Part shown: positions 1 through 59,470 of the stretch, in pieces
Layout: every line of letters begins with the position of its first letter
How positions within the stretch are numbered: the stretch's first letter is position 1
Virus record (IMG/VR): IMGVR_UViG_3300006789_000025
Span: 1-59,470 of that record
Strand: one strand, 5' to 3'
From: a virus
Length of the DNA stretch: 59,470 nt
Translations under genes and position numbers: made by a program
The notes under the pieces: model-generated
Databases searched by the model: none
What the model was told of the DNA's origin: nothing
The model's input: the letters and a program-made list of their open reading frames with translations, nothing else

Positions 1-83
1 GGGTAGCGGTCAAACGTTCGCTTCGCCCACGATATACCTGCGGGGCATATCTTATTTCCTTTGGTGCGTCCTTTAGTAGCCAT
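1..83 (-). CDS. Small basic protein, N-terminal part (runs off left edge)
   Basis: The ATG at 83-81 overlaps by one base the stop of the gene at 83-313, as in a coupled minus-strand operon. The 27 visible residues begin MATKGRTKGNK and continue with a single Cys and a WAKRTFDRYP stretch. It resembles in size and charge the small Lys/Arg-rich proteins at 58.6-59.4 kb, which also begin with MATK or similar. The rest of the gene lies outside the window. Function unknown; a nucleic-acid or virion-associated role is only a guess from the charge. Confidence 0.6.
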   Translation of the reverse strand, partial: MATKGRTKGNKICPAGISWAKRTFDRY

Positions 84-313
84 TACAATGATTTTAAACC
101 TTGAAGCCCATTGATACCTCCTGACATGCCCCTCTTCTTTCTCTCAGCACGTTTCTTTTTTCTAGCTTCGGAATTAGCCTGTCGCTCGGCAGCCTTCTTC
201 GCCCTTCGATTTTGACGGACTTCTCTAGTACTCGTATCAATTTCTTTTAGCCTTCCCGCTAACGTATCTTTGAATGTAGTAGTCGAATCGACTTTTTTCT
301 TTTCTTCCGGCAT
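83..313 (-). CDS. Small Lys/Arg-rich hypothetical protein
   Basis: This 76-aa protein is highly basic from residue 30 on (runs of KKAAERQ, ARKKKRAERKKR) and ends in a Gly/Leu stretch. It has no membrane segment and no motif I recognise. Its start is supported by a TATATTTG box only 4 nt upstream of the ATG, which would give an almost leaderless mRNA. It is the first gene of a minus-strand unit that continues off the left edge and diverges from the winged-helix gene at 325. Function unknown. Confidence 0.65.
   Translation of the reverse strand: MPEEKKKVDSTTTFKDTLAGRLKEIDTSTREVRQNRRAKKAAERQANSEARKKKRAERKKRGMSGGINGLQGLKSL
265..272 (+). promoter_or_regulatory. Candidate -7 box (TATCTTTG) for the winged-helix gene
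   Basis: An exact match to the Bacteroidetes -7 element TAnnTTTG lies about 50 nt upstream of the plus-strand start at 325, inside the opposing gene. The bases about 20 nt upstream are TTTC rather than TTG, so the -33 element is weak. Identical -7 octamers occur in the early promoters at 4553 and 8199. Confidence 0.35.
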
Positions 314-317
314 ATGA

Positions 318-325
318 CAAATATA
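318..325 (-). promoter_or_regulatory. Candidate minus-strand -7 box, leaderless layout
   Basis: TATATTTG on the minus strand ends 4 nt before the ATG at 313, the same spacing as at 56983-56990 and, with one mismatch, at 4109-4116. No TTG is seen at the -33 position. With the usual distance from -7 box to start site, transcription would begin at or next to the start codon. Confidence 0.35.
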
Positions 326-756
326 TGAATGACTATTTAAAATATTGGAGAGTAATTAGATACTTCGTTAAATCTAAGTACGGACTCAACACAGCCGACT
401 TGGAAATGCTACTATTCTTATACTCAGAGTCTTACTTCAGTAAGGATAAATTTAAAGAGTTTGACAAACTATTGAGTTGGGATATAAATAGATTCGACAG
501 GCTTAAGCGAGACGATTGGGTTGTGGTATTTAGAAAACATTCCGGAAAACGAAAAGCCCTGTACTGTTTGTCGTACAAGGCTAAACGTATGATAGACTCT
601 GTCTATAAGAAGCTAAATGGAGAGGAGATACCTGTGGGGGCAGACACCAATCCTATGTATGCTCGCAATGTGTCTTATTCCGATAAGAGGTATAAGCAGA
701 TGATTGAGAACATGAACAAGGCTACTCGACAATCACAACATCGCTCTCGCGAATAA
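325..756 (+). CDS. Winged helix-turn-helix (MarR-like) DNA-binding protein
   Basis: This 143-aa protein has the helix-helix-recognition helix-wing pattern of MarR-type regulators. Helices at about residues 20-60 (LNTADLEMLLFLYSE, FKEFDKLLSWD) are followed by a recognition-helix and wing region (RLKRDDWVVVFRK, then KRKALYCLSYKAKRMID). No enzyme motif is present. It is the only plus-strand gene in the first 4.1 kb, divergent from the gene at 83-313 and overlapping the end of groES by 35 bases in convergent orientation. The position suggests a regulator acting between the two arms, but its target is unknown. The family call rests on fold-like pattern only. Confidence 0.6.
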   Translation: MNDYLKYWRVIRYFVKSKYGLNTADLEMLLFLYSESYFSKDKFKEFDKLLSWDINRFDRLKRDDWVVVFRKHSGKRKALYCLSYKAKRMIDSVYKKLNGEEIPVGADTNPMYARNVSYSDKRYKQMIENMNKATRQSQHRSRE

Positions 757-979
757 TTGTGTAGGGGGTACTCTTGACTAACAAGGAGTGACCTGCATGC
801 TTGTCAAAGTATATGGTATCTAATGACTTGATACCTGACACCTCAGTGCCTACTTCTTTCACAATACCCTTCTTATATCGAAAGTCTTTTGTGTCTTGAC
901 TTGAAAGGATTAGACCTGATTTGCTTTTCATCTCCTCATCTATGGGAGTGATAGCTATGTATTTTCCAATTGGTTTCAT
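722..979 (-). CDS. groES: Co-chaperonin GroES (Hsp10)
   Basis: The 85-aa sequence follows the GroES pattern throughout. It starts MKPIGKYIAITPIDEE (typical 'kPLgDRVlv'), has the mobile-loop segment KSKSGLILSS at residues 17-26, then a 'G.V..VG' beta strand (GIVKEVGTEV), and ends in the signature SLLVKSTPYTIIRESDVVIV. It is somewhat shorter than the bacterial 95-97 aa. GroES caps the GroEL ring and would assist folding of host or virion proteins in the cytoplasm. Its ATG overlaps the groEL stop (ATGA), so the order is groEL then groES, opposite to the usual bacterial operon, and translation is probably coupled. Confidence 0.9.
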   Translation of the reverse strand: MKPIGKYIAITPIDEEMKSKSGLILSSQDTKDFRYKKGIVKEVGTEVSGIKSLDTIYFDKHAGHSLLVKSTPYTIIRESDVVIVE

Positions 980-2613
980 TCTGCCTCATATGTTCGTGCC
1001 ATAGTAATAATGGCGTTAGTACTTAAGATGCTCACAGCAACAGACACAGCATTTTGTAATGCTACCCGCGTAACCTTTAGAGGGTCAATTACGCCCATGT
1101 CAATTAGGTCACCATACTTTGCGTTCTTTACGTCAAAGCCATACCCCTCTTGAGGTTTGATGTTCATCCCTGTCTCATATACCTCAGAGAAGACTCCACC
1201 TGCATTTACAATTATCTGACAAACAGGAGAATACAAAGCTTCGCTTAATATCATTGCCGCTAATATGTCATACGGCTTATCGTACTTATTGTTTTTTAAA
1301 TCATCCTGTATCTTCTGATGCTCGTTATACAGGGCTACTCCTCCACCCGGGAGGATTCCCTCCTCCAAGGCAGAACGCACCGCGCATACAGCGTCATCGA
1401 CACGGTCATATAACTCTTTCTGCTCAAGGTCGGTATTACCACCCACGCGAATAACGCCAATGCCTCCCGTCAGGGAGGCGATTCGAGAAAGGATGAAATC
1501 CTTGTCGTGCTTCTTTGTTGCCAACTTAGCGGCTTCTTTTAGCTCCGACACCCTTGCCTTAATGCTCTCAACATTTTTACCATCCTCCTTGAGGATAATG
1601 GTTTGGTCCTTGCCAACGATAACTTTCTTTGCAACCCCTAAGTCGTCAGGGGTAATAAGGCTGAGGTCATCACCCGTAGCTTCCGAGAAATAAGTAGCAC
1701 CTAAACTCAAGGCTATATCCTGCATAAGCTCGTGCTGCTTATATCCAAAGGATGGAGGCGGTATAGTACAAATCTTAACCTTCTGCTTCATCACATTGGC
1801 CGCCAATGTATTAGTCAGCTGCTGACTACAGGGAGCGATAATTAATAGCTTCCTGTTTTTGCTTGGGTCAACAATATGAGTAAGCACCTTCTCGATAGAG
1901 TGGATGTTGTCAATCTCTGCGTCAGACACTAGGACCGCGCAGTCATCATACACACACTCATCCTTCTTGTGGTTATTAATAAATAAAGGTGTGGCATACC
2001 CACGCTCTACCTTAATCCCCGTAGTAGTCTCAAAAGTAGTATCACTTGTTTGGCTCTTCTCTACAGTGACAACGCCTGTCTTACCAACTTTGTTATATAC
2101 ATCAGCTATAATCTTACCTACCGCCTCATCGTTATTGGCAGATATAGTAGCTACATCAAGCATCTTCTTTTTGGTAAGAGGACGTGACTTCTTCTTTAGT
2201 GAGTTTACCACCTCGGTGGTCATATTAACTAAGCTCCTAAGAACCTTGGTCTTGTTGGAAGATTTATCTTCCTCAAAAAATTTAGAGCCTGAAGACACCA
2301 ATGCCTCTGTAAGGACAATGGCCGTTGTTGTCCCATCACCTGCTGAGGTAGCAGTACGCTCAGCCGCCTCCTTCATCATACGGACAGCCAAGTTCTCAAC
2401 AGGGTCAACTAGGTCAACAGCCTTAGCCACAGTTACACCGTCCTTAGTTACCGTGATGCCGTGAGTGTGGGTGGGTGACTCAATTAGTACAGTATTACCG
2501 CTTGGGCCAAGAGTACTCTTGACAGCTGATGACAGCTTATTGATTCCTTGGATAAGGCGTGACCTTCCGTCATCACCAAATTTTAAGTCCTTAGGACTGT
2601 AACCTTCGTTCAT
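976..2613 (-). CDS. groEL: Chaperonin GroEL (Hsp60)
   Basis: This 545-aa protein has full family length and hallmark motifs: STLGPSGN at 33-40, TKDGVTVAKAV at 56-66, the ATP-binding GDGTTT at 92-97, and GGGVAL with the preceding VDDAV that carries the catalytic Asp equivalent to E. coli D398. The C-terminal equatorial segment GDLIDMGVIDPLKVTR is also conserved. The usual Gly-Gly-Met tail is missing; the protein ends ITMARTYEAE. It forms a two-ring ATP-driven folding chamber together with GroES. A TAGATTTG box lies 20 nt upstream of the start. The gene appears intact and functional, and is probably used to fold phage structural proteins. Confidence 0.96.
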   Translation of the reverse strand: MNEGYSPKDLKFGDDGRSRLIQGINKLSSAVKSTLGPSGNTVLIESPTHTHGITVTKDGVTVAKAVDLVDPVENLAVRMMKEAAERTATSAGDGTTTAIVLTEALVSSGSKFFEEDKSSNKTKVLRSLVNMTTEVVNSLKKKSRPLTKKKMLDVATISANNDEAVGKIIADVYNKVGKTGVVTVEKSQTSDTTFETTTGIKVERGYATPLFINNHKKDECVYDDCAVLVSDAEIDNIHSIEKVLTHIVDPSKNRKLLIIAPCSQQLTNTLAANVMKQKVKICTIPPPSFGYKQHELMQDIALSLGATYFSEATGDDLSLITPDDLGVAKKVIVGKDQTIILKEDGKNVESIKARVSELKEAAKLATKKHDKDFILSRIASLTGGIGVIRVGGNTDLEQKELYDRVDDAVCAVRSALEEGILPGGGVALYNEHQKIQDDLKNNKYDKPYDILAAMILSEALYSPVCQIIVNAGGVFSEVYETGMNIKPQEGYGFDVKNAKYGDLIDMGVIDPLKVTRVALQNAVSVAVSILSTNAIITMARTYEAE

Positions 2614-2633
2614 TAGATTGAATTTAATTTAAG

Positions 2634-2641
2634 CAAATCTA
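2634..2641 (-). promoter_or_regulatory. Candidate -7 box for groEL-groES
   Basis: TAGATTTG on the minus strand matches TAnnTTTG and lies 20 nt upstream of the groEL ATG, in the short gap after the metalloprotease gene. No TTG is found about 20 nt further upstream. The leader that follows is AT-rich (TTAAATTCAATCT), like other late-arm leaders. Confidence 0.35.
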
Positions 2642-2645
2642 CACA

Positions 2646-3692
2646 TTATTGCCATGAAGAGTGTCCTTCACAAATTGTGCCATAGCGTGATAGGAAAAAA
2701 TTTAAGTCATATATGTCTACTGTACCGCTATAGTTGAAGTCTCCTTCCGGACAATCAGTCTGACCCCAACAACCAAGGACTGACAATAAGTCTGTAAGGC
2801 CAACCACATAGTCACCGTTCACATCGCAGAAACAAATAGGAAGCCCACCAAATAAACCACCTCGGTTATAAGAAAGCATGTTGTGCATGCGCTCTATCTG
2901 ACCGGGGGTGAAGTGATGTCGGCATGAGTCAGGGTAGTAGTCCATATGATTGTCAGCCGTATAGTTATACAAAGCTTCCGGACACATAGGTGGGTCGCAG
3001 CTCCACTGTACTTTAGTGGGAGGGGTGTCGCAGACAAAGTCACCATACGCATGACATGGTATACCATTGCTGTCACCGCAGTTGCCTACCGATTGGAACA
3101 CATGGTGTAACCCGCAGTAGTGACCCATCTCATGAGTCAATACCTTGTTCTCATTATTGCGCGGGTGAGTACTCCCTAATCCGAATATGTCAGACCGTAG
3201 CCATATACCGTCTCGACTATTGTTCTCCGATACAGTAACATAAGACCAACCCAATATGCTGCTGCACATCTTTGGTATCACATAGATATTACAATAGTGG
3301 TCAGGGTCGTAGTCGGGGACGTATTGGTCTACAGCTAGTATAGCATTTTGAGTGCCATAAGTAGGGAAGCACCAACTACCCCCTGACTCGTAAGAAGGGT
3401 ACCAAGCGTACTCCTCTAAATCTTGATAACCGATATACTCAAGGCTAACCGATATCATAGCCTCAGACATATCATCGTTCAAGTCCGCAATAGCCTGCTC
3501 AACATACTCCTCACTGAACCAACCACCCAAGCTGTCAGAGTAACATATGTGAACTACCACAGGTATCTCTTTCCATTCAGGTTCAGAAAAGAAAACAGGG
3601 AAGTCATAAACTATAGAGTCGTATGCAGTGCCGCAAAACTCTTGGGATAAAACAAAGGAGGGAAAGAGAAGAAGGAATAGAAGTAATCGCAT
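2646..3692 (-). CDS. Secreted pappalysin-type (M43) metalloprotease with dockerin-like tail
   Basis: This 348-aa protein begins with a signal peptide (MRLLLFLLLFPSFVLSQ). The zinc-binding motif HEMGHYCGLHH is at residues 187-197. The Met-turn HMDYYPDSC, followed by FTPGQIERM, matches the pappalysin/ulilysin family (M43), which cleaves extracellular proteins. Residues about 288-335 hold two calcium-loop repeats (DVNGDYVVGLTDLL and DFNYSGTVDIYDLN), the layout of a type I dockerin. Many Cys pairs suggest disulphides and export. It lies just upstream of groEL on the same strand, with 32 bases between them. A secreted protease on a phage suggests modification of the host surface or exported proteins; the target is unknown. 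Acquisition from a bacterium is likely but untested. Confidence 0.85.
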   Translation of the reverse strand: MRLLLFLLLFPSFVLSQEFCGTAYDSIVYDFPVFFSEPEWKEIPVVVHICYSDSLGGWFSEEYVEQAIADLNDDMSEAMISVSLEYIGYQDLEEYAWYPSYESGGSWCFPTYGTQNAILAVDQYVPDYDPDHYCNIYVIPKMCSSILGWSYVTVSENNSRDGIWLRSDIFGLGSTHPRNNENKVLTHEMGHYCGLHHVFQSVGNCGDSNGIPCHAYGDFVCDTPPTKVQWSCDPPMCPEALYNYTADNHMDYYPDSCRHHFTPGQIERMHNMLSYNRGGLFGGLPICFCDVNGDYVVGLTDLLSVLGCWGQTDCPEGDFNYSGTVDIYDLNFFLSRYGTICEGHSSWQ

Positions 3693-3876
3693 TGCGCTAA
3701 ATTACAAAATGGTAAAAAGTTCTTGCCCTATAGGGAGAGAGAGAAACTATATATGTATTTTTTTTTCTCCATACATGAGGATATAAATTAACATTATTGA
3801 CACTTTAGTTGATTATCAATAAGTTACGTTAATAGTGTTTAACATGGCCGTGTTAAAAATCGACACTAAACGAAAA

Positions 3877-3898
3877 GAGAGAGGCATCACCCTCTCTC
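3877..3898 (-). terminator. Rho-independent terminator
   Basis: GAGAGAGG (3877-3884) pairs perfectly with CCTCTCTC (3891-3898) around a 6-nt loop. On the minus strand the stem is followed by TTTT. It sits 27 bases downstream of the small gene at 3925-4104 and before the metalloprotease gene. The rest of 3693-3924 is non-coding; it carries the palindrome CCCTATAGGG (3726-3735) and a CT-rich run in the protease leader. Confidence 0.6.
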
Positions 3899-3924
3899 CT
3901 ATCATCAATCACATTTAATGTCTC

Positions 3925-4104
3925 TCAAATTAAACGCAAACCTTTTCGCATCTCAGCACGTTCAATGCCGTCCGCAATGCAATCTATTTTATACTGCTTC
4001 TTCATCATCTGACGATACATAGAAGCCTCTTGAATTCCTGTCATTTGATTAGGTCGGTTGTTTACCAATCGGCCATTCTTTATGGTGAGTCCTTCTGTTT
4101 TCAT
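3925..4104 (-). CDS. Small basic hypothetical protein
   Basis: This is a 59-aa protein starting MKTEGLTIKNGRL. A longer in-frame start at 4143 exists, but it would place the -7-like box TATCTTAG inside the coding region, so the ATG at 4104 is preferred. The C-terminal half is predicted helical and basic (YRQMMKKQYKIDCIADGIERAEMRKG). A good terminator follows the stop, which supports a real single-gene transcript. It is the first gene of the minus-strand arm next to the divergent control region, a typical place for an early regulator, but no known DNA-binding motif is seen. Confidence 0.5.
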   Translation of the reverse strand: MKTEGLTIKNGRLVNNRPNQMTGIQEASMYRQMMKKQYKIDCIADGIERAEMRKGLRLI

Positions 4105-4108
4105 AATG

Positions 4109-4116
4109 CTAAGATA
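4109..4116 (-). promoter_or_regulatory. Candidate -7 box (TATCTTAG), leaderless layout
   Basis: The minus-strand TATCTTAG is one base from TAnnTTTG and ends 4 nt before the ATG at 4104, the same spacing as two other minus-strand genes (313 and 56978). No -33 TTG is evident. Confidence 0.3.
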
Positions 4117-4530
4117 TAAAAAAAGGTGAGACATCTGTACCATTTATGCTCCCTGCCGTTCTACGCGCGTCCGTCCCAATCCCGACCCCATTTTTTTTTC
4201 GAGGGGGGGTTGATGTTTTCAATACTGCCATCCCAAATTTTTGACGTTTTGCTGTGGCTGTGGGCTGTCGCTCTGTATCGCCCACTCACGTAGGGCTACA
4301 GGCTGTCGGTCATTTCCCGGTGGGGGTTCAAACCCCCACAAGGACAGGCTATCCTTCCCCTTCCCCTTGCTTCTCATTAAAAGAGAAGAGGGATGCACAG
4401 ACATCCCTTAGCCATTGACCGAAAAAAAATCTCACTGACAAAGTTTGGGGAAAGCCTTGCTGTCACTGCGCTGTAGAGCGAGTGCTCCGATTGATTCAAC
4501 TGCCGATAGAAAATAAATGCACATCACTTG
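4117..4530. other. Non-coding, hairpin-rich divergent control region
   Basis: About 400 bases without a credible gene separate the minus-strand and plus-strand arms. Visible structures are: the G-rich repeat hairpin at 4320-4339; GGGATG/CATCCC at 4390-4407; and a stem at 4464-4484 with CACT-CGCT pairing AGCG-AGTG around a GTAG loop and one bulged G. There are also homopolymer runs (T9 near 4190, G7 near 4203, A8 near 4422). A 61-codon minus-strand frame at 4219-4404 covers these hairpins and is not believable as protein. The position between diverging arms fits an origin or a control region; neither is shown. Confidence 0.5.
4320..4339. repeat. Dispersed G-rich hairpin repeat, copy 1
   Basis: GTGGGGGTTCAAACCCCCAC is a perfect 7-bp stem with loop TTCAAA. 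It is one of about twelve related copies in the window, nearly all between genes. Confidence 0.85.
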
Positions 4531-4560
4531 TTGAATTAGACAATGAATGTACTATCTTTG
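4531..4560 (+). promoter_or_regulatory. Early promoter P1 (Bacteroidetes type)
   Basis: TTG at 4531 and TATCTTTG at 4553-4560 are 19 nt apart, matching the Bacteroidetes -33/-7 consensus. The spacer contains GAATTAGACA, which also occurs in P2 and P3, so these are copies of one promoter. The predicted start near 4567 leaves a leader of about 37 nt ending TCTCTCTC before the ATG at 4604. Confidence 0.8.
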
Positions 4561-4603
4561 CAAAGCGAAGAGACAAACCCCCTTCGCAATTAATCTCTCT
4601 CTC

Positions 4604-5272
4604 ATGTTTAATAACTTAAACGAACTCGAAGTATCATACTTCACATCCTTCAATGCAAACGGCACTACGCTTGCAAAGTTCTACACTGCTCAGAAGAGCA
4701 TCAAGAAATCAGGGAACACCCTATTCGAGAAGCGCATCAAGCTATGGCATCAGGTTGACGAGCTGTGGTCAGCTTTCAACTCCGACGAAGAGAAGGCACG
4801 ACGAGCGGAAGCAGGCATCACGATGAACTCAACTGACTTCTCCAAGAAGGTGCTTGGCTACAAGGACAGGAGCATGAAGAACGACATGCTTCGTGCTGTA
4901 GACAAGATGCGCAACAACAGCGAACTGATGACAGCCTACAAGCGCGAGATGACTCGTCTCGGCAAGGGGCGTTCGCTTGCTACCTTCAATAAGTTTGCCA
5001 ATGCAGTGGAAGCGCAGGTCTCCAAGGGTGCTACGACTGACGAAGCTGCTGAAGCTACTGCTGATGCTCAAGCTACTGCTGATGCTGTATCGTACGTTGC
5101 TCAACTGCAGTTCTTAGGATTGCAGAGCGGACGTGTAGCTCTCAAGGAGGACGGCTCATTCGATTTCACTTCGGTGAACCTACAGCAGGCACTCGAAGGT
5201 GCGAAGAGTTTCTACGAGCTACTTGCGGCAGAAGCAGTGCGACGGGTCAACGAGCAAGCTCCTGCAATCTAA
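4604..5272 (+). CDS. Hypothetical early protein
   Basis: This 222-aa protein is the first gene of the plus-strand arm. The start at 4604 is chosen because it follows the TAATCTCTCTCTC leader shared by other early genes; a longer in-frame start at 4547 lies within promoter P1. The sequence is mostly helical and charged, with an Ala/Thr-rich stretch (DEAAEATADAQATADAVSY) at about residues 145-163. No catalytic motif or known domain is recognised. Being first and driven by a strong promoter suggests an abundant early protein. It is followed at once by a repeat hairpin and the type I hammerhead ribozyme. Confidence 0.75.
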   Translation: MFNNLNELEVSYFTSFNANGTTLAKFYTAQKSIKKSGNTLFEKRIKLWHQVDELWSAFNSDEEKARRAEAGITMNSTDFSKKVLGYKDRSMKNDMLRAVDKMRNNSELMTAYKREMTRLGKGRSLATFNKFANAVEAQVSKGATTDEAAEATADAQATADAVSYVAQLQFLGLQSGRVALKEDGSFDFTSVNLQQALEGAKSFYELLAAEAVRRVNEQAPAI

Positions 5273-5292
5273 GTGGGGGTTCAAACCCTCAC
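5273..5292. repeat. Dispersed G-rich hairpin repeat, copy 2
   Basis: GTGGGGGTTCAAACCCTCAC starts at the base after the stop codon of the 4604-5272 gene and ends 3 nt before the type I hammerhead. One G-U wobble replaces a G-C pair. Confidence 0.8.
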
Positions 5293-5295
5293 TCA

Positions 5296-5345
5296 GTTAC
5301 ACTGATGAGACCTGAATGGTCGAAACGTCGCGAGACGTCTGTAAC
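5296..5345 (+). ncRNA. Hammerhead ribozyme, type I
   Basis: All conserved hammerhead elements are present in order. Stem I is GTTACA (5296-5301) pairing TGTAAC (5340-5345), 6/6. CTGATGA (5302-5308) follows. Stem II is GACC/GGTC (5309-5312, 5318-5321) with loop TGAAT. GAA is at 5322-5324. Stem III is ACGTC/GACGT (5325-5329, 5334-5338) closed by a GCGA tetraloop. The cleavage triplet is GTC, so the predicted cut is between C5339 and T5340. Stem I is the open stem, hence type I. It lies on the coding strand, and cleavage leaves a 23-nt leader before the amidoligase ATG at 5363. Confidence 0.93.
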
Positions 5346-5362
5346 AATCTAATCTCTCTCTC

Positions 5363-6340
5363 ATGATTAACTACACAACAGATTCAAACAGCTACCGAGG
5401 AACCCTCATGGGTTACCATGGCTCTCCTGCTCCGCAGGACTTCCGCTCGGGAGCATCCGTCTCGGATATCGCAGGCTTGCGTCCTGTAGACCGAGCATCC
5501 CTCAAGCAGGTAAGCCTGATGGAGATTGGTGCTAAGTACGGCATCGGCTTCGAGGTTGAGAAGACATCCTTCGCTCGCAATGCGATGAAGGCACTTCCAT
5601 TGTTCGCAGGTTACGAGCGTGACTCGTCTTGTGGATACGAAGCAGTGACCAACATCCTGCCTTTGCTCCCTGCATCGGAATGGCGCAACAAGGTGTACGC
5701 CATGTTCCATCAGGCGGAGCGCATCTTGGATGACGAATGGTCACCATCCAACGAACGCTGTGGTGGTCACATCACCCTGTCCTGTGACGGCATCGGTGGT
5801 GAGCTATTGATGGAGCACATCCGTCCTTACTGCGGCATCCTGCTCTCGCTGTATCGCAGACGATTGAAGAACAGCTACTGCGCACGCAATCCAAACCTGC
5901 GCGTATCTCATGAGGTGGAGAGTGCCTTTCGCGGAATCGCTTCCAAGTACAATGTTGCCAAGGTGATGGGGCATGGCATTGAGTTTCGTCTTCCATCACG
6001 AGTGCGCTCGGTGAACGACATGAAGCGCAGGTACGAGCTGATGTACGTCTTGGTTGACTGCGCTCGCCAATCGTTCGAAGGCAATCCTCCGACATGGGCG
6101 AAGGCGATGTCACGCATCAAGCCAATCGTCAGCCTGATGTACGGAAACGAAGCGAAGGAGCAGAAGATTCTATCTCTCGCCAAGGACATGCAGAAGTTCA
6201 TCAACACCGGCAAGATGGAATTCTCAGTGCTCCCGTTCATTGACCCGTATGCTGAATCAGCAGAATCCTTCAGGACGCGACGATGCAACCGACAGCTTGC
6301 GCAGGGTGAGCGAGCTTACTACAGGGATTTGAGATGGTGA
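5363..6340 (+). CDS. Amidoligase-like (carboxylate-amine ligase) protein
   Basis: This 325-aa protein carries the motif series of the glutamine-synthetase-like amidoligase superfamily: GFEVEK at 62-67 (the GxExE metal/ATP strand), RDSSCGYEAVTNILP at 86-100, CGGHITLS at 133-140, and a C-terminal HGIEFRLPSRV strand near 205. Members join a carboxyl group to an amine using ATP and are predicted to modify proteins or build peptide conjugates. The substrate is unknown. The start follows the AATCTCTCTCTC leader. The gene is flanked by a type I hammerhead 5' and a type III hammerhead 3', each next to a repeat hairpin. The downstream amidotransferase-cyclotransferase fusion (8238-9269) is a plausible partner. 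The assignment is by motif only. Confidence 0.75.
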   Translation: MINYTTDSNSYRGTLMGYHGSPAPQDFRSGASVSDIAGLRPVDRASLKQVSLMEIGAKYGIGFEVEKTSFARNAMKALPLFAGYERDSSCGYEAVTNILPLLPASEWRNKVYAMFHQAERILDDEWSPSNERCGGHITLSCDGIGGELLMEHIRPYCGILLSLYRRRLKNSYCARNPNLRVSHEVESAFRGIASKYNVAKVMGHGIEFRLPSRVRSVNDMKRRYELMYVLVDCARQSFEGNPPTWAKAMSRIKPIVSLMYGNEAKEQKILSLAKDMQKFINTGKMEFSVLPFIDPYAESAESFRTRRCNRQLAQGERAYYRDLRW

Positions 6341-6347
6341 GACCTTT

Positions 6348-6371
6348 GGGTGGGGGTTCAAACCCTCACCC
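6348..6371. repeat. Dispersed G-rich hairpin repeat, copy 3
   Basis: The core GTGGGGGTTCAAACCCTCAC (6350-6369) is extended by GG/CC on each side to a 9-bp stem with one wobble. It abuts the type III hammerhead. After ribozyme cleavage it would stand 6 nt from the new 3' end of the amidoligase RNA. Confidence 0.8.
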
Positions 6372-6422
6372 GCTGTCGGGCGATGTGCATCGCTCCTGAT
6401 GAGTCCGAAAGGACGAAACAGC
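6372..6422 (+). ncRNA. Hammerhead ribozyme, type III
   Basis: Stem III is GCTGT (6372-6376) with ACAGC (6418-6422). The cleavage triplet GTC predicts a cut between C6377 and G6378. Stem I is GGGCGATG (6378-6385) with CATCGCTC (6388-6395), containing one G-U. CTGATGA is at 6396-6402. Stem II is GTCC/GGAC (6403-6406, 6411-6414) with a GAAA tetraloop, and GAA is at 6415-6417. Every core base matches consensus. The open stem is III. It lies in the 3' region of the amidoligase gene, upstream of promoter P2. Confidence 0.95.
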
Positions 6423-6462
6423 AGTTCACAATATATTGTTAATAACTTTTAACACTTATCAT

Positions 6463-6493
6463 TTGGAATTAGACATTCATTGCACTATATTTG
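6463..6493 (+). promoter_or_regulatory. Early promoter P2
   Basis: TTG at 6463 and TATATTTG at 6486-6493 are separated by 20 nt and share the GGAATTAGACA spacer with P3. It restarts transcription just after the type III hammerhead and serves the genes from 6542 on. Confidence 0.8.
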
Positions 6494-6541
6494 TACTATC
6501 AATCACGGAGGAACACTCCTCCACTAAAATCTCTCTCTATC

Positions 6542-6877
6542 ATGCGTAGACAACGCAACCCCCACACGAGCGGTCAGAACCGCAACCACTACACCAAAGG
6601 CTATGATGCCAAGGTGGAGTTTTGGACAGGCCAACTGCTACAGCCTGACGGCAGGTACTCGCAAGAGCGAATCATGCAATCGCTCTCTCACTTCCTCTCC
6701 AAGCAACAGGAGTGGTGCGAGGCTAACGAGGCAATGCTCATGGCTAAGTTCAATGATGCCTGTCGTGCCGGACACGGATTGTTGCGTGCTCAGGTAGACT
6801 TCATGGGTTTCGGTCAGCAAGCTACCTTGTACTGCCGCGACATCGTTACAGCACAGCAAAACAAGCCGCAGTCATGA
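6542..6877 (+). CDS. Hypothetical early protein
   Basis: This 111-aa protein starts MRRQRNPHTSGQNRNHY after the leader AATCTCTCTCTATC; the longer frame from 6491 overlaps P2 and is rejected. The N-terminus is basic and polar, and the rest is helical with several Gln (SLSHFLSKQQEWCEANEAMLMAKFNDA). No known domain is seen. Its stop overlaps the start of the small membrane protein at 6874 (ATGA), so the two are probably translated together. Confidence 0.65.
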   Translation: MRRQRNPHTSGQNRNHYTKGYDAKVEFWTGQLLQPDGRYSQERIMQSLSHFLSKQQEWCEANEAMLMAKFNDACRAGHGLLRAQVDFMGFGQQATLYCRDIVTAQQNKPQS

Positions 6878-6987
6878 AGCAGTTCGCAGAAGAAGCCCTC
6901 ATCATGGCACTGACCGTGATAGCATTCGTTGCTTTCCTTGCAATGGCCTGCTACTTACACGACAGCTTCGAGTACATCCCTAAGTAA
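6874..6987 (+). CDS. Small single-pass membrane protein
   Basis: This 37-aa product starts MKQFAEEALIMALT and has one hydrophobic helix, about residues 9-27 (LIMALTVIAFVAFLAMACY), followed by a short charged tail. The ATG overlaps the preceding stop by four bases (ATGA), and copy 4 of the repeat hairpin follows the stop by 7 bases. Both features support a real gene despite its size. It probably sits in the host inner membrane. Small early phage membrane proteins often modulate host functions, but nothing here identifies the target. Confidence 0.6.
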   Translation: MKQFAEEALIMALTVIAFVAFLAMACYLHDSFEYIPK

Positions 6988-6994
6988 TCAATCA

Positions 6995-7016
6995 GGTGGG
7001 GGTTCAAACCCCCACC
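6995..7016. repeat. Dispersed G-rich hairpin repeat, copy 4
   Basis: A perfect 8-bp stem, GGTGGGGG with CCCCCACC, surrounds TTCAAA. It lies between the small membrane gene and the next gene, whose CU leader begins 6 nt later. Confidence 0.85.
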
Positions 7017-7031
7017 ATAAATCTCTCTCTC

Positions 7032-7292
7032 ATGAAATTCTATAGAACATTCATGGTCTCGTACCAAGCCCCAACAGAACACAAGGGTGCACGAGTCCGA
7101 ATCAAAGACCTCTCCGAAGGCACACGCATCTTCATCCCATTCAACTACGAGTTGAACACCATCACTGAGATGGCGAAGGCTCACCTTAAATCAATTGGGA
7201 TTCCAATCGTAGCTGAAGCCCTCACCCACAAATCAGGATGGGACTCTTACCTGCTACTCTCGAACGAGTACGTAATCCTCCTTGAGAAATGA
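7032..7292 (+). CDS. Hypothetical early protein
   Basis: This 86-aa protein starts MKFYRTFMVSYQAP directly after AATCTCTCTCTC; the in-frame start at 6996 lies inside the repeat hairpin and is rejected. It has alternating short strands and helices (GARVRIKDLSEGTRIFIPF, then TEMAKAHLKSIGIPIVAEAL) and no Cys or recognised motif. Its stop overlaps the next ATG (ATGA). It belongs to a chain of small coupled early genes of unknown function. Confidence 0.65.
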   Translation: MKFYRTFMVSYQAPTEHKGARVRIKDLSEGTRIFIPFNYELNTITEMAKAHLKSIGIPIVAEALTHKSGWDSYLLLSNEYVILLEK

Positions 7293-7444
7293 TTAAAGCA
7301 GGTATCCAATTCCGTACTGCCACATGGCGTGAGTGGTACATAGTCAAGACATTCAAGAACCAACCACACATGGACAACTTCATTGAATACATCTGTCGAA
7401 CCAAAGGCTATACCTTGGATGAGGTATGGCACTTAAATAAATAA
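7289..7444 (+). CDS. Small hypothetical protein
   Basis: This 51-aa product starts MIKAGIQFRTATWREWYIVK and is mixed alpha/beta with five aromatic residues in the first half. Its start overlaps the stop of the 7032-7292 gene by four bases, and the next gene begins 2 bases after its stop, so it fills an otherwise empty gap in a tight operon. No domain recognised. Confidence 0.6.
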   Translation: MIKAGIQFRTATWREWYIVKTFKNQPHMDNFIEYICRTKGYTLDEVWHLNK

Positions 7445-7446
7445 TC

Positions 7447-7845
7447 ATGAAAACATACTTTAACCAAGAAGGACAGCATCAAGCTGACTTCGATAGGATG
7501 TGGGACGCATACGTACCCGCACAAGGCGAGGCTGACACAGCACACGGAGAAGCCATCCGAATCATCGCAAGGTTCTCTTACGACATCTACAACAACGGAG
7601 GGGGCAACCTCTTCGAATGTGATGAAGACTACACTTGGAATCCTTACTACTCAGAAATGGCTGACAACCTCACCGAGTTCATGAGAGGTTCAGGATTGGA
7701 CATCAGGAGAGAGATACGCACTGTAGTAATGGTTGGTGTTGACCGACTTGGATGGGGTGAAGTTGTATCCCGATTCGAACCATTGATGGATGCCGTCATC
7801 AGACGCGCACTGCACGAAGAAGAAGTTTCATTATCTAAAAAATAA
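7447..7845 (+). CDS. Hypothetical protein, conserved-looking acidic family
   Basis: This 132-aa acidic protein has a central segment PAQGEADTAHGEAIRIIARF followed by YDIYNNGGGNLFE. I recall similar 'QGEAIR..R..YDYYNNG' proteins in bacteria and phages with no assigned function. The second half is helical (DIRREIRTVVMVGVDRLG). No catalytic residues can be named. It lies 2 bases after the 7289-7444 gene and 4 bases before the next one, within the P2 unit. Confidence 0.65.
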   Translation: MKTYFNQEGQHQADFDRMWDAYVPAQGEADTAHGEAIRIIARFSYDIYNNGGGNLFECDEDYTWNPYYSEMADNLTEFMRGSGLDIRREIRTVVMVGVDRLGWGEVVSRFEPLMDAVIRRALHEEEVSLSKK

Positions 7846-7849
7846 TATC

Positions 7850-8083
7850 ATGCCTAATATGTCATACTGCCGTTTTGAAAACACGTCCAACGACCTTGAA
7901 GATTGCGTAGATGCAATCAACAGCGAGCGATGCTTACGCGATGAAGGACTCGACAAGTACGAGCGAAGAGGGTTACTGAAGATACTAAATCTTGCCAAGC
8001 AAATTGTCGAGGAAGAAGAGTACATCCGCAAGCTAATAACTCACGACCATAGACCATGGAACGAACCTAGTAGAATTGGGTAG
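7850..8083 (+). CDS. Hypothetical protein of the MSYCRFENT family
   Basis: This 77-aa protein starts MPNMSYCRFENTSNDLEDCVDAI. The N-terminal MSYCRFENT...DL.DC pattern recurs in small proteins of Bacteroidetes phages, as far as I recall, without known function. The longer frame from 7790 overlaps the previous gene and is rejected. A long helix (EEEEYIRKLI) lies near the C-terminus. The stop is followed by a GCTGTG/CACAGC hairpin (8083-8106) and repeat copy 5, which probably end the P2 transcript. Confidence 0.7.
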   Translation: MPNMSYCRFENTSNDLEDCVDAINSERCLRDEGLDKYERRGLLKILNLAKQIVEEEEYIRKLITHDHRPWNEPSRIG

Positions 8084-8122
8084 CTGTGTTTGAGAGACTG
8101 CACAGCATCCATACGGGGGGTG

Positions 8123-8142
8123 GTGGGGGTTCAAACCCCCAC
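8123..8142. repeat. Dispersed G-rich hairpin repeat, copy 5
   Basis: A perfect GTGGGGGTTCAAACCCCCAC, preceded by a smaller hairpin (8083-8088 with 8101-8106) and followed by CATCTTTCTCC. It sits between the P2 gene block and promoter P3, so a terminator role is plausible. Confidence 0.85.
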
Positions 8143-8175
8143 CATCTTTCTCCCGTAAAATATATCTCTCATCAT

Positions 8176-8206
8176 TTGGAATTAGACATCTTTTGTACTA
8201 TCTTTG
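8176..8206 (+). promoter_or_regulatory. Early promoter P3
   Basis: TTG at 8176 and TATCTTTG at 8199-8206 with a 20-nt spacer beginning GAATTAGACA, nearly identical to P2. It drives the amidotransferase-cyclotransferase gene at 8238. Confidence 0.8.
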
Positions 8207-8237
8207 TACAATCATTAATCATTTAAACACATCTCTC

Positions 8238-9269
8238 ATGTGCGTTATCATTATCAAACAACAGACCGACAAGGTCATAGACCAAGACATACTGCGCTCG
8301 TCTGCGCGTATCAACCCGCACGGGTTAGGAGTTACATGGCTCGACACATTCAAGACGGAGTACCATGCTTCCTTGAATTATGATGTGCTTGAGACCAACC
8401 GTCCATTCATTGCTCACTTCCGATATGCGACAGTCGGTTCAGTGAACACACACAACATGCACCCATTCGTGTGCGGTGCTCAAGACAACGAGCTACTCAT
8501 GATGAACGGCACAATCAAAGGATTGGGCAACAAGACAGACTGCGACAGCCGAGTGCTCGCAGGTATGCTCGGAGAACTTCCGCGTGATACATGGAAAGAT
8601 ATATTGGAGGAGCACGAGTGCCGATTCACTACTATCAATACCAAGGCTCGCACCTTTGAGATATACAACGAAGATATGTGGCACACGCATGACGGCATCA
8701 TGTACTCAAAGCCCAACGTCCTCTTCACCAACACGATTGCTGTATACGGTACGCTCAAGAAGGGGCAAAGCAATCACCCACGATTCCTATCACGAGCAGA
8801 GTTCTTAGGCTCAGGTATCACGCAGGACAAGTACCCGCTCTTGATTGACGGGCTACCCTACCTGCTACCTGAAAAGGGAACAGGTCACCGAGTAGAGATG
8901 CACGTCTTCCGAGTAACTGATGAGATGCTACACGATGTGGACATACTCGAAGGTCATCCCCGTTGGTACGTACGTGAGCAGATACCTGTCCACTTAGGTA
9001 GCGAGACGCATATGGCTTGGACATACTTCAACCCCAAGCACCGACAGCCATCTGATGAGATGCACTACACGTTCCCTGCTCCATCACCATGGGATTTTGA
9101 GATGGCTGAGGACAATGAGCTTCTGCCACTTGAATATGGCAACGCATACTACTGCCTTAATTGTTTCAACGGGGTAGAGAAAGATAACTCAGCCTTTGAT
9201 ACATATACCTGCAAGACTTGCAGTGAGAGCTTTGATGAAGCAGAATTAAATCAATACAAATTATTCTAA
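8238..9269 (+). CDS. Fusion: class II glutamine amidotransferase + gamma-glutamyl cyclotransferase + zinc ribbon
   Basis: This 343-aa protein has three parts. Residues 1 to about 160 are a class II glutamine amidotransferase: the start MCVIIIK puts the nucleophile Cys at position 2, and AHFRYATVG, HNMHPF and MMNGTIKG follow the family. Residues about 167-275 are a gamma-glutamyl cyclotransferase/AIG2-like domain (VYGTLKKGQSNH, then DILEGHPRWYVREQIPV). The tail has a CLNC...CKTC zinc ribbon. The ATG at 8238 is fixed by the required Cys2; the longer frame from 8193 lies in P3. These activities release ammonia from glutamine and open or form gamma-glutamyl bonds, and accompany amidoligases such as 5363-6340. 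The partnership is inferred. Confidence 0.85.
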   Translation: MCVIIIKQQTDKVIDQDILRSSARINPHGLGVTWLDTFKTEYHASLNYDVLETNRPFIAHFRYATVGSVNTHNMHPFVCGAQDNELLMMNGTIKGLGNKTDCDSRVLAGMLGELPRDTWKDILEEHECRFTTINTKARTFEIYNEDMWHTHDGIMYSKPNVLFTNTIAVYGTLKKGQSNHPRFLSRAEFLGSGITQDKYPLLIDGLPYLLPEKGTGHRVEMHVFRVTDEMLHDVDILEGHPRWYVREQIPVHLGSETHMAWTYFNPKHRQPSDEMHYTFPAPSPWDFEMAEDNELLPLEYGNAYYCLNCFNGVEKDNSAFDTYTCKTCSESFDEAELNQYKLF

Positions 9270-9523
9270 TGGACAAGAATAGAATACCCGACTGCCTTAA
9301 TTGGATGACCGATGACATGGTGGGTGCAGGAGCACCTGCCGATGCAGGTGAAGCCAAGCTAAACGAATGGCTCTATGAGTTCTTTGACGAGTACGAATCA
9401 GGAATCATGGAGTACATACAAGATGCCATGCAAGAGTTCGTGCAATCAAAAGAACCTGTAGAGTACGGAGAAGATGAACGCGGATGCGACAAGTACCACC
9501 AACAAAAAGATGACGCACTATGA
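9269..9523 (+). CDS. Small acidic hypothetical protein
   Basis: This 84-aa, strongly acidic protein starts MDKNRIPDCLNWMTDDM. The middle is helical (KLNEWLYEFFDEYESGIMEYIQ) and the C-terminus polar. Its ATG shares a base with the stop of the amidotransferase fusion, and its own stop overlaps the next ATG, so it belongs to the same transcript. No domain recognised. Its high negative charge might mimic nucleic acid, but that is only a speculation. Confidence 0.6.
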   Translation: MDKNRIPDCLNWMTDDMVGAGAPADAGEAKLNEWLYEFFDEYESGIMEYIQDAMQEFVQSKEPVEYGEDERGCDKYHQQKDDAL

Positions 9524-9699
9524 GCGACAACATAACCCCACTGAGTAAAGAGATAGCTCAGGTAATAATGAATCGGATTGTTCTTAAACGCATAACGCCA
9601 TCAGGCGTTGATGACTACAAGAATATAATGAGCGAAATCGAATCGTCAATGACCGAGATACTAGTATCAATAGATAACCATTTTTGTGATGAACAGTAA
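9520..9699 (+). CDS. Small hypothetical protein
   Basis: A 59-aa product, starting MSDNITPLSKEIAQVIMNRI, whose ATG overlaps the preceding stop by four bases and which ends within the start of the next small gene. It is mostly helical with no motif recognised. Tight overlap on both sides is the main evidence that it is translated. Confidence 0.55.
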   Translation: MSDNITPLSKEIAQVIMNRIVLKRITPSGVDDYKNIMSEIESSMTEILVSIDNHFCDEQ

Positions 9700-9832
9700 A
9701 GAGATACAAGGATTGATTGAATACGTAGAGAATCCTGACAACAGGATGCAAGATGGATACCACGTAACAGACGTAGAGATGTTGAACATCGTGATTAATA
9801 AACTTAAAAGATTGGTAAGCAATGAGCAATAA
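9689..9832 (+). CDS. Small hypothetical protein
   Basis: A 47-aa product starting MNSKEIQGLIEYVENPDNRM. It overlaps the previous gene by 11 bases and the next by 11 bases. It is helical and acidic, without a recognised motif. The case for it is the continuous chain of overlapping starts and stops between 9269 and 10028. Confidence 0.5.
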   Translation: MNSKEIQGLIEYVENPDNRMQDGYHVTDVEMLNIVINKLKRLVSNEQ

Positions 9833-10028
9833 GACATACCCATTCAGTGAAGGAGACGAGTACTACTCAATGGTCACCCGCGATGACGGACGAACAGAAT
9901 TAATTTGGTCTATATGGGATGACATCAGTGAGGAGATACATGACAAAAACCCTCAGCAACTTTACTGCACCACCGACCACGCACTTGAATTGGCTCGCGT
10001 CAAGCCATGCTCAATCATTCTTTATTAA
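9822..10028 (+). CDS. Small hypothetical protein
   Basis: A 68-aa protein starting MSNKTYPFSEGDEYYSMVTR. The pattern GDEYYS...DDGRTELIWSIWDD looks like a beta-rich N-terminal half followed by a helix (DHALELARV). Proteins opening with a 'F..GD.YY' phrase are common in Bacteroidetes phages as far as I recall, without assigned function. It overlaps the preceding gene and is followed 14 bases later by the DUF3846-like gene. Confidence 0.6.
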   Translation: MSNKTYPFSEGDEYYSMVTRDDGRTELIWSIWDDISEEIHDKNPQQLYCTTDHALELARVKPCSIILY

Positions 10029-10042
10029 ACTATATTTACACC

Positions 10043-10291
10043 ATGGCTGTACTAATTAAATCAGATGGTAGTCAACATGACTATCCCGAATACGATACGC
10101 TACAAGGCAAACAAAAAGCTGTAGGCGGATACATCGAACCCGTATACTTTGAAGACAAAGTATTACTAGTGAATGAAGAAGGTCTCATTCATCACCTTCC
10201 TGTTAACGATACTGCTTCCTCTATGGCACAGCAAATTCTTGTAGGCGATTGTCTACTGCTGACGATAGAGGAGTGGAATGAAAACAATTAA
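10043..10291 (+). CDS. DUF3846-like protein
   Basis: This 82-aa protein starts MAVLIKSDGSQHDYPE. The phrases LQGKQKAVGGYIEPV, LLVNEEGLIHHLPVN and QILVGDCLLL follow the DUF3846 pattern, which I recall as frequent in phages and mobile elements with unknown function. The in-frame start at 10007 overlaps the previous gene and is rejected. It lies 2 bases before the next gene in the same unit. Confidence 0.65.
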   Translation: MAVLIKSDGSQHDYPEYDTLQGKQKAVGGYIEPVYFEDKVLLVNEEGLIHHLPVNDTASSMAQQILVGDCLLLTIEEWNENN

Positions 10292-10293
10292 TT

Positions 10294-10665
10294 ATGAAAT
10301 CATTTTTTAAGGGGGCATATGTGAATGCCAAGAACCAAGAGGATACTCCCGCACGGATAGCTCAGCTACGCACCATCACTCTTAAAGATAAGTATGACAT
10401 CAAAGACTTTACGCAATTCGGATTGTTGATGTCCCGTAAGTCTTTTGAATCTAAGTACGCTCACCTATCACATCTACTGCACAAAAACTGCAAGGATGTT
10501 ATGGTATACGTACAGGGTTATTTTATTCAAGGCTTAGATAACGGTAAGTTTTTCAACAACCACTTCTCAACTACAGGCAAGACAAGCAAGGACATTGTCG
10601 AGGTAGAAAAATATCTATTTAAAAAACTACAAAAATTGTCTAAAGAATCCTTGCAGATAGTCTAA
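10294..10665 (+). CDS. Hypothetical protein
   Basis: This 123-aa basic protein starts MKSFFKGAYVNAKNQ. A beta-like segment (DVMVYVQGYFIQGLDNGKFF) sits between two helical parts, and the C-terminus is Lys-rich (VEKYLFKKLQKLSKESL). No catalytic motif or known domain is recognised. It is the last gene before candidate promoter P4, whose -33 element lies inside its 3' end. Confidence 0.6.
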   Translation: MKSFFKGAYVNAKNQEDTPARIAQLRTITLKDKYDIKDFTQFGLLMSRKSFESKYAHLSHLLHKNCKDVMVYVQGYFIQGLDNGKFFNNHFSTTGKTSKDIVEVEKYLFKKLQKLSKESLQIV

Positions 10666-10681
10666 TCCTTTTGTATATTTA
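10651..10681 (+). promoter_or_regulatory. Candidate promoter P4
   Basis: TTG at 10651 and TATATTTA at 10674-10681 are 20 nt apart; the last base of the -7 box differs from consensus. The sequence downstream, ATCATTAATCATT, matches the P3 leader, followed by TCTCTCTC and the ATG at 10706, which strengthens the call. It would drive the recombination and replication genes. Confidence 0.6.
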
Positions 10682-10705
10682 CATCATCATTAATCATTCT
10701 CTCTC

Positions 10706-10903
10706 ATGTCTAAAATTAAACAGACCCTTGGCGAAAGCCAACACGATGACACGTTCCTTGATGACACCTTCCGTGTTAAGCAACGAACGATTGTACCCAC
10801 ACCATTCATCGGTGGTGCTATCCGTCAAATCTTTGACGACCAACTACTTGCTATCCAAATGGAGCAAGAGAAATCCAAATATAATGAAGCGCGAAATCTT
10901 TAA
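10706..10903 (+). CDS. Small hypothetical protein
   Basis: A 65-aa protein starting MSKIKQTLGESQHDD, placed directly after the CU leader TTCTCTCTC. The larger frame on 10671-11186 overlaps it, but the leader favours this start here. It has an acidic N-terminus and a central segment VKQRTIVPTPFIGGAIRQIFDDQ; no known domain. It overlaps the start of the DnaA domain IV-like gene by 20 bases. Confidence 0.65.
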   Translation: MSKIKQTLGESQHDDTFLDDTFRVKQRTIVPTPFIGGAIRQIFDDQLLAIQMEQEKSKYNEARNL

Positions 10904-11186
10904 TAAGTATGCGAGTGATATCGCCAAGCGATACGACCTAACTACAGAGGAGATGTTTACTAAGAAAAAAGACAGACACTTAGTAGACGCTCGTCACATG
11001 CTGTACTATGTGTGCAGTGTTAGACCTATCGGCTTGAGCTATATCCAAAAGTATATGGGTGAGAATGGATATGATATCTGCCATTCATCAATCATCCATG
11101 GAATCAAAAAGATTACCAAAGAGTTAGAGACAGACGCTGACTATCAATCAGTAGTATCTGATATCACCAATCATCTTTCATCATAA
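10884..11186 (+). CDS. DnaA domain IV-like DNA-binding protein
   Basis: This 100-aa protein starts MKREIFNKYASDIAKRYDL; the 5' part of the longer frame overlaps the 10706 gene out of frame and is rejected. Residues about 35-80 (DARHMLYYVCS..., GLSYIQKYMGENGYD, CHSSIIHGIKKI) follow the helix-turn-helix of the DnaA C-terminal domain, where the corresponding 'DHSTVIHAI.KI' helix reads the DnaA box. There is no ATPase domain. It may mark the phage origin or regulate early genes. A second protein of this type is at 18032-18583. Confidence 0.65.
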   Translation: MKREIFNKYASDIAKRYDLTTEEMFTKKKDRHLVDARHMLYYVCSVRPIGLSYIQKYMGENGYDICHSSIIHGIKKITKELETDADYQSVVSDITNHLSS

Positions 11187-11187
11187 C

Positions 11188-11203
11188 GGGGGTTCAGACC
11201 CCC
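11188..11203. repeat. Dispersed G-rich hairpin repeat, copy 6 (diverged)
   Basis: GGGGG and CCCCC surround TTCAGA, and the outer pairs of the usual stem are lost. It begins at the base after a TAA stop and lies 17 bases before the next ATG. Confidence 0.65.
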
Positions 11204-11219
11204 ACTTAAATTAATCGTA

Positions 11220-11825
11220 ATGGAAAAGAAACAATCAGTGTTTCATACTTTGTCGGCTATAAACGTCAAGAGCAAGGTCAAGAAGAAGAACAACTTAAAC
11301 TACCTATCATGGTCAGATGCATGGGCAATGCTGAAGGAGAAATATCCTACTGCTCAACGCCACATCTATGAGCATGACGCAACAGGCTTCAACTATTTTA
11401 CAGACGGAAGAACTGCGTGGGTAAAGGTTGGTATTGATGTCGATGGGTTAGAGCATATTGATATGCTACCCGTCATGGACTTCAGGAATCAAAGCATCTC
11501 TTGTGAGAAGATGACTTCGATGGATGTCAACAAAGCTATTCAGCGGTCAACGGTAAAGGCTATGGGGATGCACGGCTTAGGCATTGCAGTATACCAAGGT
11601 GAAGACTTACCTGATGTGGTAGCTGTTGTTACCAAGCCTGAACCCCTGCCGTCTCTTACTATGAAGGGAAGCAAGTGGGTAGATGCGGTGAAGTTCTTTA
11701 CAGATAACCACCACAAGGAGGTAGCAGATTTGTTCAAGCAGGTGGAGAGGTCATACGTTCTGCCTCCCCGTATCAAGGGAGAGCTTAAGAAGATTCACGA
11801 ATCAGCAGGTAACGAATCAGTATGA
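11220..11825 (+). CDS. Single-strand annealing protein of the DUF1071/Sak3 type
   Basis: This 201-aa protein matches the DUF1071 pattern: LNYLSWSDAWAMLKEKYP at about 26-43, VKVGIDVDG, MDFRNQSI, and MDVNKAIQRSTVKAMGMHGLG at about 100-120 ending in the YQGEDLP phrase. Proteins of this family anneal single strands during phage recombination, usually with a 5'-3' exonuclease. The next gene, whose start overlaps this stop by four bases, is such an exonuclease. The C-terminal 60 residues are variable and may bind partners. Function is inferred from family and context. Confidence 0.75.
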   Translation: MEKKQSVFHTLSAINVKSKVKKKNNLNYLSWSDAWAMLKEKYPTAQRHIYEHDATGFNYFTDGRTAWVKVGIDVDGLEHIDMLPVMDFRNQSISCEKMTSMDVNKAIQRSTVKAMGMHGLGIAVYQGEDLPDVVAVVTKPEPLPSLTMKGSKWVDAVKFFTDNHHKEVADLFKQVERSYVLPPRIKGELKKIHESAGNESV

Positions 11826-12553
11826 ATAATATCATAGACCTACTTCGGGATGACAATAACTACTATGGAGATATAGGTAGAAAGTATATGTCTAACTCAG
11901 ACATAGGAACTCTGTTGTCCAACCCTAAAGCATTTGGAGTTCCACGACAGGACAATGCTACGTTCGGTAAAGGAAGACTATTCCATCAGTCTATCCTTGA
12001 ACCTGAAAAGGCAAAAGACTTCTTACATATTGACTGCAGTAGCAGGAACTCCAAGAAGTACAAGGACTACATAGCTGAGAACAATCTACCATTCGTACTG
12101 CTCACGAAAGAGTACAACAATATATTGGGTAGCGTTGAAGCGATGTTAGGCAATTGGGATTTCTTCACTAAGATAAGAGAAGAGGGTGTTATCTATGAAG
12201 AGCCTGCTGTCAAAGAGATACATGGCAAGATGTGGAAGGGCAAGGCAGACATCATAACTGACACCCATATCTATGACTTGAAGACCACGAATGATATGTA
12301 CAAATTCAAATGGTCTGCGAGTAAGTATAACTACGACAGCCAAGCGTTCATATATCAGCAGTTGTTTGGAAAGAAGATGGACTTCCTTGTCATAGACAAG
12401 AACACTAATCTATTAGGTCACTTCACTACGACAGATGAATTCATTGAGCGTGGTGAGGAGAAGGTAAGGAGAGCGGTAGAAGTTTACGACAAGTACTTTG
12501 GTGATGACCCAACTGACGACATCGAATCATTCTACATAAAGGATGTACTTTAA
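11822..12553 (+). CDS. PD-(D/E)XK exonuclease, RecE/exonuclease VIII-like
   Basis: This 243-aa protein has the fold pattern of phage recombination exonucleases. An N-terminal SNSDIGTLLSNPKAFG segment and FGKGRLFHQSIL precede a core containing EEPAVKEIHGKMWKGKADIIT, then the catalytic D-x-K strand in IYDLKTTNDM, and the helix QAFIYQQLFGKKMDF. It would resect double-stranded ends to give single strands for the annealing protein encoded just upstream. Genes overlap by ATGA. The pair forms a two-component recombination module. Confidence 0.8.
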   Translation: MNNIIDLLRDDNNYYGDIGRKYMSNSDIGTLLSNPKAFGVPRQDNATFGKGRLFHQSILEPEKAKDFLHIDCSSRNSKKYKDYIAENNLPFVLLTKEYNNILGSVEAMLGNWDFFTKIREEGVIYEEPAVKEIHGKMWKGKADIITDTHIYDLKTTNDMYKFKWSASKYNYDSQAFIYQQLFGKKMDFLVIDKNTNLLGHFTTTDEFIERGEEKVRRAVEVYDKYFGDDPTDDIESFYIKDVL

Positions 12554-12563
12554 AACAAAAACA

Positions 12564-12776
12564 ATGCAGGTAGAAGTTCCAACTACCTGCGCCACATCAC
12601 AAGACAAACAAGATGTCATTGATGCGGTATCAATTTTCTTGGAACAACAAATCAAAATTAATTGCACATGTCACAAGAGACAAAAAAAGATGACGCGATT
12701 TGGGTGGAAGGTCTTAGGATTTTTAAACTTGAAGAAGGACAAGGGCGTTCATGGGGAGTTGCCGACATCAAGATAA
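12564..12776 (+). CDS. Possible small protein overlapping the next gene
   Basis: A 70-aa frame starts MQVEVPTTCATSQDKQDVID after an A-rich leader. The first 35 residues look protein-like (a helical DVIDAVSIFLEQQIKI), but the last 36 codons overlap the better supported gene at 12668 in another frame and read as arbitrary basic residues. Either a short gene whose 3' end doubles as coding sequence for the next, or just a spacer of 114 bases. Confidence 0.35.
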   Translation: MQVEVPTTCATSQDKQDVIDAVSIFLEQQIKINCTCHKRQKKMTRFGWKVLGFLNLKKDKGVHGELPTSR

Positions 12777-12961
12777 CCCCTGCAGAGTTTATTACTTGGC
12801 TCAAAGCTCAGCCGCTACAGAAAGATGGCACTGTTAAGATTGCTTTAAATAAAAGTGAAAGGACAGGTAATTGGTATACCCAACTCGACACCTTCGTCCC
12901 AAAGAAAAAACAGGAGGAAGCTCCCGCTCCTGAGGAGACTGAAGAAGACGCTCCGTTCTAA
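12668..12961 (+). CDS. Hypothetical protein, possible ssDNA-related accessory
   Basis: A 97-aa protein starting MSQETKKDDAIWVEGLRIFKL. The first 75 residues alternate short strands (VEGLRIFKLEEGQGRSWGVADIKI, then TVKIALNKSERTGNWYTQLDTF). The tail is acidic and ends EEDAPF. An acidic tail ending in Phe is the signature of phage and bacterial single-strand DNA-binding proteins, and the gene sits between recombination and replication genes, so an SSB-like role is possible. The OB fold cannot be confirmed by eye. Repeat copy 7 follows 5 bases after the stop. Confidence 0.6.
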   Translation: MSQETKKDDAIWVEGLRIFKLEEGQGRSWGVADIKITPAEFITWLKAQPLQKDGTVKIALNKSERTGNWYTQLDTFVPKKKQEEAPAPEETEEDAPF

Positions 12962-12966
12962 TGATA

Positions 12967-12994
12967 GAGGGTGGGGGTTCAAACCTCCACCCTC
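12967..12994 (+). terminator. G-rich hairpin repeat, copy 7, probable terminator
   Basis: GAGGGTGGGGG pairs with CCTCCACCCTC (11 bp with one wobble) around TTCAAA, followed by TTTATC. It ends the recombination gene group, just before the small membrane frame at 13001. Confidence 0.6.
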
Positions 12995-13000
12995 TTTATC

Positions 13001-13150
13001 ATGGCAGATGTTAGTTTTAAACACTGCTTACTCTCTCTTATATTATTCTCTATCTTTACTTTCCTTCCCTTATGTAAGAAGAAAAGTAACATTTTCAACA
13101 CAACTACTGAGAATCAATTAGTTACATCCTCCAAACAAACACAGACCTGA
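13001..13150 (+). CDS. Possible small membrane protein
   Basis: A 49-aa frame starting MADVSFKHC with one hydrophobic segment, LLSLILFSIFTFLPLC at about 10-25, then a basic KKK and a polar Thr/Asn-rich tail. It fills the gap between the terminator-like repeat and the primase-helicase gene, ending 1 base before that ATG. A TATCTTTA sequence inside the frame could instead be a -7 box for the primase, so this may be a leader region rather than a gene. Confidence 0.35.
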   Translation: MADVSFKHCLLSLILFSIFTFLPLCKKKSNIFNTTTENQLVTSSKQTQT

Positions 13151-13151
13151 C

Positions 13152-15587
13152 ATGCAAGCAACACACAAGAACACAACCATCTTTAAAAACATACATGATA
13201 CGCAGACAGCTTACTATATATCTACACTTAAAGCTTTATCTAGAATCAAGGATGGGGCTTCAAAGGATTTAGTAAAGAAGATTCGGAATCGTAATGTAAC
13301 CAAGGAAGAAAGGCAAGAACTTAAGAAGCTACTGCCTGCCATTTGCTTTAGCGGTTTATTTAATAAACGAAAAGATGATAGCCTTCAAGAGCATAGCGGA
13401 TTTATATGCCTAGACTTTGATGACTATGATAAAAAGAAAGACCTGATAGCAGACAAGGATAAACTATCTAAAGACAGATACGTATACTCCGTGTTCGAGT
13501 CTCCATCAGGCAGAGGACTGAAGGCTTTAGTTCGTATACCACCGGTCGCTGAGAAACACGTTCAGTATTTTAATGCTATAGAAAAATACTTTAGCAATCC
13601 TCATTTTGATAAGACAAGTAAGAATGTAGGTAGGGTATGCTATGAATCATACGACCCTAACCTTTACCTCAATGAGGAGTCAGAGATGTGGACTAAGGTG
13701 GAAGAGCCTGAGTATGTAGAGGTGGTCAGTCACCGAGACCCACCCACCATACCAATCAATGATGAGAATAAGATAGTAGAGATACTTATCAAGTGGTGGA
13801 CAAAGAAGTACCCAATGGTACAAGGCTCACGAAACCATCACACATTCGTATTGGCTATGGCATTCAATGATTACGGTATCAATAAAAGCTTAGCCTCACA
13901 TGTGCTAAGACAGTATGAGTCTGATGACTTCACGTCAGCAGAGATATCGCGAACCATTGATTCTGCTTACAGCCACACAGAAAACTTTGCCACTAAGTAC
14001 TACGAGGACGATGAACACATCAACCAAATAAAGACATTACTTAAAAGTGGTGTGTCAAAAAAAGATATCCGCTCTCAACTCAAAGAGTCTTCCAATCTTG
14101 AGAGTGATGTAATTGAATCCGTTATCACACGGTTGGAAGAAGAGAATGAAAGCATATGCTTTTGGACTAAGTCAGAGAAGGGGGTAATAAAGATAGACCA
14201 CCTTGAGTTTAAAAATTTCCTTGAAGACAACGGCTTCTACAAGTTCTGCCCTGAAGGAAGTAAGAACTATGTCTTTGTCAAGGTGACGAACAACCTCATC
14301 GACCACACATCAGAGAAAGAGATAAAGGATTTTATACTGACGTACCTCCTATCAGTGGAAGACAAAAGTATCTATAACTTTTTTGCTGACTCGGTAAGGT
14401 TCTTTCGTGAAGAGTTCCTTACCCTTCTTGCCACGATAGACATATACTTTATCAAGGATGGAAGTAAGACATCGTACTTGTACTACCTAAACTGTGCGGT
14501 CAAGATTGAGATAGACGGCATCAAGGTTATAGATTATATCGACCTCGGTGGTTACGTATGGAAGGAGCACGTTATAAACAGGAACTTCTTGGAGTGTGAG
14601 TTTGAAGGCTGTGACTTCTCTGTTTTTATAGGTAACATATGTAACAATAATGAGGAGAGAAAAGAAACCATGGAGACAACCGTGGGTTACCTGATGCATG
14701 GCTACAAGAATCTAAGCTACTGTCCTGCTGTCATTTTAAATGATGAGGTTATTAGTGATAGTCCTGAGGGTGGCACAGGAAAGGGCTTGGTCATGAACGC
14801 TTTATCTCAGATGAAGAAGTTGGTTGTGATTGACGGCAAGGCATTTGCCTTTGAGAAATCATTCCCCTATCAGTTGGTCTCTGCGGATACGCAGATACTT
14901 TGCTTCGATGATGTAAAGAAAAGCTTTGACTTCGAGCGGTTGTTCTCTGTAGTTACGGAAGGACTAACGCTTGAGAAAAAGAATAAGGATGCTATCAAGA
15001 TACCATTTGAGAAGTCACCTAAGATTGCCATCACTACCAACTATCCTATCAAGGGAGCGGGCAATAGTTTTGAGAGAAGGAAGTGGGAGTTGGAACTGCA
15101 TCAGCACTACAATAAGAACCACACTCCTGTCATGGAGTTCAAGAAACATTTCTTTGCTGATTGGGATGATGAGGATTGGTGCAGGTTTGACAACTACATG
15201 ATTGATTGTCTTATCCAATACTTAAAGAAGGGGTTGGTTAAGAGTGACTTCATTAACCTTGAGATGAAGAAAGCATTGCGAGCCACAAACCCTGACTTCA
15301 TGGAGTGGTGTGGTGTAATAAATTCAGACGAAGAGTCTAATCGATTCTTAGTTCTGCATGAGAAGAACCACATGAATCAGATGTACGTAGACTTCATAAC
15401 TGAGTATCCTGATTACGCACCAAGAGCGAAGATGACTATCTCTCGTCAAGAGTTCCATAGATGGATTGTAAGGTACTCTTTGTATAAGTATGGGGTAGAA
15501 CCTGAGACGGGAAGAGATAGTGTAGGGAAGTGGGTTCGTATGAGACCAAAGCACGAGCTTGAGGTTCAGACATCGTTCACGATATGA
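13152..15587 (+). CDS. Replicative primase-helicase (BT4734/VirE N-terminal domain + P-loop helicase)
   Basis: This is an 811-aa protein. Residues about 55-170 match the BT4734-like/VirE N-terminal domain typical of Bacteroidetes elements (ICFSGLF, the acidic LDFDDYD at 87-93, YSVFESPSGRGLKALVRI). The C-terminal half is a phage/SF3-type helicase with Walker A GGTGKG at 540-545, Walker B ILCFDD near 581, and the sensor ITTNYPIKG. It should unwind and prime phage DNA at the fork. The 811-aa size and domain order are those of fused phage primase-helicases. It overlaps the next helicase gene by four bases. No phage DNA polymerase is encoded nearby, so it probably recruits the host replisome. Confidence 0.85.
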   Translation: MQATHKNTTIFKNIHDTQTAYYISTLKALSRIKDGASKDLVKKIRNRNVTKEERQELKKLLPAICFSGLFNKRKDDSLQEHSGFICLDFDDYDKKKDLIADKDKLSKDRYVYSVFESPSGRGLKALVRIPPVAEKHVQYFNAIEKYFSNPHFDKTSKNVGRVCYESYDPNLYLNEESEMWTKVEEPEYVEVVSHRDPPTIPINDENKIVEILIKWWTKKYPMVQGSRNHHTFVLAMAFNDYGINKSLASHVLRQYESDDFTSAEISRTIDSAYSHTENFATKYYEDDEHINQIKTLLKSGVSKKDIRSQLKESSNLESDVIESVITRLEEENESICFWTKSEKGVIKIDHLEFKNFLEDNGFYKFCPEGSKNYVFVKVTNNLIDHTSEKEIKDFILTYLLSVEDKSIYNFFADSVRFFREEFLTLLATIDIYFIKDGSKTSYLYYLNCAVKIEIDGIKVIDYIDLGGYVWKEHVINRNFLECEFEGCDFSVFIGNICNNNEERKETMETTVGYLMHGYKNLSYCPAVILNDEVISDSPEGGTGKGLVMNALSQMKKLVVIDGKAFAFEKSFPYQLVSADTQILCFDDVKKSFDFERLFSVVTEGLTLEKKNKDAIKIPFEKSPKIAITTNYPIKGAGNSFERRKWELELHQHYNKNHTPVMEFKKHFFADWDDEDWCRFDNYMIDCLIQYLKKGLVKSDFINLEMKKALRATNPDFMEWCGVINSDEESNRFLVLHEKNHMNQMYVDFITEYPDYAPRAKMTISRQEFHRWIVRYSLYKYGVEPETGRDSVGKWVRMRPKHELEVQTSFTI

Positions 15588-17065
15588 GTGATGTCATAGA
15601 GCGTATCCCGGGTTACTCTGACGATATGATGCACAAATGGTGCTTGACCCTGCAAAGGGTGGTGTGCGCCACTAAAGAAGTCAAGAGTGGGCGGGGAAGA
15701 AATACAGTTGTAAGGACTGTACTGAAAAGCCCTACTCATCAAGACGTTATAGACAGGATTAATAGGAGCGTTGAATTCTACAACACGGAATCAAATATGG
15801 AATTTAAATACAGGGATTACCAAGAAGAAATAATAGAGCAAGCAAATCAAATTCTCTCTGACCACAGGTTTGTTTACTTAGGAATGCAGGTAAGAACAGG
15901 CAAGACCCTTACAAGTTTAGGGCTTGCTGAGGTAAGAGCTACTCGTCACAATGATGTAGAAAATGTTTTGTTCTTAACGAAGAAGAAAGCTATGTCAAGT
16001 ATTACAGATGACTCTGACTTGATGTGTCCATCGTATACTTTGTTTGTCATGAACTATGAGAGCATGCATAAGTTACCCTCAATCAAATGGGATATGGTTG
16101 TGTTGGATGAAGCCCATGGCATGGGTGCTTTCCCCAAGGCAAGCAAGAGGGCTAAGCAGGTGAGAGATATGATAAAGAAACATAACCCATTCGTGGTTCT
16201 TATGTCAGGCACACCTACTCCCGAAAGCTACAGTCAGATGTACCATCAGATATATGGGATACCAACAAACCCATTCTCTAAATACACAAACTTCTATCGC
16301 TTCGCTGATGACTACGTAAACGTTACGCAGTTGAAGATTAACGGTAGACAAATGAACGACTACAAGAAGGGAAGGTCAGACATCTTGAAGGCAATGAAGC
16401 CTTACACGATTAACTACACGCAGAAAGAAGCGGGGTTCAAGGTTGATACCAAGGAGCATGTTGTCAAGGTAAAGATGTCGGACAAGACATATGAACTTTG
16501 TAAACGCCTCAAGAAAGATGAGGTTATCGAAGGGAAGAAAGAAGTTATTTTAGCTGACACAGCAGTTAAGATGATGATTAAATTACATCAGCTTTACTCA
16601 GGAACTATAAAGTTTGAGAGCGGAAAGTCAATCGTGCTTGATGATTCGAAAGCGGTATTCATCCACGACAACTTCGGAGATAAAAAGATAGGAATATTTT
16701 ATAAGTTTGTAGCAGAGCTTGAAGCATTGAAGGCGGTGTATGGTGACAAGCTTACTACTGAATTAGATGAGTTCAATAACACGGACAAAAGCATTGCGCT
16801 TCAGGTGGTAAGTGGAAGGGAAGGAATTTCTTTGAGGAAAGCAGAGCTGTTGGTTTACTACAACATAGACTTTAGTGCTACCACCTATTGGCAATCGAGA
16901 GATAGGATGACAACTAAGGAAAGATTAACGAGCGATGTGTATTGGATATTTTCTGATGGAGGAATTGAAGAGTCCATATACAAGGCTGTGACTAAAAAGA
17001 AATCATTCACCACCTCACATTTCAAAAGAGAATATGGTTCAACGTCAGGAGCGTCAATCAGATAG
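15584..17065 (+). CDS. SF2 DEAH-box helicase / SNF2-like ATPase
   Basis: This 493-aa protein has a QxxxI-like entry (YRDYQEEIIEQANQIL), Walker A QVRTGKT at 102-108, Walker B DEAH at 175-178, motif III SGTPTPES near 210, and a C-terminal helicase lobe with QVVSGREGISLRKAELLVYYN and QSRDR (motifs V and VI). Such phage helicases remodel DNA during replication, recombination or transcription. No nuclease domain is fused. The first 65 residues are variable. It overlaps its neighbours on both sides (4 bases upstream, 32 downstream), so all are cotranslated. Confidence 0.85.
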   Translation: MSDVIERIPGYSDDMMHKWCLTLQRVVCATKEVKSGRGRNTVVRTVLKSPTHQDVIDRINRSVEFYNTESNMEFKYRDYQEEIIEQANQILSDHRFVYLGMQVRTGKTLTSLGLAEVRATRHNDVENVLFLTKKKAMSSITDDSDLMCPSYTLFVMNYESMHKLPSIKWDMVVLDEAHGMGAFPKASKRAKQVRDMIKKHNPFVVLMSGTPTPESYSQMYHQIYGIPTNPFSKYTNFYRFADDYVNVTQLKINGRQMNDYKKGRSDILKAMKPYTINYTQKEAGFKVDTKEHVVKVKMSDKTYELCKRLKKDEVIEGKKEVILADTAVKMMIKLHQLYSGTIKFESGKSIVLDDSKAVFIHDNFGDKKIGIFYKFVAELEALKAVYGDKLTTELDEFNNTDKSIALQVVSGREGISLRKAELLVYYNIDFSATTYWQSRDRMTTKERLTSDVYWIFSDGGIEESIYKAVTKKKSFTTSHFKREYGSTSGASIR

Positions 17066-17489
17066 AGACCGAGAGTTAAAGGCTATGGAGCTGTGGTCAC
17101 AGGGTAATTATGAATACTACAAACTCGACCCGAATGACATTGACTTTAAGGTAAGGTCAAAGAGAACTAATGTGACAGCTTTCATAGAGGTAAAGGGTAG
17201 GAACAGGACGGTTGATAAAGCTTTCCCACTGCCTATTGCCGCACGTAAGTTGGTCAAGCTAGACGACTCAAGGAAGCAAGACAAAAATGCCACGAGAGCT
17301 TTTATAATATGGGCATGTACTGATGGAATAATTTGGTGTGACCTTGATAAGTTAAGTGGGATTGCTCGCATGGGTGGAAGACCCCAAAGACCTGACACTG
17401 CTAACGATTGGGAGGTCATGGTTTACTACAATAGAAACCAAGCCCCATTCAAGACCATAATGAATATTAGTGAAGAGGATAAGTTGTAA
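17034..17489 (+). CDS. Putative PD-(D/E)XK-like nuclease
   Basis: This 151-aa protein starts MVQRQERQSDRDRELKAMEL. A predicted core consists of an N-terminal helix, an acidic NDIDFKVRS strand, and the strand AFIEVKGRNR at about 43-52, the E-x-K signature of restriction-like nucleases. A strand AFIIWACTDGIIWCDL follows. Substrate unknown. It overlaps the helicase gene by 32 bases and precedes a VRR-NUC gene, giving two small nucleases in a row next to a helicase. Confidence 0.55.
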   Translation: MVQRQERQSDRDRELKAMELWSQGNYEYYKLDPNDIDFKVRSKRTNVTAFIEVKGRNRTVDKAFPLPIAARKLVKLDDSRKQDKNATRAFIIWACTDGIIWCDLDKLSGIARMGGRPQRPDTANDWEVMVYYNRNQAPFKTIMNISEEDKL

Positions 17490-17499
17490 ATTGTCATCA

Positions 17500-17739
17500 A
17501 TGACTGAACAACAAATCCAATCAAAGAGAATCAAACAGCTAGAATCTGAAGGGTATTACGTTCTTAAATTAGTACAAACCAACAAGAACGGAATCCCTGA
17601 TGTCATAGCTATTCCGCCTAACTGCGGTGTTGTATTTAGTGAGATTAAAACACCAAAGGGTAGGCTGTCAAAACTACAAGAGTATCGATTAAAAGAATTA
17701 GAAGCCCATGGATTACGCACCGAGGTATACCGAGGATGA
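17500..17739 (+). CDS. VRR-NUC domain nuclease
   Basis: This 79-aa protein is essentially a stand-alone VRR-NUC domain: an N-terminal helix (MTEQQIQSKRIKQLESEG), then NKNGIPDVIAI with the catalytic Asp, and VVFSEIKTPKGRLSKLQEYR with the E-x-K, followed by a conserved Gln. Family members cut branched DNA such as Holliday junctions. The ATG at 17500 gives the standard length; an in-frame start at 17470 overlaps the previous gene. In a phage it would resolve recombination or packaging intermediates. Confidence 0.85.
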   Translation: MTEQQIQSKRIKQLESEGYYVLKLVQTNKNGIPDVIAIPPNCGVVFSEIKTPKGRLSKLQEYRLKELEAHGLRTEVYRG

Positions 17740-18031
17740 GAAACCATATGAGTTAGATGAAGAGTTTGTTACTCAGGTAAGAGAGCTTCCTCGTCATCTC
17801 CTTGTTGAGGTGCTAAGACTTCTGCATGACAACGCTGATTACTTAGTAGGCCCTCAAGATAAGTACATAGAAATAGGTGGGGTTGTTGAGCTTGAATATC
17901 CTTACTTTTTTAAGATAGGATATGTGTTTTATTATTCCGATACCCCTGTGCTAGTAAGCTTTGAAGAGATATCTCAAGATGAATATCTAGACCTAATATT
18001 AGAAGACTCTTACTTAATTAATTTAGATTAA
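17708..18031 (+). CDS. Hypothetical acidic protein
   Basis: This 107-aa protein starts MDYAPRYTEDEKPYELDEEF and is strongly acidic at both ends. A helix (LPRHLLVEVLRLLHDNADYL) is followed by strands rich in Tyr and Phe (VELEYPYFFKIGYVFYYSDTPVLVSFEEI). No catalytic motif. It overlaps the VRR-NUC gene by 32 bases and abuts the next gene, so it belongs to the replication operon. Confidence 0.6.
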   Translation: MDYAPRYTEDEKPYELDEEFVTQVRELPRHLLVEVLRLLHDNADYLVGPQDKYIEIGGVVELEYPYFFKIGYVFYYSDTPVLVSFEEISQDEYLDLILEDSYLINLD

Positions 18032-18583
18032 ATGAAGCCCGTTAAACCAACCAACATACAGGAGTTAATTGAATTAGTAAACGAAACTTGCGAGTGTGAC
18101 ATACTTAAAAAGAGTAGGCTGCGTAAGGATGTAGATGGGCGTATGATATTTGCTCAAGTCCTTTATAGCAAAGGGCTTACCAAGTCTGCTATTGGTAGGA
18201 TAATGAATAAGAATCACGCCACCGTAGTTTACTACATACGAAAGATAGAAGGCTACCTCAGGCACGATGAGATAATGCGTAATCGATATCACTACGTGTC
18301 TAACATATACTCTCCAATTAATACCACTCCTCATTACTATCAGTACAACAGGATGGATTTGATGGAGGAAATACGTAAGGTATCATCAGAGCTTGAGCGT
18401 GTAAACACAGAGAACACTGAGCTTAGAAAATCTTTGCATGAAACTAAACGCAAGGACATCCGACTATCTAATCTTTATCGGCTAGTAAAAGAAAGAACTC
18501 CTCTCGGTAGAGAGCAGGAGGTGGAAAGAAAATTAACCCATATCTACAATGGAGTGGATATATCTCAACCTAAATCAGCATGA
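18032..18583 (+). CDS. DnaA domain IV-like HTH protein with coiled coil
   Basis: This 183-aa protein starts MKPVKPTNIQELIELVNETC. Residues about 30-80 (DGRMIFAQVLYSKGLTKSAI, MNKNHATVVYYIRKIEGYL) match the DnaA C-terminal DNA-binding domain, including the 'NHATVVYYIRKI' recognition helix. Residues about 108-145 form a coiled coil (LMEEIRKVSSELERVNTENTEL). No ATPase domain is present. It could bind DnaA boxes as a dimer at a phage origin or early promoter. Its stop overlaps the start of the small zinc-ribbon gene. Confidence 0.65.
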   Translation: MKPVKPTNIQELIELVNETCECDILKKSRLRKDVDGRMIFAQVLYSKGLTKSAIGRIMNKNHATVVYYIRKIEGYLRHDEIMRNRYHYVSNIYSPINTTPHYYQYNRMDLMEEIRKVSSELERVNTENTELRKSLHETKRKDIRLSNLYRLVKERTPLGREQEVERKLTHIYNGVDISQPKSA

Positions 18584-18732
18584 CTCGTTGCCCTATGTGT
18601 AAGTCCAATTTAGTTTGGAACTCAGACTTTGATTATGAGGACTATGGTAAGGACGGCAGCGGAGTTGTCGGCTCTTATTCTTGCCCTTCAACTGACTGCG
18701 TAGTCACGGATGTGGATATATTTATGGACTAA
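18580..18732 (+). CDS. Small zinc-ribbon protein
   Basis: A 50-aa protein starting MTRCPMCKSNLVW. CPMC at 4-7 and CPSTDC at 35-40 form a four-cysteine zinc-ribbon pair, with a Gly/Asp-rich middle (DYGKDGSGVVGSYS). The ATG overlaps the previous stop (ATGA). Similar tiny zinc ribbons in phages bind nucleic acid or host transcription factors, but no specific role can be read here. It is the last gene of the plus-strand arm. Confidence 0.7.
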   Translation: MTRCPMCKSNLVWNSDFDYEDYGKDGSGVVGSYSCPSTDCVVTDVDIFMD

Positions 18733-18736
18733 CACT

Positions 18737-18752
18737 GAGGGTTTAAACCCCC
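18737..18752. repeat. Dispersed G-rich hairpin repeat, copy 8 (short)
   Basis: GAGGG-TTTAAA-CCCCC with one mismatch, lying 4 bases after the last plus-strand gene. It carries the TTTAAA centre used by the late-arm copies rather than TTCAAA. Confidence 0.5.
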
Positions 18753-18810
18753 ACTGTTATATATTTGACACGTACTCCGTCTACTTTTATTTTGGTTGTT
18801 TGGTTTAAAG

Positions 18811-18843
18811 CCCCCTCGTCCGTGTTGCGCGAGGGGGTTTTTT
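18811..18843 (+). terminator. Strong terminator between the converging arms
   Basis: CCCCCTCG (18811-18818) pairs with CGAGGGGG (18830-18837) around an 11-nt loop and is followed by six T. The stop codon of the opposing giant gene (18842-18844) overlaps the T-run. Downstream for the minus strand is GGC then TTTAAA, so it may act weakly in that direction too. Confidence 0.85.
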
Positions 18844-21800
18844 ACCGCTTGTTTTTAGGAAGACGCTTGAACTTCCTTGCATCCTCCCTAGCTTTCTTCG
18901 CTTCTTTACGAGCCTTTCGAGCGGGAGTTTCACGAGACTCTCTGCGTTCTTTCTTGCGCTCTTTCTCTGCCTCCAATCGTTTCCCATACTCGCTTAGCTC
19001 GCCATCTTTAAACTTACTAGGCTGATAGGATGGTGTCACCCCGATGCTTTCATAGAACGACTCCATGTCCTGCACCGCAAGGGTTGGGTCATCTATCTGC
19101 TCGTTAACGAAGTTGTATACACCTATACCCACATTGGTATTAGCTTTCAGCGCAAGGTCAGCAGCTGTCTTCAATGTTGCAATAGCCGCATCACCACCTG
19201 TCTCTACCTTTCTGAAGTTTCTAAATACATTTGACAGTGGGTTTACTCCCTGCTCACCGGGTCGGAATCCATCTCCCATCATGTAGCTTGCTACTCCCTC
19301 GGCTGTACTTCCGAGCAGTGGCACAAAGGATAAAAGGTTAAGACCTGTCATAGCAATTGCCATCTTCTTCATGACCTCTTCCCTGTCATCGTCATCTCCC
19401 GCCCATAGCTTTCCGAAGTTAGAAGCCCCCACGAATAGTGCGTTGGCTACTCCGTAGTTGATGTAGAACTTACGAACGTCCTTGAGCTTAGGGGCTTTCC
19501 CTTTACCCGCATCACGAGCTATGTTAGTGCCTGACTGCACAACGTTGTTAATCATCAGGAGCGATGCGCTACCAAACATAGTGAACATCCTTGTGAAGGC
19601 ATCTTGGTTTTGCTGAATGACACTACGGTCAGCCGCTCTACGGCTTTGTTGAGTAGCGTTGTACTCTTCAAACTTTTCGATAGCAACATCAGGCTCCATA
19701 CCATTGATGATATCTCGTCGGTAGTTAGCCATGTACCCAAGCACACCTGCAATGTCACCCACTACAGTGGCTAGTCCTGCCATCTTCTGATATGCTCGCT
19801 GTACATTTCCACGGAATCCCTGCTTTCGTATGGTCGGGATACGCCTTGCGCCACCTTCAAGACCTACAATATCTCCCTTGATACCAAGCTTTAAACGTTG
19901 CTTAAACTGAGGAGATGATTTCTCGGCAAGTCTCATGTACTTCCTAGGCTGAGCCATCACTGCCGCGTAGTCAGCCATCCATAGCATGATATCTATTACA
20001 GGCATACGCTTACCGTCTTTGCGGTAGGTGTAGTCAGGGATAGCTTGTACAGCAGAGGTAGCTTGCTTAATTACTTGAACAGCTTTGAATGCTAGAGCAA
20101 CACCTGTGTATGCAGTCTGCATCCAATTAAGTGCCTTATCAGTATATATAGCCCCCTTGCCTGAGTTAGGATTGATGGCTTGGTTGATAGACTGCCGCAC
20201 CATACTTGTCATCCCTGTTATCTTAAGGACTGTCTTTACTGCCTCGTTATTCATGATTGAATTAAGAGTGCGAGTATCAGCAGAGTAAGCTTTGAACCTT
20301 TCCATAGATTGGAAGTGGTCTTCCAATGCAGTAGTAAACGATGCGCCTTCTAAATCTATCTCACTATCTACGTCCAAACGATTCTTCAATCCCGTTGCAA
20401 ACTCTGCATCAAAGATGGCTTGGAAGTCACCGTCCTCTAGCAGCTTAGTGTCTGTCTTGGTTATTGTTCTAGTAGGGAAGTAGTTCGATATGTAGTTTAG
20501 GTTGACATCATTAGTCTCCCGATACACATTGTTAACTGTCTCATAGTATTCATTACTTAGGTAATCAACTACGGCATCTGAGAATGCCATAAGGTCTGCA
20601 CCTAGGTAGCCCTCTATCTGTGCGGCAAAAGCAGGGTCATCAAAATCCATTCCCATCCTACGCAGCTTGTCGCGTTGAATAGGATTCTTAGACAAGGCGT
20701 ACAACCTCATCACCTTGTCCAAATCAAACTTTTCTTTTCTCACAGAAGTAGGCCCTTCCTTCCCAATCTTTCCTACTTCAAGTTCAATAGACTCCTTTGA
20801 GTATACCTCTCTACGCAGGGTCTCGTAGTCCTTGAAGCCAAACTGCTTTGCTAACGAATCTAATTTAGCTGTCTCAGAAAAATATGCTTTTAGATATCTG
20901 CTTTCAGCTTTATTGAGTCGGTCATAAACTTGCTTCTTCATCTCAGGGCCAAGCGTATTCATGAACGTGCCAAGATGGTATAGCCCACGTAGCACAGACT
21001 TTATTACATCACCTGTATTATTATTGCGGAAGGTATCTACATATACTTTCGCGCCCGCTACCATCCCCTTGAATCTAGCACTTGCCCCCTGTCCTTTTCC
21101 TGACCGCCATAAACGTCGAGCCTCTTTTGCCTTTGCGTTAATTTCGTTCTCGTTGAGAGGGCTACCGTCTGTATTAAAGAACTCAGGGAATAGCTGTTTG
21201 AGCTGTGCTGTTACACCCTCATTAATTTCAGCATTCTTTTCTGACCTCTCCTTCTGAGTCTGCTTTAGGATAGTGCGCTCCATCATCTGCTCCACAGCAT
21301 AACCTTCTGTTATAGCTTGAACTTCTTCAAGGGTCATGTCCTGTATACCTTGGAACTCTTGGAAAGCCATAGCCTTTAACACAACCCTACGCTCCTTAGA
21401 TGTAAGGCTATCGAATCCCTGTTGGATATTTTTCGCAATGGCCTTAGCTGCTTCTTCTGTTTCAAGGGTAGCTCGAATAGCATCTAGGGCTGCTTGTCGC
21501 TTTGCGGGGTTTTTTATTGTGGCAGCTGCCAATACCTTGCTTAACTCAGCGGCAAACGCCTGAGCGTCTGCACCTATGCTACCCCTTCTTACTTTATTAC
21601 TACCTATGGAAGACCTTCCCTTTCGAGCATCCTTCTTTACCTGAGCCACCAACTTATTGATGAGCTTTCCTTTAATCTTTTCATTCTGTATAGCCACCTG
21701 AGCCAAGACATATTCCATGTCGGCAAGCAGGCTTGACTCAGTAGCCTTAGCAACTCGATTGACAAGGCGGTTTATCTGAGCCTGACTATAGATGCCTGAC

Positions 21801-24800
21801 TTGGGCATGTTGGCTTTGATGAACTTAGAAAGCTCACGCTTGGCTTCTTGCAATGTCTGCGCTCCTTTCCTTCGTTGACGGATATTATTACGCAAGGCAG
21901 CCACTTGCTGAGAGATACTGCGGTTGGCTGAAGTACCAAGCGTTTTATCAAACGCAGAAATCAACTCCTCTTGCACAGCTACAGACTGAGATTGGAATAC
22001 GGGGTTTGCCTTAAGAAGTTCCATGGCCTTCTCCCGTACCTGTCCGTTAGTAGGGGCGGCTTTAGATTTAGCGAAAGCAGCAACCTTGTTCTTTACATCC
22101 TCGAACATCTGCTTGCCCACAGCCATGCCTCCCTCAACATTACCAAATTCTGTAGGAACTTGAGTAGTCTTATCGTACTGCTCAGCCATCGCTTCGTTTA
22201 CCTCAGTAGCTTTATACCCACGGTCAATAAGAAGCTTCTTGATAGCCGCGTCTGAGTACCCTTTGGCCCTGCCCATATCAATGGTATCACGCATACTCAT
22301 GGACTGATTGTCAGTCCCCGTCATGAACTGCATCTCATTCGACAGCCCTACCTCTTGTGCTTGTGAGAACTGTTGGTTCTCAGAGAGCAGGTCTACCACA
22401 ACTGCTTGAGCAAATCCTTCAATGTCAAGGTTCTGAAGTTGCTCTGATGACATATCAGATATACCCGTTAGCTTTTTGATAAAGTTAAAGAGGTCAGTAA
22501 GCCATGCACTAAAGTTTCTTTTTTGTGCGGCAGTAGCAAAAGACTCACCCTTGTTTCCAATAGCAAGAGCCAATGCCTCTTCCCTTACATAAGCATCTAT
22601 CTCTGCTTCTGTAGCTCCGGTTCTTCGCATCTCTTTAATGACACGCTTATACTCTTTATTCTCACGAACTTGAGATTCATATTGGCTGCCCTCGACAAGC
22701 CTGATACCCGCAGCATACGCTTCAGGGTTTAGCTCTTTGGCTGTGTTCAACCATATGTGTCCAAACTCGTGGATAGGGGTGTTGTAGTTTTCAAGAGAAG
22801 GATTCAGGTATACCTTTCCATCGGCCACCACACCGTAAACCTTTTGGTCTTTAGTCGTAAGCTTTTTCGAGTAAGCGTCTTTCATCAAAGCATCGAACTG
22901 CTCTTGACTTGTTACCACCTCGACAGAAGGGAATGAGGCACTTAACCTAGATATGAACTGCTGATACTTAGATACCGCAGGAGCTTCTACTGTAGCCGCA
23001 GTACCTGCAGTCATCATCGCAGAACGCATAGCACCTGAGAAAGCCTCTGATGAGGTCAGAGGTCTACCCTTTTTAACATCTTGTATTTCTCCATACTTAC
23101 GCTTAATAAAAGCACGTATGTTTTTAACGTTAGTGGTTACATCTGACCCCGCCTTTGGTTGCCCTTGCTTGTTGTATAGAGTTACCGTAGTAGAACCATC
23201 AGGATTAATCTGAGTTCTTACATCAATCGTCTTGCCGTTTTTATCTATGACAGTATACTTGTCTCGTTGCTTAGTCTTCTTGGCAATCTTAGAATCAATC
23301 ATAGCCAAGGCATCAGGCAACACGTTCCAAAATGGAACTGTATCTTCCATCACCCCGACTGCGCGGCCTCTAATGTATATAGGATAGTTGTCATGACTAG
23401 GAACTCCCTCAGCTGCCTGCTGTTCCTTGGTCATCATAAAGTTCTTCCAATTCCTTGCGCCCTTTCCAAGGGCTTCTTCTGTAACCTTGTTGCCATCAGC
23501 ATCTGTTACTTCTAAGAGAGTAGTCAAAGCCCCCATAGGAAGGTCGGCTGCAAATTGCTCAATGTTAGCTGCTCTAATATTTTCTATAGTAGCACCTATC
23601 TCCTTTAGTGACATGTGGATATCAACCTTACTTTCTACTTGGTTGGTAGGGAATAGGTTGGTTAGTATGGCAGCCCGAAGGTCTGTACCAAGCTCATCCA
23701 TTTTATCTAGGAACTCTTCAACGGTGGCAGCTTCAAAAGCAGCTTGAGCTTTCTTGTTGTCAGAAGGATTCGTTCCATACTTCCTGCCCTTAAGATACTC
23801 TATGGCCTGCTCGTAAATCTCTTGACCATTTTCTTGCTGAGATATAAGCTCCATAGCGTATCGCATGGTAACCATATTAGAGTCAAGAGCACTTGGCTTC
23901 ATATTGTACACAGCAGTAAAGTCTCCCTTAGCTGCACCTACGATAATAGCTCGTGCTGCATTCTCATCAATCGAAGCCCAAGCTACCTTACCGAAGATAC
24001 CTTCTTGCATTGGGAAGAGAGGGCCGCCCATGCGACTATCATCTACCTTTAGTTGGTCAGCCATAGCTAGGTTTATACTCTTACCCTTCAAGGCAGAAAG
24101 AGCTACACGTTTTACCTTAGCTACTAGAGATTCATTTTCAGTTACGACTATAGGGGTAGTCTCCATAGTGGGAGAATCTACAGTGTAATCGTTTTCTGCA
24201 AGCTCAGGGCTAACCTCATCCATCAGTTCAGTAGCTTCAGCTACCTGCCTGTTAGACATACCCATGCCATCCGTTTTCGTATCAAGCATGAACTGACGAG
24301 TCTGTACGTTGTCGTACCTACCGAATGATTCGCTAGTAGAAAATCCATCAGGCATCTTCTTAGTATCAGAATCTAAATTTCTGATAAGCTCTTTGTTACG
24401 ATTAAGAAGCTCTGTCTTTATCAAAGCTTTCTGAGCTGCCGATAGCTTAGTGTTCGACACAAAGGTGGTAGCCACATATCCTGCCCTATCCCCTACATCA
24501 GACACTACACCCCTACCTCCTTCATATTGTGTATAGTAATACTTACCATCAATAACCCTTTCTTTGAACTCATTGTATGGCTCTCTACCTCTTTCTCGGT
24601 CTAGAATGCTACCATCAAATCCTTGAGTATAAGACTCTTGACCATTTCGAGTTCCAAATGCAGCAAATTTACCCGCACGTATAGGAGCCATAAGTTGCTG
24701 TTTATCAGCAGCGGCTCGCTCTTCAGGGCTGAGTTGAGTTTGCTGTTCTTCAGCTGCAGCTAAACGACGAGCTTTACCTGCAGACCATTTTTTGATAGCG

Positions 24801-27800
24801 CGACCATATGCTTCTTGTGTTGCAAAGTCTGACTCTTGCAATGGGAATTCCTCAGCAGCTATCTCTTCAGCTGTATTCCCTTCTTGTCTAGATGCCAAAA
24901 GCTCCGCCTCAATTTCCGTGCTTGTCTGCTCCACCTCCTCTGCAACGGCCTCTTCTACTACAGGAGCTGCCTCCACTGCAGGAGCTGCTTCCTCTCTACG
25001 CCTGCGATTATCTGCATTCCTAATTGCCGCCCTAGCTTTTCGCTCTGCAATTTTTTGTTGTGCCTTATACTCCTTCCTTACTATCCTTCCAAGTTTAGCA
25101 GTTTCAGTGTCATTCTCTTGCCGTGCTTTTTTAATAAGCTCAGCAAGCTTTTTAATTTTGGTCTCCAACTGCATAGGGGTTTGTTCCCCATACTCAGTTG
25201 TTCCAAGCTCAACTATAGCCGCTCTTGTTTCAGACACTGCTTCAGGTGCTGCTTCTTCTACCGTATCTTCAGCAGCAGCAGATTCGTTCTCGGATAACAC
25301 CACGCTGTTAACACGCTGCAGCAATCCAACCTGTTCTACGGTGGACAGACCACGCTCCTCCGCTGCTTTCTCTGCCTTGGTCTGCTTACGAGTTACTGCG
25401 GCAAGCTTAGCTCTTTCAGAACGGGTACGGGAAGAAGCTTCCTTCTCCTGAATAGCCGTAATCTCTGCGCTCTGCAGGGAGCGTATCCAATTAAAGTACA
25501 GCTCTGCGAGCGGGTCAGTCAAGGCTATCTCCTCCTGAGCAGCCGTCTCTTCTACTACAGGCGCAGCCTCTTCTACTCCTGCTAATTCATTTATCTGTCG
25601 CAACTGCTCTTCAGTAGCAGGGAACTTTCCGTCCGGTCGTGCAAACTTTGGAAGGCCCTTGCCTTGTCTTACTGACTTAGCGGCTTGTACGATTCTCCTC
25701 TTTGATTTAATCTCCTCAACTTCAGCAGCCTCTTGTTTATTTAAAGCAGCAAGGGCAGCGGTCTTAGCGGGCGAGTTCTTACGCCTTTTAATTTTTGCTC
25801 GTTCTTTTTTAAACTTGCTCTTTAACTCTGCTGCTTCTCTCTCGTACCTATTGAGTTCGAGCGTCATCTCATCATCAGTAAGCCGTTCGGTGGGGGCTGC
25901 CTCTTCCTGAGCTACAGCTTCCTCAGCCACAGGAGTGGGGGTTTCAACCCCCACCTCTTCCGCAGCAAGTTCTTGACTAAGCTGCTCAGCCTCACTAGCT
26001 ACAGCTGTCTCGTCTGCAGCAAGCACCTCTTGCTGAAATTTAGTAAGCTTCTTGCCTGCCGCCTGCCTTGCCTCGATACCCGCTACGATACCATCGAGCC
26101 GCTGAGGGTCAATGGTTCCGTTTCTAAAGGCCGTAACATCGCTACGTACAGGGCGGTCAATAGCCTCTACTTGCGCTTCTTCCTCAATCGTCTCTTCCGC
26201 AACTTGGTCTTCGGCAGCAATCGGTTGGGCAGCTTCTCCTGATTCGGATAGTCCTTCTCCCACTGCTGCGCTATCTCCGGATGGTTCGCGTGTAGGAACT
26301 TCCTCTGTGCTTGGCTCTTGAATGGCATCGGCTTCTTGTATTATAGTTTCAACATCGTCCTGAGGAGATAACCTAGAGGCAAGAAGCATCGCGGTCTCAG
26401 GGTCGTTCTTTACTTCCCCCCTTCTCCTTAATCTTTCTAAAGCTGTAGGGCCTGCGCTTTCTACGTAACCAATGAACTCGTCCTTGGTCATGTAGTTTCT
26501 TCCCACTTTATAAGTAGCTACTCCTTTTCTCTTTATAGGGTTTAGCTTAGAGGTATCTACAGGGTCAGCAACTAACTTACCTGTTTCGGATATCTCACGT
26601 ATCTCTTCATTGATAGCAGCAATTTTATTGCCGAATACTTTCTTTCTTTGCTCGGTACTAGATAGCCCATCACGCACCTCCATCAACTCCATCAGCCTTT
26701 CTCGCTGAGCACTTTTATTATTTGCTACGCCACGCAGCACACCTGTTGGGGAGGCTACTGAAAGTAAATCATTAGCCTCTCTACGTAGGCTCATGTTTTC
26801 AAGAATACGCTGTCCTTGCTCAGGTGTTATCTTCCCAAGGCGAGTCATGTTATCAGTCCAACGCTGAATTTGTTTGTCAGTTGAATTGTCAGATGCCATT
26901 ACACCAAGGTCCATCAGCTCATTAGCAAGCCGCTGATTGTTGTTGCCCATGGTGGCCTTGATGATATTCATAGAAGCGTTCGTGCTTTGGTTGCCCAATG
27001 CACCACCTGCCTCAGCAATAATTTCTTTCAGCTCTAGCTCATCACCTACCGAAAGCATTGCCAATGCCTCACCTGCACCCTCGGCAAGTGGGTCATATAC
27101 AGCTCTCTCCGCCACAAAAGTTCCTGCCTTAGCCATTCGAGTAGCCGCCCTAGCGGGTTTAAATACTTTACCCGCAAGACCTCCTGATACATAGTCCATA
27201 GCACCTATCACTAACCCTCGTGTACCTCCACGCACCTTACCTTCCTCCCACACCTTAGGGTCATTGAGAGCTTTTGCAAATGAATCAGGGTCAGTAGGGT
27301 CATAACCCTGAGAACTTACAGCTTCAAGTACCGCACTAGTGTATTCCAACACAAAGCTATTAATAGCCATACCTGTTCTTATTCCATACCCAAGCCCCGC
27401 TACTGCTCCCGGCACAGCACCCGCACCTAAAGCGGTTGAACCAACTACTGCTCCTGTGGCTGCTCCTGTGGCTGCCGTTCCTGCAAGTATCTTACTACCA
27501 TATGGAAGCATCTGAGCGAGGGAGGCACCCATCCACTGCATAGATACTTCAGCGGGGTCGTTTCTCAATGCCCTATACATCTCGGCATTGGTACGGGCAT
27601 TATTAAATCGAGTTAATCCCCGCGCTAACCTACCGTCCTTACCCTCTTCAATAGCTATCATGTCAGCTACAGCCTTAGCCACCGCAGCATCGTCATCCAT
27701 ATCAATGCCAAACCCTCCTAAGGCTTGCCCCACAGGACTCATCTGTAAAAGTATTTCAGCTGCATTACCTGTAGCCAATCCGTTACTCAACTCAGAATTA

Positions 27801-29557
27801 AACCCCTCAAGGTTTTCTACAAATTCCTTCTGCACATTTTTGTTGTGCTTAGCGTTCATGTATAGATTAGAAAGCTCATACTGAACAGCAGCGTCCTCCT
27901 TGGTCTTTAAAACATCAAGGACCTCTCCAACAATATTGTTATAAACCTCCTGTTCTCTACTTGTCTTGGGTACAAAATTAGCAAGCTCAGGAATGCCAAC
28001 ACCTAAAACACGAACGCTCTCTTCATTTATAACCTCAGCTGCAGCTAAAGCAGCTTGATTCATCTTAGCAGCTTTCTGAGCTTTCTGTTGTCGCTCCCCT
28101 TCTAAGTATACATCTAAGTCTTCTTCAACAGTTAGCAGCTCGTCATCGCCAATAATATCCACAAGGGCATCAGCATCCATACGTTTTTCTTGTATGGCTA
28201 TTTCAGCTTGTGAGTTATCTATCCTACCGTCCTCATCAAAGTACTTACCATACAACTCCTTTTCTTTTTCAGTTAAGTCGTCGTAGCCAACTCCTTCTGA
28301 GTTTGCTTCTTCCAAAAATTCTTTCTCGTCTAACAAGGCATCGTAACGCTGACGTGCTTGTTGAAATGCATGATAGTTTTTGCCACGCTCATTAAAAAAA
28401 GATTCTGCCTCTACGTCTACAGTGCTCACTGTCTTCCATCCGCCCTCCGCAAAATCATTGGCTTCCTCTTCGGTAGCAAAAGTAAATACCTCACCCCTCT
28501 TACGTGCCTCCTCAATAGCTTCATCAGGTGACAGCTCTTTCCATGTGTCAGAGTTTAGGTTGGTTTCAAAACCTTCCCTAGGAAACAAAGTAGGAGCTAC
28601 CTTAAATACACCATCTTCCTCAAAGGACATCATCAGGTGAGTAGACTCACTGCCGTCTTCATTACGCAAAGCAACAGGTCGCATCTTCTTTGCACGCATT
28701 GCCTGCGTTGCATAGTTAGCCTCGTTTACCTCTTCCTCACTCTGCCCTTCTTTATAATAGTGAGACTTGATAAAGTCCCTTAGCTTGGCTGACTCTTGCT
28801 GCTTACCCTCATCTGTAAATGGGTCTAGGTCAATGTCAATGCTTGCGCTTTGGTCGTGGTTGTATACCGTCATGGCATCACCCACTCCCTTCTCAATAAA
28901 GTTAAATCCGTATTGTCCAAATTTCTCGGACATATCCCTTACTACCTCCTCCTCGTTCTTTGATATAAGCTCAGGGGTAACAAAAGAATCAGCCATCTCA
29001 TCGGCTGATTTGTAAAATCCCTCGTGCCTCTTTATTAACTCTTGCTCTGCTAAGTCTGCATCTTTCTTGGCTTCTTCAGCCTTGACTTTAGTTGTACGTT
29101 CGAACCCTTTTTTTCGGGCAGCTAGTATACCCTCCTCACTAAACGGGTCAAGCTCAGGCTCTGCTGTTAGCGCATCAACAAAAGCCTGCTCATTGAGTGG
29201 CTCTTCTTGGTCTCCGTAAGAACTAAAGTCAGGCTGCTCAGGAGCTGCCTCAGGAAGCTCTTCAGTAGCATTGATATCGTCAATCGTAAGCGCGGACCGC
29301 CCCGATAAACCACTTTCCAATCGCGAGTCCGTAGGCTCGTCTTTTTTTTTTACAGGCTCCTCAACTGTAGCAGGGAAATACTTACCCTTAAACTCTTCGC
29401 GAGTCTTGGTGTAAAGCCCTCGCTTAGCAACCTCATCAAATATTTTTTCTTGCCCGTTAATATTACCATCATACTTGGCTACAAACTCCTCAAATGTCTT
29501 CGTGTAAAGACCTTGCTCTGTGAGGGTATCATAAAGCTTTTGTAAGTTTTCGTTCAT
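18842..29557 (-). CDS. Giant 3571-aa internal virion / ejection protein
   Basis: The last gene of the virion arm. The N-terminus has two repeats of GLYTKTxEEF (about 16-57). A Gly/Ala zipper-like hydrophobic stretch (AGTAATGAATGAVVGSTALG) at about 690-735 could insert in a membrane. Residues about 1050-1620 are low-complexity Ala/Glu with recurring EEAAPxVEE. A zinc-peptidase motif HEFGH is at 2263-2267 within a peptidase-like segment. The C-terminal 900 residues are helical with further hydrophobic helices, ending in a Lys/Arg-rich tail. Such proteins are packaged and ejected with DNA, forming a channel or carrying enzymes. No RNA polymerase DxDGD-type motif was found. It starts 10 bases after the preceding gene. 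Confidence 0.75.
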   Translation of the reverse strand: MNENLQKLYDTLTEQGLYTKTFEEFVAKYDGNINGQEKIFDEVAKRGLYTKTREEFKGKYFPATVEEPVKKKDEPTDSRLESGLSGRSALTIDDINATEELPEAAPEQPDFSSYGDQEEPLNEQAFVDALTAEPELDPFSEEGILAARKKGFERTTKVKAEEAKKDADLAEQELIKRHEGFYKSADEMADSFVTPELISKNEEEVVRDMSEKFGQYGFNFIEKGVGDAMTVYNHDQSASIDIDLDPFTDEGKQQESAKLRDFIKSHYYKEGQSEEEVNEANYATQAMRAKKMRPVALRNEDGSESTHLMMSFEEDGVFKVAPTLFPREGFETNLNSDTWKELSPDEAIEEARKRGEVFTFATEEEANDFAEGGWKTVSTVDVEAESFFNERGKNYHAFQQARQRYDALLDEKEFLEEANSEGVGYDDLTEKEKELYGKYFDEDGRIDNSQAEIAIQEKRMDADALVDIIGDDELLTVEEDLDVYLEGERQQKAQKAAKMNQAALAAAEVINEESVRVLGVGIPELANFVPKTSREQEVYNNIVGEVLDVLKTKEDAAVQYELSNLYMNAKHNKNVQKEFVENLEGFNSELSNGLATGNAAEILLQMSPVGQALGGFGIDMDDDAAVAKAVADMIAIEEGKDGRLARGLTRFNNARTNAEMYRALRNDPAEVSMQWMGASLAQMLPYGSKILAGTAATGAATGAVVGSTALGAGAVPGAVAGLGYGIRTGMAINSFVLEYTSAVLEAVSSQGYDPTDPDSFAKALNDPKVWEEGKVRGGTRGLVIGAMDYVSGGLAGKVFKPARAATRMAKAGTFVAERAVYDPLAEGAGEALAMLSVGDELELKEIIAEAGGALGNQSTNASMNIIKATMGNNNQRLANELMDLGVMASDNSTDKQIQRWTDNMTRLGKITPEQGQRILENMSLRREANDLLSVASPTGVLRGVANNKSAQRERLMELMEVRDGLSSTEQRKKVFGNKIAAINEEIREISETGKLVADPVDTSKLNPIKRKGVATYKVGRNYMTKDEFIGYVESAGPTALERLRRRGEVKNDPETAMLLASRLSPQDDVETIIQEADAIQEPSTEEVPTREPSGDSAAVGEGLSESGEAAQPIAAEDQVAEETIEEEAQVEAIDRPVRSDVTAFRNGTIDPQRLDGIVAGIEARQAAGKKLTKFQQEVLAADETAVASEAEQLSQELAAEEVGVETPTPVAEEAVAQEEAAPTERLTDDEMTLELNRYEREAAELKSKFKKERAKIKRRKNSPAKTAALAALNKQEAAEVEEIKSKRRIVQAAKSVRQGKGLPKFARPDGKFPATEEQLRQINELAGVEEAAPVVEETAAQEEIALTDPLAELYFNWIRSLQSAEITAIQEKEASSRTRSERAKLAAVTRKQTKAEKAAEERGLSTVEQVGLLQRVNSVVLSENESAAAEDTVEEAAPEAVSETRAAIVELGTTEYGEQTPMQLETKIKKLAELIKKARQENDTETAKLGRIVRKEYKAQQKIAERKARAAIRNADNRRRREEAAPAVEAAPVVEEAVAEEVEQTSTEIEAELLASRQEGNTAEEIAAEEFPLQESDFATQEAYGRAIKKWSAGKARRLAAAEEQQTQLSPEERAAADKQQLMAPIRAGKFAAFGTRNGQESYTQGFDGSILDRERGREPYNEFKERVIDGKYYYTQYEGGRGVVSDVGDRAGYVATTFVSNTKLSAAQKALIKTELLNRNKELIRNLDSDTKKMPDGFSTSESFGRYDNVQTRQFMLDTKTDGMGMSNRQVAEATELMDEVSPELAENDYTVDSPTMETTPIVVTENESLVAKVKRVALSALKGKSINLAMADQLKVDDSRMGGPLFPMQEGIFGKVAWASIDENAARAIIVGAAKGDFTAVYNMKPSALDSNMVTMRYAMELISQQENGQEIYEQAIEYLKGRKYGTNPSDNKKAQAAFEAATVEEFLDKMDELGTDLRAAILTNLFPTNQVESKVDIHMSLKEIGATIENIRAANIEQFAADLPMGALTTLLEVTDADGNKVTEEALGKGARNWKNFMMTKEQQAAEGVPSHDNYPIYIRGRAVGVMEDTVPFWNVLPDALAMIDSKIAKKTKQRDKYTVIDKNGKTIDVRTQINPDGSTTVTLYNKQGQPKAGSDVTTNVKNIRAFIKRKYGEIQDVKKGRPLTSSEAFSGAMRSAMMTAGTAATVEAPAVSKYQQFISRLSASFPSVEVVTSQEQFDALMKDAYSKKLTTKDQKVYGVVADGKVYLNPSLENYNTPIHEFGHIWLNTAKELNPEAYAAGIRLVEGSQYESQVRENKEYKRVIKEMRRTGATEAEIDAYVREEALALAIGNKGESFATAAQKRNFSAWLTDLFNFIKKLTGISDMSSEQLQNLDIEGFAQAVVVDLLSENQQFSQAQEVGLSNEMQFMTGTDNQSMSMRDTIDMGRAKGYSDAAIKKLLIDRGYKATEVNEAMAEQYDKTTQVPTEFGNVEGGMAVGKQMFEDVKNKVAAFAKSKAAPTNGQVREKAMELLKANPVFQSQSVAVQEELISAFDKTLGTSANRSISQQVAALRNNIRQRRKGAQTLQEAKRELSKFIKANMPKSGIYSQAQINRLVNRVAKATESSLLADMEYVLAQVAIQNEKIKGKLINKLVAQVKKDARKGRSSIGSNKVRRGSIGADAQAFAAELSKVLAAATIKNPAKRQAALDAIRATLETEEAAKAIAKNIQQGFDSLTSKERRVVLKAMAFQEFQGIQDMTLEEVQAITEGYAVEQMMERTILKQTQKERSEKNAEINEGVTAQLKQLFPEFFNTDGSPLNENEINAKAKEARRLWRSGKGQGASARFKGMVAGAKVYVDTFRNNNTGDVIKSVLRGLYHLGTFMNTLGPEMKKQVYDRLNKAESRYLKAYFSETAKLDSLAKQFGFKDYETLRREVYSKESIELEVGKIGKEGPTSVRKEKFDLDKVMRLYALSKNPIQRDKLRRMGMDFDDPAFAAQIEGYLGADLMAFSDAVVDYLSNEYYETVNNVYRETNDVNLNYISNYFPTRTITKTDTKLLEDGDFQAIFDAEFATGLKNRLDVDSEIDLEGASFTTALEDHFQSMERFKAYSADTRTLNSIMNNEAVKTVLKITGMTSMVRQSINQAINPNSGKGAIYTDKALNWMQTAYTGVALAFKAVQVIKQATSAVQAIPDYTYRKDGKRMPVIDIMLWMADYAAVMAQPRKYMRLAEKSSPQFKQRLKLGIKGDIVGLEGGARRIPTIRKQGFRGNVQRAYQKMAGLATVVGDIAGVLGYMANYRRDIINGMEPDVAIEKFEEYNATQQSRRAADRSVIQQNQDAFTRMFTMFGSASLLMINNVVQSGTNIARDAGKGKAPKLKDVRKFYINYGVANALFVGASNFGKLWAGDDDDREEVMKKMAIAMTGLNLLSFVPLLGSTAEGVASYMMGDGFRPGEQGVNPLSNVFRNFRKVETGGDAAIATLKTAADLALKANTNVGIGVYNFVNEQIDDPTLAVQDMESFYESIGVTPSYQPSKFKDGELSEYGKRLEAEKERKKERRESRETPARKARKEAKKAREDARKFKRLPKNKR
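25935..25954. repeat. G-rich hairpin repeat, copy 9, inside a coding sequence
   Basis: GTGGGGGTTTCAACCCCCAC is a perfect 7-bp stem within the giant gene. On the coding strand it encodes VGVETPT in the Ala/Glu/Pro-rich region. All other copies are between genes. Confidence 0.75.
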
Positions 29558-29567
29558 GCTAGATATA

Positions 29568-31655
29568 TTAATCTAAAGGGCCACCACCACCTGTGGTAAT
29601 AGCTTGAAGTTCATCAAAATTCTCAAGCCCTAAGTTAGCAAACATATTGGCAGTAATCTGATTCCCTTTTGCTCTTTCGTCTATAATAATATTATTGACA
29701 GCAAGCCATTGAGCTTCAGTTAAGTTTGCAGGGAACTTAATGGCAGGCTCCATAACATTAGGAATTCCTAAGTTTACGTATGGTTGGTCGGTGTTGCTAA
29801 CAAAAGCACTCCCGCTTTCAATCTCAACAACTCCATTAGTTGCCTGTGCATCTGCGATGCCTGCTGTTTTAAGGAATGAATCAAAGGCATTCATAGTGGC
29901 TAATGATGTAGCCGTTTCATCACCCTGTTCCTGTGGAGCTGACTCCTTAGCAAGATTGATTAGGGAGATTTCTTCTCCGAAACCATCATCAACAGTATCA
30001 TTCATGGTAAGCTTCTGAGCTTCAGGCTCAGGGGCGGGAGCATCAAAACCAAATGGTTTCTCTCCCGTAGTTTGAGAGTGACGGTTTAATCCATCTGTGA
30101 TGCCTGACGCTTTAAGCATAGCCCCTACGTCAGCTGCGTTTCTTACATTGTCAGGTAAGATAGCGGTGACTAGTGATTCTACAAACTGCTCTACGTTATC
30201 ACCCTTAGTGATTGGTGTTCTAGGTTGAACACTTCCATCCTTAAGCAAGTCGTTAACAATAACCTGAGAGCCATCTTCAGAAAAAGAAATCGAGTGTACC
30301 TCATCATTAAGGCCCGCCAAGAAATTTCCTGCAGCCTGAAACTCTTGTTGAACTGCATCGTTATAAGATTGTAGCTCTTCGTTAGTAGCATTAGCAACAT
30401 CTATCGGTGGGATACTTGTACCCCAAAGCTTAGCCAAGTTGGTAACAGCTTGTTCTGCTTGCTTCTTAGCGGACCCTGACTTGCGCTCACCTTCAGTTTG
30501 CGCTCGTTTCTCTCTAGCCTCATAGCCTGTCTCTTTAAAGTTAAGCTTAGACTCTACGCTAGTTCTAACTGTGTCCTCAGCGGCTTTATATTGAGCGTCT
30601 CTATTGGCGAACAAAGCTTCAACCTCATCATTGCTTAATCCACTTTCTCGAAGTTGCGCTTTATATGCCTCCTCATTTTCAACTCCAAACATAGGTACCA
30701 TTGCACCTGAAGAAGGTTGCATTGGATTGGGAACCATCAAGATTAAGTTTGGGTCTTTAGCAGCGGCCTTAGGGTCTTGAGTAAATTCATACAGCCCGTC
30801 ACCATCAGGGTTTAACCTAAGGGTATTGGTCAATACGGATGTTACGTTAGTAGGCGAAGCAAGCTGACCATTAACAGCATCAGATATAGCACTCACAATA
30901 GCAGGTTGCGCCAATGGATTTTCTCGCTCCTTAACTCCGCCTGCCATGATTGCATCTATACGAGTGCCTAATGAAGCAGCAATGGTGTCGGTAGATTTAT
31001 TTATATCGTAAATATCGTACTTAGCATTGAGCCTATTGCGAAGCTCATTTACAGGGGCATACGCTCCCGGATTCTCTTGCATCCTTGCGGTAATTCCTAA
31101 ACCATCCTCAGAATCTACCATGTCTTTTTTCCCAAGGAGAACCTTTCCATCAGTAGGATTAATCCATAAGCGGGAAGAGCTAAAGTTTCCAAGACCACGC
31201 GTAGAATTCATCATGTATTCCTCTAGTGCTTGAGCTTGAGGAAGCCCTGTTTCAGGGTCTACCTCCATACGCTTTTGCAATTCAGCGTACTTGGTATTAA
31301 ACTCTTTTCCAAACTCAAACGCTTCAGTAGTTCCTTGCTGTAGATTGGCTCGGATATTTGTGTAGTCCCTGACATTCATCTGTCCTGACTTCAAAAGCCT
31401 TTCTACCTGAAGGGCATATTCCGCTGTATCAGTAGAGAACTGAGTGGTCCAATCATTAAACCCTTGGTGGTCACCAAGAGGTTGGTTATTGATGTACTCA
31501 TTAAAATCTTTAATGCCGTCATCAATAGCCGCCTTCTTTTCCTGACGGATACGAGCTTCCTCGTTAACCACATCAGACATCTGACGGCCAACCTCATTCC
31601 AATTAATCTGAGATTCCGCACTTCGCTCCGCATACTTATAAAATGTCTTAGCCAT
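29568..31655 (-). CDS. Internal virion protein (cargo), 695 aa
   Basis: A large, mostly helical protein without membrane segments. It starts MAKTFYKYAERSAESQINW; the first third is rich in Glu/Gln/Asn helices (IRQEKKAAIDDGIKDFNEYI). Middle parts have Lys/Glu-rich coiled stretches (ETGYEAREKRAQTEGERKSG). The C-terminus is more globular and Ala/Asn-rich. The place between a 274-aa virion protein and the giant ejection protein fits the middle-sized internal protein of podoviruses (functional analogue of T7 gp15). No enzyme motif identified. Function by position. Confidence 0.6.
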   Translation of the reverse strand: MAKTFYKYAERSAESQINWNEVGRQMSDVVNEEARIRQEKKAAIDDGIKDFNEYINNQPLGDHQGFNDWTTQFSTDTAEYALQVERLLKSGQMNVRDYTNIRANLQQGTTEAFEFGKEFNTKYAELQKRMEVDPETGLPQAQALEEYMMNSTRGLGNFSSSRLWINPTDGKVLLGKKDMVDSEDGLGITARMQENPGAYAPVNELRNRLNAKYDIYDINKSTDTIAASLGTRIDAIMAGGVKERENPLAQPAIVSAISDAVNGQLASPTNVTSVLTNTLRLNPDGDGLYEFTQDPKAAAKDPNLILMVPNPMQPSSGAMVPMFGVENEEAYKAQLRESGLSNDEVEALFANRDAQYKAAEDTVRTSVESKLNFKETGYEAREKRAQTEGERKSGSAKKQAEQAVTNLAKLWGTSIPPIDVANATNEELQSYNDAVQQEFQAAGNFLAGLNDEVHSISFSEDGSQVIVNDLLKDGSVQPRTPITKGDNVEQFVESLVTAILPDNVRNAADVGAMLKASGITDGLNRHSQTTGEKPFGFDAPAPEPEAQKLTMNDTVDDGFGEEISLINLAKESAPQEQGDETATSLATMNAFDSFLKTAGIADAQATNGVVEIESGSAFVSNTDQPYVNLGIPNVMEPAIKFPANLTEAQWLAVNNIIIDERAKGNQITANMFANLGLENFDELQAITTGGGGPLD

Positions 31656-31664
31656 ATCTCACTA

Positions 31665-32489
31665 TTAATTGCCTCCTGTAAAAGAGTTGTATTGGTTCAT
31701 ATATGCAGGGTCAAACATGATTTGATTCTTTTGAGCCGGAGTAAGGTTACGCTTGAACTGTCGAAAATCTCGTCCGCTCATGTCCCCTACAGCAGAAAAA
31801 TTACCTCCCGTGTTTACACCAAAGTCTATTACACCTGCTGTGCTTTTAACCCCTGTAGGCGTAAACCCTGTGGCTGTACCAAATTGCTTAGCTTGACCCG
31901 CATCAAACTGCATACCTGATATAGCCTGTTGCTGTGCTTTATTGTTCTGCGAATAAAGAGGAACAGCGGAAAGACCTGCTGCAGCCAAATCAACGCCACT
32001 CTGAATCATAGCGGCTTTAGCGGCTGCTGCCTGCTCGTCATACATGGCGGCAGCTTCTTGCGCACCCGCAGCTTCTTGCAAGTCAATCTGAGTTTTCACA
32101 TCCCGCAGGCGGCTGTCTTCACCAAGAATATCTTTATCAAGCTGCTGAAGTTCTTGCCCTAAGGCAACTCGCTGCCCCTCAGCCATTTGGTTTTGAGCCA
32201 TTTGAATTCTACCTATCTGACCGATTCCTCTTTCTGATTCTTGAGCAGCTTGCACAGAAGCAGCACCTTGCGCTAGAGACTGCTCTATAGCCATGGTATA
32301 GGGGTCTCTACTAATGGTTCGTCCTTCTTGAAAATTCACATCAAGTTTTTGACGAGCTTCGTCCATAGCTTTTGAGGCTGCACGCTCTGCTTGAGCGGCA
32401 TTCTTTTCGGCCTTATTTTTTTGAGCTGCTGAGATACCCATGGTAGTCAAAGCAATTCCTGCATTAATTCCTGCTACTATTCCTGACAT
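31665..32489 (-). CDS. Internal virion protein, 274 aa (T7 gp14-like position)
   Basis: It starts MSGIVAGINAGIALTTMGIS, a small-residue hydrophobic helix that could insert in a membrane, followed by long Ala/Gln/Glu helices (AAQKNKAEKNAAQAERAASK; AQNQMAEGQRVALGQELQQL). A second hydrophobic patch (SGVDLAAAGLSAVPLYS) lies near residue 185. The C-terminal 70 residues are Gly/Asn/Phe-rich. Small Ala-rich proteins with an N-terminal membrane helix upstream of two very large internal proteins are typical ejection proteins of podoviruses. It overlaps the upstream cupin-like gene by 13 bases. Confidence 0.6.
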   Translation of the reverse strand: MSGIVAGINAGIALTTMGISAAQKNKAEKNAAQAERAASKAMDEARQKLDVNFQEGRTISRDPYTMAIEQSLAQGAASVQAAQESERGIGQIGRIQMAQNQMAEGQRVALGQELQQLDKDILGEDSRLRDVKTQIDLQEAAGAQEAAAMYDEQAAAAKAAMIQSGVDLAAAGLSAVPLYSQNNKAQQQAISGMQFDAGQAKQFGTATGFTPTGVKSTAGVIDFGVNTGGNFSAVGDMSGRDFRQFKRNLTPAQKNQIMFDPAYMNQYNSFTGGN

Positions 32490-33004
32490 AACAATTGTTG
32501 TTTAAAAATGATGTGCTCAGGCAACTCCTTATAATCGGTAGTATATACTTCCTTTTCAGCCTCTTCAACAGTTTCGGCATCAGTCTTATACACGCAAGCC
32601 CAAACACAGTCTTCGTGCATGTAAGCCACGCGCTGTGTACCTGTCTCAGTAAAGACAGTAAGCGGGGCTTTAATATGTTTAACATGTCCATCATCCAACA
32701 GGATAGACATACTTCCTTTTAAAAAAAACGAAGGGTGGTCTTGCTTATGAATAAAGCTCACAACCAAAGAATCCTTAGGCATCAATACCTCCCTTGTGTA
32801 TAGTCCATCTTTTAAGTGATGAGTGGTGGGAAACTGCTCCTTCATTTCCTCTGTATGATGAACTACAACACCTGAAATCTTTTGCAGCTCTTCACTAAAC
32901 CTAGCAATGTCCTCCCATAAAAGACCGCGTTCTTTATAAACGTGATATAGTAGAGAATCTACTGTTGCATTGGGTTGTTTTAATATAGTCTGAAGCTCGC
33001 TCAC
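32477..33004 (-). CDS. Cupin-like protein in the virion operon
   Basis: This 175-aa protein starts MSELQTILKQPNATVDSLLY. Residues about 65-140 give a run of beta strands resembling a cupin barrel: GLYTREVLMPKDSLVVS, HPSFFLKGSMSILLDDG, APLTVFTETGTQRVAYM, CVWACVYKTDAET. A metal-binding His set is not obvious. It may be a small virion or assembly factor. The cupin reading rests on strand pattern alone. It overlaps the 274-aa virion gene. Confidence 0.5.
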   Translation of the reverse strand: MSELQTILKQPNATVDSLLYHVYKERGLLWEDIARFSEELQKISGVVVHHTEEMKEQFPTTHHLKDGLYTREVLMPKDSLVVSFIHKQDHPSFFLKGSMSILLDDGHVKHIKAPLTVFTETGTQRVAYMHEDCVWACVYKTDAETVEEAEKEVYTTDYKELPEHIIFKQQLLCQE

Positions 33005-33023
33005 AATTTCAAAGATAATCAGT

Positions 33024-33854
33024 TCAGGGGAAAGAAGTCATTGCTTCTGATTTAACAGCAAAAAGCTCTACGTGTGTAGTCAAAGAGTTTGTCAAAGTTA
33101 GCTCTCCATAGTGACCTAGGATGCCTTTAGACTCTGCAACTTGATTCTTTACAAACATGGCGTAGAACACGTCTACTCCCGCAGGAGGAGCTACACCCCC
33201 ACCTGCAGTATCTAAGGCATACTGAATTATGTTTTGACCCGCAGCAAGGTTTACGGTGATAGTCGTCACTGTGCCTGAGTAAATAGGGGTAAGCGTAGCA
33301 GGGGCTACTACGGGTACTCCAAAGTAAATAGAGTCCCCAATACTTATAATGCTTCCGATATCTGTCGTTAAAGCAAAGCTAAATGTCACATTGTTTCCTA
33401 GCGTAATCGCACCAATTGTATTGCCGATACCATTAACAGAGCGTAAAGGATATTCCTGTGCAGCGTCAGCAGGCGTAGTTCCTGAGTTTCTTACAAATGA
33501 AAACCAATCTGATTCCTTTTGTACAAAATAAGATGAGTCAATAAATCCTGTAGTCTGCAGGTCGCTTGTTAAAGTTGCTCCCCATGGTTCGTTACCTTCA
33601 TAAGATAGAGTTTTAAAAATCTTATTTACCATAGGCTCTTGATTCAAAACCGTGGTAACCTTTGAAGGATAAGATACTCCGTAATACTCGTTACGAGTAG
33701 CATTGGTATTATGCCTGTACAAGTTTCCATTTAAAAAAGTATACATGTACTGATTCATATGCTGAATCATTTCAGGTTCATATGAATAAAACGAAACCCA
33801 CCCTTGATAGCCGGGGCTAAACGTTAAAGTATAGTTCTGATTATTTACAGGCAT
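33024..33854 (-). CDS. Virion structural protein, beta-rich
   Basis: This 276-aa protein starts MPVNNQNYTLTFSPGYQGWV. It is rich in Thr, Ser, Gly and Asn with repeating beta strands (FYSYEPEMIQHMNQYMYTFL, then IGAITLGNNVTFSFALTTDI). No Cys and no enzyme motif. Together with the two genes upstream it forms the tail group; it may be part of a tail tip or fibre attachment. Assigned by context. Confidence 0.55.
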   Translation of the reverse strand: MPVNNQNYTLTFSPGYQGWVSFYSYEPEMIQHMNQYMYTFLNGNLYRHNTNATRNEYYGVSYPSKVTTVLNQEPMVNKIFKTLSYEGNEPWGATLTSDLQTTGFIDSSYFVQKESDWFSFVRNSGTTPADAAQEYPLRSVNGIGNTIGAITLGNNVTFSFALTTDIGSIISIGDSIYFGVPVVAPATLTPIYSGTVTTITVNLAAGQNIIQYALDTAGGGVAPPAGVDVFYAMFVKNQVAESKGILGHYGELTLTNSLTTHVELFAVKSEAMTSFP

Positions 33855-33863
33855 AATTTTAAA

Positions 33864-34811
33864 TTAAGGACACGCAAAGCTTGAAATTACAATCCCACTT
33901 TCTAACTGAACCGAGTACTCTTGAGTACTGCTACCCGGACCTTGAATAAGGTAATACCCATCTGCCATAAAGCTAGTTCCTAAATTATCTAGAAATAAAT
34001 AGTCACCGACTTGAATTTGAGGAACCTGTGGGGTACGAATACTTACTAGATAGTTTGCAATAGGAAAAATAGGAGTACTTCCGCAACCCTGCGTAGTTGA
34101 GGATACGCTTGAGCTAAGAAATCTATAGGTGTCAGGTATTACATAAGGGCATTCTACTGTTAGTGTATACCCTGAAAGATTATTTGGGTCTAATCTAAAA
34201 GCCTCTATAGTCAATTCAGTATTGGCTGTAGCTGAAATAATTGACACTAGGTCTCCCGGATTTGCACTTGTAGAAAGCTTTACGTTTGCAGTGGGAACAG
34301 TAATATCAAAGTCATTACCTGTGGAAGTATAGGTGCCTCCAAAAAATGTTTGCTCAGGGATGTTACTAAAAGAGTAAGGGGGGAAAAAACTGTTTGTTGA
34401 GTTGCCTAAAAAAATAGGGTCTATAGTATTTCCCGGAACAGCGTATATGTAAGGAGTAACAGTTCCTGCCCATTTAGGTGTATTACCGCTAGTTCCTTCA
34501 GTTATCTTTATTCCATCGGGTGTATCTCCGGGTGAAAACCGAATCCTACTAACCCCTGAATTGCTGCCTAAGCTGAAAGTATATACATCTACAGATTGAG
34601 AACCGCTGCTTCTAGTTATAGGTGAAGTGCTGCAAGCTGTAGCGCAATCACAAGGGACTTTGCTTGTAACAAACACCCCATTTTGTAGCTGTCTAACGGT
34701 TACCCCATCAGAGTAAAACCCATCAGGAGCAGGGCCACCTGCAGCGGTAGTCAATCCTGTGGATGATTCTAATGAAGGGCCGTTTAAAATATAGTTCGCA
34801 ATATTTCCCAT
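33864..34811 (-). CDS. Virion structural protein with Cys cluster
   Basis: This 315-aa protein starts MGNIANYILNGPSLESSTGL. It is beta-rich with many Thr/Ser/Pro and a cysteine group KVPCDCATACSTSPITRS near residue 55, plus an isolated Cys near the C-terminus. The Cys group recalls the Cys-rich end of the 1551-aa protein encoded just upstream, suggesting disulphide or metal-linked neighbours in the tail. No fold recognised. Confidence 0.55.
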   Translation of the reverse strand: MGNIANYILNGPSLESSTGLTTAAGGPAPDGFYSDGVTVRQLQNGVFVTSKVPCDCATACSTSPITRSSGSQSVDVYTFSLGSNSGVSRIRFSPGDTPDGIKITEGTSGNTPKWAGTVTPYIYAVPGNTIDPIFLGNSTNSFFPPYSFSNIPEQTFFGGTYTSTGNDFDITVPTANVKLSTSANPGDLVSIISATANTELTIEAFRLDPNNLSGYTLTVECPYVIPDTYRFLSSSVSSTTQGCGSTPIFPIANYLVSIRTPQVPQIQVGDYLFLDNLGTSFMADGYYLIQGPGSSTQEYSVQLESGIVISSFACP

Positions 34812-34825
34812 GAATTCAATTATTG

Positions 34826-37800
34826 TTATGGACAGCAGTCACATGAAATTCTTTCTTGTATTAGGTCTGCAAAAACTCCTGATACAAACGAAACATTGTT
34901 ACTATCGCTGCAAACCGTAGTAGACCCTGATGGAGCAAGAGTAACAAACTGTTGAGCACGGTCACAATCGGAGTACTTAAAAGTTAATTGCTGAGATGCT
35001 CCTCCATTTGTCACTTTAATCTCGGTGCTGTCGCTACAAGAGCAGCTACAGCAGGCATCTGAAGGAGTTGACTCTGAGTAGCACAAAGAAGAAATTACAG
35101 GAACCCTGTAGTCCCAAACAAGATACAGATAGGTATATGTATCTAAATCAGAGGGCATTGTTATGGTGCCTTCAAACAGCTGAGGATTTGATTGGGTGGG
35201 AGAAACTACAGTTGCTGCGTCAATCAATGCAGCAATATCAGTAGGTGTATTAGTGTATGCTGTATCACTTGCTAACCACCTGAATTTATTATAAGTCAAG
35301 TTATATGCAAGGGTATCGGTGTTTGTCCTGTTCGATGCAATAGTTAATACTGAGCTGTTCGTGGGGGATGAGCCTGTTCCTTGCGGAGAAACCACAGAGG
35401 TGTAGTTCGACACTAACGGTGAGGCATTCCCTGCAGCCATTTTAATTTGCTGACTTTGAAGTGGAGCTACATAAGTAGCCGCTTCTACCCAATGATACTG
35501 ATTAGTAATAGTTTTACCCGCATCTACGTTATCACCTACCGTTACCTGAACTACATTCAAGTCGTTGGGAGCAGGGCATGATACAACAAGGCTAAACACT
35601 GCGTCAGAGCTTCCACTATTATAAATGATAAAATCACTCTTATCTGTAGTAGCTCCTTGAGAATAAGTAAAGCTACCTGTAGAAGTAAACGGCCCATATC
35701 CCGTGCCATCAACGCCAAATACAAGAGTCGTTACCGGGTCAGTTGGAAGAATAAACGATACAGTAATAACTCCCGCAACTCTAGTTGTATCTACACAAAA
35801 AGCAAGAGGTGAAGCACCTTGCTTAATTGTAATGATTTTATTGAATCCACACTGAGAACACTCTTCTTCTGTAGGTAATAACGTTGTCTTATTAGCTAAG
35901 ACATATTCATTCATATACGGGTCATACCCTCCAATCTTTTGAGTATTAAAATTAGATATGAATAGGTCTCTAAACCATGACCTCATCCCTTGTTCTGAAA
36001 TTACATTAAGCTGTTCTTGAGGTCCATTACCCATTAGGTTAATAACAGCACCGCGTTTTGCGTCAGTAAAGAATGAGTTCAGCCCATACCGAACAAAGCT
36101 TTCAGGGTTGTTGCTAATGCCATATTCCTCTACACGAGCAATCTGAGTCCCAAGAACCTCAGGGACAGAAGATACTGAGCCACCTCCTGTGCTGTCTGAA
36201 AGAAGATTCTTTCCTGTAAGAACATAAGATATCTTGTCTTCTTGTAAAGTTAAGATGTCTGTCTCACGCCCATAAAGGATTTGGATAGGGCCGAAGGATT
36301 CTTCTAATGCTTTAAAATTTAAAAGCCCAAGGTTAAACTCGTTAAGCTTGTTGACGTTACTCTCGTTATTGTAGATTCCACTGTATGTAATGTCAGAACT
36401 CCTATGGGCCTCCTTGTAGTCTTGAGCACTGACAGATGTCACCCGATTGCCCAAAGCCAATGGTCTCCCCTCTAAAGAATCCCTAACCTTATAGCTTTCA
36501 ACTCCATTGCCAAACGAAAAACAATTAAAGAAATTTGTTGTAACAACCCCACTTACATCATTAGCTATGTCTTGATTAGTAACATTGCCACTATGATTTC
36601 CTGAAGCGTCAACAGCAAATGTTTCTGAGCTTTCATACCAAATATCAGGAGAAGCATCAGTAGGCTCTGTTTCAAAAGCAATTAGGTTTTCCGCTCTTAC
36701 TACCTCAAACCTTACTCTAACTCTTGATTCTTTTTTAGTACTTGAGCCACACGCCTTAGTTCCTGAAACAATAAATCTTATTTCATTGGTGTCAGGGTTT
36801 CTATACCACCGATAGAAATTAGTGCACAGGGAAGGACTGAGTCCATATGTTACCTGAGAAGCGTTGCTTACAACAGGAGGAGAAACGTAGACGTTATCAA
36901 TATCACAAGCGTCAGGGTCTCCTACTTGCGATGTACCGTCATTTAAAGAACTTTGAATGTTATCCCCTTCCCACCAAGCTATAATGTCAGCATAGTCCTG
37001 TGAGGCGGTAAAAGATTTTTCAATTTCATATATCCTTCTTTCACAATTATTGTCTCCATCTCCGGTTCCTTTACGGATAAACTTAAATTTAAAACTAATC
37101 CTGCTGCCTGTAGGGATGCTGTAGGTAGTATAGTTTCCCGAAGAATCTGCAACTCCACTTAACCCCTCATAAACCAATATCGGATAATCACCTGAATTAT
37201 TTTCAATGGTTTGCACAAGGCCGGGAGCGATAACAGCGTCTGCACTTAGAGTAGCATTAAAATCATTAGCCTTCATCTTCAAATAAACGCCTGAAGGAAC
37301 TTTGAAATTAGTGTCGGTGTCAAGAATAAAATCAGCCTGCTCTACCGTCTTATCAAGTACCGTTGCATAAACACACTCAGGAAGAGGGCCGTCAACATCA
37401 CGCTTTACAATCAACCGAGTACCTTCTTCAGATTTAGCTGCATTTTCGCCTTCAACTAGAAAGTATGTGTGTGCTGTAACAGGGTCGTAAAAGTAAAGAC
37501 TTGAGTAAATGGTATCGTAAGTTTCGGCATCAGGCTTAATCACAAACTTGTAACGTGTAGCAAAATAAGGAGCTACTTGAGATACAGGAATAGTTACCTG
37601 AATCTTGTTTTGCGTAAGAGAGTCTGCGCACGAAAAGAAGGCTGTGTTATTAAGGCTAGTTAGTGCTGTGGTTGCCCTACTAAACTCATCCATATATACC
37701 ATTCCTATCTCATAACCCCTATTGCTATGCAAGCTAGTAGGGGATGATACTTTTTGAAAAGCAAGGTCAACAACTTCAACGCTGTAATACTCATAAATAC

Positions 37801-39481
37801 TAGCGGTAGGGCTAGTTTGAGAGTTTACATATTGCATTGCAGGGAACTGAAACGATATAACATTAGTGCCTGCTACGTGTGTAGCTGATATAGGCTGACC
37901 TATTGCTGATATACCGGACTTGTATTTAAGCATAGGGGTTGGGGTGCCACCCGTAAGTTGTCCCCTTAGTGCGCAGTTAACAAGGTCTGTAAACGTAACA
38001 CCGTCACAAAATGTAGAGTAATCACCCTCGATATTTGCGGCTGTACCAATAGATGATTGAAAATCATCTGAATTAAAAAGGTCGGTTATGGTGTTAAAGT
38101 TCTGTGTTAAAACATAAAGGAATGTAACCTCCACCCCTTGTGTAGTTTCTGTAGGAACCGTAGTAGCCCCCGTACCCAATGCAAATGAAGAATGATTAAG
38201 TGATATGGTAAACTCAATCGAAGCTCCTGTGACTAAATTACTAGCCGCAGGACTTAGGTCTACAGCTAGAATAGAGTTAGGAACCGAAACATTACTTCCA
38301 AAAGTATAGTCGCTCGTGCCTGTAAGAGAAGTTAAATCAGATAATCCAATATCATTCCTTACCTCTAACGTTTGATAGTTTAGTTGTAAAGGGGAATTAT
38401 TTAAATCCACTAAGTCCCATCCCTCTACATAATTAGCCATCATTAGACGGTTTCCCATCATGGTTTGAGCCTTAGCTAATAAAGGAACATTGTCATATGT
38501 CCTTAAAATTTCTTCACTTGGGAGGACAGTATATATTTTACTGTTAGTGAATGAATATTGATAATCTGTATTGTTGGCGTACCCCTGAGTAGACTTGTCA
38601 AGTTTTTCAATGACCTTAATAGTGTTGTTGCCTATCTCTTTAAAAAGCAGGTCAATGCCTTTCACTAAATTGTTTCCTGAATTAAAGGTAATCTGACAAC
38701 TATTAGTAGAGTTTACCATGCCCTCATTTAGGTATGACTCACTACTTAATTGAAAAGTATTTGGGATAAAGCTTGGGGCAGACCATGAAGAAGTTGCTGA
38801 ATATTCATTGTCCTCATATCGATACCTATAAGCAAAACAAATAAACCTCTCTTCCAAAAAGTTTTCTTTGCCACCTATAGTTAAAGGGAGGATAGATGGC
38901 GAGTTAATAGGCGGTGCTTTTATAACAAGTATGTCATTCTTTAAGAGAGCATCATCCACGTAAGAACCACTAGGAAGAGGATAGCTTTTTTTAATATTAA
39001 TTCTACGAGGAGGATTAAAATTATCTGTAAAAAATAAAAGGTCGTCTACTAAATTAATTCCCGTAATTAAATAATTCGGATTAAAATTCAGAGAAGTTTG
39101 TCCCGGGACTTCAGGGTCTGAAGTACTTACTACATGATAGGTAATTGTTCCATTAAGAGCATTGTAGGATACAATTAAATCAATTTTACTTGTAGGTGAA
39201 GGACCAAATAAAGTTGGTTGAGAAATAAACCAATAAATAGTTTCGTTTGCGCCATCCTCAAAAGAGCCAAGGCATTTGGCTTGGTTCAATTGAACGCCAT
39301 TATACTCAAGCTCAACAAGCCTAGTGTTTCCTTCTGAGTTTTCAATACTACCTATGTCACTTTCAGAAGTTGAGCCTAAACGGATATTTAACGCATCAGT
39401 GTATTCTCCGTCAGGAACAAGACGCTTATCAAGTGCCTTATTCATACGCCCCTTCAAGAAATTTCTAGTTGTAGTAGCCAT
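34826..39481 (-). CDS. Large tail protein, 1551 aa (muzzle / stabilisation type)
   Basis: The N-terminus, MATTTRNFLKGRMNKALDKR followed by LVPDGEYTDALNIRLGSTSE, fits the opening of the large 'stabilisation' or muzzle proteins of crAss-like and Cellulophaga podoviruses as I remember them (FLKG.MNK..D.RL...G.Y.DA.N.R). The body is nearly all beta, rich in Ser/Thr/Asn, probably propeller and jelly-roll domains. The C-terminus has dense cysteines (ACCSCSCSDS, ending SCDCCP). It should form the end of the short tail around the DNA channel. Gene order (connectors upstream) agrees. The exact family is not verified. Confidence 0.65.
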   Translation of the reverse strand: MATTTRNFLKGRMNKALDKRLVPDGEYTDALNIRLGSTSESDIGSIENSEGNTRLVELEYNGVQLNQAKCLGSFEDGANETIYWFISQPTLFGPSPTSKIDLIVSYNALNGTITYHVVSTSDPEVPGQTSLNFNPNYLITGINLVDDLLFFTDNFNPPRRINIKKSYPLPSGSYVDDALLKNDILVIKAPPINSPSILPLTIGGKENFLEERFICFAYRYRYEDNEYSATSSWSAPSFIPNTFQLSSESYLNEGMVNSTNSCQITFNSGNNLVKGIDLLFKEIGNNTIKVIEKLDKSTQGYANNTDYQYSFTNSKIYTVLPSEEILRTYDNVPLLAKAQTMMGNRLMMANYVEGWDLVDLNNSPLQLNYQTLEVRNDIGLSDLTSLTGTSDYTFGSNVSVPNSILAVDLSPAASNLVTGASIEFTISLNHSSFALGTGATTVPTETTQGVEVTFLYVLTQNFNTITDLFNSDDFQSSIGTAANIEGDYSTFCDGVTFTDLVNCALRGQLTGGTPTPMLKYKSGISAIGQPISATHVAGTNVISFQFPAMQYVNSQTSPTASIYEYYSVEVVDLAFQKVSSPTSLHSNRGYEIGMVYMDEFSRATTALTSLNNTAFFSCADSLTQNKIQVTIPVSQVAPYFATRYKFVIKPDAETYDTIYSSLYFYDPVTAHTYFLVEGENAAKSEEGTRLIVKRDVDGPLPECVYATVLDKTVEQADFILDTDTNFKVPSGVYLKMKANDFNATLSADAVIAPGLVQTIENNSGDYPILVYEGLSGVADSSGNYTTYSIPTGSRISFKFKFIRKGTGDGDNNCERRIYEIEKSFTASQDYADIIAWWEGDNIQSSLNDGTSQVGDPDACDIDNVYVSPPVVSNASQVTYGLSPSLCTNFYRWYRNPDTNEIRFIVSGTKACGSSTKKESRVRVRFEVVRAENLIAFETEPTDASPDIWYESSETFAVDASGNHSGNVTNQDIANDVSGVVTTNFFNCFSFGNGVESYKVRDSLEGRPLALGNRVTSVSAQDYKEAHRSSDITYSGIYNNESNVNKLNEFNLGLLNFKALEESFGPIQILYGRETDILTLQEDKISYVLTGKNLLSDSTGGGSVSSVPEVLGTQIARVEEYGISNNPESFVRYGLNSFFTDAKRGAVINLMGNGPQEQLNVISEQGMRSWFRDLFISNFNTQKIGGYDPYMNEYVLANKTTLLPTEEECSQCGFNKIITIKQGASPLAFCVDTTRVAGVITVSFILPTDPVTTLVFGVDGTGYGPFTSTGSFTYSQGATTDKSDFIIYNSGSSDAVFSLVVSCPAPNDLNVVQVTVGDNVDAGKTITNQYHWVEAATYVAPLQSQQIKMAAGNASPLVSNYTSVVSPQGTGSSPTNSSVLTIASNRTNTDTLAYNLTYNKFRWLASDTAYTNTPTDIAALIDAATVVSPTQSNPQLFEGTITMPSDLDTYTYLYLVWDYRVPVISSLCYSESTPSDACCSCSCSDSTEIKVTNGGASQQLTFKYSDCDRAQQFVTLAPSGSTTVCSDSNNVSFVSGVFADLIQERISCDCCP

Positions 39482-39482
39482 A

Positions 39483-40409
39483 TTACTTTATCCACTTATC
39501 CTGCCCTCGCAGGTTCATTAGCAATTTACCGGGGTCAATACTGCTCATTCGAATCTTAGCGTTTCGCAACAGGGCTGCTTTCTTTTTTCGTGCTCGATTG
39601 ACAACATATTCTTGAACACCAAATTTTGCATCTAAGATAGAGTATTGAATATAGGCGTATATATATTCCTCAAACATCTTATTGAGACTAATCTCTGAGT
39701 TTACACCGGCTTCCATACCGTCTGAAACATACTCAAGAATACAAAGCTCTCCGTTCATATCGGAACTGAAATTAATCACGCCCGCCTTCTTGTTCATGCT
39801 AAACGTGGGATTGGCATTAGCCGTTTCGGTGTTCAATCCATAACGCGCTCCAATCTGATAGTCAAACCACCAACCACCATCTACATTGTAACCCTCCATG
39901 CCATCAAACTGAGGATTGTTACTGTTTAGGTATATGCTCTTTTTTTGATTCGTAATCCTGTCGTAGTCAATATCAGAGAACTCAGGTCGAGCAATATTTC
40001 CATTGATATCAAAAAGAATATTACACTCGTTATCTTGAAGGTAAGCGTCACTCCAATTGGTCTGAATGTTTTCACTCATGGGACGCAAGACACCGTCTTT
40101 GTAAAGAGACATACGAACCCAATTAACGTAGTCAGGAGGTAGGACATATCGTAATGTTTGACACACACTTAGCTCCAATACTTTTATCTCTTTTAAAGCA
40201 TCGTAATTAAGCTCTTGGATACCACGCTTTGCATGGAAAAGAATCTTATAACGCTCATCGTTATTTACCAACGAATGGTTTCCGCTGTACATCAACAAGA
40301 AGTTGGTGACAATATCAGCCAAGCTTATATACTGATAAGAACCCCAATTTTTGTTTTTAGGGTCTGCACCTCCGTTCTCATAGTATTGATAATCAGTTAT
40401 ATAGGCCAT
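39483..40409 (-). CDS. Head-tail connector / ring protein
   Basis: This 308-aa protein starts MAYITDYQYYENGGADPKNK and is mixed alpha/beta. LADIVTNFLLMYSGNHSLVN and RYKILFHAKRGIQELNYDAL near the N-terminus, and a Tyr/Asp-rich region, resemble the second ring protein of crAss-like tails as I recall. The C-terminus has a basic helix (NRARKKKAALLRNAKIRM). It lies 2 bases after a similarly sized gene and 1 base before the large tail gene, the usual place for connectors between portal and tail. Confidence 0.6.
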   Translation of the reverse strand: MAYITDYQYYENGGADPKNKNWGSYQYISLADIVTNFLLMYSGNHSLVNNDERYKILFHAKRGIQELNYDALKEIKVLELSVCQTLRYVLPPDYVNWVRMSLYKDGVLRPMSENIQTNWSDAYLQDNECNILFDINGNIARPEFSDIDYDRITNQKKSIYLNSNNPQFDGMEGYNVDGGWWFDYQIGARYGLNTETANANPTFSMNKKAGVINFSSDMNGELCILEYVSDGMEAGVNSEISLNKMFEEYIYAYIQYSILDAKFGVQEYVVNRARKKKAALLRNAKIRMSSIDPGKLLMNLRGQDKWIK

Positions 40410-40411
40410 AA

Positions 40412-41161
40412 TTATTCTGCATTATTAATTGTTTCCTGAGAAGTAGCATACTGAACTACAGAAGTTTCTCTAACTTCCATGCCCGCCATCTGAAGAATCT
40501 TATTTACTAAGATATACTCATCATCAACCGATAACTCAAAATCTTGGTAATCAGATTGACTACTATCAAAAATAGGTTCTCCTCCCGTTACATTAGTAAA
40601 TGTCCATTTAGGAGCAAATGGATACCTAATATACTGAGCCTCTACTGCTGTCAGGGCATTGAAAGTAATGGGGAATACATTGAGAAATGCCCCCTCAATA
40701 ACGTATGCGGGATACGTATTGTCGGGTGCTGTCAACAAAGAATTGTTTAAAAGAGTAATCTTACTATGAGTTACTGCTTCAGCCTCGCCCGTAAACGTTC
40801 TAGGGGTTGTTGACGTATCATAACAAAGAACCTTGTTCAGTAAGTAAAAATCATCTCCCGTGGAAGAAGCCCCTTGTTGGGTGGAAGGCAGGTAAAATTG
40901 ATTGCCTGTGTTGTGTGGCAAATTTCGAGTAACTGAAAAATAATCAATGACCTCAATAATTTGCTTGCTCATATTGGCATACTCTGTCCCTGAGGTCCTG
41001 CGATTCTCATCATTAATCGCGTTGTTGTAATCTGAAAAGTACTCATCAAACAAGTCCAATTGAGCTTGTTTGGCATACAGATTAAAATCTTGAGGAGAGA
41101 TATAGCCGTAGTTGTTCTTATTTAGAATTGCAAGAACTGTGTTTCTTACCGAATTAATCAT
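40412..41161 (-). CDS. Head-tail connector / ring protein
   Basis: This 249-aa protein starts MINSVRNTVLAILNKNNYGY. The N-terminal helices (SVRNTVLAIL, DFNLYAKQAQLDLFDEYFSD) are typical of adaptor proteins that dock under the portal, and the rest is beta-rich. It is the first gene after a terminator, with a TATCTTTG box 16 bases before its ATG, so it may open a tail transcript. The assignment is from position and the helical N-terminus. Confidence 0.6.
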   Translation of the reverse strand: MINSVRNTVLAILNKNNYGYISPQDFNLYAKQAQLDLFDEYFSDYNNAINDENRRTSGTEYANMSKQIIEVIDYFSVTRNLPHNTGNQFYLPSTQQGASSTGDDFYLLNKVLCYDTSTTPRTFTGEAEAVTHSKITLLNNSLLTAPDNTYPAYVIEGAFLNVFPITFNALTAVEAQYIRYPFAPKWTFTNVTGGEPIFDSSQSDYQDFELSVDDEYILVNKILQMAGMEVRETSVVQYATSQETINNAE

Positions 41162-41177
41162 GGGTAAAGGCTTTTTT

Positions 41178-41185
41178 CAAAGATA
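41178..41185 (-). promoter_or_regulatory. Candidate late -7 box (TATCTTTG)
   Basis: An exact TATCTTTG on the minus strand, 16 nt before the ATG at 41161 and just after the terminator at 41195-41217. No TTG is found at the -33 distance. Confidence 0.4.
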
Positions 41186-41194
41186 GATAAAAAA

Positions 41195-41217
41195 GAAAGG
41201 GAGCCGATTGGCTCCCT
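41195..41217 (-). terminator. Rho-independent terminator after the head gene
   Basis: AGGGAGCC (41198-41205) pairs perfectly with GGCTCCCT (41210-41217) around a GATT loop. On the minus strand it is followed by TTTCTTTTTTT. It follows the gene ending at 41245. Confidence 0.8.
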
Positions 41218-41244
41218 CTCTTCTCTTGCAATATAAGAAATGAC

Positions 41245-41994
41245 TTACGCAGTCATGTAATTCTCTAGAGACTTAAGAGACTCTACGCCTTCATCCGTAA
41301 GGAAATATTGCTCACACACATGGTAAGGGTCTTCTCCGAAAGGAATGGTGAGCATCTTCTTTTTGTTGCTTGGTGTATTAAACCAAACTTCTTTTTTATC
41401 TCTTCGGAAGCTCAAGAGTTTATTAGAGAAGAAGCTCTTTACATTAGACTGCAATGAAAGATTTGGGTCATTAAGAATTGACAGGAAGTCCTTAGGATTG
41501 TTTTTTGCAAAAATCAAAAGGTCTCTACGTAACTCTGCAGTGGTTTGCGTTGAAGGGTCAATTCCAAATGCAACACGAATAATGTTTTCTACTTGCTCGA
41601 TATCAAGTTCGCGACACGCAACTAGCGCATCCACTTCTTGATTTAAATTGTAAACCTCATCTGATGCTTCTTTCTCTGTATTAATCTCCTCAAACTTCTT
41701 ACCGTTTAAAGGGTGAACAGAAAGAAACTCTTGAAGCAATGGGTTTGTTTTCGAAACAAAAAGTTGACCATCTTCAAACACAATAGGTGCTCGCAATACA
41801 TTGGAATCTTGCTCTTCTTCAAAAATAGACTTTTGATTCGGAGAGTATCTCAGAACTTTATTAGTAGATGATTCTTCATCCCAATAAAGTAAAGGTCTTC
41901 GCTTACTACCTGATGAAGGAACAAAATAAGAAAGGGGGGTGGACTTTGTTTTAAGTCGATAAAACCTATCGACGGGCTTAATATTCTTAGCCAT
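41245..41994 (-). CDS. Head-associated protein, 249 aa
   Basis: It starts MAKNIKPVDRFYRLKTKSTP. The first third is basic and polar (YFVPSSGSKRRPLLYWDEES), and the rest is helical (ELDIEQVENIIRVAFGIDPS; ELRRDLLIFAKNNPKDFLSI). No known domain is visible. It stands alone between two terminators, directly after the major capsid gene, which suggests a separate high-level or timed transcript. A capsid accessory or decoration role is inferred from position only. Confidence 0.55.
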   Translation of the reverse strand: MAKNIKPVDRFYRLKTKSTPLSYFVPSSGSKRRPLLYWDEESSTNKVLRYSPNQKSIFEEEQDSNVLRAPIVFEDGQLFVSKTNPLLQEFLSVHPLNGKKFEEINTEKEASDEVYNLNQEVDALVACRELDIEQVENIIRVAFGIDPSTQTTAELRRDLLIFAKNNPKDFLSILNDPNLSLQSNVKSFFSNKLLSFRRDKKEVWFNTPSNKKKMLTIPFGEDPYHVCEQYFLTDEGVESLKSLENYMTA

Positions 41995-42023
41995 AATTAA
42001 TTGAATTTGATTTGATTAAAAAA

Positions 42024-42053
42024 AAGGGGTGGGGGTTTGAAACCCCACCCCTT
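42024..42053. terminator. G-rich hairpin repeat, copy 10, bidirectional terminator
   Basis: GGGGTGGGG (42026-42034) pairs with CCCCACCCC (42043-42051) around GTTTGAAA, with an A-run before and CTT after. It follows the capsid gene's stop on the minus strand, where the stem is followed by a long run of T. Confidence 0.75.
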
Positions 42054-42060
42054 CTAAAGA

Positions 42061-43491
42061 TTACTCCTCAAAGATAAAGAAGTTGTTAGCACCCAAAGTG
42101 CAAACTGCTCGCTCTGACAAGAAGTGTACCTCCATAGCATCCAAAGATGAGTTAGAAGCTCCTCCTGCTGAACCTGTAATCCAAGTCTTATATCGACGGT
42201 CTTCAGTCTCTGAAGCACGATAGCGGACATGGAGGAAAGGTCGCTTAGCGTTCTTACCTAAGATTTGGTCATACACTGAAGTAGAACCTGCAGGAACCAA
42301 CAAGCCGTTAATACGACCTGAACCTGCTCCTGTTGGGAGACCACCACGCATTGTTGGGTCATTCAAGTACTTCCAATCTGACTTGTAGAAGTCATAGCCT
42401 CGACGGAATCCTGTGAAACCGAGATTCAAAGCCATGTCCTTATCGTTGTCAAAAAGACCATACGATGTACCACCTGCTCCGTAAGAGTTCTGAGCGGCCA
42501 ACATATCATCGATATCGAATCCGAAGTCACGGTCAACGAAAACTACGTTTTCTTCAATCGCTCCTTGCTTATCCAATCGGCCAATGATGGTATCCCACTC
42601 TGAAAGAATAGCAGGGTTTCCTCCATTGTATACGTTACCACGTTCATTTACAACGTAGAATACACCTTCAGAACCCTTGTTACCTACACCTGAAGATACA
42701 CCTGCAGCGATTGCAACGACACCTGAACCTGCTTCTGCAGGAACGGCTTCAATCATAGCTGTCTCCAAGTAGTCATCAAAACGCAAACGAGTTTCGTGCT
42801 CAGACTTCAAGTACCACAGGTATCCTGTTGCACCATTCTCTGTAGTCACCTCTACCCATCCGATTTGCGCCATATCAGAACCTGATACTGCGTACTTGTC
42901 CTTGATGATAATCGGAGAGTTATCGAAGATGTTGTCATCAGACTCCAATGAACCGACCATTCCTTCTGTTCCTTTTTGGAACTCAGAACCGTAGATAAAT
43001 ACAGTACGAGTCAAAGTCGCTGCACCTACCTGACCGCCTGCTTCGTAGTAAGCAACATCGAAAGTACCGTTTGCAGTATCTACTGCGGTTACCATAGCCT
43101 TGTTTTCGCCTGAGCCTCCGTTATCAGAGATAACAACAGTTTGACCAACGCGAATAGCGATAGCACCTCCACCGGCAATTGTATCACTAACCGTGATGGT
43201 AGCCGTATCATCAGCTGCAGCACCGCCTGATGTACAGTTAACGTACTTGGTGTGGAGACGACCTTGCTCTGCCCACTTGATGAGGTCAGAGTTAGAGGGC
43301 ATCTCTGCACCTACCATACGAAGGAAAGAAGCAATTGTACGATTGCCATATCGTTCAAATTCCTTTTCATAAGTATCAGGAAGATACTGATTTAAGAAAT
43401 CGAAATTTGTAATGTAGTTGCTCTGAAGAGCTACTTGTTCTGCACTAGGTTGTAGTGCGAATGTGGGTGTTCCATTTACTGAACCTGCCAT
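42061..43491 (-). CDS. Major capsid protein
   Basis: This 476-aa protein starts MAGSVNGTPTFALQPSAEQV. The segment LNQYLPDTYEKEFERYGNRT, then IASFLRMVGAEMPSNSDLIK, resembles the N-terminal arm and first helices of crAss-like capsid proteins, as I recall. The middle is beta-rich with Gly/Ala/Val strands (ATITVSDTIAGGGAIAIRVG), consistent with an HK97-type fold carrying an inserted domain. The size, the position after an acidic scaffold-like gene, and a terminator right after its stop all fit the main shell subunit. No transmembrane segments or enzyme motifs. Confidence 0.8.
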   Translation of the reverse strand: MAGSVNGTPTFALQPSAEQVALQSNYITNFDFLNQYLPDTYEKEFERYGNRTIASFLRMVGAEMPSNSDLIKWAEQGRLHTKYVNCTSGGAAADDTATITVSDTIAGGGAIAIRVGQTVVISDNGGSGENKAMVTAVDTANGTFDVAYYEAGGQVGAATLTRTVFIYGSEFQKGTEGMVGSLESDDNIFDNSPIIIKDKYAVSGSDMAQIGWVEVTTENGATGYLWYLKSEHETRLRFDDYLETAMIEAVPAEAGSGVVAIAAGVSSGVGNKGSEGVFYVVNERGNVYNGGNPAILSEWDTIIGRLDKQGAIEENVVFVDRDFGFDIDDMLAAQNSYGAGGTSYGLFDNDKDMALNLGFTGFRRGYDFYKSDWKYLNDPTMRGGLPTGAGSGRINGLLVPAGSTSVYDQILGKNAKRPFLHVRYRASETEDRRYKTWITGSAGGASNSSLDAMEVHFLSERAVCTLGANNFFIFEE

Positions 43492-43510
43492 ATTTTCTAA
43501 TTTTTAAAAG

Positions 43511-44653
43511 TTATGTTCTATTTTTAGAACTACGAATTTTTAGCCCTCTCCCCGAAGATGGAGAAACGGCCCTTACCTGCATCCCGCCTTTACTAGCAGC
43601 AACTTGGGGAACCGAACGGTCAGACATATTTACATTCTTAGTCTTCTTCATAAGGTCATCCACAGCTTCAGCTTTGCCTTGCTCATAAAAGAACTCAGCA
43701 AATTTTTCGGGATTCATCGCCATTGCTAAAGAACGGTGGTAATCATGAGCGTTAGTTAAAAGACCCTGCTCATCCGTGTGTTTTTGAATCCACGGCATAG
43801 GAGAGTCTTGCAACTTTCTTAACTCATCTTTATCCGCAGGGGAATAAACTAAAGAACGTTCACCAATGTTGAATTCAAAACCTTTGAACTCTTGGTTAAA
43901 CACTTGATTTGTTTTGTCCACAAACCAATCTCTTCGACGTTTAATTTCGTCCTGCTCGTTCTTAGCATTAGCTAAATATTGCTTATAAGCTTGGTATTCA
44001 TCAGAGGTGTTAAGAGAAGAATCCCCAACTGACTCAGCAGGAATTTTGTATTTCTCTTTAGCTTCTTCAAAATAGCTTTTTGCTTTAGCAACTATTTTCT
44101 TTTGTTTCAATCGAGTCTTCTTAATGAAGTCCTCGTCATCTAACTCTTCATCATACAGATAATCTTGAAGCATAACCTCAAGGTCATCATCATCCATACC
44201 CTCCTCCATCTCTGTCTCTCTTAAATAAGCAGCTATCATTTCTTCACTAGAAAGTGATGAGTAGTCCTCATTTAGCTTCATAAAATCCTGTATACCTCTG
44301 CCTGTTTCTTTTTTGTATTTAAAGAAAGCAGCCATCTCTTCATCCATCTCTCCGTTATCCTCACGGGCAGCCTTTAAATCCTCAAGAGAATTAATCTCAA
44401 TACCTAACCTAGACTTAATTTCATTTACTAAGTCCTCCTCTTTAATCCCTTCAGCAACCTGCTCTTCAACTACCTCTTCCTGAACAGCCTCTACCGCAGG
44501 CTCCTGCCTTAGGTCAATCTTATCAATTCCACTTTCTTCACCCTCAGGAGAGTCTACGTATTTAGCCTCGTGAACTTCAAGGAGTTCATTTTCTACTTCC
44601 TGAATAGACTTCTCTTCTTGCAACTCTACTGCTTTAACTGTGATACCTTCCAT
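43511..44653 (-). CDS. Acidic scaffold-like protein
   Basis: This 380-aa, very acidic protein starts MEGITVKAVELQEEKSIQEV. It is rich in Glu/Asp helices (EEDLVNEIKSRLGIEINSLE; MEEGMDDDDLEVMLQDYLYD), and the C-terminus turns basic (SPSSGRGLKIRSSKNRT). An acidic helical body with a basic tail, directly upstream of the capsid gene, is the usual scaffolding layout: the tail binds the inside of the shell. No protease motif, so removal would need another factor. Not recognised by sequence. Confidence 0.65.
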   Translation of the reverse strand: MEGITVKAVELQEEKSIQEVENELLEVHEAKYVDSPEGEESGIDKIDLRQEPAVEAVQEEVVEEQVAEGIKEEDLVNEIKSRLGIEINSLEDLKAAREDNGEMDEEMAAFFKYKKETGRGIQDFMKLNEDYSSLSSEEMIAAYLRETEMEEGMDDDDLEVMLQDYLYDEELDDEDFIKKTRLKQKKIVAKAKSYFEEAKEKYKIPAESVGDSSLNTSDEYQAYKQYLANAKNEQDEIKRRRDWFVDKTNQVFNQEFKGFEFNIGERSLVYSPADKDELRKLQDSPMPWIQKHTDEQGLLTNAHDYHRSLAMAMNPEKFAEFFYEQGKAEAVDDLMKKTKNVNMSDRSVPQVAASKGGMQVRAVSPSSGRGLKIRSSKNRT

Positions 44654-44691
44654 TAGATTTAATTTGTACGAAAGTAATTAATTTATTACAC

Positions 44692-47124
44692 TTATCGTGG
44701 ACTGAATTCAGCCAAGTCAAAACCATCTAGGCTATCCTCGTTAGATTCAAATGATATAGCGGGTAAATTATTCTTTCGCTGATTTATTAATTTAGATTGT
44801 TGCGTATTCTGCTGACTGATACGCTCTGACTTAGCTTCTTCTCTTTGAGTCTCTCTTGATTGCAATTGTGATTCAAGAACATCTTTTAATTGCATTTGAT
44901 AGTTAAACTCTTCAGCCATTAGCTGACTCTTTAGTTTAGCTTCAGCTTGTTGCTTTTCTATTTCAAAAGCAATCTCTGCCTGCTTAAGCTGCATCTTGCC
45001 CTGCAACTCCATCTGCATCTTTTCCATCTGAGCTTGCTGTGCCGCCTGCTGAGATTGTAAGTTTTGCTGAGCTTGAACTGCTTGTTTCTGCATAGCCATG
45101 CGCTCTTCACGTTCTTGCTTAGAAATTCTTTTAACCTTCAAGAACTGATTGGCAAGCTTAAGGTTTTTAATCTCTCGTATATCAATAGCATCTTCAAGGT
45201 TTATATCTCCTTTAGAAAGAGCCATCTGAATGTTTTGCTCAAGCATAGCCTTCTGTTCTTCATCAGGGGTGACCTCAATAAAGATTCCAAAATCATATAT
45301 GTACAAGTCATTCATGTCCTTTAAGACAGACACATTGTACTTTCCTATCTGATTAATAAACTCTTCTTTGAAGTCTGCATACTCAAGTATGTCTCCTATG
45401 CGATAAGTCAAACCTTCGGCTAGAGTTCTAAATATGTAAAGGCTTGCGTCAAGAATATGACGAGTCGCGGTATTAGAATTAAGAGCTGCTAATTTCTGAA
45501 CCCCTACCAAAGAGTAAGGGTCAGGCGTAGAGCCATCACGAGCTTCATTAAGGCCCGTAACGTCACGAATCATCTGTAAGTAGTGATTCATGTTTTGAAC
45601 TAGCATCTGAGCTTTGCCTGAGGCACTGCTTGATGTAAGCTGTTGAATAGGAACACGACCTTGGTTGTATTCTCCCTCTTGGGTGTAGCTACGTCCGATT
45701 ACGCTACCCGTTTGAAAGAACAAGCGAAGAGCGTCAGAAGGATTGTAAGCATTCCCTGTCCCTAAGTCTACTTCATTTAAACCATCAGCATCGATATATA
45801 CACCATCAGGTACAGTACGAGATATTACCTGCTGTAGCTTAAGGTGGGTAATCTGAATTAAATCAGCAAATGGAATCATGCGTCGAGTCAGCGACTCAAT
45901 AACACCCTTATACATTCGAGGTGCGCAAGCTACATAGTTGGGCAACGCATGCTGTGAGGCAGACTTTGGTCTTACCATATTCTCAGCCATCTCCCACTTT
46001 AAAAGGATATTAGTTCCCATAACCATCACACCATCATACCACACGTCAATGGTCTTCTCAAGCTTTTCAAACTTTCCATCCTGCATCATTTCTTCAGGTG
46101 GATTGAATTGGTCATCCTTCTCAATGACTCGCTTGTTGTCTCCGTCTACCTTCTTCTTATAGACAATCTTCTTAGTGGTCTTGTAGTTAAAGTACATGAC
46201 CGTGGTTGTATCGCGATAGAAGATGTCGTTGTCGTAGTACTGAGCCACGTTGTAGTAGTCGTACCAATTTTGCCCCGACTTTGATATAACCTCTAAATCT
46301 TCTTTAGTAAGAGTGGGGTCAATCTTTAGCAGCTCAATTACCGGGAGAGTTTTTATCTCACCCCAATAAAAACAATCTTTAAAGTAGGGGTCTTCAGTAT
46401 AGCTATATACTACGTTTGAAGGGTCTACATACTTAACCTCTACACCACTGCCTTTCAAAAACTCTGTCTTAGCAACTGATATCCCTAATACAGTAAGGTC
46501 ATAATCAAGACGCTTTCTTAAATCATCATAATGATTCTCTGCTAGAATTGTGCTAACAGCTTCCTCCTCAGCAATCTCAATAGCAGGCTTGTATTTAAGC
46601 TGCATGAAAAGCTGCAACTCTTCATCCGTACTTGGAAGCTCGTCAGACGGAACAACGAAAGGGTCTACACCACTGCCTTTTTGAATATTCTCAAGGAAAG
46701 GCTTAGCTACCATTTGACTCTCAATCAAGTCTTGAAACGCGCTACGTTTAGATTGAGACAATGCGTCTTGAGCATAAGCTTTAACCTTGAACAATCTTTC
46801 AGACATTCCGTTAACTACAATGTCTACAAACTTGGGAAGAATAGGTACGGGAGTCCAATCAAGATTGAGGTAAGACAAGTCACCATCAACAGCTAATTCA
46901 TTTTTATATTTCGCTACGGATTGTTCTCCACGCGCGTACAATCGCAGACGATTAAAATCTTTCCATTGATTATAAAACCTGCATTGATTACCGTCCTTCT
47001 TAAACCATTCGTACTGAATAGCTTGGCCTATCTGCAGCCCAAATTCATCCGTAGCTTTTTCAGCATCAGAAACAAATTGACTTGGAAAGCCTGTAGATGA
47101 GATGTTTATAGTGACTTCCTTCAT
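44692..47124 (-). CDS. Portal protein
   Basis: This 810-aa protein starts MKEVTINISSTGFPSQFVSD. Central phrases typical of phage portals include KRSAFQDLIESQMVAKPFLE, a HYDDLRKRLDYDLTVLGISV helix, and RDVTGLNEARDGSTPDPYSL near residue 520. The last 150 residues are a Gln/Glu/Lys coiled coil (AQQNLQSQQAAQQAQMEKMQ), as in the inner crown of large portals. Twelve copies form the DNA entry ring at one vertex. The gene overlaps TerL by four bases and is followed by the scaffold. Confidence 0.85.
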   Translation of the reverse strand: MKEVTINISSTGFPSQFVSDAEKATDEFGLQIGQAIQYEWFKKDGNQCRFYNQWKDFNRLRLYARGEQSVAKYKNELAVDGDLSYLNLDWTPVPILPKFVDIVVNGMSERLFKVKAYAQDALSQSKRSAFQDLIESQMVAKPFLENIQKGSGVDPFVVPSDELPSTDEELQLFMQLKYKPAIEIAEEEAVSTILAENHYDDLRKRLDYDLTVLGISVAKTEFLKGSGVEVKYVDPSNVVYSYTEDPYFKDCFYWGEIKTLPVIELLKIDPTLTKEDLEVISKSGQNWYDYYNVAQYYDNDIFYRDTTTVMYFNYKTTKKIVYKKKVDGDNKRVIEKDDQFNPPEEMMQDGKFEKLEKTIDVWYDGVMVMGTNILLKWEMAENMVRPKSASQHALPNYVACAPRMYKGVIESLTRRMIPFADLIQITHLKLQQVISRTVPDGVYIDADGLNEVDLGTGNAYNPSDALRLFFQTGSVIGRSYTQEGEYNQGRVPIQQLTSSSASGKAQMLVQNMNHYLQMIRDVTGLNEARDGSTPDPYSLVGVQKLAALNSNTATRHILDASLYIFRTLAEGLTYRIGDILEYADFKEEFINQIGKYNVSVLKDMNDLYIYDFGIFIEVTPDEEQKAMLEQNIQMALSKGDINLEDAIDIREIKNLKLANQFLKVKRISKQEREERMAMQKQAVQAQQNLQSQQAAQQAQMEKMQMELQGKMQLKQAEIAFEIEKQQAEAKLKSQLMAEEFNYQMQLKDVLESQLQSRETQREEAKSERISQQNTQQSKLINQRKNNLPAISFESNEDSLDGFDLAEFSPR

Positions 47125-49367
47125 CGTATTTTTTTAATCCTTATCTTACTAACGTTTCCTTCGTTACTGTACTGAGCGAAGTTAACACTAATTTTTCTTT
47201 GTTTCTGCTGTGGCAAATAGATGTGTTTCTGCGTAGCCATAATAGCTAAACCTGAGCTAATAGTTGCATCAAAAGCTGTTCGATTGCTTATGTCAAACTT
47301 AGCCCAATCCTCAAGAGTTCTTACAAATGGCATCATACCCATTTCATCGCAAGGTCTAAAATCACCATCTAAATCTAACCCTACGTATTTTTCAATGTAA
47401 GACTCAATAGCAGAGGCGTGAGCTTGCTTTACGTCTTCACTTGAGTTAGGTATGCCGCCAAGCTCTTTTTCTGTTTTGGAAAGTTTAGTAAATGGTTTAT
47501 CCGGACGGTTCATACAGAAACCTCTGTAGCCCCTGTTTTTAAAATGATACAACAGCCTAGGCTTATTGTTTTCAATCAAGATGGGCATCCCGTAAAACAC
47601 ACACGCCATGAGGACATCTTCGAAAAATATCTCAGCAGTCTGAGGACGAGCTACATACTCTAAAAAAAACTCATTACTAGGAGCCTCTTCCATGCTAAAC
47701 TTAGTGAGACCGTGCAACGCTCCGTTGGAACCACCGCCCCCAACAACGCCTGATATGTCATATGAGTCACACCCAAACGCCCCTATGTGCTCATTACCCG
47801 GATACTTGACACCCCTTTTGTCTATCACGTTATTTTGAAGAGGACGTGACGGAGTCCATGATACGTAAAACCTACCTCTCTTATCAGGATAGAACCTGAC
47901 CTTGGTGTCCTTGTGACCATTCTCCCAACCAAAAGAACCGCGCGTTACATACTGTTCCTTTATTAAAGACTCTGAATAATCTAACTGCTGATAAATCTTT
48001 GTAAGGTTAAACAACGAAGATTTACTTTCATCTCTGAACGCATGAGATTCAGTTCTAGGAAACTGCCTATAAAATTCGTTAAGAGCATCGGGGTCATTTT
48101 TCAATGACTCTACCTCAGCTTCCCAATAATCAATCGCTCCATTCCGAATAGGTCTATCGTCAATACCTCTTACTTCTTTTTTAGGAGCTTTTAATACAGG
48201 ATGCCCGTACCGGTCAATAAACCCTTCCATGTTGTATTCCATAGGAATAAACAAAGAATACATACCGCTCTTAGTTTGCCCGTTTGCATTTCTACTTTCT
48301 AAATTTGAATCTTCATAAAGTTTTTTAAAGTTGCTACCACCCTTGCTTAGAGCATTGGAGGTAGAACCCATAAGGCACTTGCCTATAATACGGCTACCCA
48401 ATCTTAGACAAGTCTTGGTTACCCTCCAATTGTTTAAGATGTTGTTGGGCTTTACCCACTTACCACTCTCATCATGAACAAGAAGTAAAAGCTTTTCACC
48501 GTCATATGAGTTGTCGTCCGTATTCTTCCAATCGATAGTAGTGTCGAGACCGTCTAGGTCTTGAGCAGCCACCTCATGCATATTCTTTTTTGTAATCTTA
48601 GATGCAGGGATTCTAAAAGCTAGTTCTGTTTTAGGCTTATCCATACCATCCTGAATAGGCTTGTAGAAGAACGGTAGCCTGTTAGCTATAGGAACTACCT
48701 TATCCGTAAACATCTTCTTTGCGTCAGAACCTGTCTTAGAAAGTATCCCAACCCTTGAGTCCTTTGCGAGTGTACCTGTATTTACACATTCTGATGAACC
48801 CATATAAGAGAATCCGGAGCGTCTTATTTTTAAATAAGACATTCCAAAGCATCTGTCGTCAGCCTTGCATGCCTCCCAAAAAATATAAAAAATCCTATTG
48901 GCTTCTCTAAAATCAGGATATCCTACATCAATAGATGCCCACTGCAGGTACATGTAATGAGCACCTGTTATATAAGTAGGAACTCCTTTGTTTATGAACC
49001 AATGTCCATTTTCTCTAGAATCAAACTGTGTTTCAATGTAATCTATCCATTCATTCTTAAATGAAGAAGGCATGTCATTCCACTGAAAAATAGATTGTAT
49101 CCTATGCAAAGACTTAGGGAGTTCGTGACGAATCCAATAGTCCGGCTCAGGAGACAGCCCCTTAGGTGTTGGAGGCAACGCAATGTCTAAACCCGATACA
49201 TTTATGATGTCACCAATCTGACCTGTCTTGGATATTACAACAACTCCATATTTTTCGTTGTATCCGTAATGCCAAGTCTTGGCCCTGTTTTTATTCGCAA
49301 CAACAGCCCTAGGAATAAAATCCTTATGCTTGGTGTACAGCTTATTTTTTAGCTCGTTGTTCTGCAA
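47121..49367 (-). CDS. terL: Terminase large subunit
   Basis: This 748-aa protein starts MQNNELKNKLYTKHKDFIPR. The ATPase part contains LKIRRSGFSYMGSSECVNTG at about 180-199 (a deviant Walker A region) and LLLLVHDESGKW near 290 (Walker B). Coupling motif GSTSNALSKGG follows. The nuclease part has GCDSYDISGVVGGGGSNGAL near 535 with the metal-binding Asp. It packages DNA into the capsid through the portal. It overlaps the small gene upstream by 26 bases and portal downstream. The length is large but usual for this phage group as I recall. Confidence 0.85.
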   Translation of the reverse strand: MQNNELKNKLYTKHKDFIPRAVVANKNRAKTWHYGYNEKYGVVVISKTGQIGDIINVSGLDIALPPTPKGLSPEPDYWIRHELPKSLHRIQSIFQWNDMPSSFKNEWIDYIETQFDSRENGHWFINKGVPTYITGAHYMYLQWASIDVGYPDFREANRIFYIFWEACKADDRCFGMSYLKIRRSGFSYMGSSECVNTGTLAKDSRVGILSKTGSDAKKMFTDKVVPIANRLPFFYKPIQDGMDKPKTELAFRIPASKITKKNMHEVAAQDLDGLDTTIDWKNTDDNSYDGEKLLLLVHDESGKWVKPNNILNNWRVTKTCLRLGSRIIGKCLMGSTSNALSKGGSNFKKLYEDSNLESRNANGQTKSGMYSLFIPMEYNMEGFIDRYGHPVLKAPKKEVRGIDDRPIRNGAIDYWEAEVESLKNDPDALNEFYRQFPRTESHAFRDESKSSLFNLTKIYQQLDYSESLIKEQYVTRGSFGWENGHKDTKVRFYPDKRGRFYVSWTPSRPLQNNVIDKRGVKYPGNEHIGAFGCDSYDISGVVGGGGSNGALHGLTKFSMEEAPSNEFFLEYVARPQTAEIFFEDVLMACVFYGMPILIENNKPRLLYHFKNRGYRGFCMNRPDKPFTKLSKTEKELGGIPNSSEDVKQAHASAIESYIEKYVGLDLDGDFRPCDEMGMMPFVRTLEDWAKFDISNRTAFDATISSGLAIMATQKHIYLPQQKQRKISVNFAQYSNEGNVSKIRIKKIR

Positions 49368-49626
49368 ATCCCTGCTTGCTATCGGTTCTACTTGAGTCTC
49401 CGGTAAGCAAGTTAAGCTCTTCTTGCTCTGTTTCTATCTTATTAAGGATATCAAACGCATCAAAGATGCATAGTTTCTTAGTGGCCGCTGCATTTTTTAA
49501 ACGGTCTGCAGCTAATTCATCTTCAGGGTCAGGCTTAATAATATCCTCTTTTGCAACTTTAACAAGTTGTTCAACCGCCCTGTAACCTGCAGCAATTACT
49601 TGCTCTTTTAATGATTTAGAGTTCAT
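49342..49626 (-). CDS. Possible terminase small subunit
   Basis: This 94-aa protein starts MNSKSLKEQVIAAGYRAVEQ and is helical and charged (DPEDELAADRLKNAAATKKL). It lies directly upstream of TerL with a 26-base overlap, the usual place of the DNA-recognising small subunit. No helix-turn-helix is clear. Alternatively it is an unrelated coupled gene. Confidence 0.5.
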   Translation of the reverse strand: MNSKSLKEQVIAAGYRAVEQLVKVAKEDIIKPDPEDELAADRLKNAAATKKLCIFDAFDILNKIETEQEELNLLTGDSSRTDSKQGFAEQRAKK

Positions 49627-50186
49627 AGGGAAAAAGCAATTTGGTGGTCATAAACCCTATAAAGTTTTTCATCGTCCACCAAAAACTCATACTCTGATTC
49701 AGGAGTGAAGGAAACTACATCCCCCTCGTTAATTCCGTTATCAATTAAATATTGATTGGGATACTTCATTATCCCCATAAGAGGCTCTTCGGAAGAAGGC
49801 TTAAATATGTAGGAGTTATCCGGTGGCACAGGCTTTACAAAGCAATATCTATCATGGGCATGCCAAGCTCCATCCTTCTTATACATAAAGAACTGCTCAT
49901 TGTCTATCAAAAAAAGCTCTTCCCATAAATGGCTCTTCCCACTTTTTCTTTTTCCTGAGATGTCATTATAAAACTTAAATACATTGTGATGAACCAAAAG
50001 GATATCTCCTTTTTCAATTGGCCCATTGTATTCTAAGGGAACTGACTGAACTACGGCTAAGCGGTTAGAGGCTTTATGGTTTTCTTCGGAGGTACTTGTA
50101 ACAATTTCAACCTCACCCATAACCTTGGTGTTGTCGTAACGTTTATTTCCGAAGGGTGTAGCTATAAAACAAGTTGGTGATTGCAT
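49623..50186 (-). CDS. GroES-fold-like protein
   Basis: This 187-aa protein starts MQSPTCFIATPFGNKRYDNT. Two stretches resemble the GroES barrel: ASNRLAVVQSVPLEYNGPIE followed by KGDILLVHHNVFKFY near 45-75, and INEGDVVSFTPESEYEFLVD followed by DEKLYRVYDHQIAFSL at the end, like the 'GD.V.F..Y.G.E...DGE.Y.I....DI' of GroES. A SGKRKSGKSHL segment sits between. It could be a phage-specific co-chaperonin next to the structural genes or an unrelated beta barrel. Not verified. Confidence 0.45.
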   Translation of the reverse strand: MQSPTCFIATPFGNKRYDNTKVMGEVEIVTSTSEENHKASNRLAVVQSVPLEYNGPIEKGDILLVHHNVFKFYNDISGKRKSGKSHLWEELFLIDNEQFFMYKKDGAWHAHDRYCFVKPVPPDNSYIFKPSSEEPLMGIMKYPNQYLIDNGINEGDVVSFTPESEYEFLVDDEKLYRVYDHQIAFSL

Positions 50187-50413
50187 TAAAATTCAAGATT
50201 GTATTCAATGGCTATAGGCATTGTATCTCTAAATTGTTTCCACAAAAAGATTTCATCTTCTCGCTGAATCCAAATAAATATAGACCCATCATCCTCCTGA
50301 CGGATATGATGTATGCGATAACTACCACCCAATACCTCTTGCCCCACTAAATAATGAAGTGCTCCGCTTTTAGCATCAGGGCCTACTGATATCTTACGGA
50401 TGTCACTTTTCAT
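50186..50413 (-). CDS. Small hypothetical protein
   Basis: This 75-aa protein starts MKSDIRKISVGPDAKSGALH. It is beta-rich with aromatic residues (LVGQEVLGGSYRIHHIRQED, GSIFIWIQREDEIFLWKQFR). The stop shares a base with the next start. I recall similar proteins in marine Bacteroidetes phages between fibre and terminase genes, with no function assigned. Confidence 0.55.
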   Translation of the reverse strand: MKSDIRKISVGPDAKSGALHYLVGQEVLGGSYRIHHIRQEDDGSIFIWIQREDEIFLWKQFRDTMPIAIEYNLEF

Positions 50414-50956
50414 TTATCGAACTGCAACAACGGTTGCGTTAACATTGCCCACTATCACACTAAAGGAAGTATTAGAGCTTAAGAACACTTCAAAGTAATC
50501 AGCTGTTGTGGCAGTCTGAATAGTCTGAATAGTAGTGGATTTATAATCTGTTGCCGAAATAGTCTGCTCGGTATCAGCCAAAGCAACTCCATTCTTATAA
50601 AGAATAAAATTGATGGCAGGAGAACCCGCGACAGGCTCCGTAGAGACTACAACAGTAATAAGGAAGAGGTTGGTAGTAGCAGGAGTTCCCGAATCAGAAT
50701 AAGTTAAACGATTATTTGCTGCCGTCCAATTAGAAGCTGACCCCTGAGTGTAAACATTAGCAAGAATTACAGGACTACCTGCGAGTACAGTGGTAGTACG
50801 AGTAGTAGAATACCCATTGAGATGACCGGAACTCAGAGCAAAAATGCTACCAATAGTATAGTTTTTGGTAATGTTGCTATCCTCAGCATCAGTTCCAATC
50901 ACATAATCAGCAAGGCTGACGGACGAATCAATAGGGTATGTACTAATCTTAGCCAT
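50414..50956 (-). CDS. Tail fibre / virion surface protein
   Basis: This 180-aa protein starts MAKISTYPIDSSVSLADYVI; this start (not 50986) matches the paralogous N-terminus of the protein at 56253-56978 (MARISTYPLDTAIVGTDKWI). The shared N-terminus probably attaches to the tail. The rest is beta-rich (TATTADYFEVFLSSNTSFSV), likely a small receptor-facing domain. Function inferred from the shared module. Confidence 0.6.
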   Translation of the reverse strand: MAKISTYPIDSSVSLADYVIGTDAEDSNITKNYTIGSIFALSSGHLNGYSTTRTTTVLAGSPVILANVYTQGSASNWTAANNRLTYSDSGTPATTNLFLITVVVSTEPVAGSPAINFILYKNGVALADTEQTISATDYKSTTIQTIQTATTADYFEVFLSSNTSFSVIVGNVNATVVAVR

Positions 50957-51200
50957 TTTCTTTAGGTTTAATTTCTCCCGTTTCAATATTCAAGGTAATG
51001 TCGTCTCCATACTTTTTAGTTATAGAGTTTTCTACCTCAGAGAATTTATCTTTTAAATCCTTTAACGAAAGAAGAGTCTCGGATTTTTGAATTTCAAGGT
51101 CTGCAAGGGAAATTTTAAATTGGTTGATTTCCTGAAGAGACGTTCGCAAACTCTGAAGTTCTTCAGAAGTGAGCTTGGTAGGCTTGATTTTTTTAGCCAT
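50949..51200 (-). CDS. Small coiled-coil protein
   Basis: This 83-aa protein starts MAKKIKPTKLTSEELQSLRT. Nearly the whole length is a coiled coil (LQEINQFKISLADLEIQKSE, then LKDLKDKFSEVENSITKKYG), ending in KPKENG. No membrane segment. It overlaps the next gene by 8 bases. Similar short coiled-coil proteins lie near lysis and fibre genes in many Bacteroidetes phages as far as I recall; role unknown. Confidence 0.6.
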   Translation of the reverse strand: MAKKIKPTKLTSEELQSLRTSLQEINQFKISLADLEIQKSETLLSLKDLKDKFSEVENSITKKYGDDITLNIETGEIKPKENG

Positions 51201-51228
51201 TGTAAATTAGATTAGATTAGAATTAAGA

Positions 51229-51236
51229 CAAAGATA
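51229..51236 (-). promoter_or_regulatory. Candidate late -7 box (TATCTTTG)
   Basis: An exact TATCTTTG on the minus strand, 28 nt before the ATG at 51200, followed by a leader of repeated TCTAA units (ATTCTAATCTAATCTAATTT). No -33 TTG visible. Confidence 0.4.
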
Positions 51237-51241
51237 CAAAT

Positions 51242-51403
51242 TTACTTCCTACGGTTTTTACCTAGAACTACAGCTTGTAAGATTCGCTTCAGAACATTAA
51301 CGACTTTGTCGTCTTTCTCTGTTTCAGTCAAAGCAGTAATTGTTCCTGCGGCAGTAATTAAGGCGAGGGCGAGTTCTGCCCAATTTTGTGTTATAAACTC
51401 CAT
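51242..51403 (-). CDS. Small membrane protein, holin candidate
   Basis: A 53-aa protein starting MEFITQNWAELALALITAAG. One hydrophobic helix at about residues 9-26 is followed by acidic, then basic segments ending LGKNRRK. It starts 3 bases after the stop of the amidase gene, the usual place for a holin, and is followed by a new -7 box. The hydrophobic helix is short, so membrane insertion is plausible but not certain. Confidence 0.55.
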   Translation of the reverse strand: MEFITQNWAELALALITAAGTITALTETEKDDKVVNVLKRILQAVVLGKNRRK

Positions 51404-51406
51404 AAC

Positions 51407-51835
51407 TTATTTGTTTAGAAAGCCGAACTTCTTTTCTACTGAAAAAGAAGGACAAGCTTTAGATGAATATTCGTTGTGTCCATGAACACTTAAGTAACCA
51501 AATGTAAGTCGTAAACTTTTAACTAGTTCAACAAACGATATCTCTTGCTCAACGGTCATGGTGTCTTCAGGATTTAAATCCTTATCCACTCCCCCAACAT
51601 AACAGACTCCAATAGAGTCTTCGTTTTCTCCTGATACATGAGCACCTTGAATAGAAACAGGGCGACCAATCTCTGTTAAGCCGTCAATATGAATTACATA
51701 GTGGTATCCAATATCTGACCATCCATTACCCTGAGGGGGAGGGTCTGTATGCCACTTACGAATAGTGTCCACACTCACCTCTCTACCTTCAGGGGTAGCA
51801 GCACAGTGTAATATGATACGCTTTAAATCCCTCAT
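51407..51835 (-). CDS. N-acetylmuramoyl-L-alanine amidase (endolysin, T7 lysozyme type)
   Basis: This 142-aa protein matches the Amidase_2/PGRP fold in full. The zinc ligands are His in RIILHCAA near residue 10, His in SVHGHNEYS near 118, and Cys in SKACPSF near 128. GWSDIGYHYVIHIDG and AHVSGENEDSIGVCYVGG complete the motif set. It cuts the bond between muramic acid and the stem peptide to lyse the host. It is a single-domain enzyme without a signal peptide, so release depends on a holin. Neighbouring small membrane proteins fit. Confidence 0.9.
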   Translation of the reverse strand: MRDLKRIILHCAATPEGREVSVDTIRKWHTDPPPQGNGWSDIGYHYVIHIDGLTEIGRPVSIQGAHVSGENEDSIGVCYVGGVDKDLNPEDTMTVEQEISFVELVKSLRLTFGYLSVHGHNEYSSKACPSFSVEKKFGFLNK

Positions 51836-52041
51836 TGAATTCCTTTCTTGGCAAGCAAAAGCTTTATTTCATTCACACCATCAAGCAAAACATCTAAGCT
51901 TTGCTGAACTCGTGTTTCTTGCTTTTCTAAAGAATGCAATCTGCTTTTTACTTTGGTGAGTTCGTTTTCCATCTTCACGTAAGTTCCGATTATCCCACCA
52001 ACTGCACCCACCGCTACACTAATCAATTCGTAATTCATCAC
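51832..52041 (-). CDS. Membrane-anchored coiled-coil protein (lysis, holin/spanin-like)
   Basis: This 69-aa protein starts MMNYELISVAVGAVGGIIGT, with a Gly-rich membrane helix at about 6-22, followed by a coiled coil (KMENELTKVKSRLHSLEKQE, then VQQSLDVLLDGVNEIKLLLA). Its stop overlaps the amidase start by four bases and its start overlaps the gene at 52038. Membrane helix plus coiled coil next to an endolysin suggests a holin or inner-membrane spanin. Confidence 0.6.
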   Translation of the reverse strand: MMNYELISVAVGAVGGIIGTYVKMENELTKVKSRLHSLEKQETRVQQSLDVLLDGVNEIKLLLAKKGIQ

Positions 52042-52214
52042 ATTAAACTTTGTATCGTTTCTATGTCCCTAGGCGTTAACCCGTCCTCATCATGACTTAA
52101 TTGCATACCCGTAGAAACCGCTTCTGAATATTTTCCGAGTACGTGGTTAATAAATAACTCCGCACCCGTAACCGCAATAACATCATCGACTTGTTGTTGT
52201 GTATACCGCATCAT
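52038..52214 (-). CDS. Small hypothetical protein in the lysis cluster
   Basis: A 58-aa protein starting MMRYTQQQVDDVIAVTGAEL. It is helical and slightly acidic (LFINHVLGKYSEAVSTGMQL), without a membrane segment. Start and stop each overlap a neighbour by four bases (ATGA), so the lysis genes are translationally chained. No motif recognised. Confidence 0.6.
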   Translation of the reverse strand: MMRYTQQQVDDVIAVTGAELFINHVLGKYSEAVSTGMQLSHDEDGLTPRDIETIQSLM

Positions 52215-53059
52215 CCAAATGTTTGAGTCGTATTCTCTAATATTGAAAAAATACCATAATCTGTTTCTTCCCCCGCAAATGCCCCTGTGTTACTACCCTT
52301 TAAACTAAAAAAAGAAGCATCAGTCATTCCGTCAAACCTAATAACCATACTCTTTATAATAGGTTTATTAGGATATGTTCCCGACTCCCATTCAATCTGC
52401 CACCAATTATTTGCTGCATTCGTGCCTAAAGCCCACCACATACTACTTCCTGAGCTGTCGCATGCTTTATACGGTGCATAAGTCTGACTATAGGAGTGAC
52501 CCGCACTCACGTAAATACCCGTTTCGCTTGTGTTTGATGTGAGGTTAGTGGTAGGGTATTTTGTTCCGGTTCCTCCGGCTCCTGTCCAAAATCTAAGGTC
52601 TTCTATAGCTAGGCGAGCAGAGGTGTTTGCGCCCGTTGAGGTAACACCTCGAATTCTAAGATATCTGCTTTCAACATTGGAGGGTGTGTAGGTTCCGGTA
52701 GCAGCTGCACTTTGAACAAAATCTCCAAATTCTTGAGCCTTAACACTAACTGTTCTTTGTGAGGTAGAAGAGTTTGAATCCACAAAAGTCAATAAACTCC
52801 CAATGTGGTTACTCGATGAATCCAATTCCCTAGTAACAGAACTATCTAATACAGTGACCGTACTTCCCACTTTAGCTTCTACCGAATAATTAGGGTTGGT
52901 GTAGGAACTCGCGTTAGTTACCGTAATGGCGATTGAACCAAAAGTTCCACCTTCTACAGATATAGTAGGTGTTGTGGAGGCCACCCCACCACCCTGAGTG
53001 GTAAAGAACCCATTAACCCCATTTATGTCCGATGTCGGAACTCCATTTATTTCTGCCAT
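52211..53059 (-). CDS. Tail fibre / adhesin protein
   Basis: This 282-aa protein starts MAEINGVPTSDINGVNGFFT. The N-terminus is Gly/Thr-rich with beta strands, and the C-terminal part (RFWTGAGGTGTKYPTTNLTS; YAPYKACDSSGSSMWWALGT; IIKSMVIRFDGMTDASFFSL) resembles a discoidin/F5-F8-type carbohydrate-binding domain (residues about 150-265). It may bind host surface sugars. It overlaps the next small gene by four bases. The sugar-binding call is by pattern and moderate. Confidence 0.6.
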   Translation of the reverse strand: MAEINGVPTSDINGVNGFFTTQGGGVASTTPTISVEGGTFGSIAITVTNASSYTNPNYSVEAKVGSTVTVLDSSVTRELDSSSNHIGSLLTFVDSNSSTSQRTVSVKAQEFGDFVQSAAATGTYTPSNVESRYLRIRGVTSTGANTSARLAIEDLRFWTGAGGTGTKYPTTNLTSNTSETGIYVSAGHSYSQTYAPYKACDSSGSSMWWALGTNAANNWWQIEWESGTYPNKPIIKSMVIRFDGMTDASFFSLKGSNTGAFAGEETDYGIFSILENTTQTFG

Positions 53060-53083
53060 GACTTAAATTAAATTACATCAGCC

Positions 53084-54502
53084 TTACCCACTAACTTCAA
53101 TCCAAGTCTTAGATGGATTGAAATACACTTTATTGGTTCCAACTTTATATCCCACAATTCTAACGACCTCGTCTTCAGCAAACCCACTTACATCATTAGT
53201 TAAATTTCCCGCAGCTGTATCTAGATAGATTACATCTCCAATGTTACCTCCGGGGTCAGTATTTACATATACAACTCCTTCCACAACTAACCCCGCACCC
53301 GAAGCGGTGCTTGTAGCTACACCCAAAAAACCTGTAGATAATAAGTTAATAGCCGAAGCATCTGATTGCGACCAACCACTTGAAGTAAGGGCGTATACCC
53401 TTCCTGAGCCAAGGGACTGACTTCCAAAACTAAACAAACGAGAGCCTTTCCCAAAAGCTCCTGCAGAAGAAGATGCGAGTTGTTCATCTACCTTTATCTG
53501 ACGCATATGAAGGACGCTTGTGCTCCCCCCTATTATATTTCCATCTATATCTAAATCGGTTCCGTCCCAAGTCAAGTTAGAATCAGCTCCAAAGGACCCT
53601 GAGTCATTAAATTGAATTTGAGTGTTACTACCCGCAGGCGTTCCTCCACCTCCCGCTGCAATCCAATTAGTTCCACTTCCTGTGCTTGAAAGCACTTGAC
53701 CGCTTGTCCCCGTATCCCCTGAACTGTCTTTAAAAGTACCTGTAACCTGTAAGCTGCCTGTAACTTTAGTGCCTCCTGAAACAGTCTCAAAAACTTTACT
53801 GTTATTAAATCTTAACTCCACTGTGGAGGTAGAAGCGTTACAAGTAAAGAAGAAGTTGTTACCGTAAGTCGCACCCAAAATCCCATTTGTAGAATTGACG
53901 GTCAAGTACATTCTAGTTGCTGAAACAGGGGCTGATAAACTAGTAATACTACCCGACACACCTAGTGTAGCTTCCGGAGCCTGAGATGAGCCTATGTTTA
54001 AATTGGTTCCATCCCACCGAAAATTAGAATCAGCTCCAAACGAACCTGAGTTATTAAACTGAATTTCCTGATTACTCCCCGCAGGTGTCCCCCCTGTTCC
54101 TGCGTCAATCCAATTCGTCCCGCTACCTGTACTCGAAAGAACTTGACCGCTTGTTCCTGTGTCTCCTGAGCTGTCTTTAAAAGAACCTGTAACTTCTAAA
54201 CTACCTGTAACCTTTACTCCTCCGCTTAAAGTCTCAAAAACTTTAACGTTAGAATGGCGAATCTCGGTTTGACCCGTGATGCTATTCATAAAGAAGAAGT
54301 AGTTAGTACTTCCGTAAGCAAATGCTATGAAACCGCTTGTAGAGTTACACTCTAGCTTAAGCATGGTATTTGTTACGGGAGTCGATAAACTAAGTCCCGA
54401 AGAGTTTCCTTTTATAATTCCCTCCGGAGAAGTAGGTTCACCAAGTTGAATCTCGATGTCATCATCGAAAGAAACATTCTCAAGAAATTTAATAGCTGAC
54501 AT
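53084..54502 (-). CDS. Tail fibre protein with duplicated module
   Basis: This 472-aa protein starts MSAIKFLENVSFDDDIEIQL. A module of about 140 residues occurs twice, each copy with GTSGQVLSSTGSGTNWI, then TPAGSN.QIQFN.SGSFGADSN and WDGT.L.I. The same phrases appear in collar or fibre proteins of many Bacteroidetes phages as I recall. The C-terminus is a third beta-rich domain. It is probably a trimeric fibre. It follows the terminator at 54.53 kb, so it heads a new transcript. Confidence 0.65.
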   Translation of the reverse strand: MSAIKFLENVSFDDDIEIQLGEPTSPEGIIKGNSSGLSLSTPVTNTMLKLECNSTSGFIAFAYGSTNYFFFMNSITGQTEIRHSNVKVFETLSGGVKVTGSLEVTGSFKDSSGDTGTSGQVLSSTGSGTNWIDAGTGGTPAGSNQEIQFNNSGSFGADSNFRWDGTNLNIGSSQAPEATLGVSGSITSLSAPVSATRMYLTVNSTNGILGATYGNNFFFTCNASTSTVELRFNNSKVFETVSGGTKVTGSLQVTGTFKDSSGDTGTSGQVLSSTGSGTNWIAAGGGGTPAGSNTQIQFNDSGSFGADSNLTWDGTDLDIDGNIIGGSTSVLHMRQIKVDEQLASSSAGAFGKGSRLFSFGSQSLGSGRVYALTSSGWSQSDASAINLLSTGFLGVATSTASGAGLVVEGVVYVNTDPGGNIGDVIYLDTAAGNLTNDVSGFAEDEVVRIVGYKVGTNKVYFNPSKTWIEVSG

Positions 54503-54516
54503 AGAGAGCGTTTAAT

Positions 54517-54549
54517 AAAAGGGTGGGGGTTTAAACCCCCACCCTTTTT
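54517..54549. terminator. G-rich hairpin repeat, copy 11, bidirectional terminator
   Basis: GGGTGGGGG (54521-54529) pairs with CCCCCACCC (54536-54544) around TTTAAA, with AAAA before and TTTTT after, so the stem extends by A-U pairs and the T-run serves either direction. It separates two fibre genes. Confidence 0.85.
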
Positions 54550-54551
54550 AA

Positions 54552-56237
54552 TTATGTAGTCAAGAATGCTCGCACCAATACACGCAATCCATTTGAAGAC
54601 GCAGCATTGGCTGTGCTTACCGTAACTGCGGTTGTACTAGTTCGGACGACCTTACACTGCACTGTTTCGTAAGGAGAGTTGTTGTCATACACCTCGACGC
54701 TAACATCGCGAGTGCCTAAGCCGTGTGTAACCACGTAAGAAGTAGCGGCACCATTTCCTACAGACTCAACGTGCTGAGGCAGAGCAGGTTCTCCTGCATC
54801 CATACCACCTTTAAAGCCATTCGCTGTAGTGAACTTGGAAAGTCCTACTGTAGTATTAGTAGCTAAGTCAACGTTAGCCTGAACAATAGTAAACTTAGAA
54901 AGAGCCGGGTTACTATTTGCTGCAATGTCTTCGTTGACGATGATAACATCACCTGCTCGTACTTGCTCACCAATAAACGTACCGTCAGTGTCAACTACAT
55001 AAGTGTCACCCTTTGTAGATGCTATGTTGGCTGCACCTTCAAGAGCGGGGCTATTAGTATCTGCGTTATAAGCACCTTTGAAATTCAGGCCACCGACAAC
55101 AAGACCATCGACGTATTCCTTGGTAGCAAAGTTAGCATTGGCTGTAGGCGTGATACCGCTTACTAATCCCGTGAACGTACCTGTAACACCTGTTAGGTCA
55201 CCCGCAACACTTGCGTCGTTTGCAACAGTAAGGTCGTTTCCAATAGTTACATCATCAGGAAGGCCAATGGTGATAAGCTCATTGTTTCCGACAGTTGATG
55301 TAACAGTAGTTTCATTGGCTACCCCGGCAAAGGATAAAGTTGAAGTTACAGAGGAATTACTATCAGTAAGCGAGGCAGTTACTGCGTTAGAGGCTGCAGC
55401 AGTAACAGGTAGAGTGTACGTAGTATCCACAGGCGCAGAACCTGCTGTTACAGAAGTAACGTGACCTTGAGCGTTTGTGACGATTGCGCTTGGATATGCA
55501 TAAGTACCTGCAGTACCAAAATCATCGTGAGTAATCGTAAGGGTATCGGGAGTACCACTAGCAACTGCAGTAGTAATAGCCGTTCCACCTACGAATTGTA
55601 CCTCACCTCCATCTATAATATCTTGAGCGGTACCGCTATCACCTTGTAATTCCCAACTTGTATATGAACCTGCAGGGGTTGCCCAAACATTATCACCTCT
55701 TAAAAAAGTTGTAGCACCCGGAGTACCTCCCGCTGACAGGTCGATAGTTCCCATCGTAACTGCTCCGGTAGCAGCCGAGTTCACAGTACTTGCCGAGATA
55801 AAGGTGCCGTTTACGTTGGTAAAGCTACTAACACCCAATGGGTTAATAACAGCCCCAAGCTGAGTAAGGGTATAAGACCCAACAGTGTTGCCTACACTAA
55901 CAAGAACCTTAGAGGCCGCAACGAGCGAACCTGAGCCTCCTGCTGAAAGAACGATGTTATTTGATGTGGTATAGTCCGGCTCAATGACAACGGCTGATGC
56001 GCTGCCTGAGTTTTCCAAACCGTTTCCGGTGCCAACGCTGTCTACGTTACCTGTTCCATCAAGGTTTATCCAAGCAGCACCGTCATAGTACTTAAGGGTA
56101 TCAGTTGTGGTATTGAAAATAATACGTCCACTGTATTTATCTGCTGCTGCAGTGGGGTCGTTAGAAAGATTCTCTACTGCTACATTCTGTATCTCGTTGG
56201 TTTCGAGCGTAATCGAATCTAAAAATTTAATAGCCAT
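54552..56237 (-). CDS. Tail fibre protein
   Basis: This 561-aa protein starts MAIKFLDSITLETNEIQNVA. The N-terminal part has the common fibre phrase GRIIFNTTTDTLKYYDGAAW near 40-59. The middle is Thr/Ser/Gly/Ala-rich beta, and the C-terminus (TSYVVTHGLGTRDVSVEVYD, then VRTSTTAVTVSTANAA) matches the C-terminal module of the next protein (56253-56978, VVTHNLNKYVAVSVVDS). The shared module is probably the receptor-binding tip or a trimerisation domain. Host specificity is likely determined here. Confidence 0.65.
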   Translation of the reverse strand: MAIKFLDSITLETNEIQNVAVENLSNDPTAAADKYSGRIIFNTTTDTLKYYDGAAWINLDGTGNVDSVGTGNGLENSGSASAVVIEPDYTTSNNIVLSAGGSGSLVAASKVLVSVGNTVGSYTLTQLGAVINPLGVSSFTNVNGTFISASTVNSAATGAVTMGTIDLSAGGTPGATTFLRGDNVWATPAGSYTSWELQGDSGTAQDIIDGGEVQFVGGTAITTAVASGTPDTLTITHDDFGTAGTYAYPSAIVTNAQGHVTSVTAGSAPVDTTYTLPVTAAASNAVTASLTDSNSSVTSTLSFAGVANETTVTSTVGNNELITIGLPDDVTIGNDLTVANDASVAGDLTGVTGTFTGLVSGITPTANANFATKEYVDGLVVGGLNFKGAYNADTNSPALEGAANIASTKGDTYVVDTDGTFIGEQVRAGDVIIVNEDIAANSNPALSKFTIVQANVDLATNTTVGLSKFTTANGFKGGMDAGEPALPQHVESVGNGAATSYVVTHGLGTRDVSVEVYDNNSPYETVQCKVVRTSTTAVTVSTANAASSNGLRVLVRAFLTT

Positions 56238-56252
56238 TTTTACGGGGGGGGT

Positions 56253-56978
56253 TTAATTAAAGAAAGCCTTCCCCGAAAAGGGAGTGCTAAAAGTCAAAGT
56301 TACGGTATTTAAAGAATCGTAGTCTACAGAGCAATAAACCTCAACATCGTTGCTATCAACTACGGATACAGCAACATATTTATTGAGGTTATGAGTTACT
56401 ACCCAACTATTAGAGGGAGTGCTCTGAGTAAAGACAAAGTTTTTATCATTAGATGCCGACACGTCATATGTCAAGATGCTCAGCAGGTATCTCTTTTCGT
56501 CGATGAAGCTTCCGGGTCCTGATACATACTGAAGAGATATATCATACATCTCAGGGAAGGTAGGGTTCTGAGCTACTTGGTTCCATTTAAAAGCTCCCCA
56601 ATTAGAAATTTTATCTGCCTGACATATAAATACAACAGAGCCAATAAGGGGAGAAGAATAGAAGTTGACTAGCGAATCAGTATATCTGTTTAACTGAAAC
56701 TTACTAATCATAAAAGTAGTGACATTACTAAACAACACATCGCTTCCTTGGGTTCCAAAAAAAGAAATAGTTCCTTCTTGATACCCCACAGTAGGGTCAT
56801 AGTCTAAGTATAGGTATTGAAGAGAGGTACTCTCAATTTTATTATAGCCGTTAATAAACTCAGCTACCGCGTTAGCGGTAAAATTTTTGGTGGCAAATAA
56901 TTGCTGAGAGTCGCTACCTATCCATTTATCCGTCCCCACAATTGCTGTGTCAAGTGGATATGTACTGATTCGAGCCAT
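56253..56978 (-). CDS. Tail fibre-like protein
   Basis: This 241-aa protein starts MARISTYPLDTAIVGTDKWI, an N-terminal module shared with the protein at 50414-50956. The C-terminus (SWVVTHNLNKYVAVSVVDSN) is shared with 54552-56237. It thus combines modules from two neighbours. A TATATTTG box ends 4 nt before the ATG, implying an almost leaderless mRNA. Beta-rich throughout, no catalytic motif. Confidence 0.6.
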   Translation of the reverse strand: MARISTYPLDTAIVGTDKWIGSDSQQLFATKNFTANAVAEFINGYNKIESTSLQYLYLDYDPTVGYQEGTISFFGTQGSDVLFSNVTTFMISKFQLNRYTDSLVNFYSSPLIGSVVFICQADKISNWGAFKWNQVAQNPTFPEMYDISLQYVSGPGSFIDEKRYLLSILTYDVSASNDKNFVFTQSTPSNSWVVTHNLNKYVAVSVVDSNDVEVYCSVDYDSLNTVTLTFSTPFSGKAFFN

Positions 56979-56982
56979 GCTT

Positions 56983-56990
56983 CAAATATA
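56983..56990 (-). promoter_or_regulatory. Candidate late -7 box, leaderless layout
   Basis: TATATTTG on the minus strand is separated by AAGC from the ATG at 56978. It follows repeat copy 12. No -33 TTG seen. Confidence 0.4.
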
Positions 56991-57010
56991 CAGAATATGG
57001 GGAAAGAAAA

Positions 57011-57030
57011 ACGAGGGTTTAAACCCTCGT
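57011..57030. repeat. G-rich hairpin repeat, copy 12 (probable terminator)
   Basis: ACGAGGGTTTAAACCCTCGT is a perfect 20-base palindrome. Nearby A-runs (57004-57010) and CTTT give it a terminator look in either direction. The gap 57031-57109 holds no gene. Confidence 0.75.
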
Positions 57031-57109
57031 CTTTAACGAATAATAAATCTGTGCGTTTACGGTAGAGGTAGTAGTCCAATTCATATCCCTATACTGATTG
57101 AGATTGCAT

Positions 57110-57844
57110 TTACCATAGCGCAATAAGGTTAGTAGCAGTGGTGCCTGTAGAAAAGACTCGAAGGACTTGAACAGGTAAGAATGTTCCTGTAGGGAAATGA
57201 CTGAAGGTAACTACGCTTCGGTCAGCAGTCATAACCTTTAACTCGCTCCATGTAGCTGAAGTACCTGATGCATCACCCACATAAACCACGCATGCAGATT
57301 GAGCTGCATTAATACCCTGTGTGCTTGCGTCATAAACAATAAAGTCTTCGGTGCCTGTAAACAAGTTATCATTCAGCTCCAACTTAGTAGATGAATCAAC
57401 AGCTTTAATCGTGGTAAAGGTTCCTGCATCTAAATCAGCAACTACGTCTCCTACAGAGCTTACACCCAAGAAACCTCCTTGATAAACAGCATAGTCTTGG
57501 TTTCCTGTAGGAAAAATGTTTGCGTCAAGGGTGAGGATAGTAGAGGAGTCTACCGCTGTTACTGTAGCTCGGGCATTGGTAGTTGTATTAACAACCGTAT
57601 TACCTACAACTACAGGAGTGGGTACAGTAAAGTCTGCTCCCACATCCTCAAGTTTATTTGCTGTAACTGCTGTCTGCGTTCCTTGCTGAACAACTTTAGC
57701 AATTGTCAAGGAGTTCAGATGATTTGGTTCAGTCGAATCATTTTTCCCTTGGAAGGAGTCAAGGGCCGGAGGCGGGATATTAATTGTATCGCTAGGGATA
57801 ATATTTCGTGCTCCTCCCGGTTGAAGTTTCTGATAGGTGCTCAT
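57110..57844 (-). CDS. Virion structural protein, beta-rich
   Basis: This 244-aa protein starts MSTYQKLQPGGARNIIPSDT. Two similar beta segments (VVGNTVVNTTTNARATVTAV and VGDVVADLDAGTFTTIKAVD, each followed by DSST.L.L and then Asp/Tyr phrases) show an internal duplication at about 80-115 and 130-165. The C-terminus is Thr/Val-rich. It lies upstream of the fibre genes and is probably a fibre or baseplate part. Confidence 0.6.
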   Translation of the reverse strand: MSTYQKLQPGGARNIIPSDTINIPPPALDSFQGKNDSTEPNHLNSLTIAKVVQQGTQTAVTANKLEDVGADFTVPTPVVVGNTVVNTTTNARATVTAVDSSTILTLDANIFPTGNQDYAVYQGGFLGVSSVGDVVADLDAGTFTTIKAVDSSTKLELNDNLFTGTEDFIVYDASTQGINAAQSACVVYVGDASGTSATWSELKVMTADRSVVTFSHFPTGTFLPVQVLRVFSTGTTATNLIALW

Positions 57845-57853
57845 GATATCTTT

Positions 57854-58438
57854 TTAGAATGTTGCTAGGTCAGCCTTTACCCAAGTGTCCGTTGCCACAC
57901 ACAGGTAAACTGCATCAGCAACCCAACGAATCTCACCTGCAGTGCCTGTATCTGTTGCCGAGGCAGGTGCTGTATTTAAAGCGGACAAGTTCATTTGGCC
58001 CGTAACCAAAACACCGTCAGGCTTCGTTCGAATCTTTTCGCCATCGTCCTTATGGTGAAGGGCTACGTAGTTCTCAGTTGCCTGAATCTGTAAGTTAGTA
58101 TTGGTCTTAACCTGAAAGTTATTGTCAGCGTTAAAACCGAAAAATGTATCGGTGTTACCCGTGTGAACTACAAAGTCAGGGATAAACAAATTAGTCCCGT
58201 TAGTCGTGATGCTTGCATTACCCTCAATGGTATCGGCTGTAGCTGCGCCAAATGCAATTTGACCCGCTGTAATAGCACCACCGATAGTTGGAGAACCCGG
58301 AGTGGAATCTACAGTATCAATAATGTCTTGCATAGTAAACACTGAACGATTGGAATTAGCCAAAGCTGACCCTCGGTTGAGGGTATCCACCTCTGCCGAT
58401 ACAGTGTGAAATTTTTGAGTAGCAGGAATATTTGCCAT
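57854..58438 (-). CDS. Virion structural protein
   Basis: This 194-aa protein starts MANIPATQKFHTVSAEVDTL. The sequence has fibre-like phrases (ITAGQIAFGAATADTIEGNA; TNTNLQIQATENYVALHHKD; TAGEIRWVADAVYLCVATDT), the last of which is common in Bacteroidetes phage tail-spike ends. No catalytic motif. It lies 9 bases before the next structural gene. Confidence 0.6.
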   Translation of the reverse strand: MANIPATQKFHTVSAEVDTLNRGSALANSNRSVFTMQDIIDTVDSTPGSPTIGGAITAGQIAFGAATADTIEGNASITTNGTNLFIPDFVVHTGNTDTFFGFNADNNFQVKTNTNLQIQATENYVALHHKDDGEKIRTKPDGVLVTGQMNLSALNTAPASATDTGTAGEIRWVADAVYLCVATDTWVKADLATF

Positions 58439-58448
58439 AATCTTTTTT

Positions 58449-58607
58449 TTAAAAAGGAAATTTACGATTTAAAGAGTCTCTACGTTCTCCGCAACCACAA
58501 CTTTTCCCCGTAGCTTTTGCTACAGTGTCAACTACTTTCTTAACTCCGGTAGCAGTAGTAACGTTTTCAATAACGTCACCCAAGCCGCGTACATTTTTTC
58601 TAATCAT
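58449..58607 (-). CDS. Small Cys-containing protein
   Basis: A 52-aa basic protein starting MIRKNVRGLGDVIENVTTAT and ending KSCGCGERRDSLNRKFPF. The CGC plus a RRDSLNR..PF end is a pattern I recall for small phage proteins of unknown function. Its start overlaps the stop of the gene at 58604 by four bases. Confidence 0.6.
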   Translation of the reverse strand: MIRKNVRGLGDVIENVTTATGVKKVVDTVAKATGKSCGCGERRDSLNRKFPF

Positions 58608-58804
58608 CGCAAGTGGTCGTGACGTACAACACGAATATTATCGGACCGATACTCCATTCCTTTGTTTGCACCATACGCATGGCCGTACATCTTTTTAGAC
58701 ATAGCCTTAGACTCGTCACGACGAGACTTCATAGACTGTGACTTCTTTCCGTTACGAGCACCAAGCGATTCATCTAGTCGAGAATTGTAACCTTGCTTAT
58801 TCAT
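58604..58804 (-). CDS. Small basic hypothetical protein
   Basis: A 66-aa Lys/Arg/Ser-rich protein starting MNKQGYNSRLDESLGARNGK. The ATG at 58804 is chosen over the one at 58825 because a TATCTTTG box at 58823-58830 overlaps the longer start. The C-terminus is NIRVVRHDHLR. No motif recognised; the basic charge suggests DNA packing or virion-internal role. Confidence 0.6.
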   Translation of the reverse strand: MNKQGYNSRLDESLGARNGKKSQSMKSRRDESKAMSKKMYGHAYGANKGMEYRSDNIRVVRHDHLR

Positions 58805-58822
58805 GATAAAAGGGTTTTGCTT

Positions 58823-58830
58823 CAAAGATA
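58823..58830 (-). promoter_or_regulatory. Candidate late -7 box (TATCTTTG)
   Basis: An exact TATCTTTG on the minus strand, 18 nt before the ATG at 58804. No -33 TTG was found. Confidence 0.4.
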
Positions 58831-59121
58831 CTAATATTTTCCTTGTCGCTTTTTAGGAGAGGAAGCCGTGGACTTTCCGGGGCCGCCCCATAATTTTTTG
58901 CATGCCCAATATCGAGCAGTCATTTTGTCTTTTGCTGTTGCGCATTTATGGCGAGCACGAAATGATTTGCGTGCAGCAGAAGAATAGTTGTGGCCGTAAC
59001 CCTTAGCACCAAAGTGAATCAACTTCTCTTTGCCGTTAGCACAAGCCTTAACCATTTTCTTCTTGCCTGCCCTGTCACTTCTAGTGACAACGTTGCATTT
59101 CATTTTAGATTTAGTAGCCAT
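58831..59121 (-). CDS. Small basic Cys-containing protein
   Basis: A 96-aa protein starting MATKSKMKCNVVTRSDRAGK, with KEKLIHFGAKGYGHNYSSAA and RHKCATAKDKMTARYWACKK. Five Cys and many Lys/Arg. I recall this family in marine phages, function unknown. Its start coincides with the stop of the next gene upstream (shared base), so the group is cotranslated. Confidence 0.65.
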   Translation of the reverse strand: MATKSKMKCNVVTRSDRAGKKKMVKACANGKEKLIHFGAKGYGHNYSSAARKSFRARHKCATAKDKMTARYWACKKLWGGPGKSTASSPKKRQGKY

Positions 59122-59360
59122 TATCCTTTTACTTTTCCTGCAGACGTATTAGAAACAAACTGCCGCCTGCTTCCTCCTCGACGCTTTTTCTTTTTAGCTG
59201 TAGCTGCACGCTCTGCCTGACTCATGCTCTTAGCTTTTGCTAAAGGTAAACAACGGTCAGGGTTTTTCTTGTTCTTACTTGTACCGCACTCTCCCTTGAT
59301 GGAACCGTCAGTACCAATACGAACCCACTTCTCGTCTCGCCATTTCTTTAGCTCTCCCAT
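59121..59360 (-). CDS. Small basic hypothetical protein
   Basis: A 79-aa protein starting MGELKKWRDEKWVRIGTDGS with GECGTSKNKKNPDRCLPLAK and a very basic middle (AATAKKKKRRGGSRRQ). A frame using TTG at 59363 exists, but the ATG at 59360 follows directly. This pattern is common in marine phages as I recall; function unknown. Overlaps its neighbours by one base on each side. Confidence 0.65.
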   Translation of the reverse strand: MGELKKWRDEKWVRIGTDGSIKGECGTSKNKKNPDRCLPLAKAKSMSQAERAATAKKKKRRGGSRRQFVSNTSAGKVKG

Positions 59361-59470
59361 CAATAAGAGGATTTCATCTTTTTTTCCATTCCGTAATTAG
59401 GATTGTTCTTCATAGAACCACCCATCGTTTTAGCAAACTCAGAAGCCTGAGCTTTACCAACCGCGTTATA
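59360..59470 (-). CDS. Small protein, C-terminal part (runs off right edge)
   Basis: 36 visible residues end the gene: NAVGKAQASEFAKTMGGSMK followed by NNPNYGMEKKMKSSY and TGA. The TGA shares its last base with the next ATG. The N-terminus lies outside the window. If the ends are adjacent in a circle, this could be the continuation of the fragment at 1-83, but the frame is off by one base. Confidence 0.6.
   Translation of the reverse strand, partial: YNAVGKAQASEFAKTMGGSMKNNPNYGMEKKMKSSY

Follow-up and report, generated by a model that had tools for sequence, protein, structure and literature searches.

The window, the whole 59,470-base viral record analysed here, is that of a tailed phage with matches to terminase, portal and primase/helicase families. 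The elements considered below lie on its plus strand in the order promoter, gene A, hairpin, type I ribozyme, amidoligase-like gene, hairpin, type III ribozyme, promoter. The operon is driven by a phage promoter of the Bacteroidota type (TTG-N19-TATCTTTG, positions 4531–4563, + strand), one of three exact copies. The next promoter (6463–6495, +), located by exact-copy search and by a promoter scan with the pattern TTG-N18-21-TAnnTTTG, begins 40 nt past the type III ribozyme. The motif GAATTAGACA-N5-TGYACTATNTTTG occurs in three exact copies in the window (4531, 6463 and 8176) versus 0 expected. Gene A (4604–5272, +), the upstream gene of the transcript, is an open reading frame with a gene at the same place in relatives; a Pfam search gave no match. 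At its 3′ end lies a repeat hairpin (5272–5293, +; folding energy −11.3 kcal/mol) that recurs genome-wide, with many copies in the window versus 0 expected, and a second copy of it, found by folding (6348–6371, +), runs straight into stem III of the type III ribozyme (gap of 0 nt). The window contains no full tRNA genes.

Three genes in the window share an identical leader, AATCTCTCTCTCATG (4592–4606, 5351–5365 and 7020–7034), which could serve translation initiation in a host that lacks Shine-Dalgarno sequences. Next to the operon, the minus strand (722–2613 and 2646–3692) carries phage genes of GroES/GroEL-like type and one for an M43-type metallopeptidase whose N-terminus is signal-like. 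A plasmid search returned no relatives. A search of genome contigs returned a single fragment (L125), which has no hammerheads and so points to no host.

The type I hammerhead (5296–5345, +; RF00163, E = 0.0024, 29.9 bits) was also recovered by a structural scanner and has homologues in the related loci L001, L002 and L003. The type III hammerhead (6372–6422, +; RF00008, E = 3e-7, 47.0 bits, match boundaries 6370–6424) is retained in most of 80 relatives. Default cmscan at the Rfam gathering threshold reported no hammerhead in the window because both score slightly below it (47.0 versus 48.5 bits and 29.9 versus 34 bits); they were detected by running cmscan in E-value mode. Both have the full core CUGAUGA/GAAA, three stems and a GUC cut site; the type III element fits the RF00008 definition (core CUGANGA/GAAA, UH cleavage site, stem III open) and the type I element that of RF00163 (same core, stem I open). 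Against an expectation of 0.04, two copies of the core pattern CTGATGAG..CGAAA were counted in the window, and the structural scanner gave 2 matches in 4.0 Mb of shuffled sequence. Minimum-energy folds of 5270–5350 and 6345–6425 consist of exactly a hairpin plus a complete hammerhead, and base changes in stem III of the type I ribozyme compensate each other (CGTC/GACG in the window versus CGCT/AGCG in L002). Judged by sequence, both are real hammerheads with intact cores and are predicted to self-cleave. The type I cut site lies between C5339 and T5340, 67 nt past the stop codon of gene A and 23 nt ahead of the next ATG, and the type III cut site between C6377 and G6378, 37 nt past the stop codon of the amidoligase-like gene. 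Thus, cmscan, core pattern and folds agree with the initial annotation, which had placed two hammerheads of different type here with cuts after C5339 and C6377.

The gene between the cuts (5363–6340, +; 325 aa) is predicted to encode a protein with a glutamine-synthetase/amidoligase-like fold. Its AlphaFold model has a pLDDT of 92.5, and Foldseek matched it to ligases of the glutamine-synthetase superfamily with probabilities of 0.96–1.0, at a TM-score of only ~0.3. The protein has no Pfam or PHROG match. The earlier label of amidoligase is therefore plausible, not proven. The two cuts would release an RNA of 1,038 nt (5340–6377, +), and its length, 23-nt leader and hairpin 6 nt from the 3′ end, all given previously, are correct from the cut sites and folds. 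Provided that both ribozymes are active, the layout implies that this RNA would carry a single gene, but in L002 and L003 the corresponding piece contains a second small open reading frame.

An alignment search returned 219 relatives, from which 80 loci were kept. In each of four close viral contigs (93, 91, 71 and 48% protein identity) ribozymes flank the gene 5′ and 3′. L001 and L002 carry type I followed by type III, L003 two of type I followed by type III, and L004 type III at both positions. A more distant relative with 39% identity, MW202828 (L005), has the gene without ribozymes and a different hairpin between its genes. This hairpin, GTGTCGTTAACGACAC, is repeated between many of them; intergenic palindromes seem to be particular to each phage group, with loops that are alike.

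Across the ~80 loci sharing the gene, 151 hammerheads lie on the sense strand of the operon and 0 on the antisense strand. When 34 phage genomes were scanned whole, 70 of 71 scanner matches fell in this operon on the coding strand. A match at 30025 in G006, which sits inside a gene, was rejected as a false positive. Spacing is fixed: type III cuts lie mostly 31–47 nt past a stop codon, often with an ATG 64–70 nt further on, and type I cuts mostly 40–74 nt past a stop codon and mostly 18–27 nt ahead of an ATG. Covariation was assessed with 82 distinct candidates picked by core sequence alone: stem I was 91% paired versus 39–50% in slid controls, single positions showed as many as six pair types, and the test gave no antisense core matches. 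A hairpin of at least 6 bp precedes 100 of 105 type III ribozymes of the relatives (32 in shuffled sequence), mostly with a gap of 0 nt, and many type I ribozymes incorporate the hairpin in their stem III.

Several hammerheads in the survey depart from the consensus. L037, L062, L063, L069, L080, L084, L098 and L103 have U.U or A.A in place of the near-invariant G10.1-C11.1 pair; the core carries A9U in L071 and U4C in L003, where one of the two type I ribozymes has the core CCGAUGA. From their sequences, these altered ribozymes may be weak. In L060 the fossil of a type I hammerhead lies 5′ of the gene, its catalytic core lost and its stem III, GTC and 3′ strand of stem I kept. Short viral contigs without homologues of the tested window genes (L110–L124) carry one-strand hammerhead arrays such as III-I-I-I-I (for example L112 and L117).

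The two flanks of the amidoligase-like gene differ in conservation. With a tree of 81 homologues, 80 loci could be assessed for a 3′ element, and a cutting element lies directly 3′ of the gene in 75 of them: 67 carry a type III hammerhead (59 regular, 8 with an altered core) and 8 a tRNA-like minihelix (L054 was scored as type III after correction of a frame artefact, and L044 as tRNA-like from a 25-bit match). None was found in L005, L032, L080, L081 and L085 by this search, which covered type I and type III hammerheads and tRNA-like minihelices. A 5′ element, in contrast, is present in only ~19 of 82 homologues, including all seven phages of the window's clade. The bracket, as judged from this distribution, is therefore a lineage-specific addition to a nearly universal predicted 3′ cut. 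The initial annotation had suggested a search of related phages for the same ribozyme-gene-ribozyme order; it is present in 7/7 phages of the window's clade and does not extend to most other homologues, and the gene occurs without either ribozyme in L005, L032, L081 and L085, an outcome that the initial annotation had listed as a refutation.

The minihelices occupy the 3′ slot in L043, L044, L048, L055, L058, L072, L088 and L090. Each consists of an acceptor stem, a short linker that usually contains ATGGT and is perhaps D-loop-like, a T stem and a TTCGA T-loop, as in the example at L055:5859–5901. The minihelix scanner gave 27 sense matches and 0 antisense matches, with 0.33 in shuffled sequence; 12 pairs covary (0.708 versus 0.184 shuffled and at most 0.227 slid), and matches to covariance model R1 at E < 0.01 are all on the sense strand. 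Minihelices were also seen between genes of the operon in L043, L048, L055, L058, L059, L072, L083, L088, L089, L090 and L091. Two genomes read whole (G015 and G032) contain no hammerhead and at least four minihelices, two of which bracket the gene, and the contig of L055 (G048) contains four. A minihelix and a hammerhead never occur together in the 3′ slot, for which the chance probability is 4e-8 over loci and 5e-4 over four lineages. The tree needs four hammerhead/minihelix changes, at least two of which are forced by supported branches; on this phylogenetic evidence the tRNA-like element replaces the hammerhead in at least two lineages, and probably in four.

The compact minihelix family is absent from Rfam results at the gathering score. 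The element of L055 gave a weak 13.8-bit match, far under the gathering threshold, to mascRNA-menRNA (RF01684), a small RNA of tRNA-like shape on which RNase P and RNase Z act. That family belongs to an animal lncRNA and the element of L055 to a phage intergenic region, and the likeness is one of fold only. With an acceptor plus T stem of ~12 bp and a T-loop, the minihelix has the structure of a tRNA-like RNase P substrate, and acceptor/T-arm hairpins are cleaved by RNase P (PMC11143913). The family is a probable RNase P substrate. We lean, by a small measure, toward repeated swapping, at an obligatory cut that ends one gene, between a hammerhead fused to a hairpin and a miniature tRNA-like substrate of host RNase P. 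If true, a host-enzyme substrate would have functionally replaced a ribozyme, and this would reveal the purpose of at least one class of phage hammerhead.

Elements, conservation, spacing and strand are direct observations, and from them we infer cleavage in the infected cell. We consider it probable that the hairpin and hammerhead modules cut the transcript of one phage operon in cis into separate mRNAs. The modules would act from the intergenic slots of a single operon. Each upstream product would end in a hairpin (for type III, the hairpin plus ~6 nt) with a 2′,3′-cyclic phosphate, and each downstream product would begin with a 5′-OH, which for type I would lie ~20 nt ahead of the ATG and for type III at the ribozyme body, followed by a leader of ~20 nt. 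The essential cut would be the one 3′ of the amidoligase-like gene, with the 5′ cut an extra of a few clades, the window's among them; the 3′ ribozyme of the window would also part read-through RNA from the promoter at 4531 from the unit begun at the promoter at 6463. Transcript cutting itself seems to be what is selected, because two chemically unrelated means of cutting, the second being tRNA-like elements that we assume to be cleaved by RNase P, occupy one site. The presumed benefit would be separate stability or translation of the gene.

The ribozymes could instead be mainly 5′-leader devices that define a 5′-OH start near the downstream ATG, any effect on the upstream RNA being incidental. 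The position of type I cuts 18–27 nt ahead of an ATG would suit such a role, as would the leader of ~20 nt and ATG that often trail type III bodies. However, the type III ribozymes of the window and L001 precede a promoter and lead no gene, and what is conserved goes with one gene's 3′ end while the downstream gene varies. We therefore regard a leader function as unlikely.

Joining of the released RNA by RtcB or another ligase into a stable circular mRNA, a possibility raised in the initial annotation, finds no support here and is considerably less likely still. Ends with a 5′-OH and a 2′,3′-cyclic phosphate are RtcB substrates, so the predicted hammerhead ends would suit this enzyme, and in the window's clade predicted ribozymes cut both flanks. 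Several observations speak against a circle: (i) No RtcB or RNA_ligase family was found in 50 phage records, nor an RtcB match in the control genome of Bacteroides ihuae, although the real host could supply a ligase. (ii) The 5′ element is missing in most relatives, so that mostly no piece would be excised. (iii) The ends are not conserved, the 5′ site being type I or type III. (iv) Folding predicts no base-pairing between the ends of the excised RNA. (v) The tRNA-like replacements would give a 5′-phosphate and a 3′-OH; because RNase P/Z cuts leave these other ends, a function that needs RtcB-type ends could not be the shared one. (vi) Circular or spliced products of similar phage clusters were sought by Perreault et al. 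2011 and not found (PMC3088659). Since 75 of 80 loci keep a 3′ cutting element, sometimes a tRNA-like one, cutting rather than a circle seems to be the point.

That the ribozymes are vestigial or selfish elements spreading among intergenic sites with no phage function has the least to recommend it and is highly improbable: element type and number do vary among phages, some cores are altered and L060 has its 5′ fossil, but the strand bias of 151 versus 0, the confinement to one operon, the fixed spacing, the covariation and the replacement of the ribozyme at the same site by an unrelated element all argue otherwise.

The preferred reading, transcript cutting in cis, bears on the role of hammerheads in bacteria and phages, a matter described in the literature as open (PMC6155905). 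Because ribozymes have been gained, lost and replaced naturally at many orthologous sites by one gene, the role of phage hammerheads becomes directly testable, and the survey also yields a new compact tRNA-like element.

Among known systems, retrozymes carry their hammerheads within long direct repeats and pass through circular RNA intermediates (PMC4918200). As in retrozymes, two hammerheads would set the RNA ends here; unlike them, the two are different permutations and long direct repeats are absent, the longest direct repeats being 41 nt at 73% and 30 nt, and retrozyme identity was rejected on these grounds. Theta ribozymes have an HDV-like fold, lie beside tRNA genes and have been proposed to process tRNA 3′ trailers (Kienbeck et al. 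2024; PMC10879173). The shared features are self-cleavage, a proposed role in RNA processing and occurrence in Caudoviricetes apparently infecting Bacteroidota and Bacillota, whereas here the ribozymes are hammerheads between protein genes in a window with no tRNA gene.

The closest precedent is the work of Perreault et al. 2011, in which clustered prophage hammerheads flank single genes or short blocks, with hammerhead types I–III marked in a figure, and phage transcripts were proposed to be cut into operon- or single-gene mRNAs (PMC3088659). Tandem phage hammerheads tested in that study cleaved in vitro, and one of them was active in E. coli as well (PMC3088659). The system of the window, a phage record with several coding-strand hammerheads flanking genes, fits their cluster definition; its bracket is thus of a previously described kind, and the earlier impression that no such case had been described does not hold (PMC3088659). 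The differences lie elsewhere. The genes flanked in those clusters were described as not constant (PMC3088659), whereas here the site follows one gene through a large phage group, the repeat hairpin is joined to the ribozyme and a tRNA-like element is exchanged for it. Gene-anchored conservation, the abutting hairpin-ribozyme module and the ribozyme/tRNA-like exchange are new within the open-licence part of PubMed Central.
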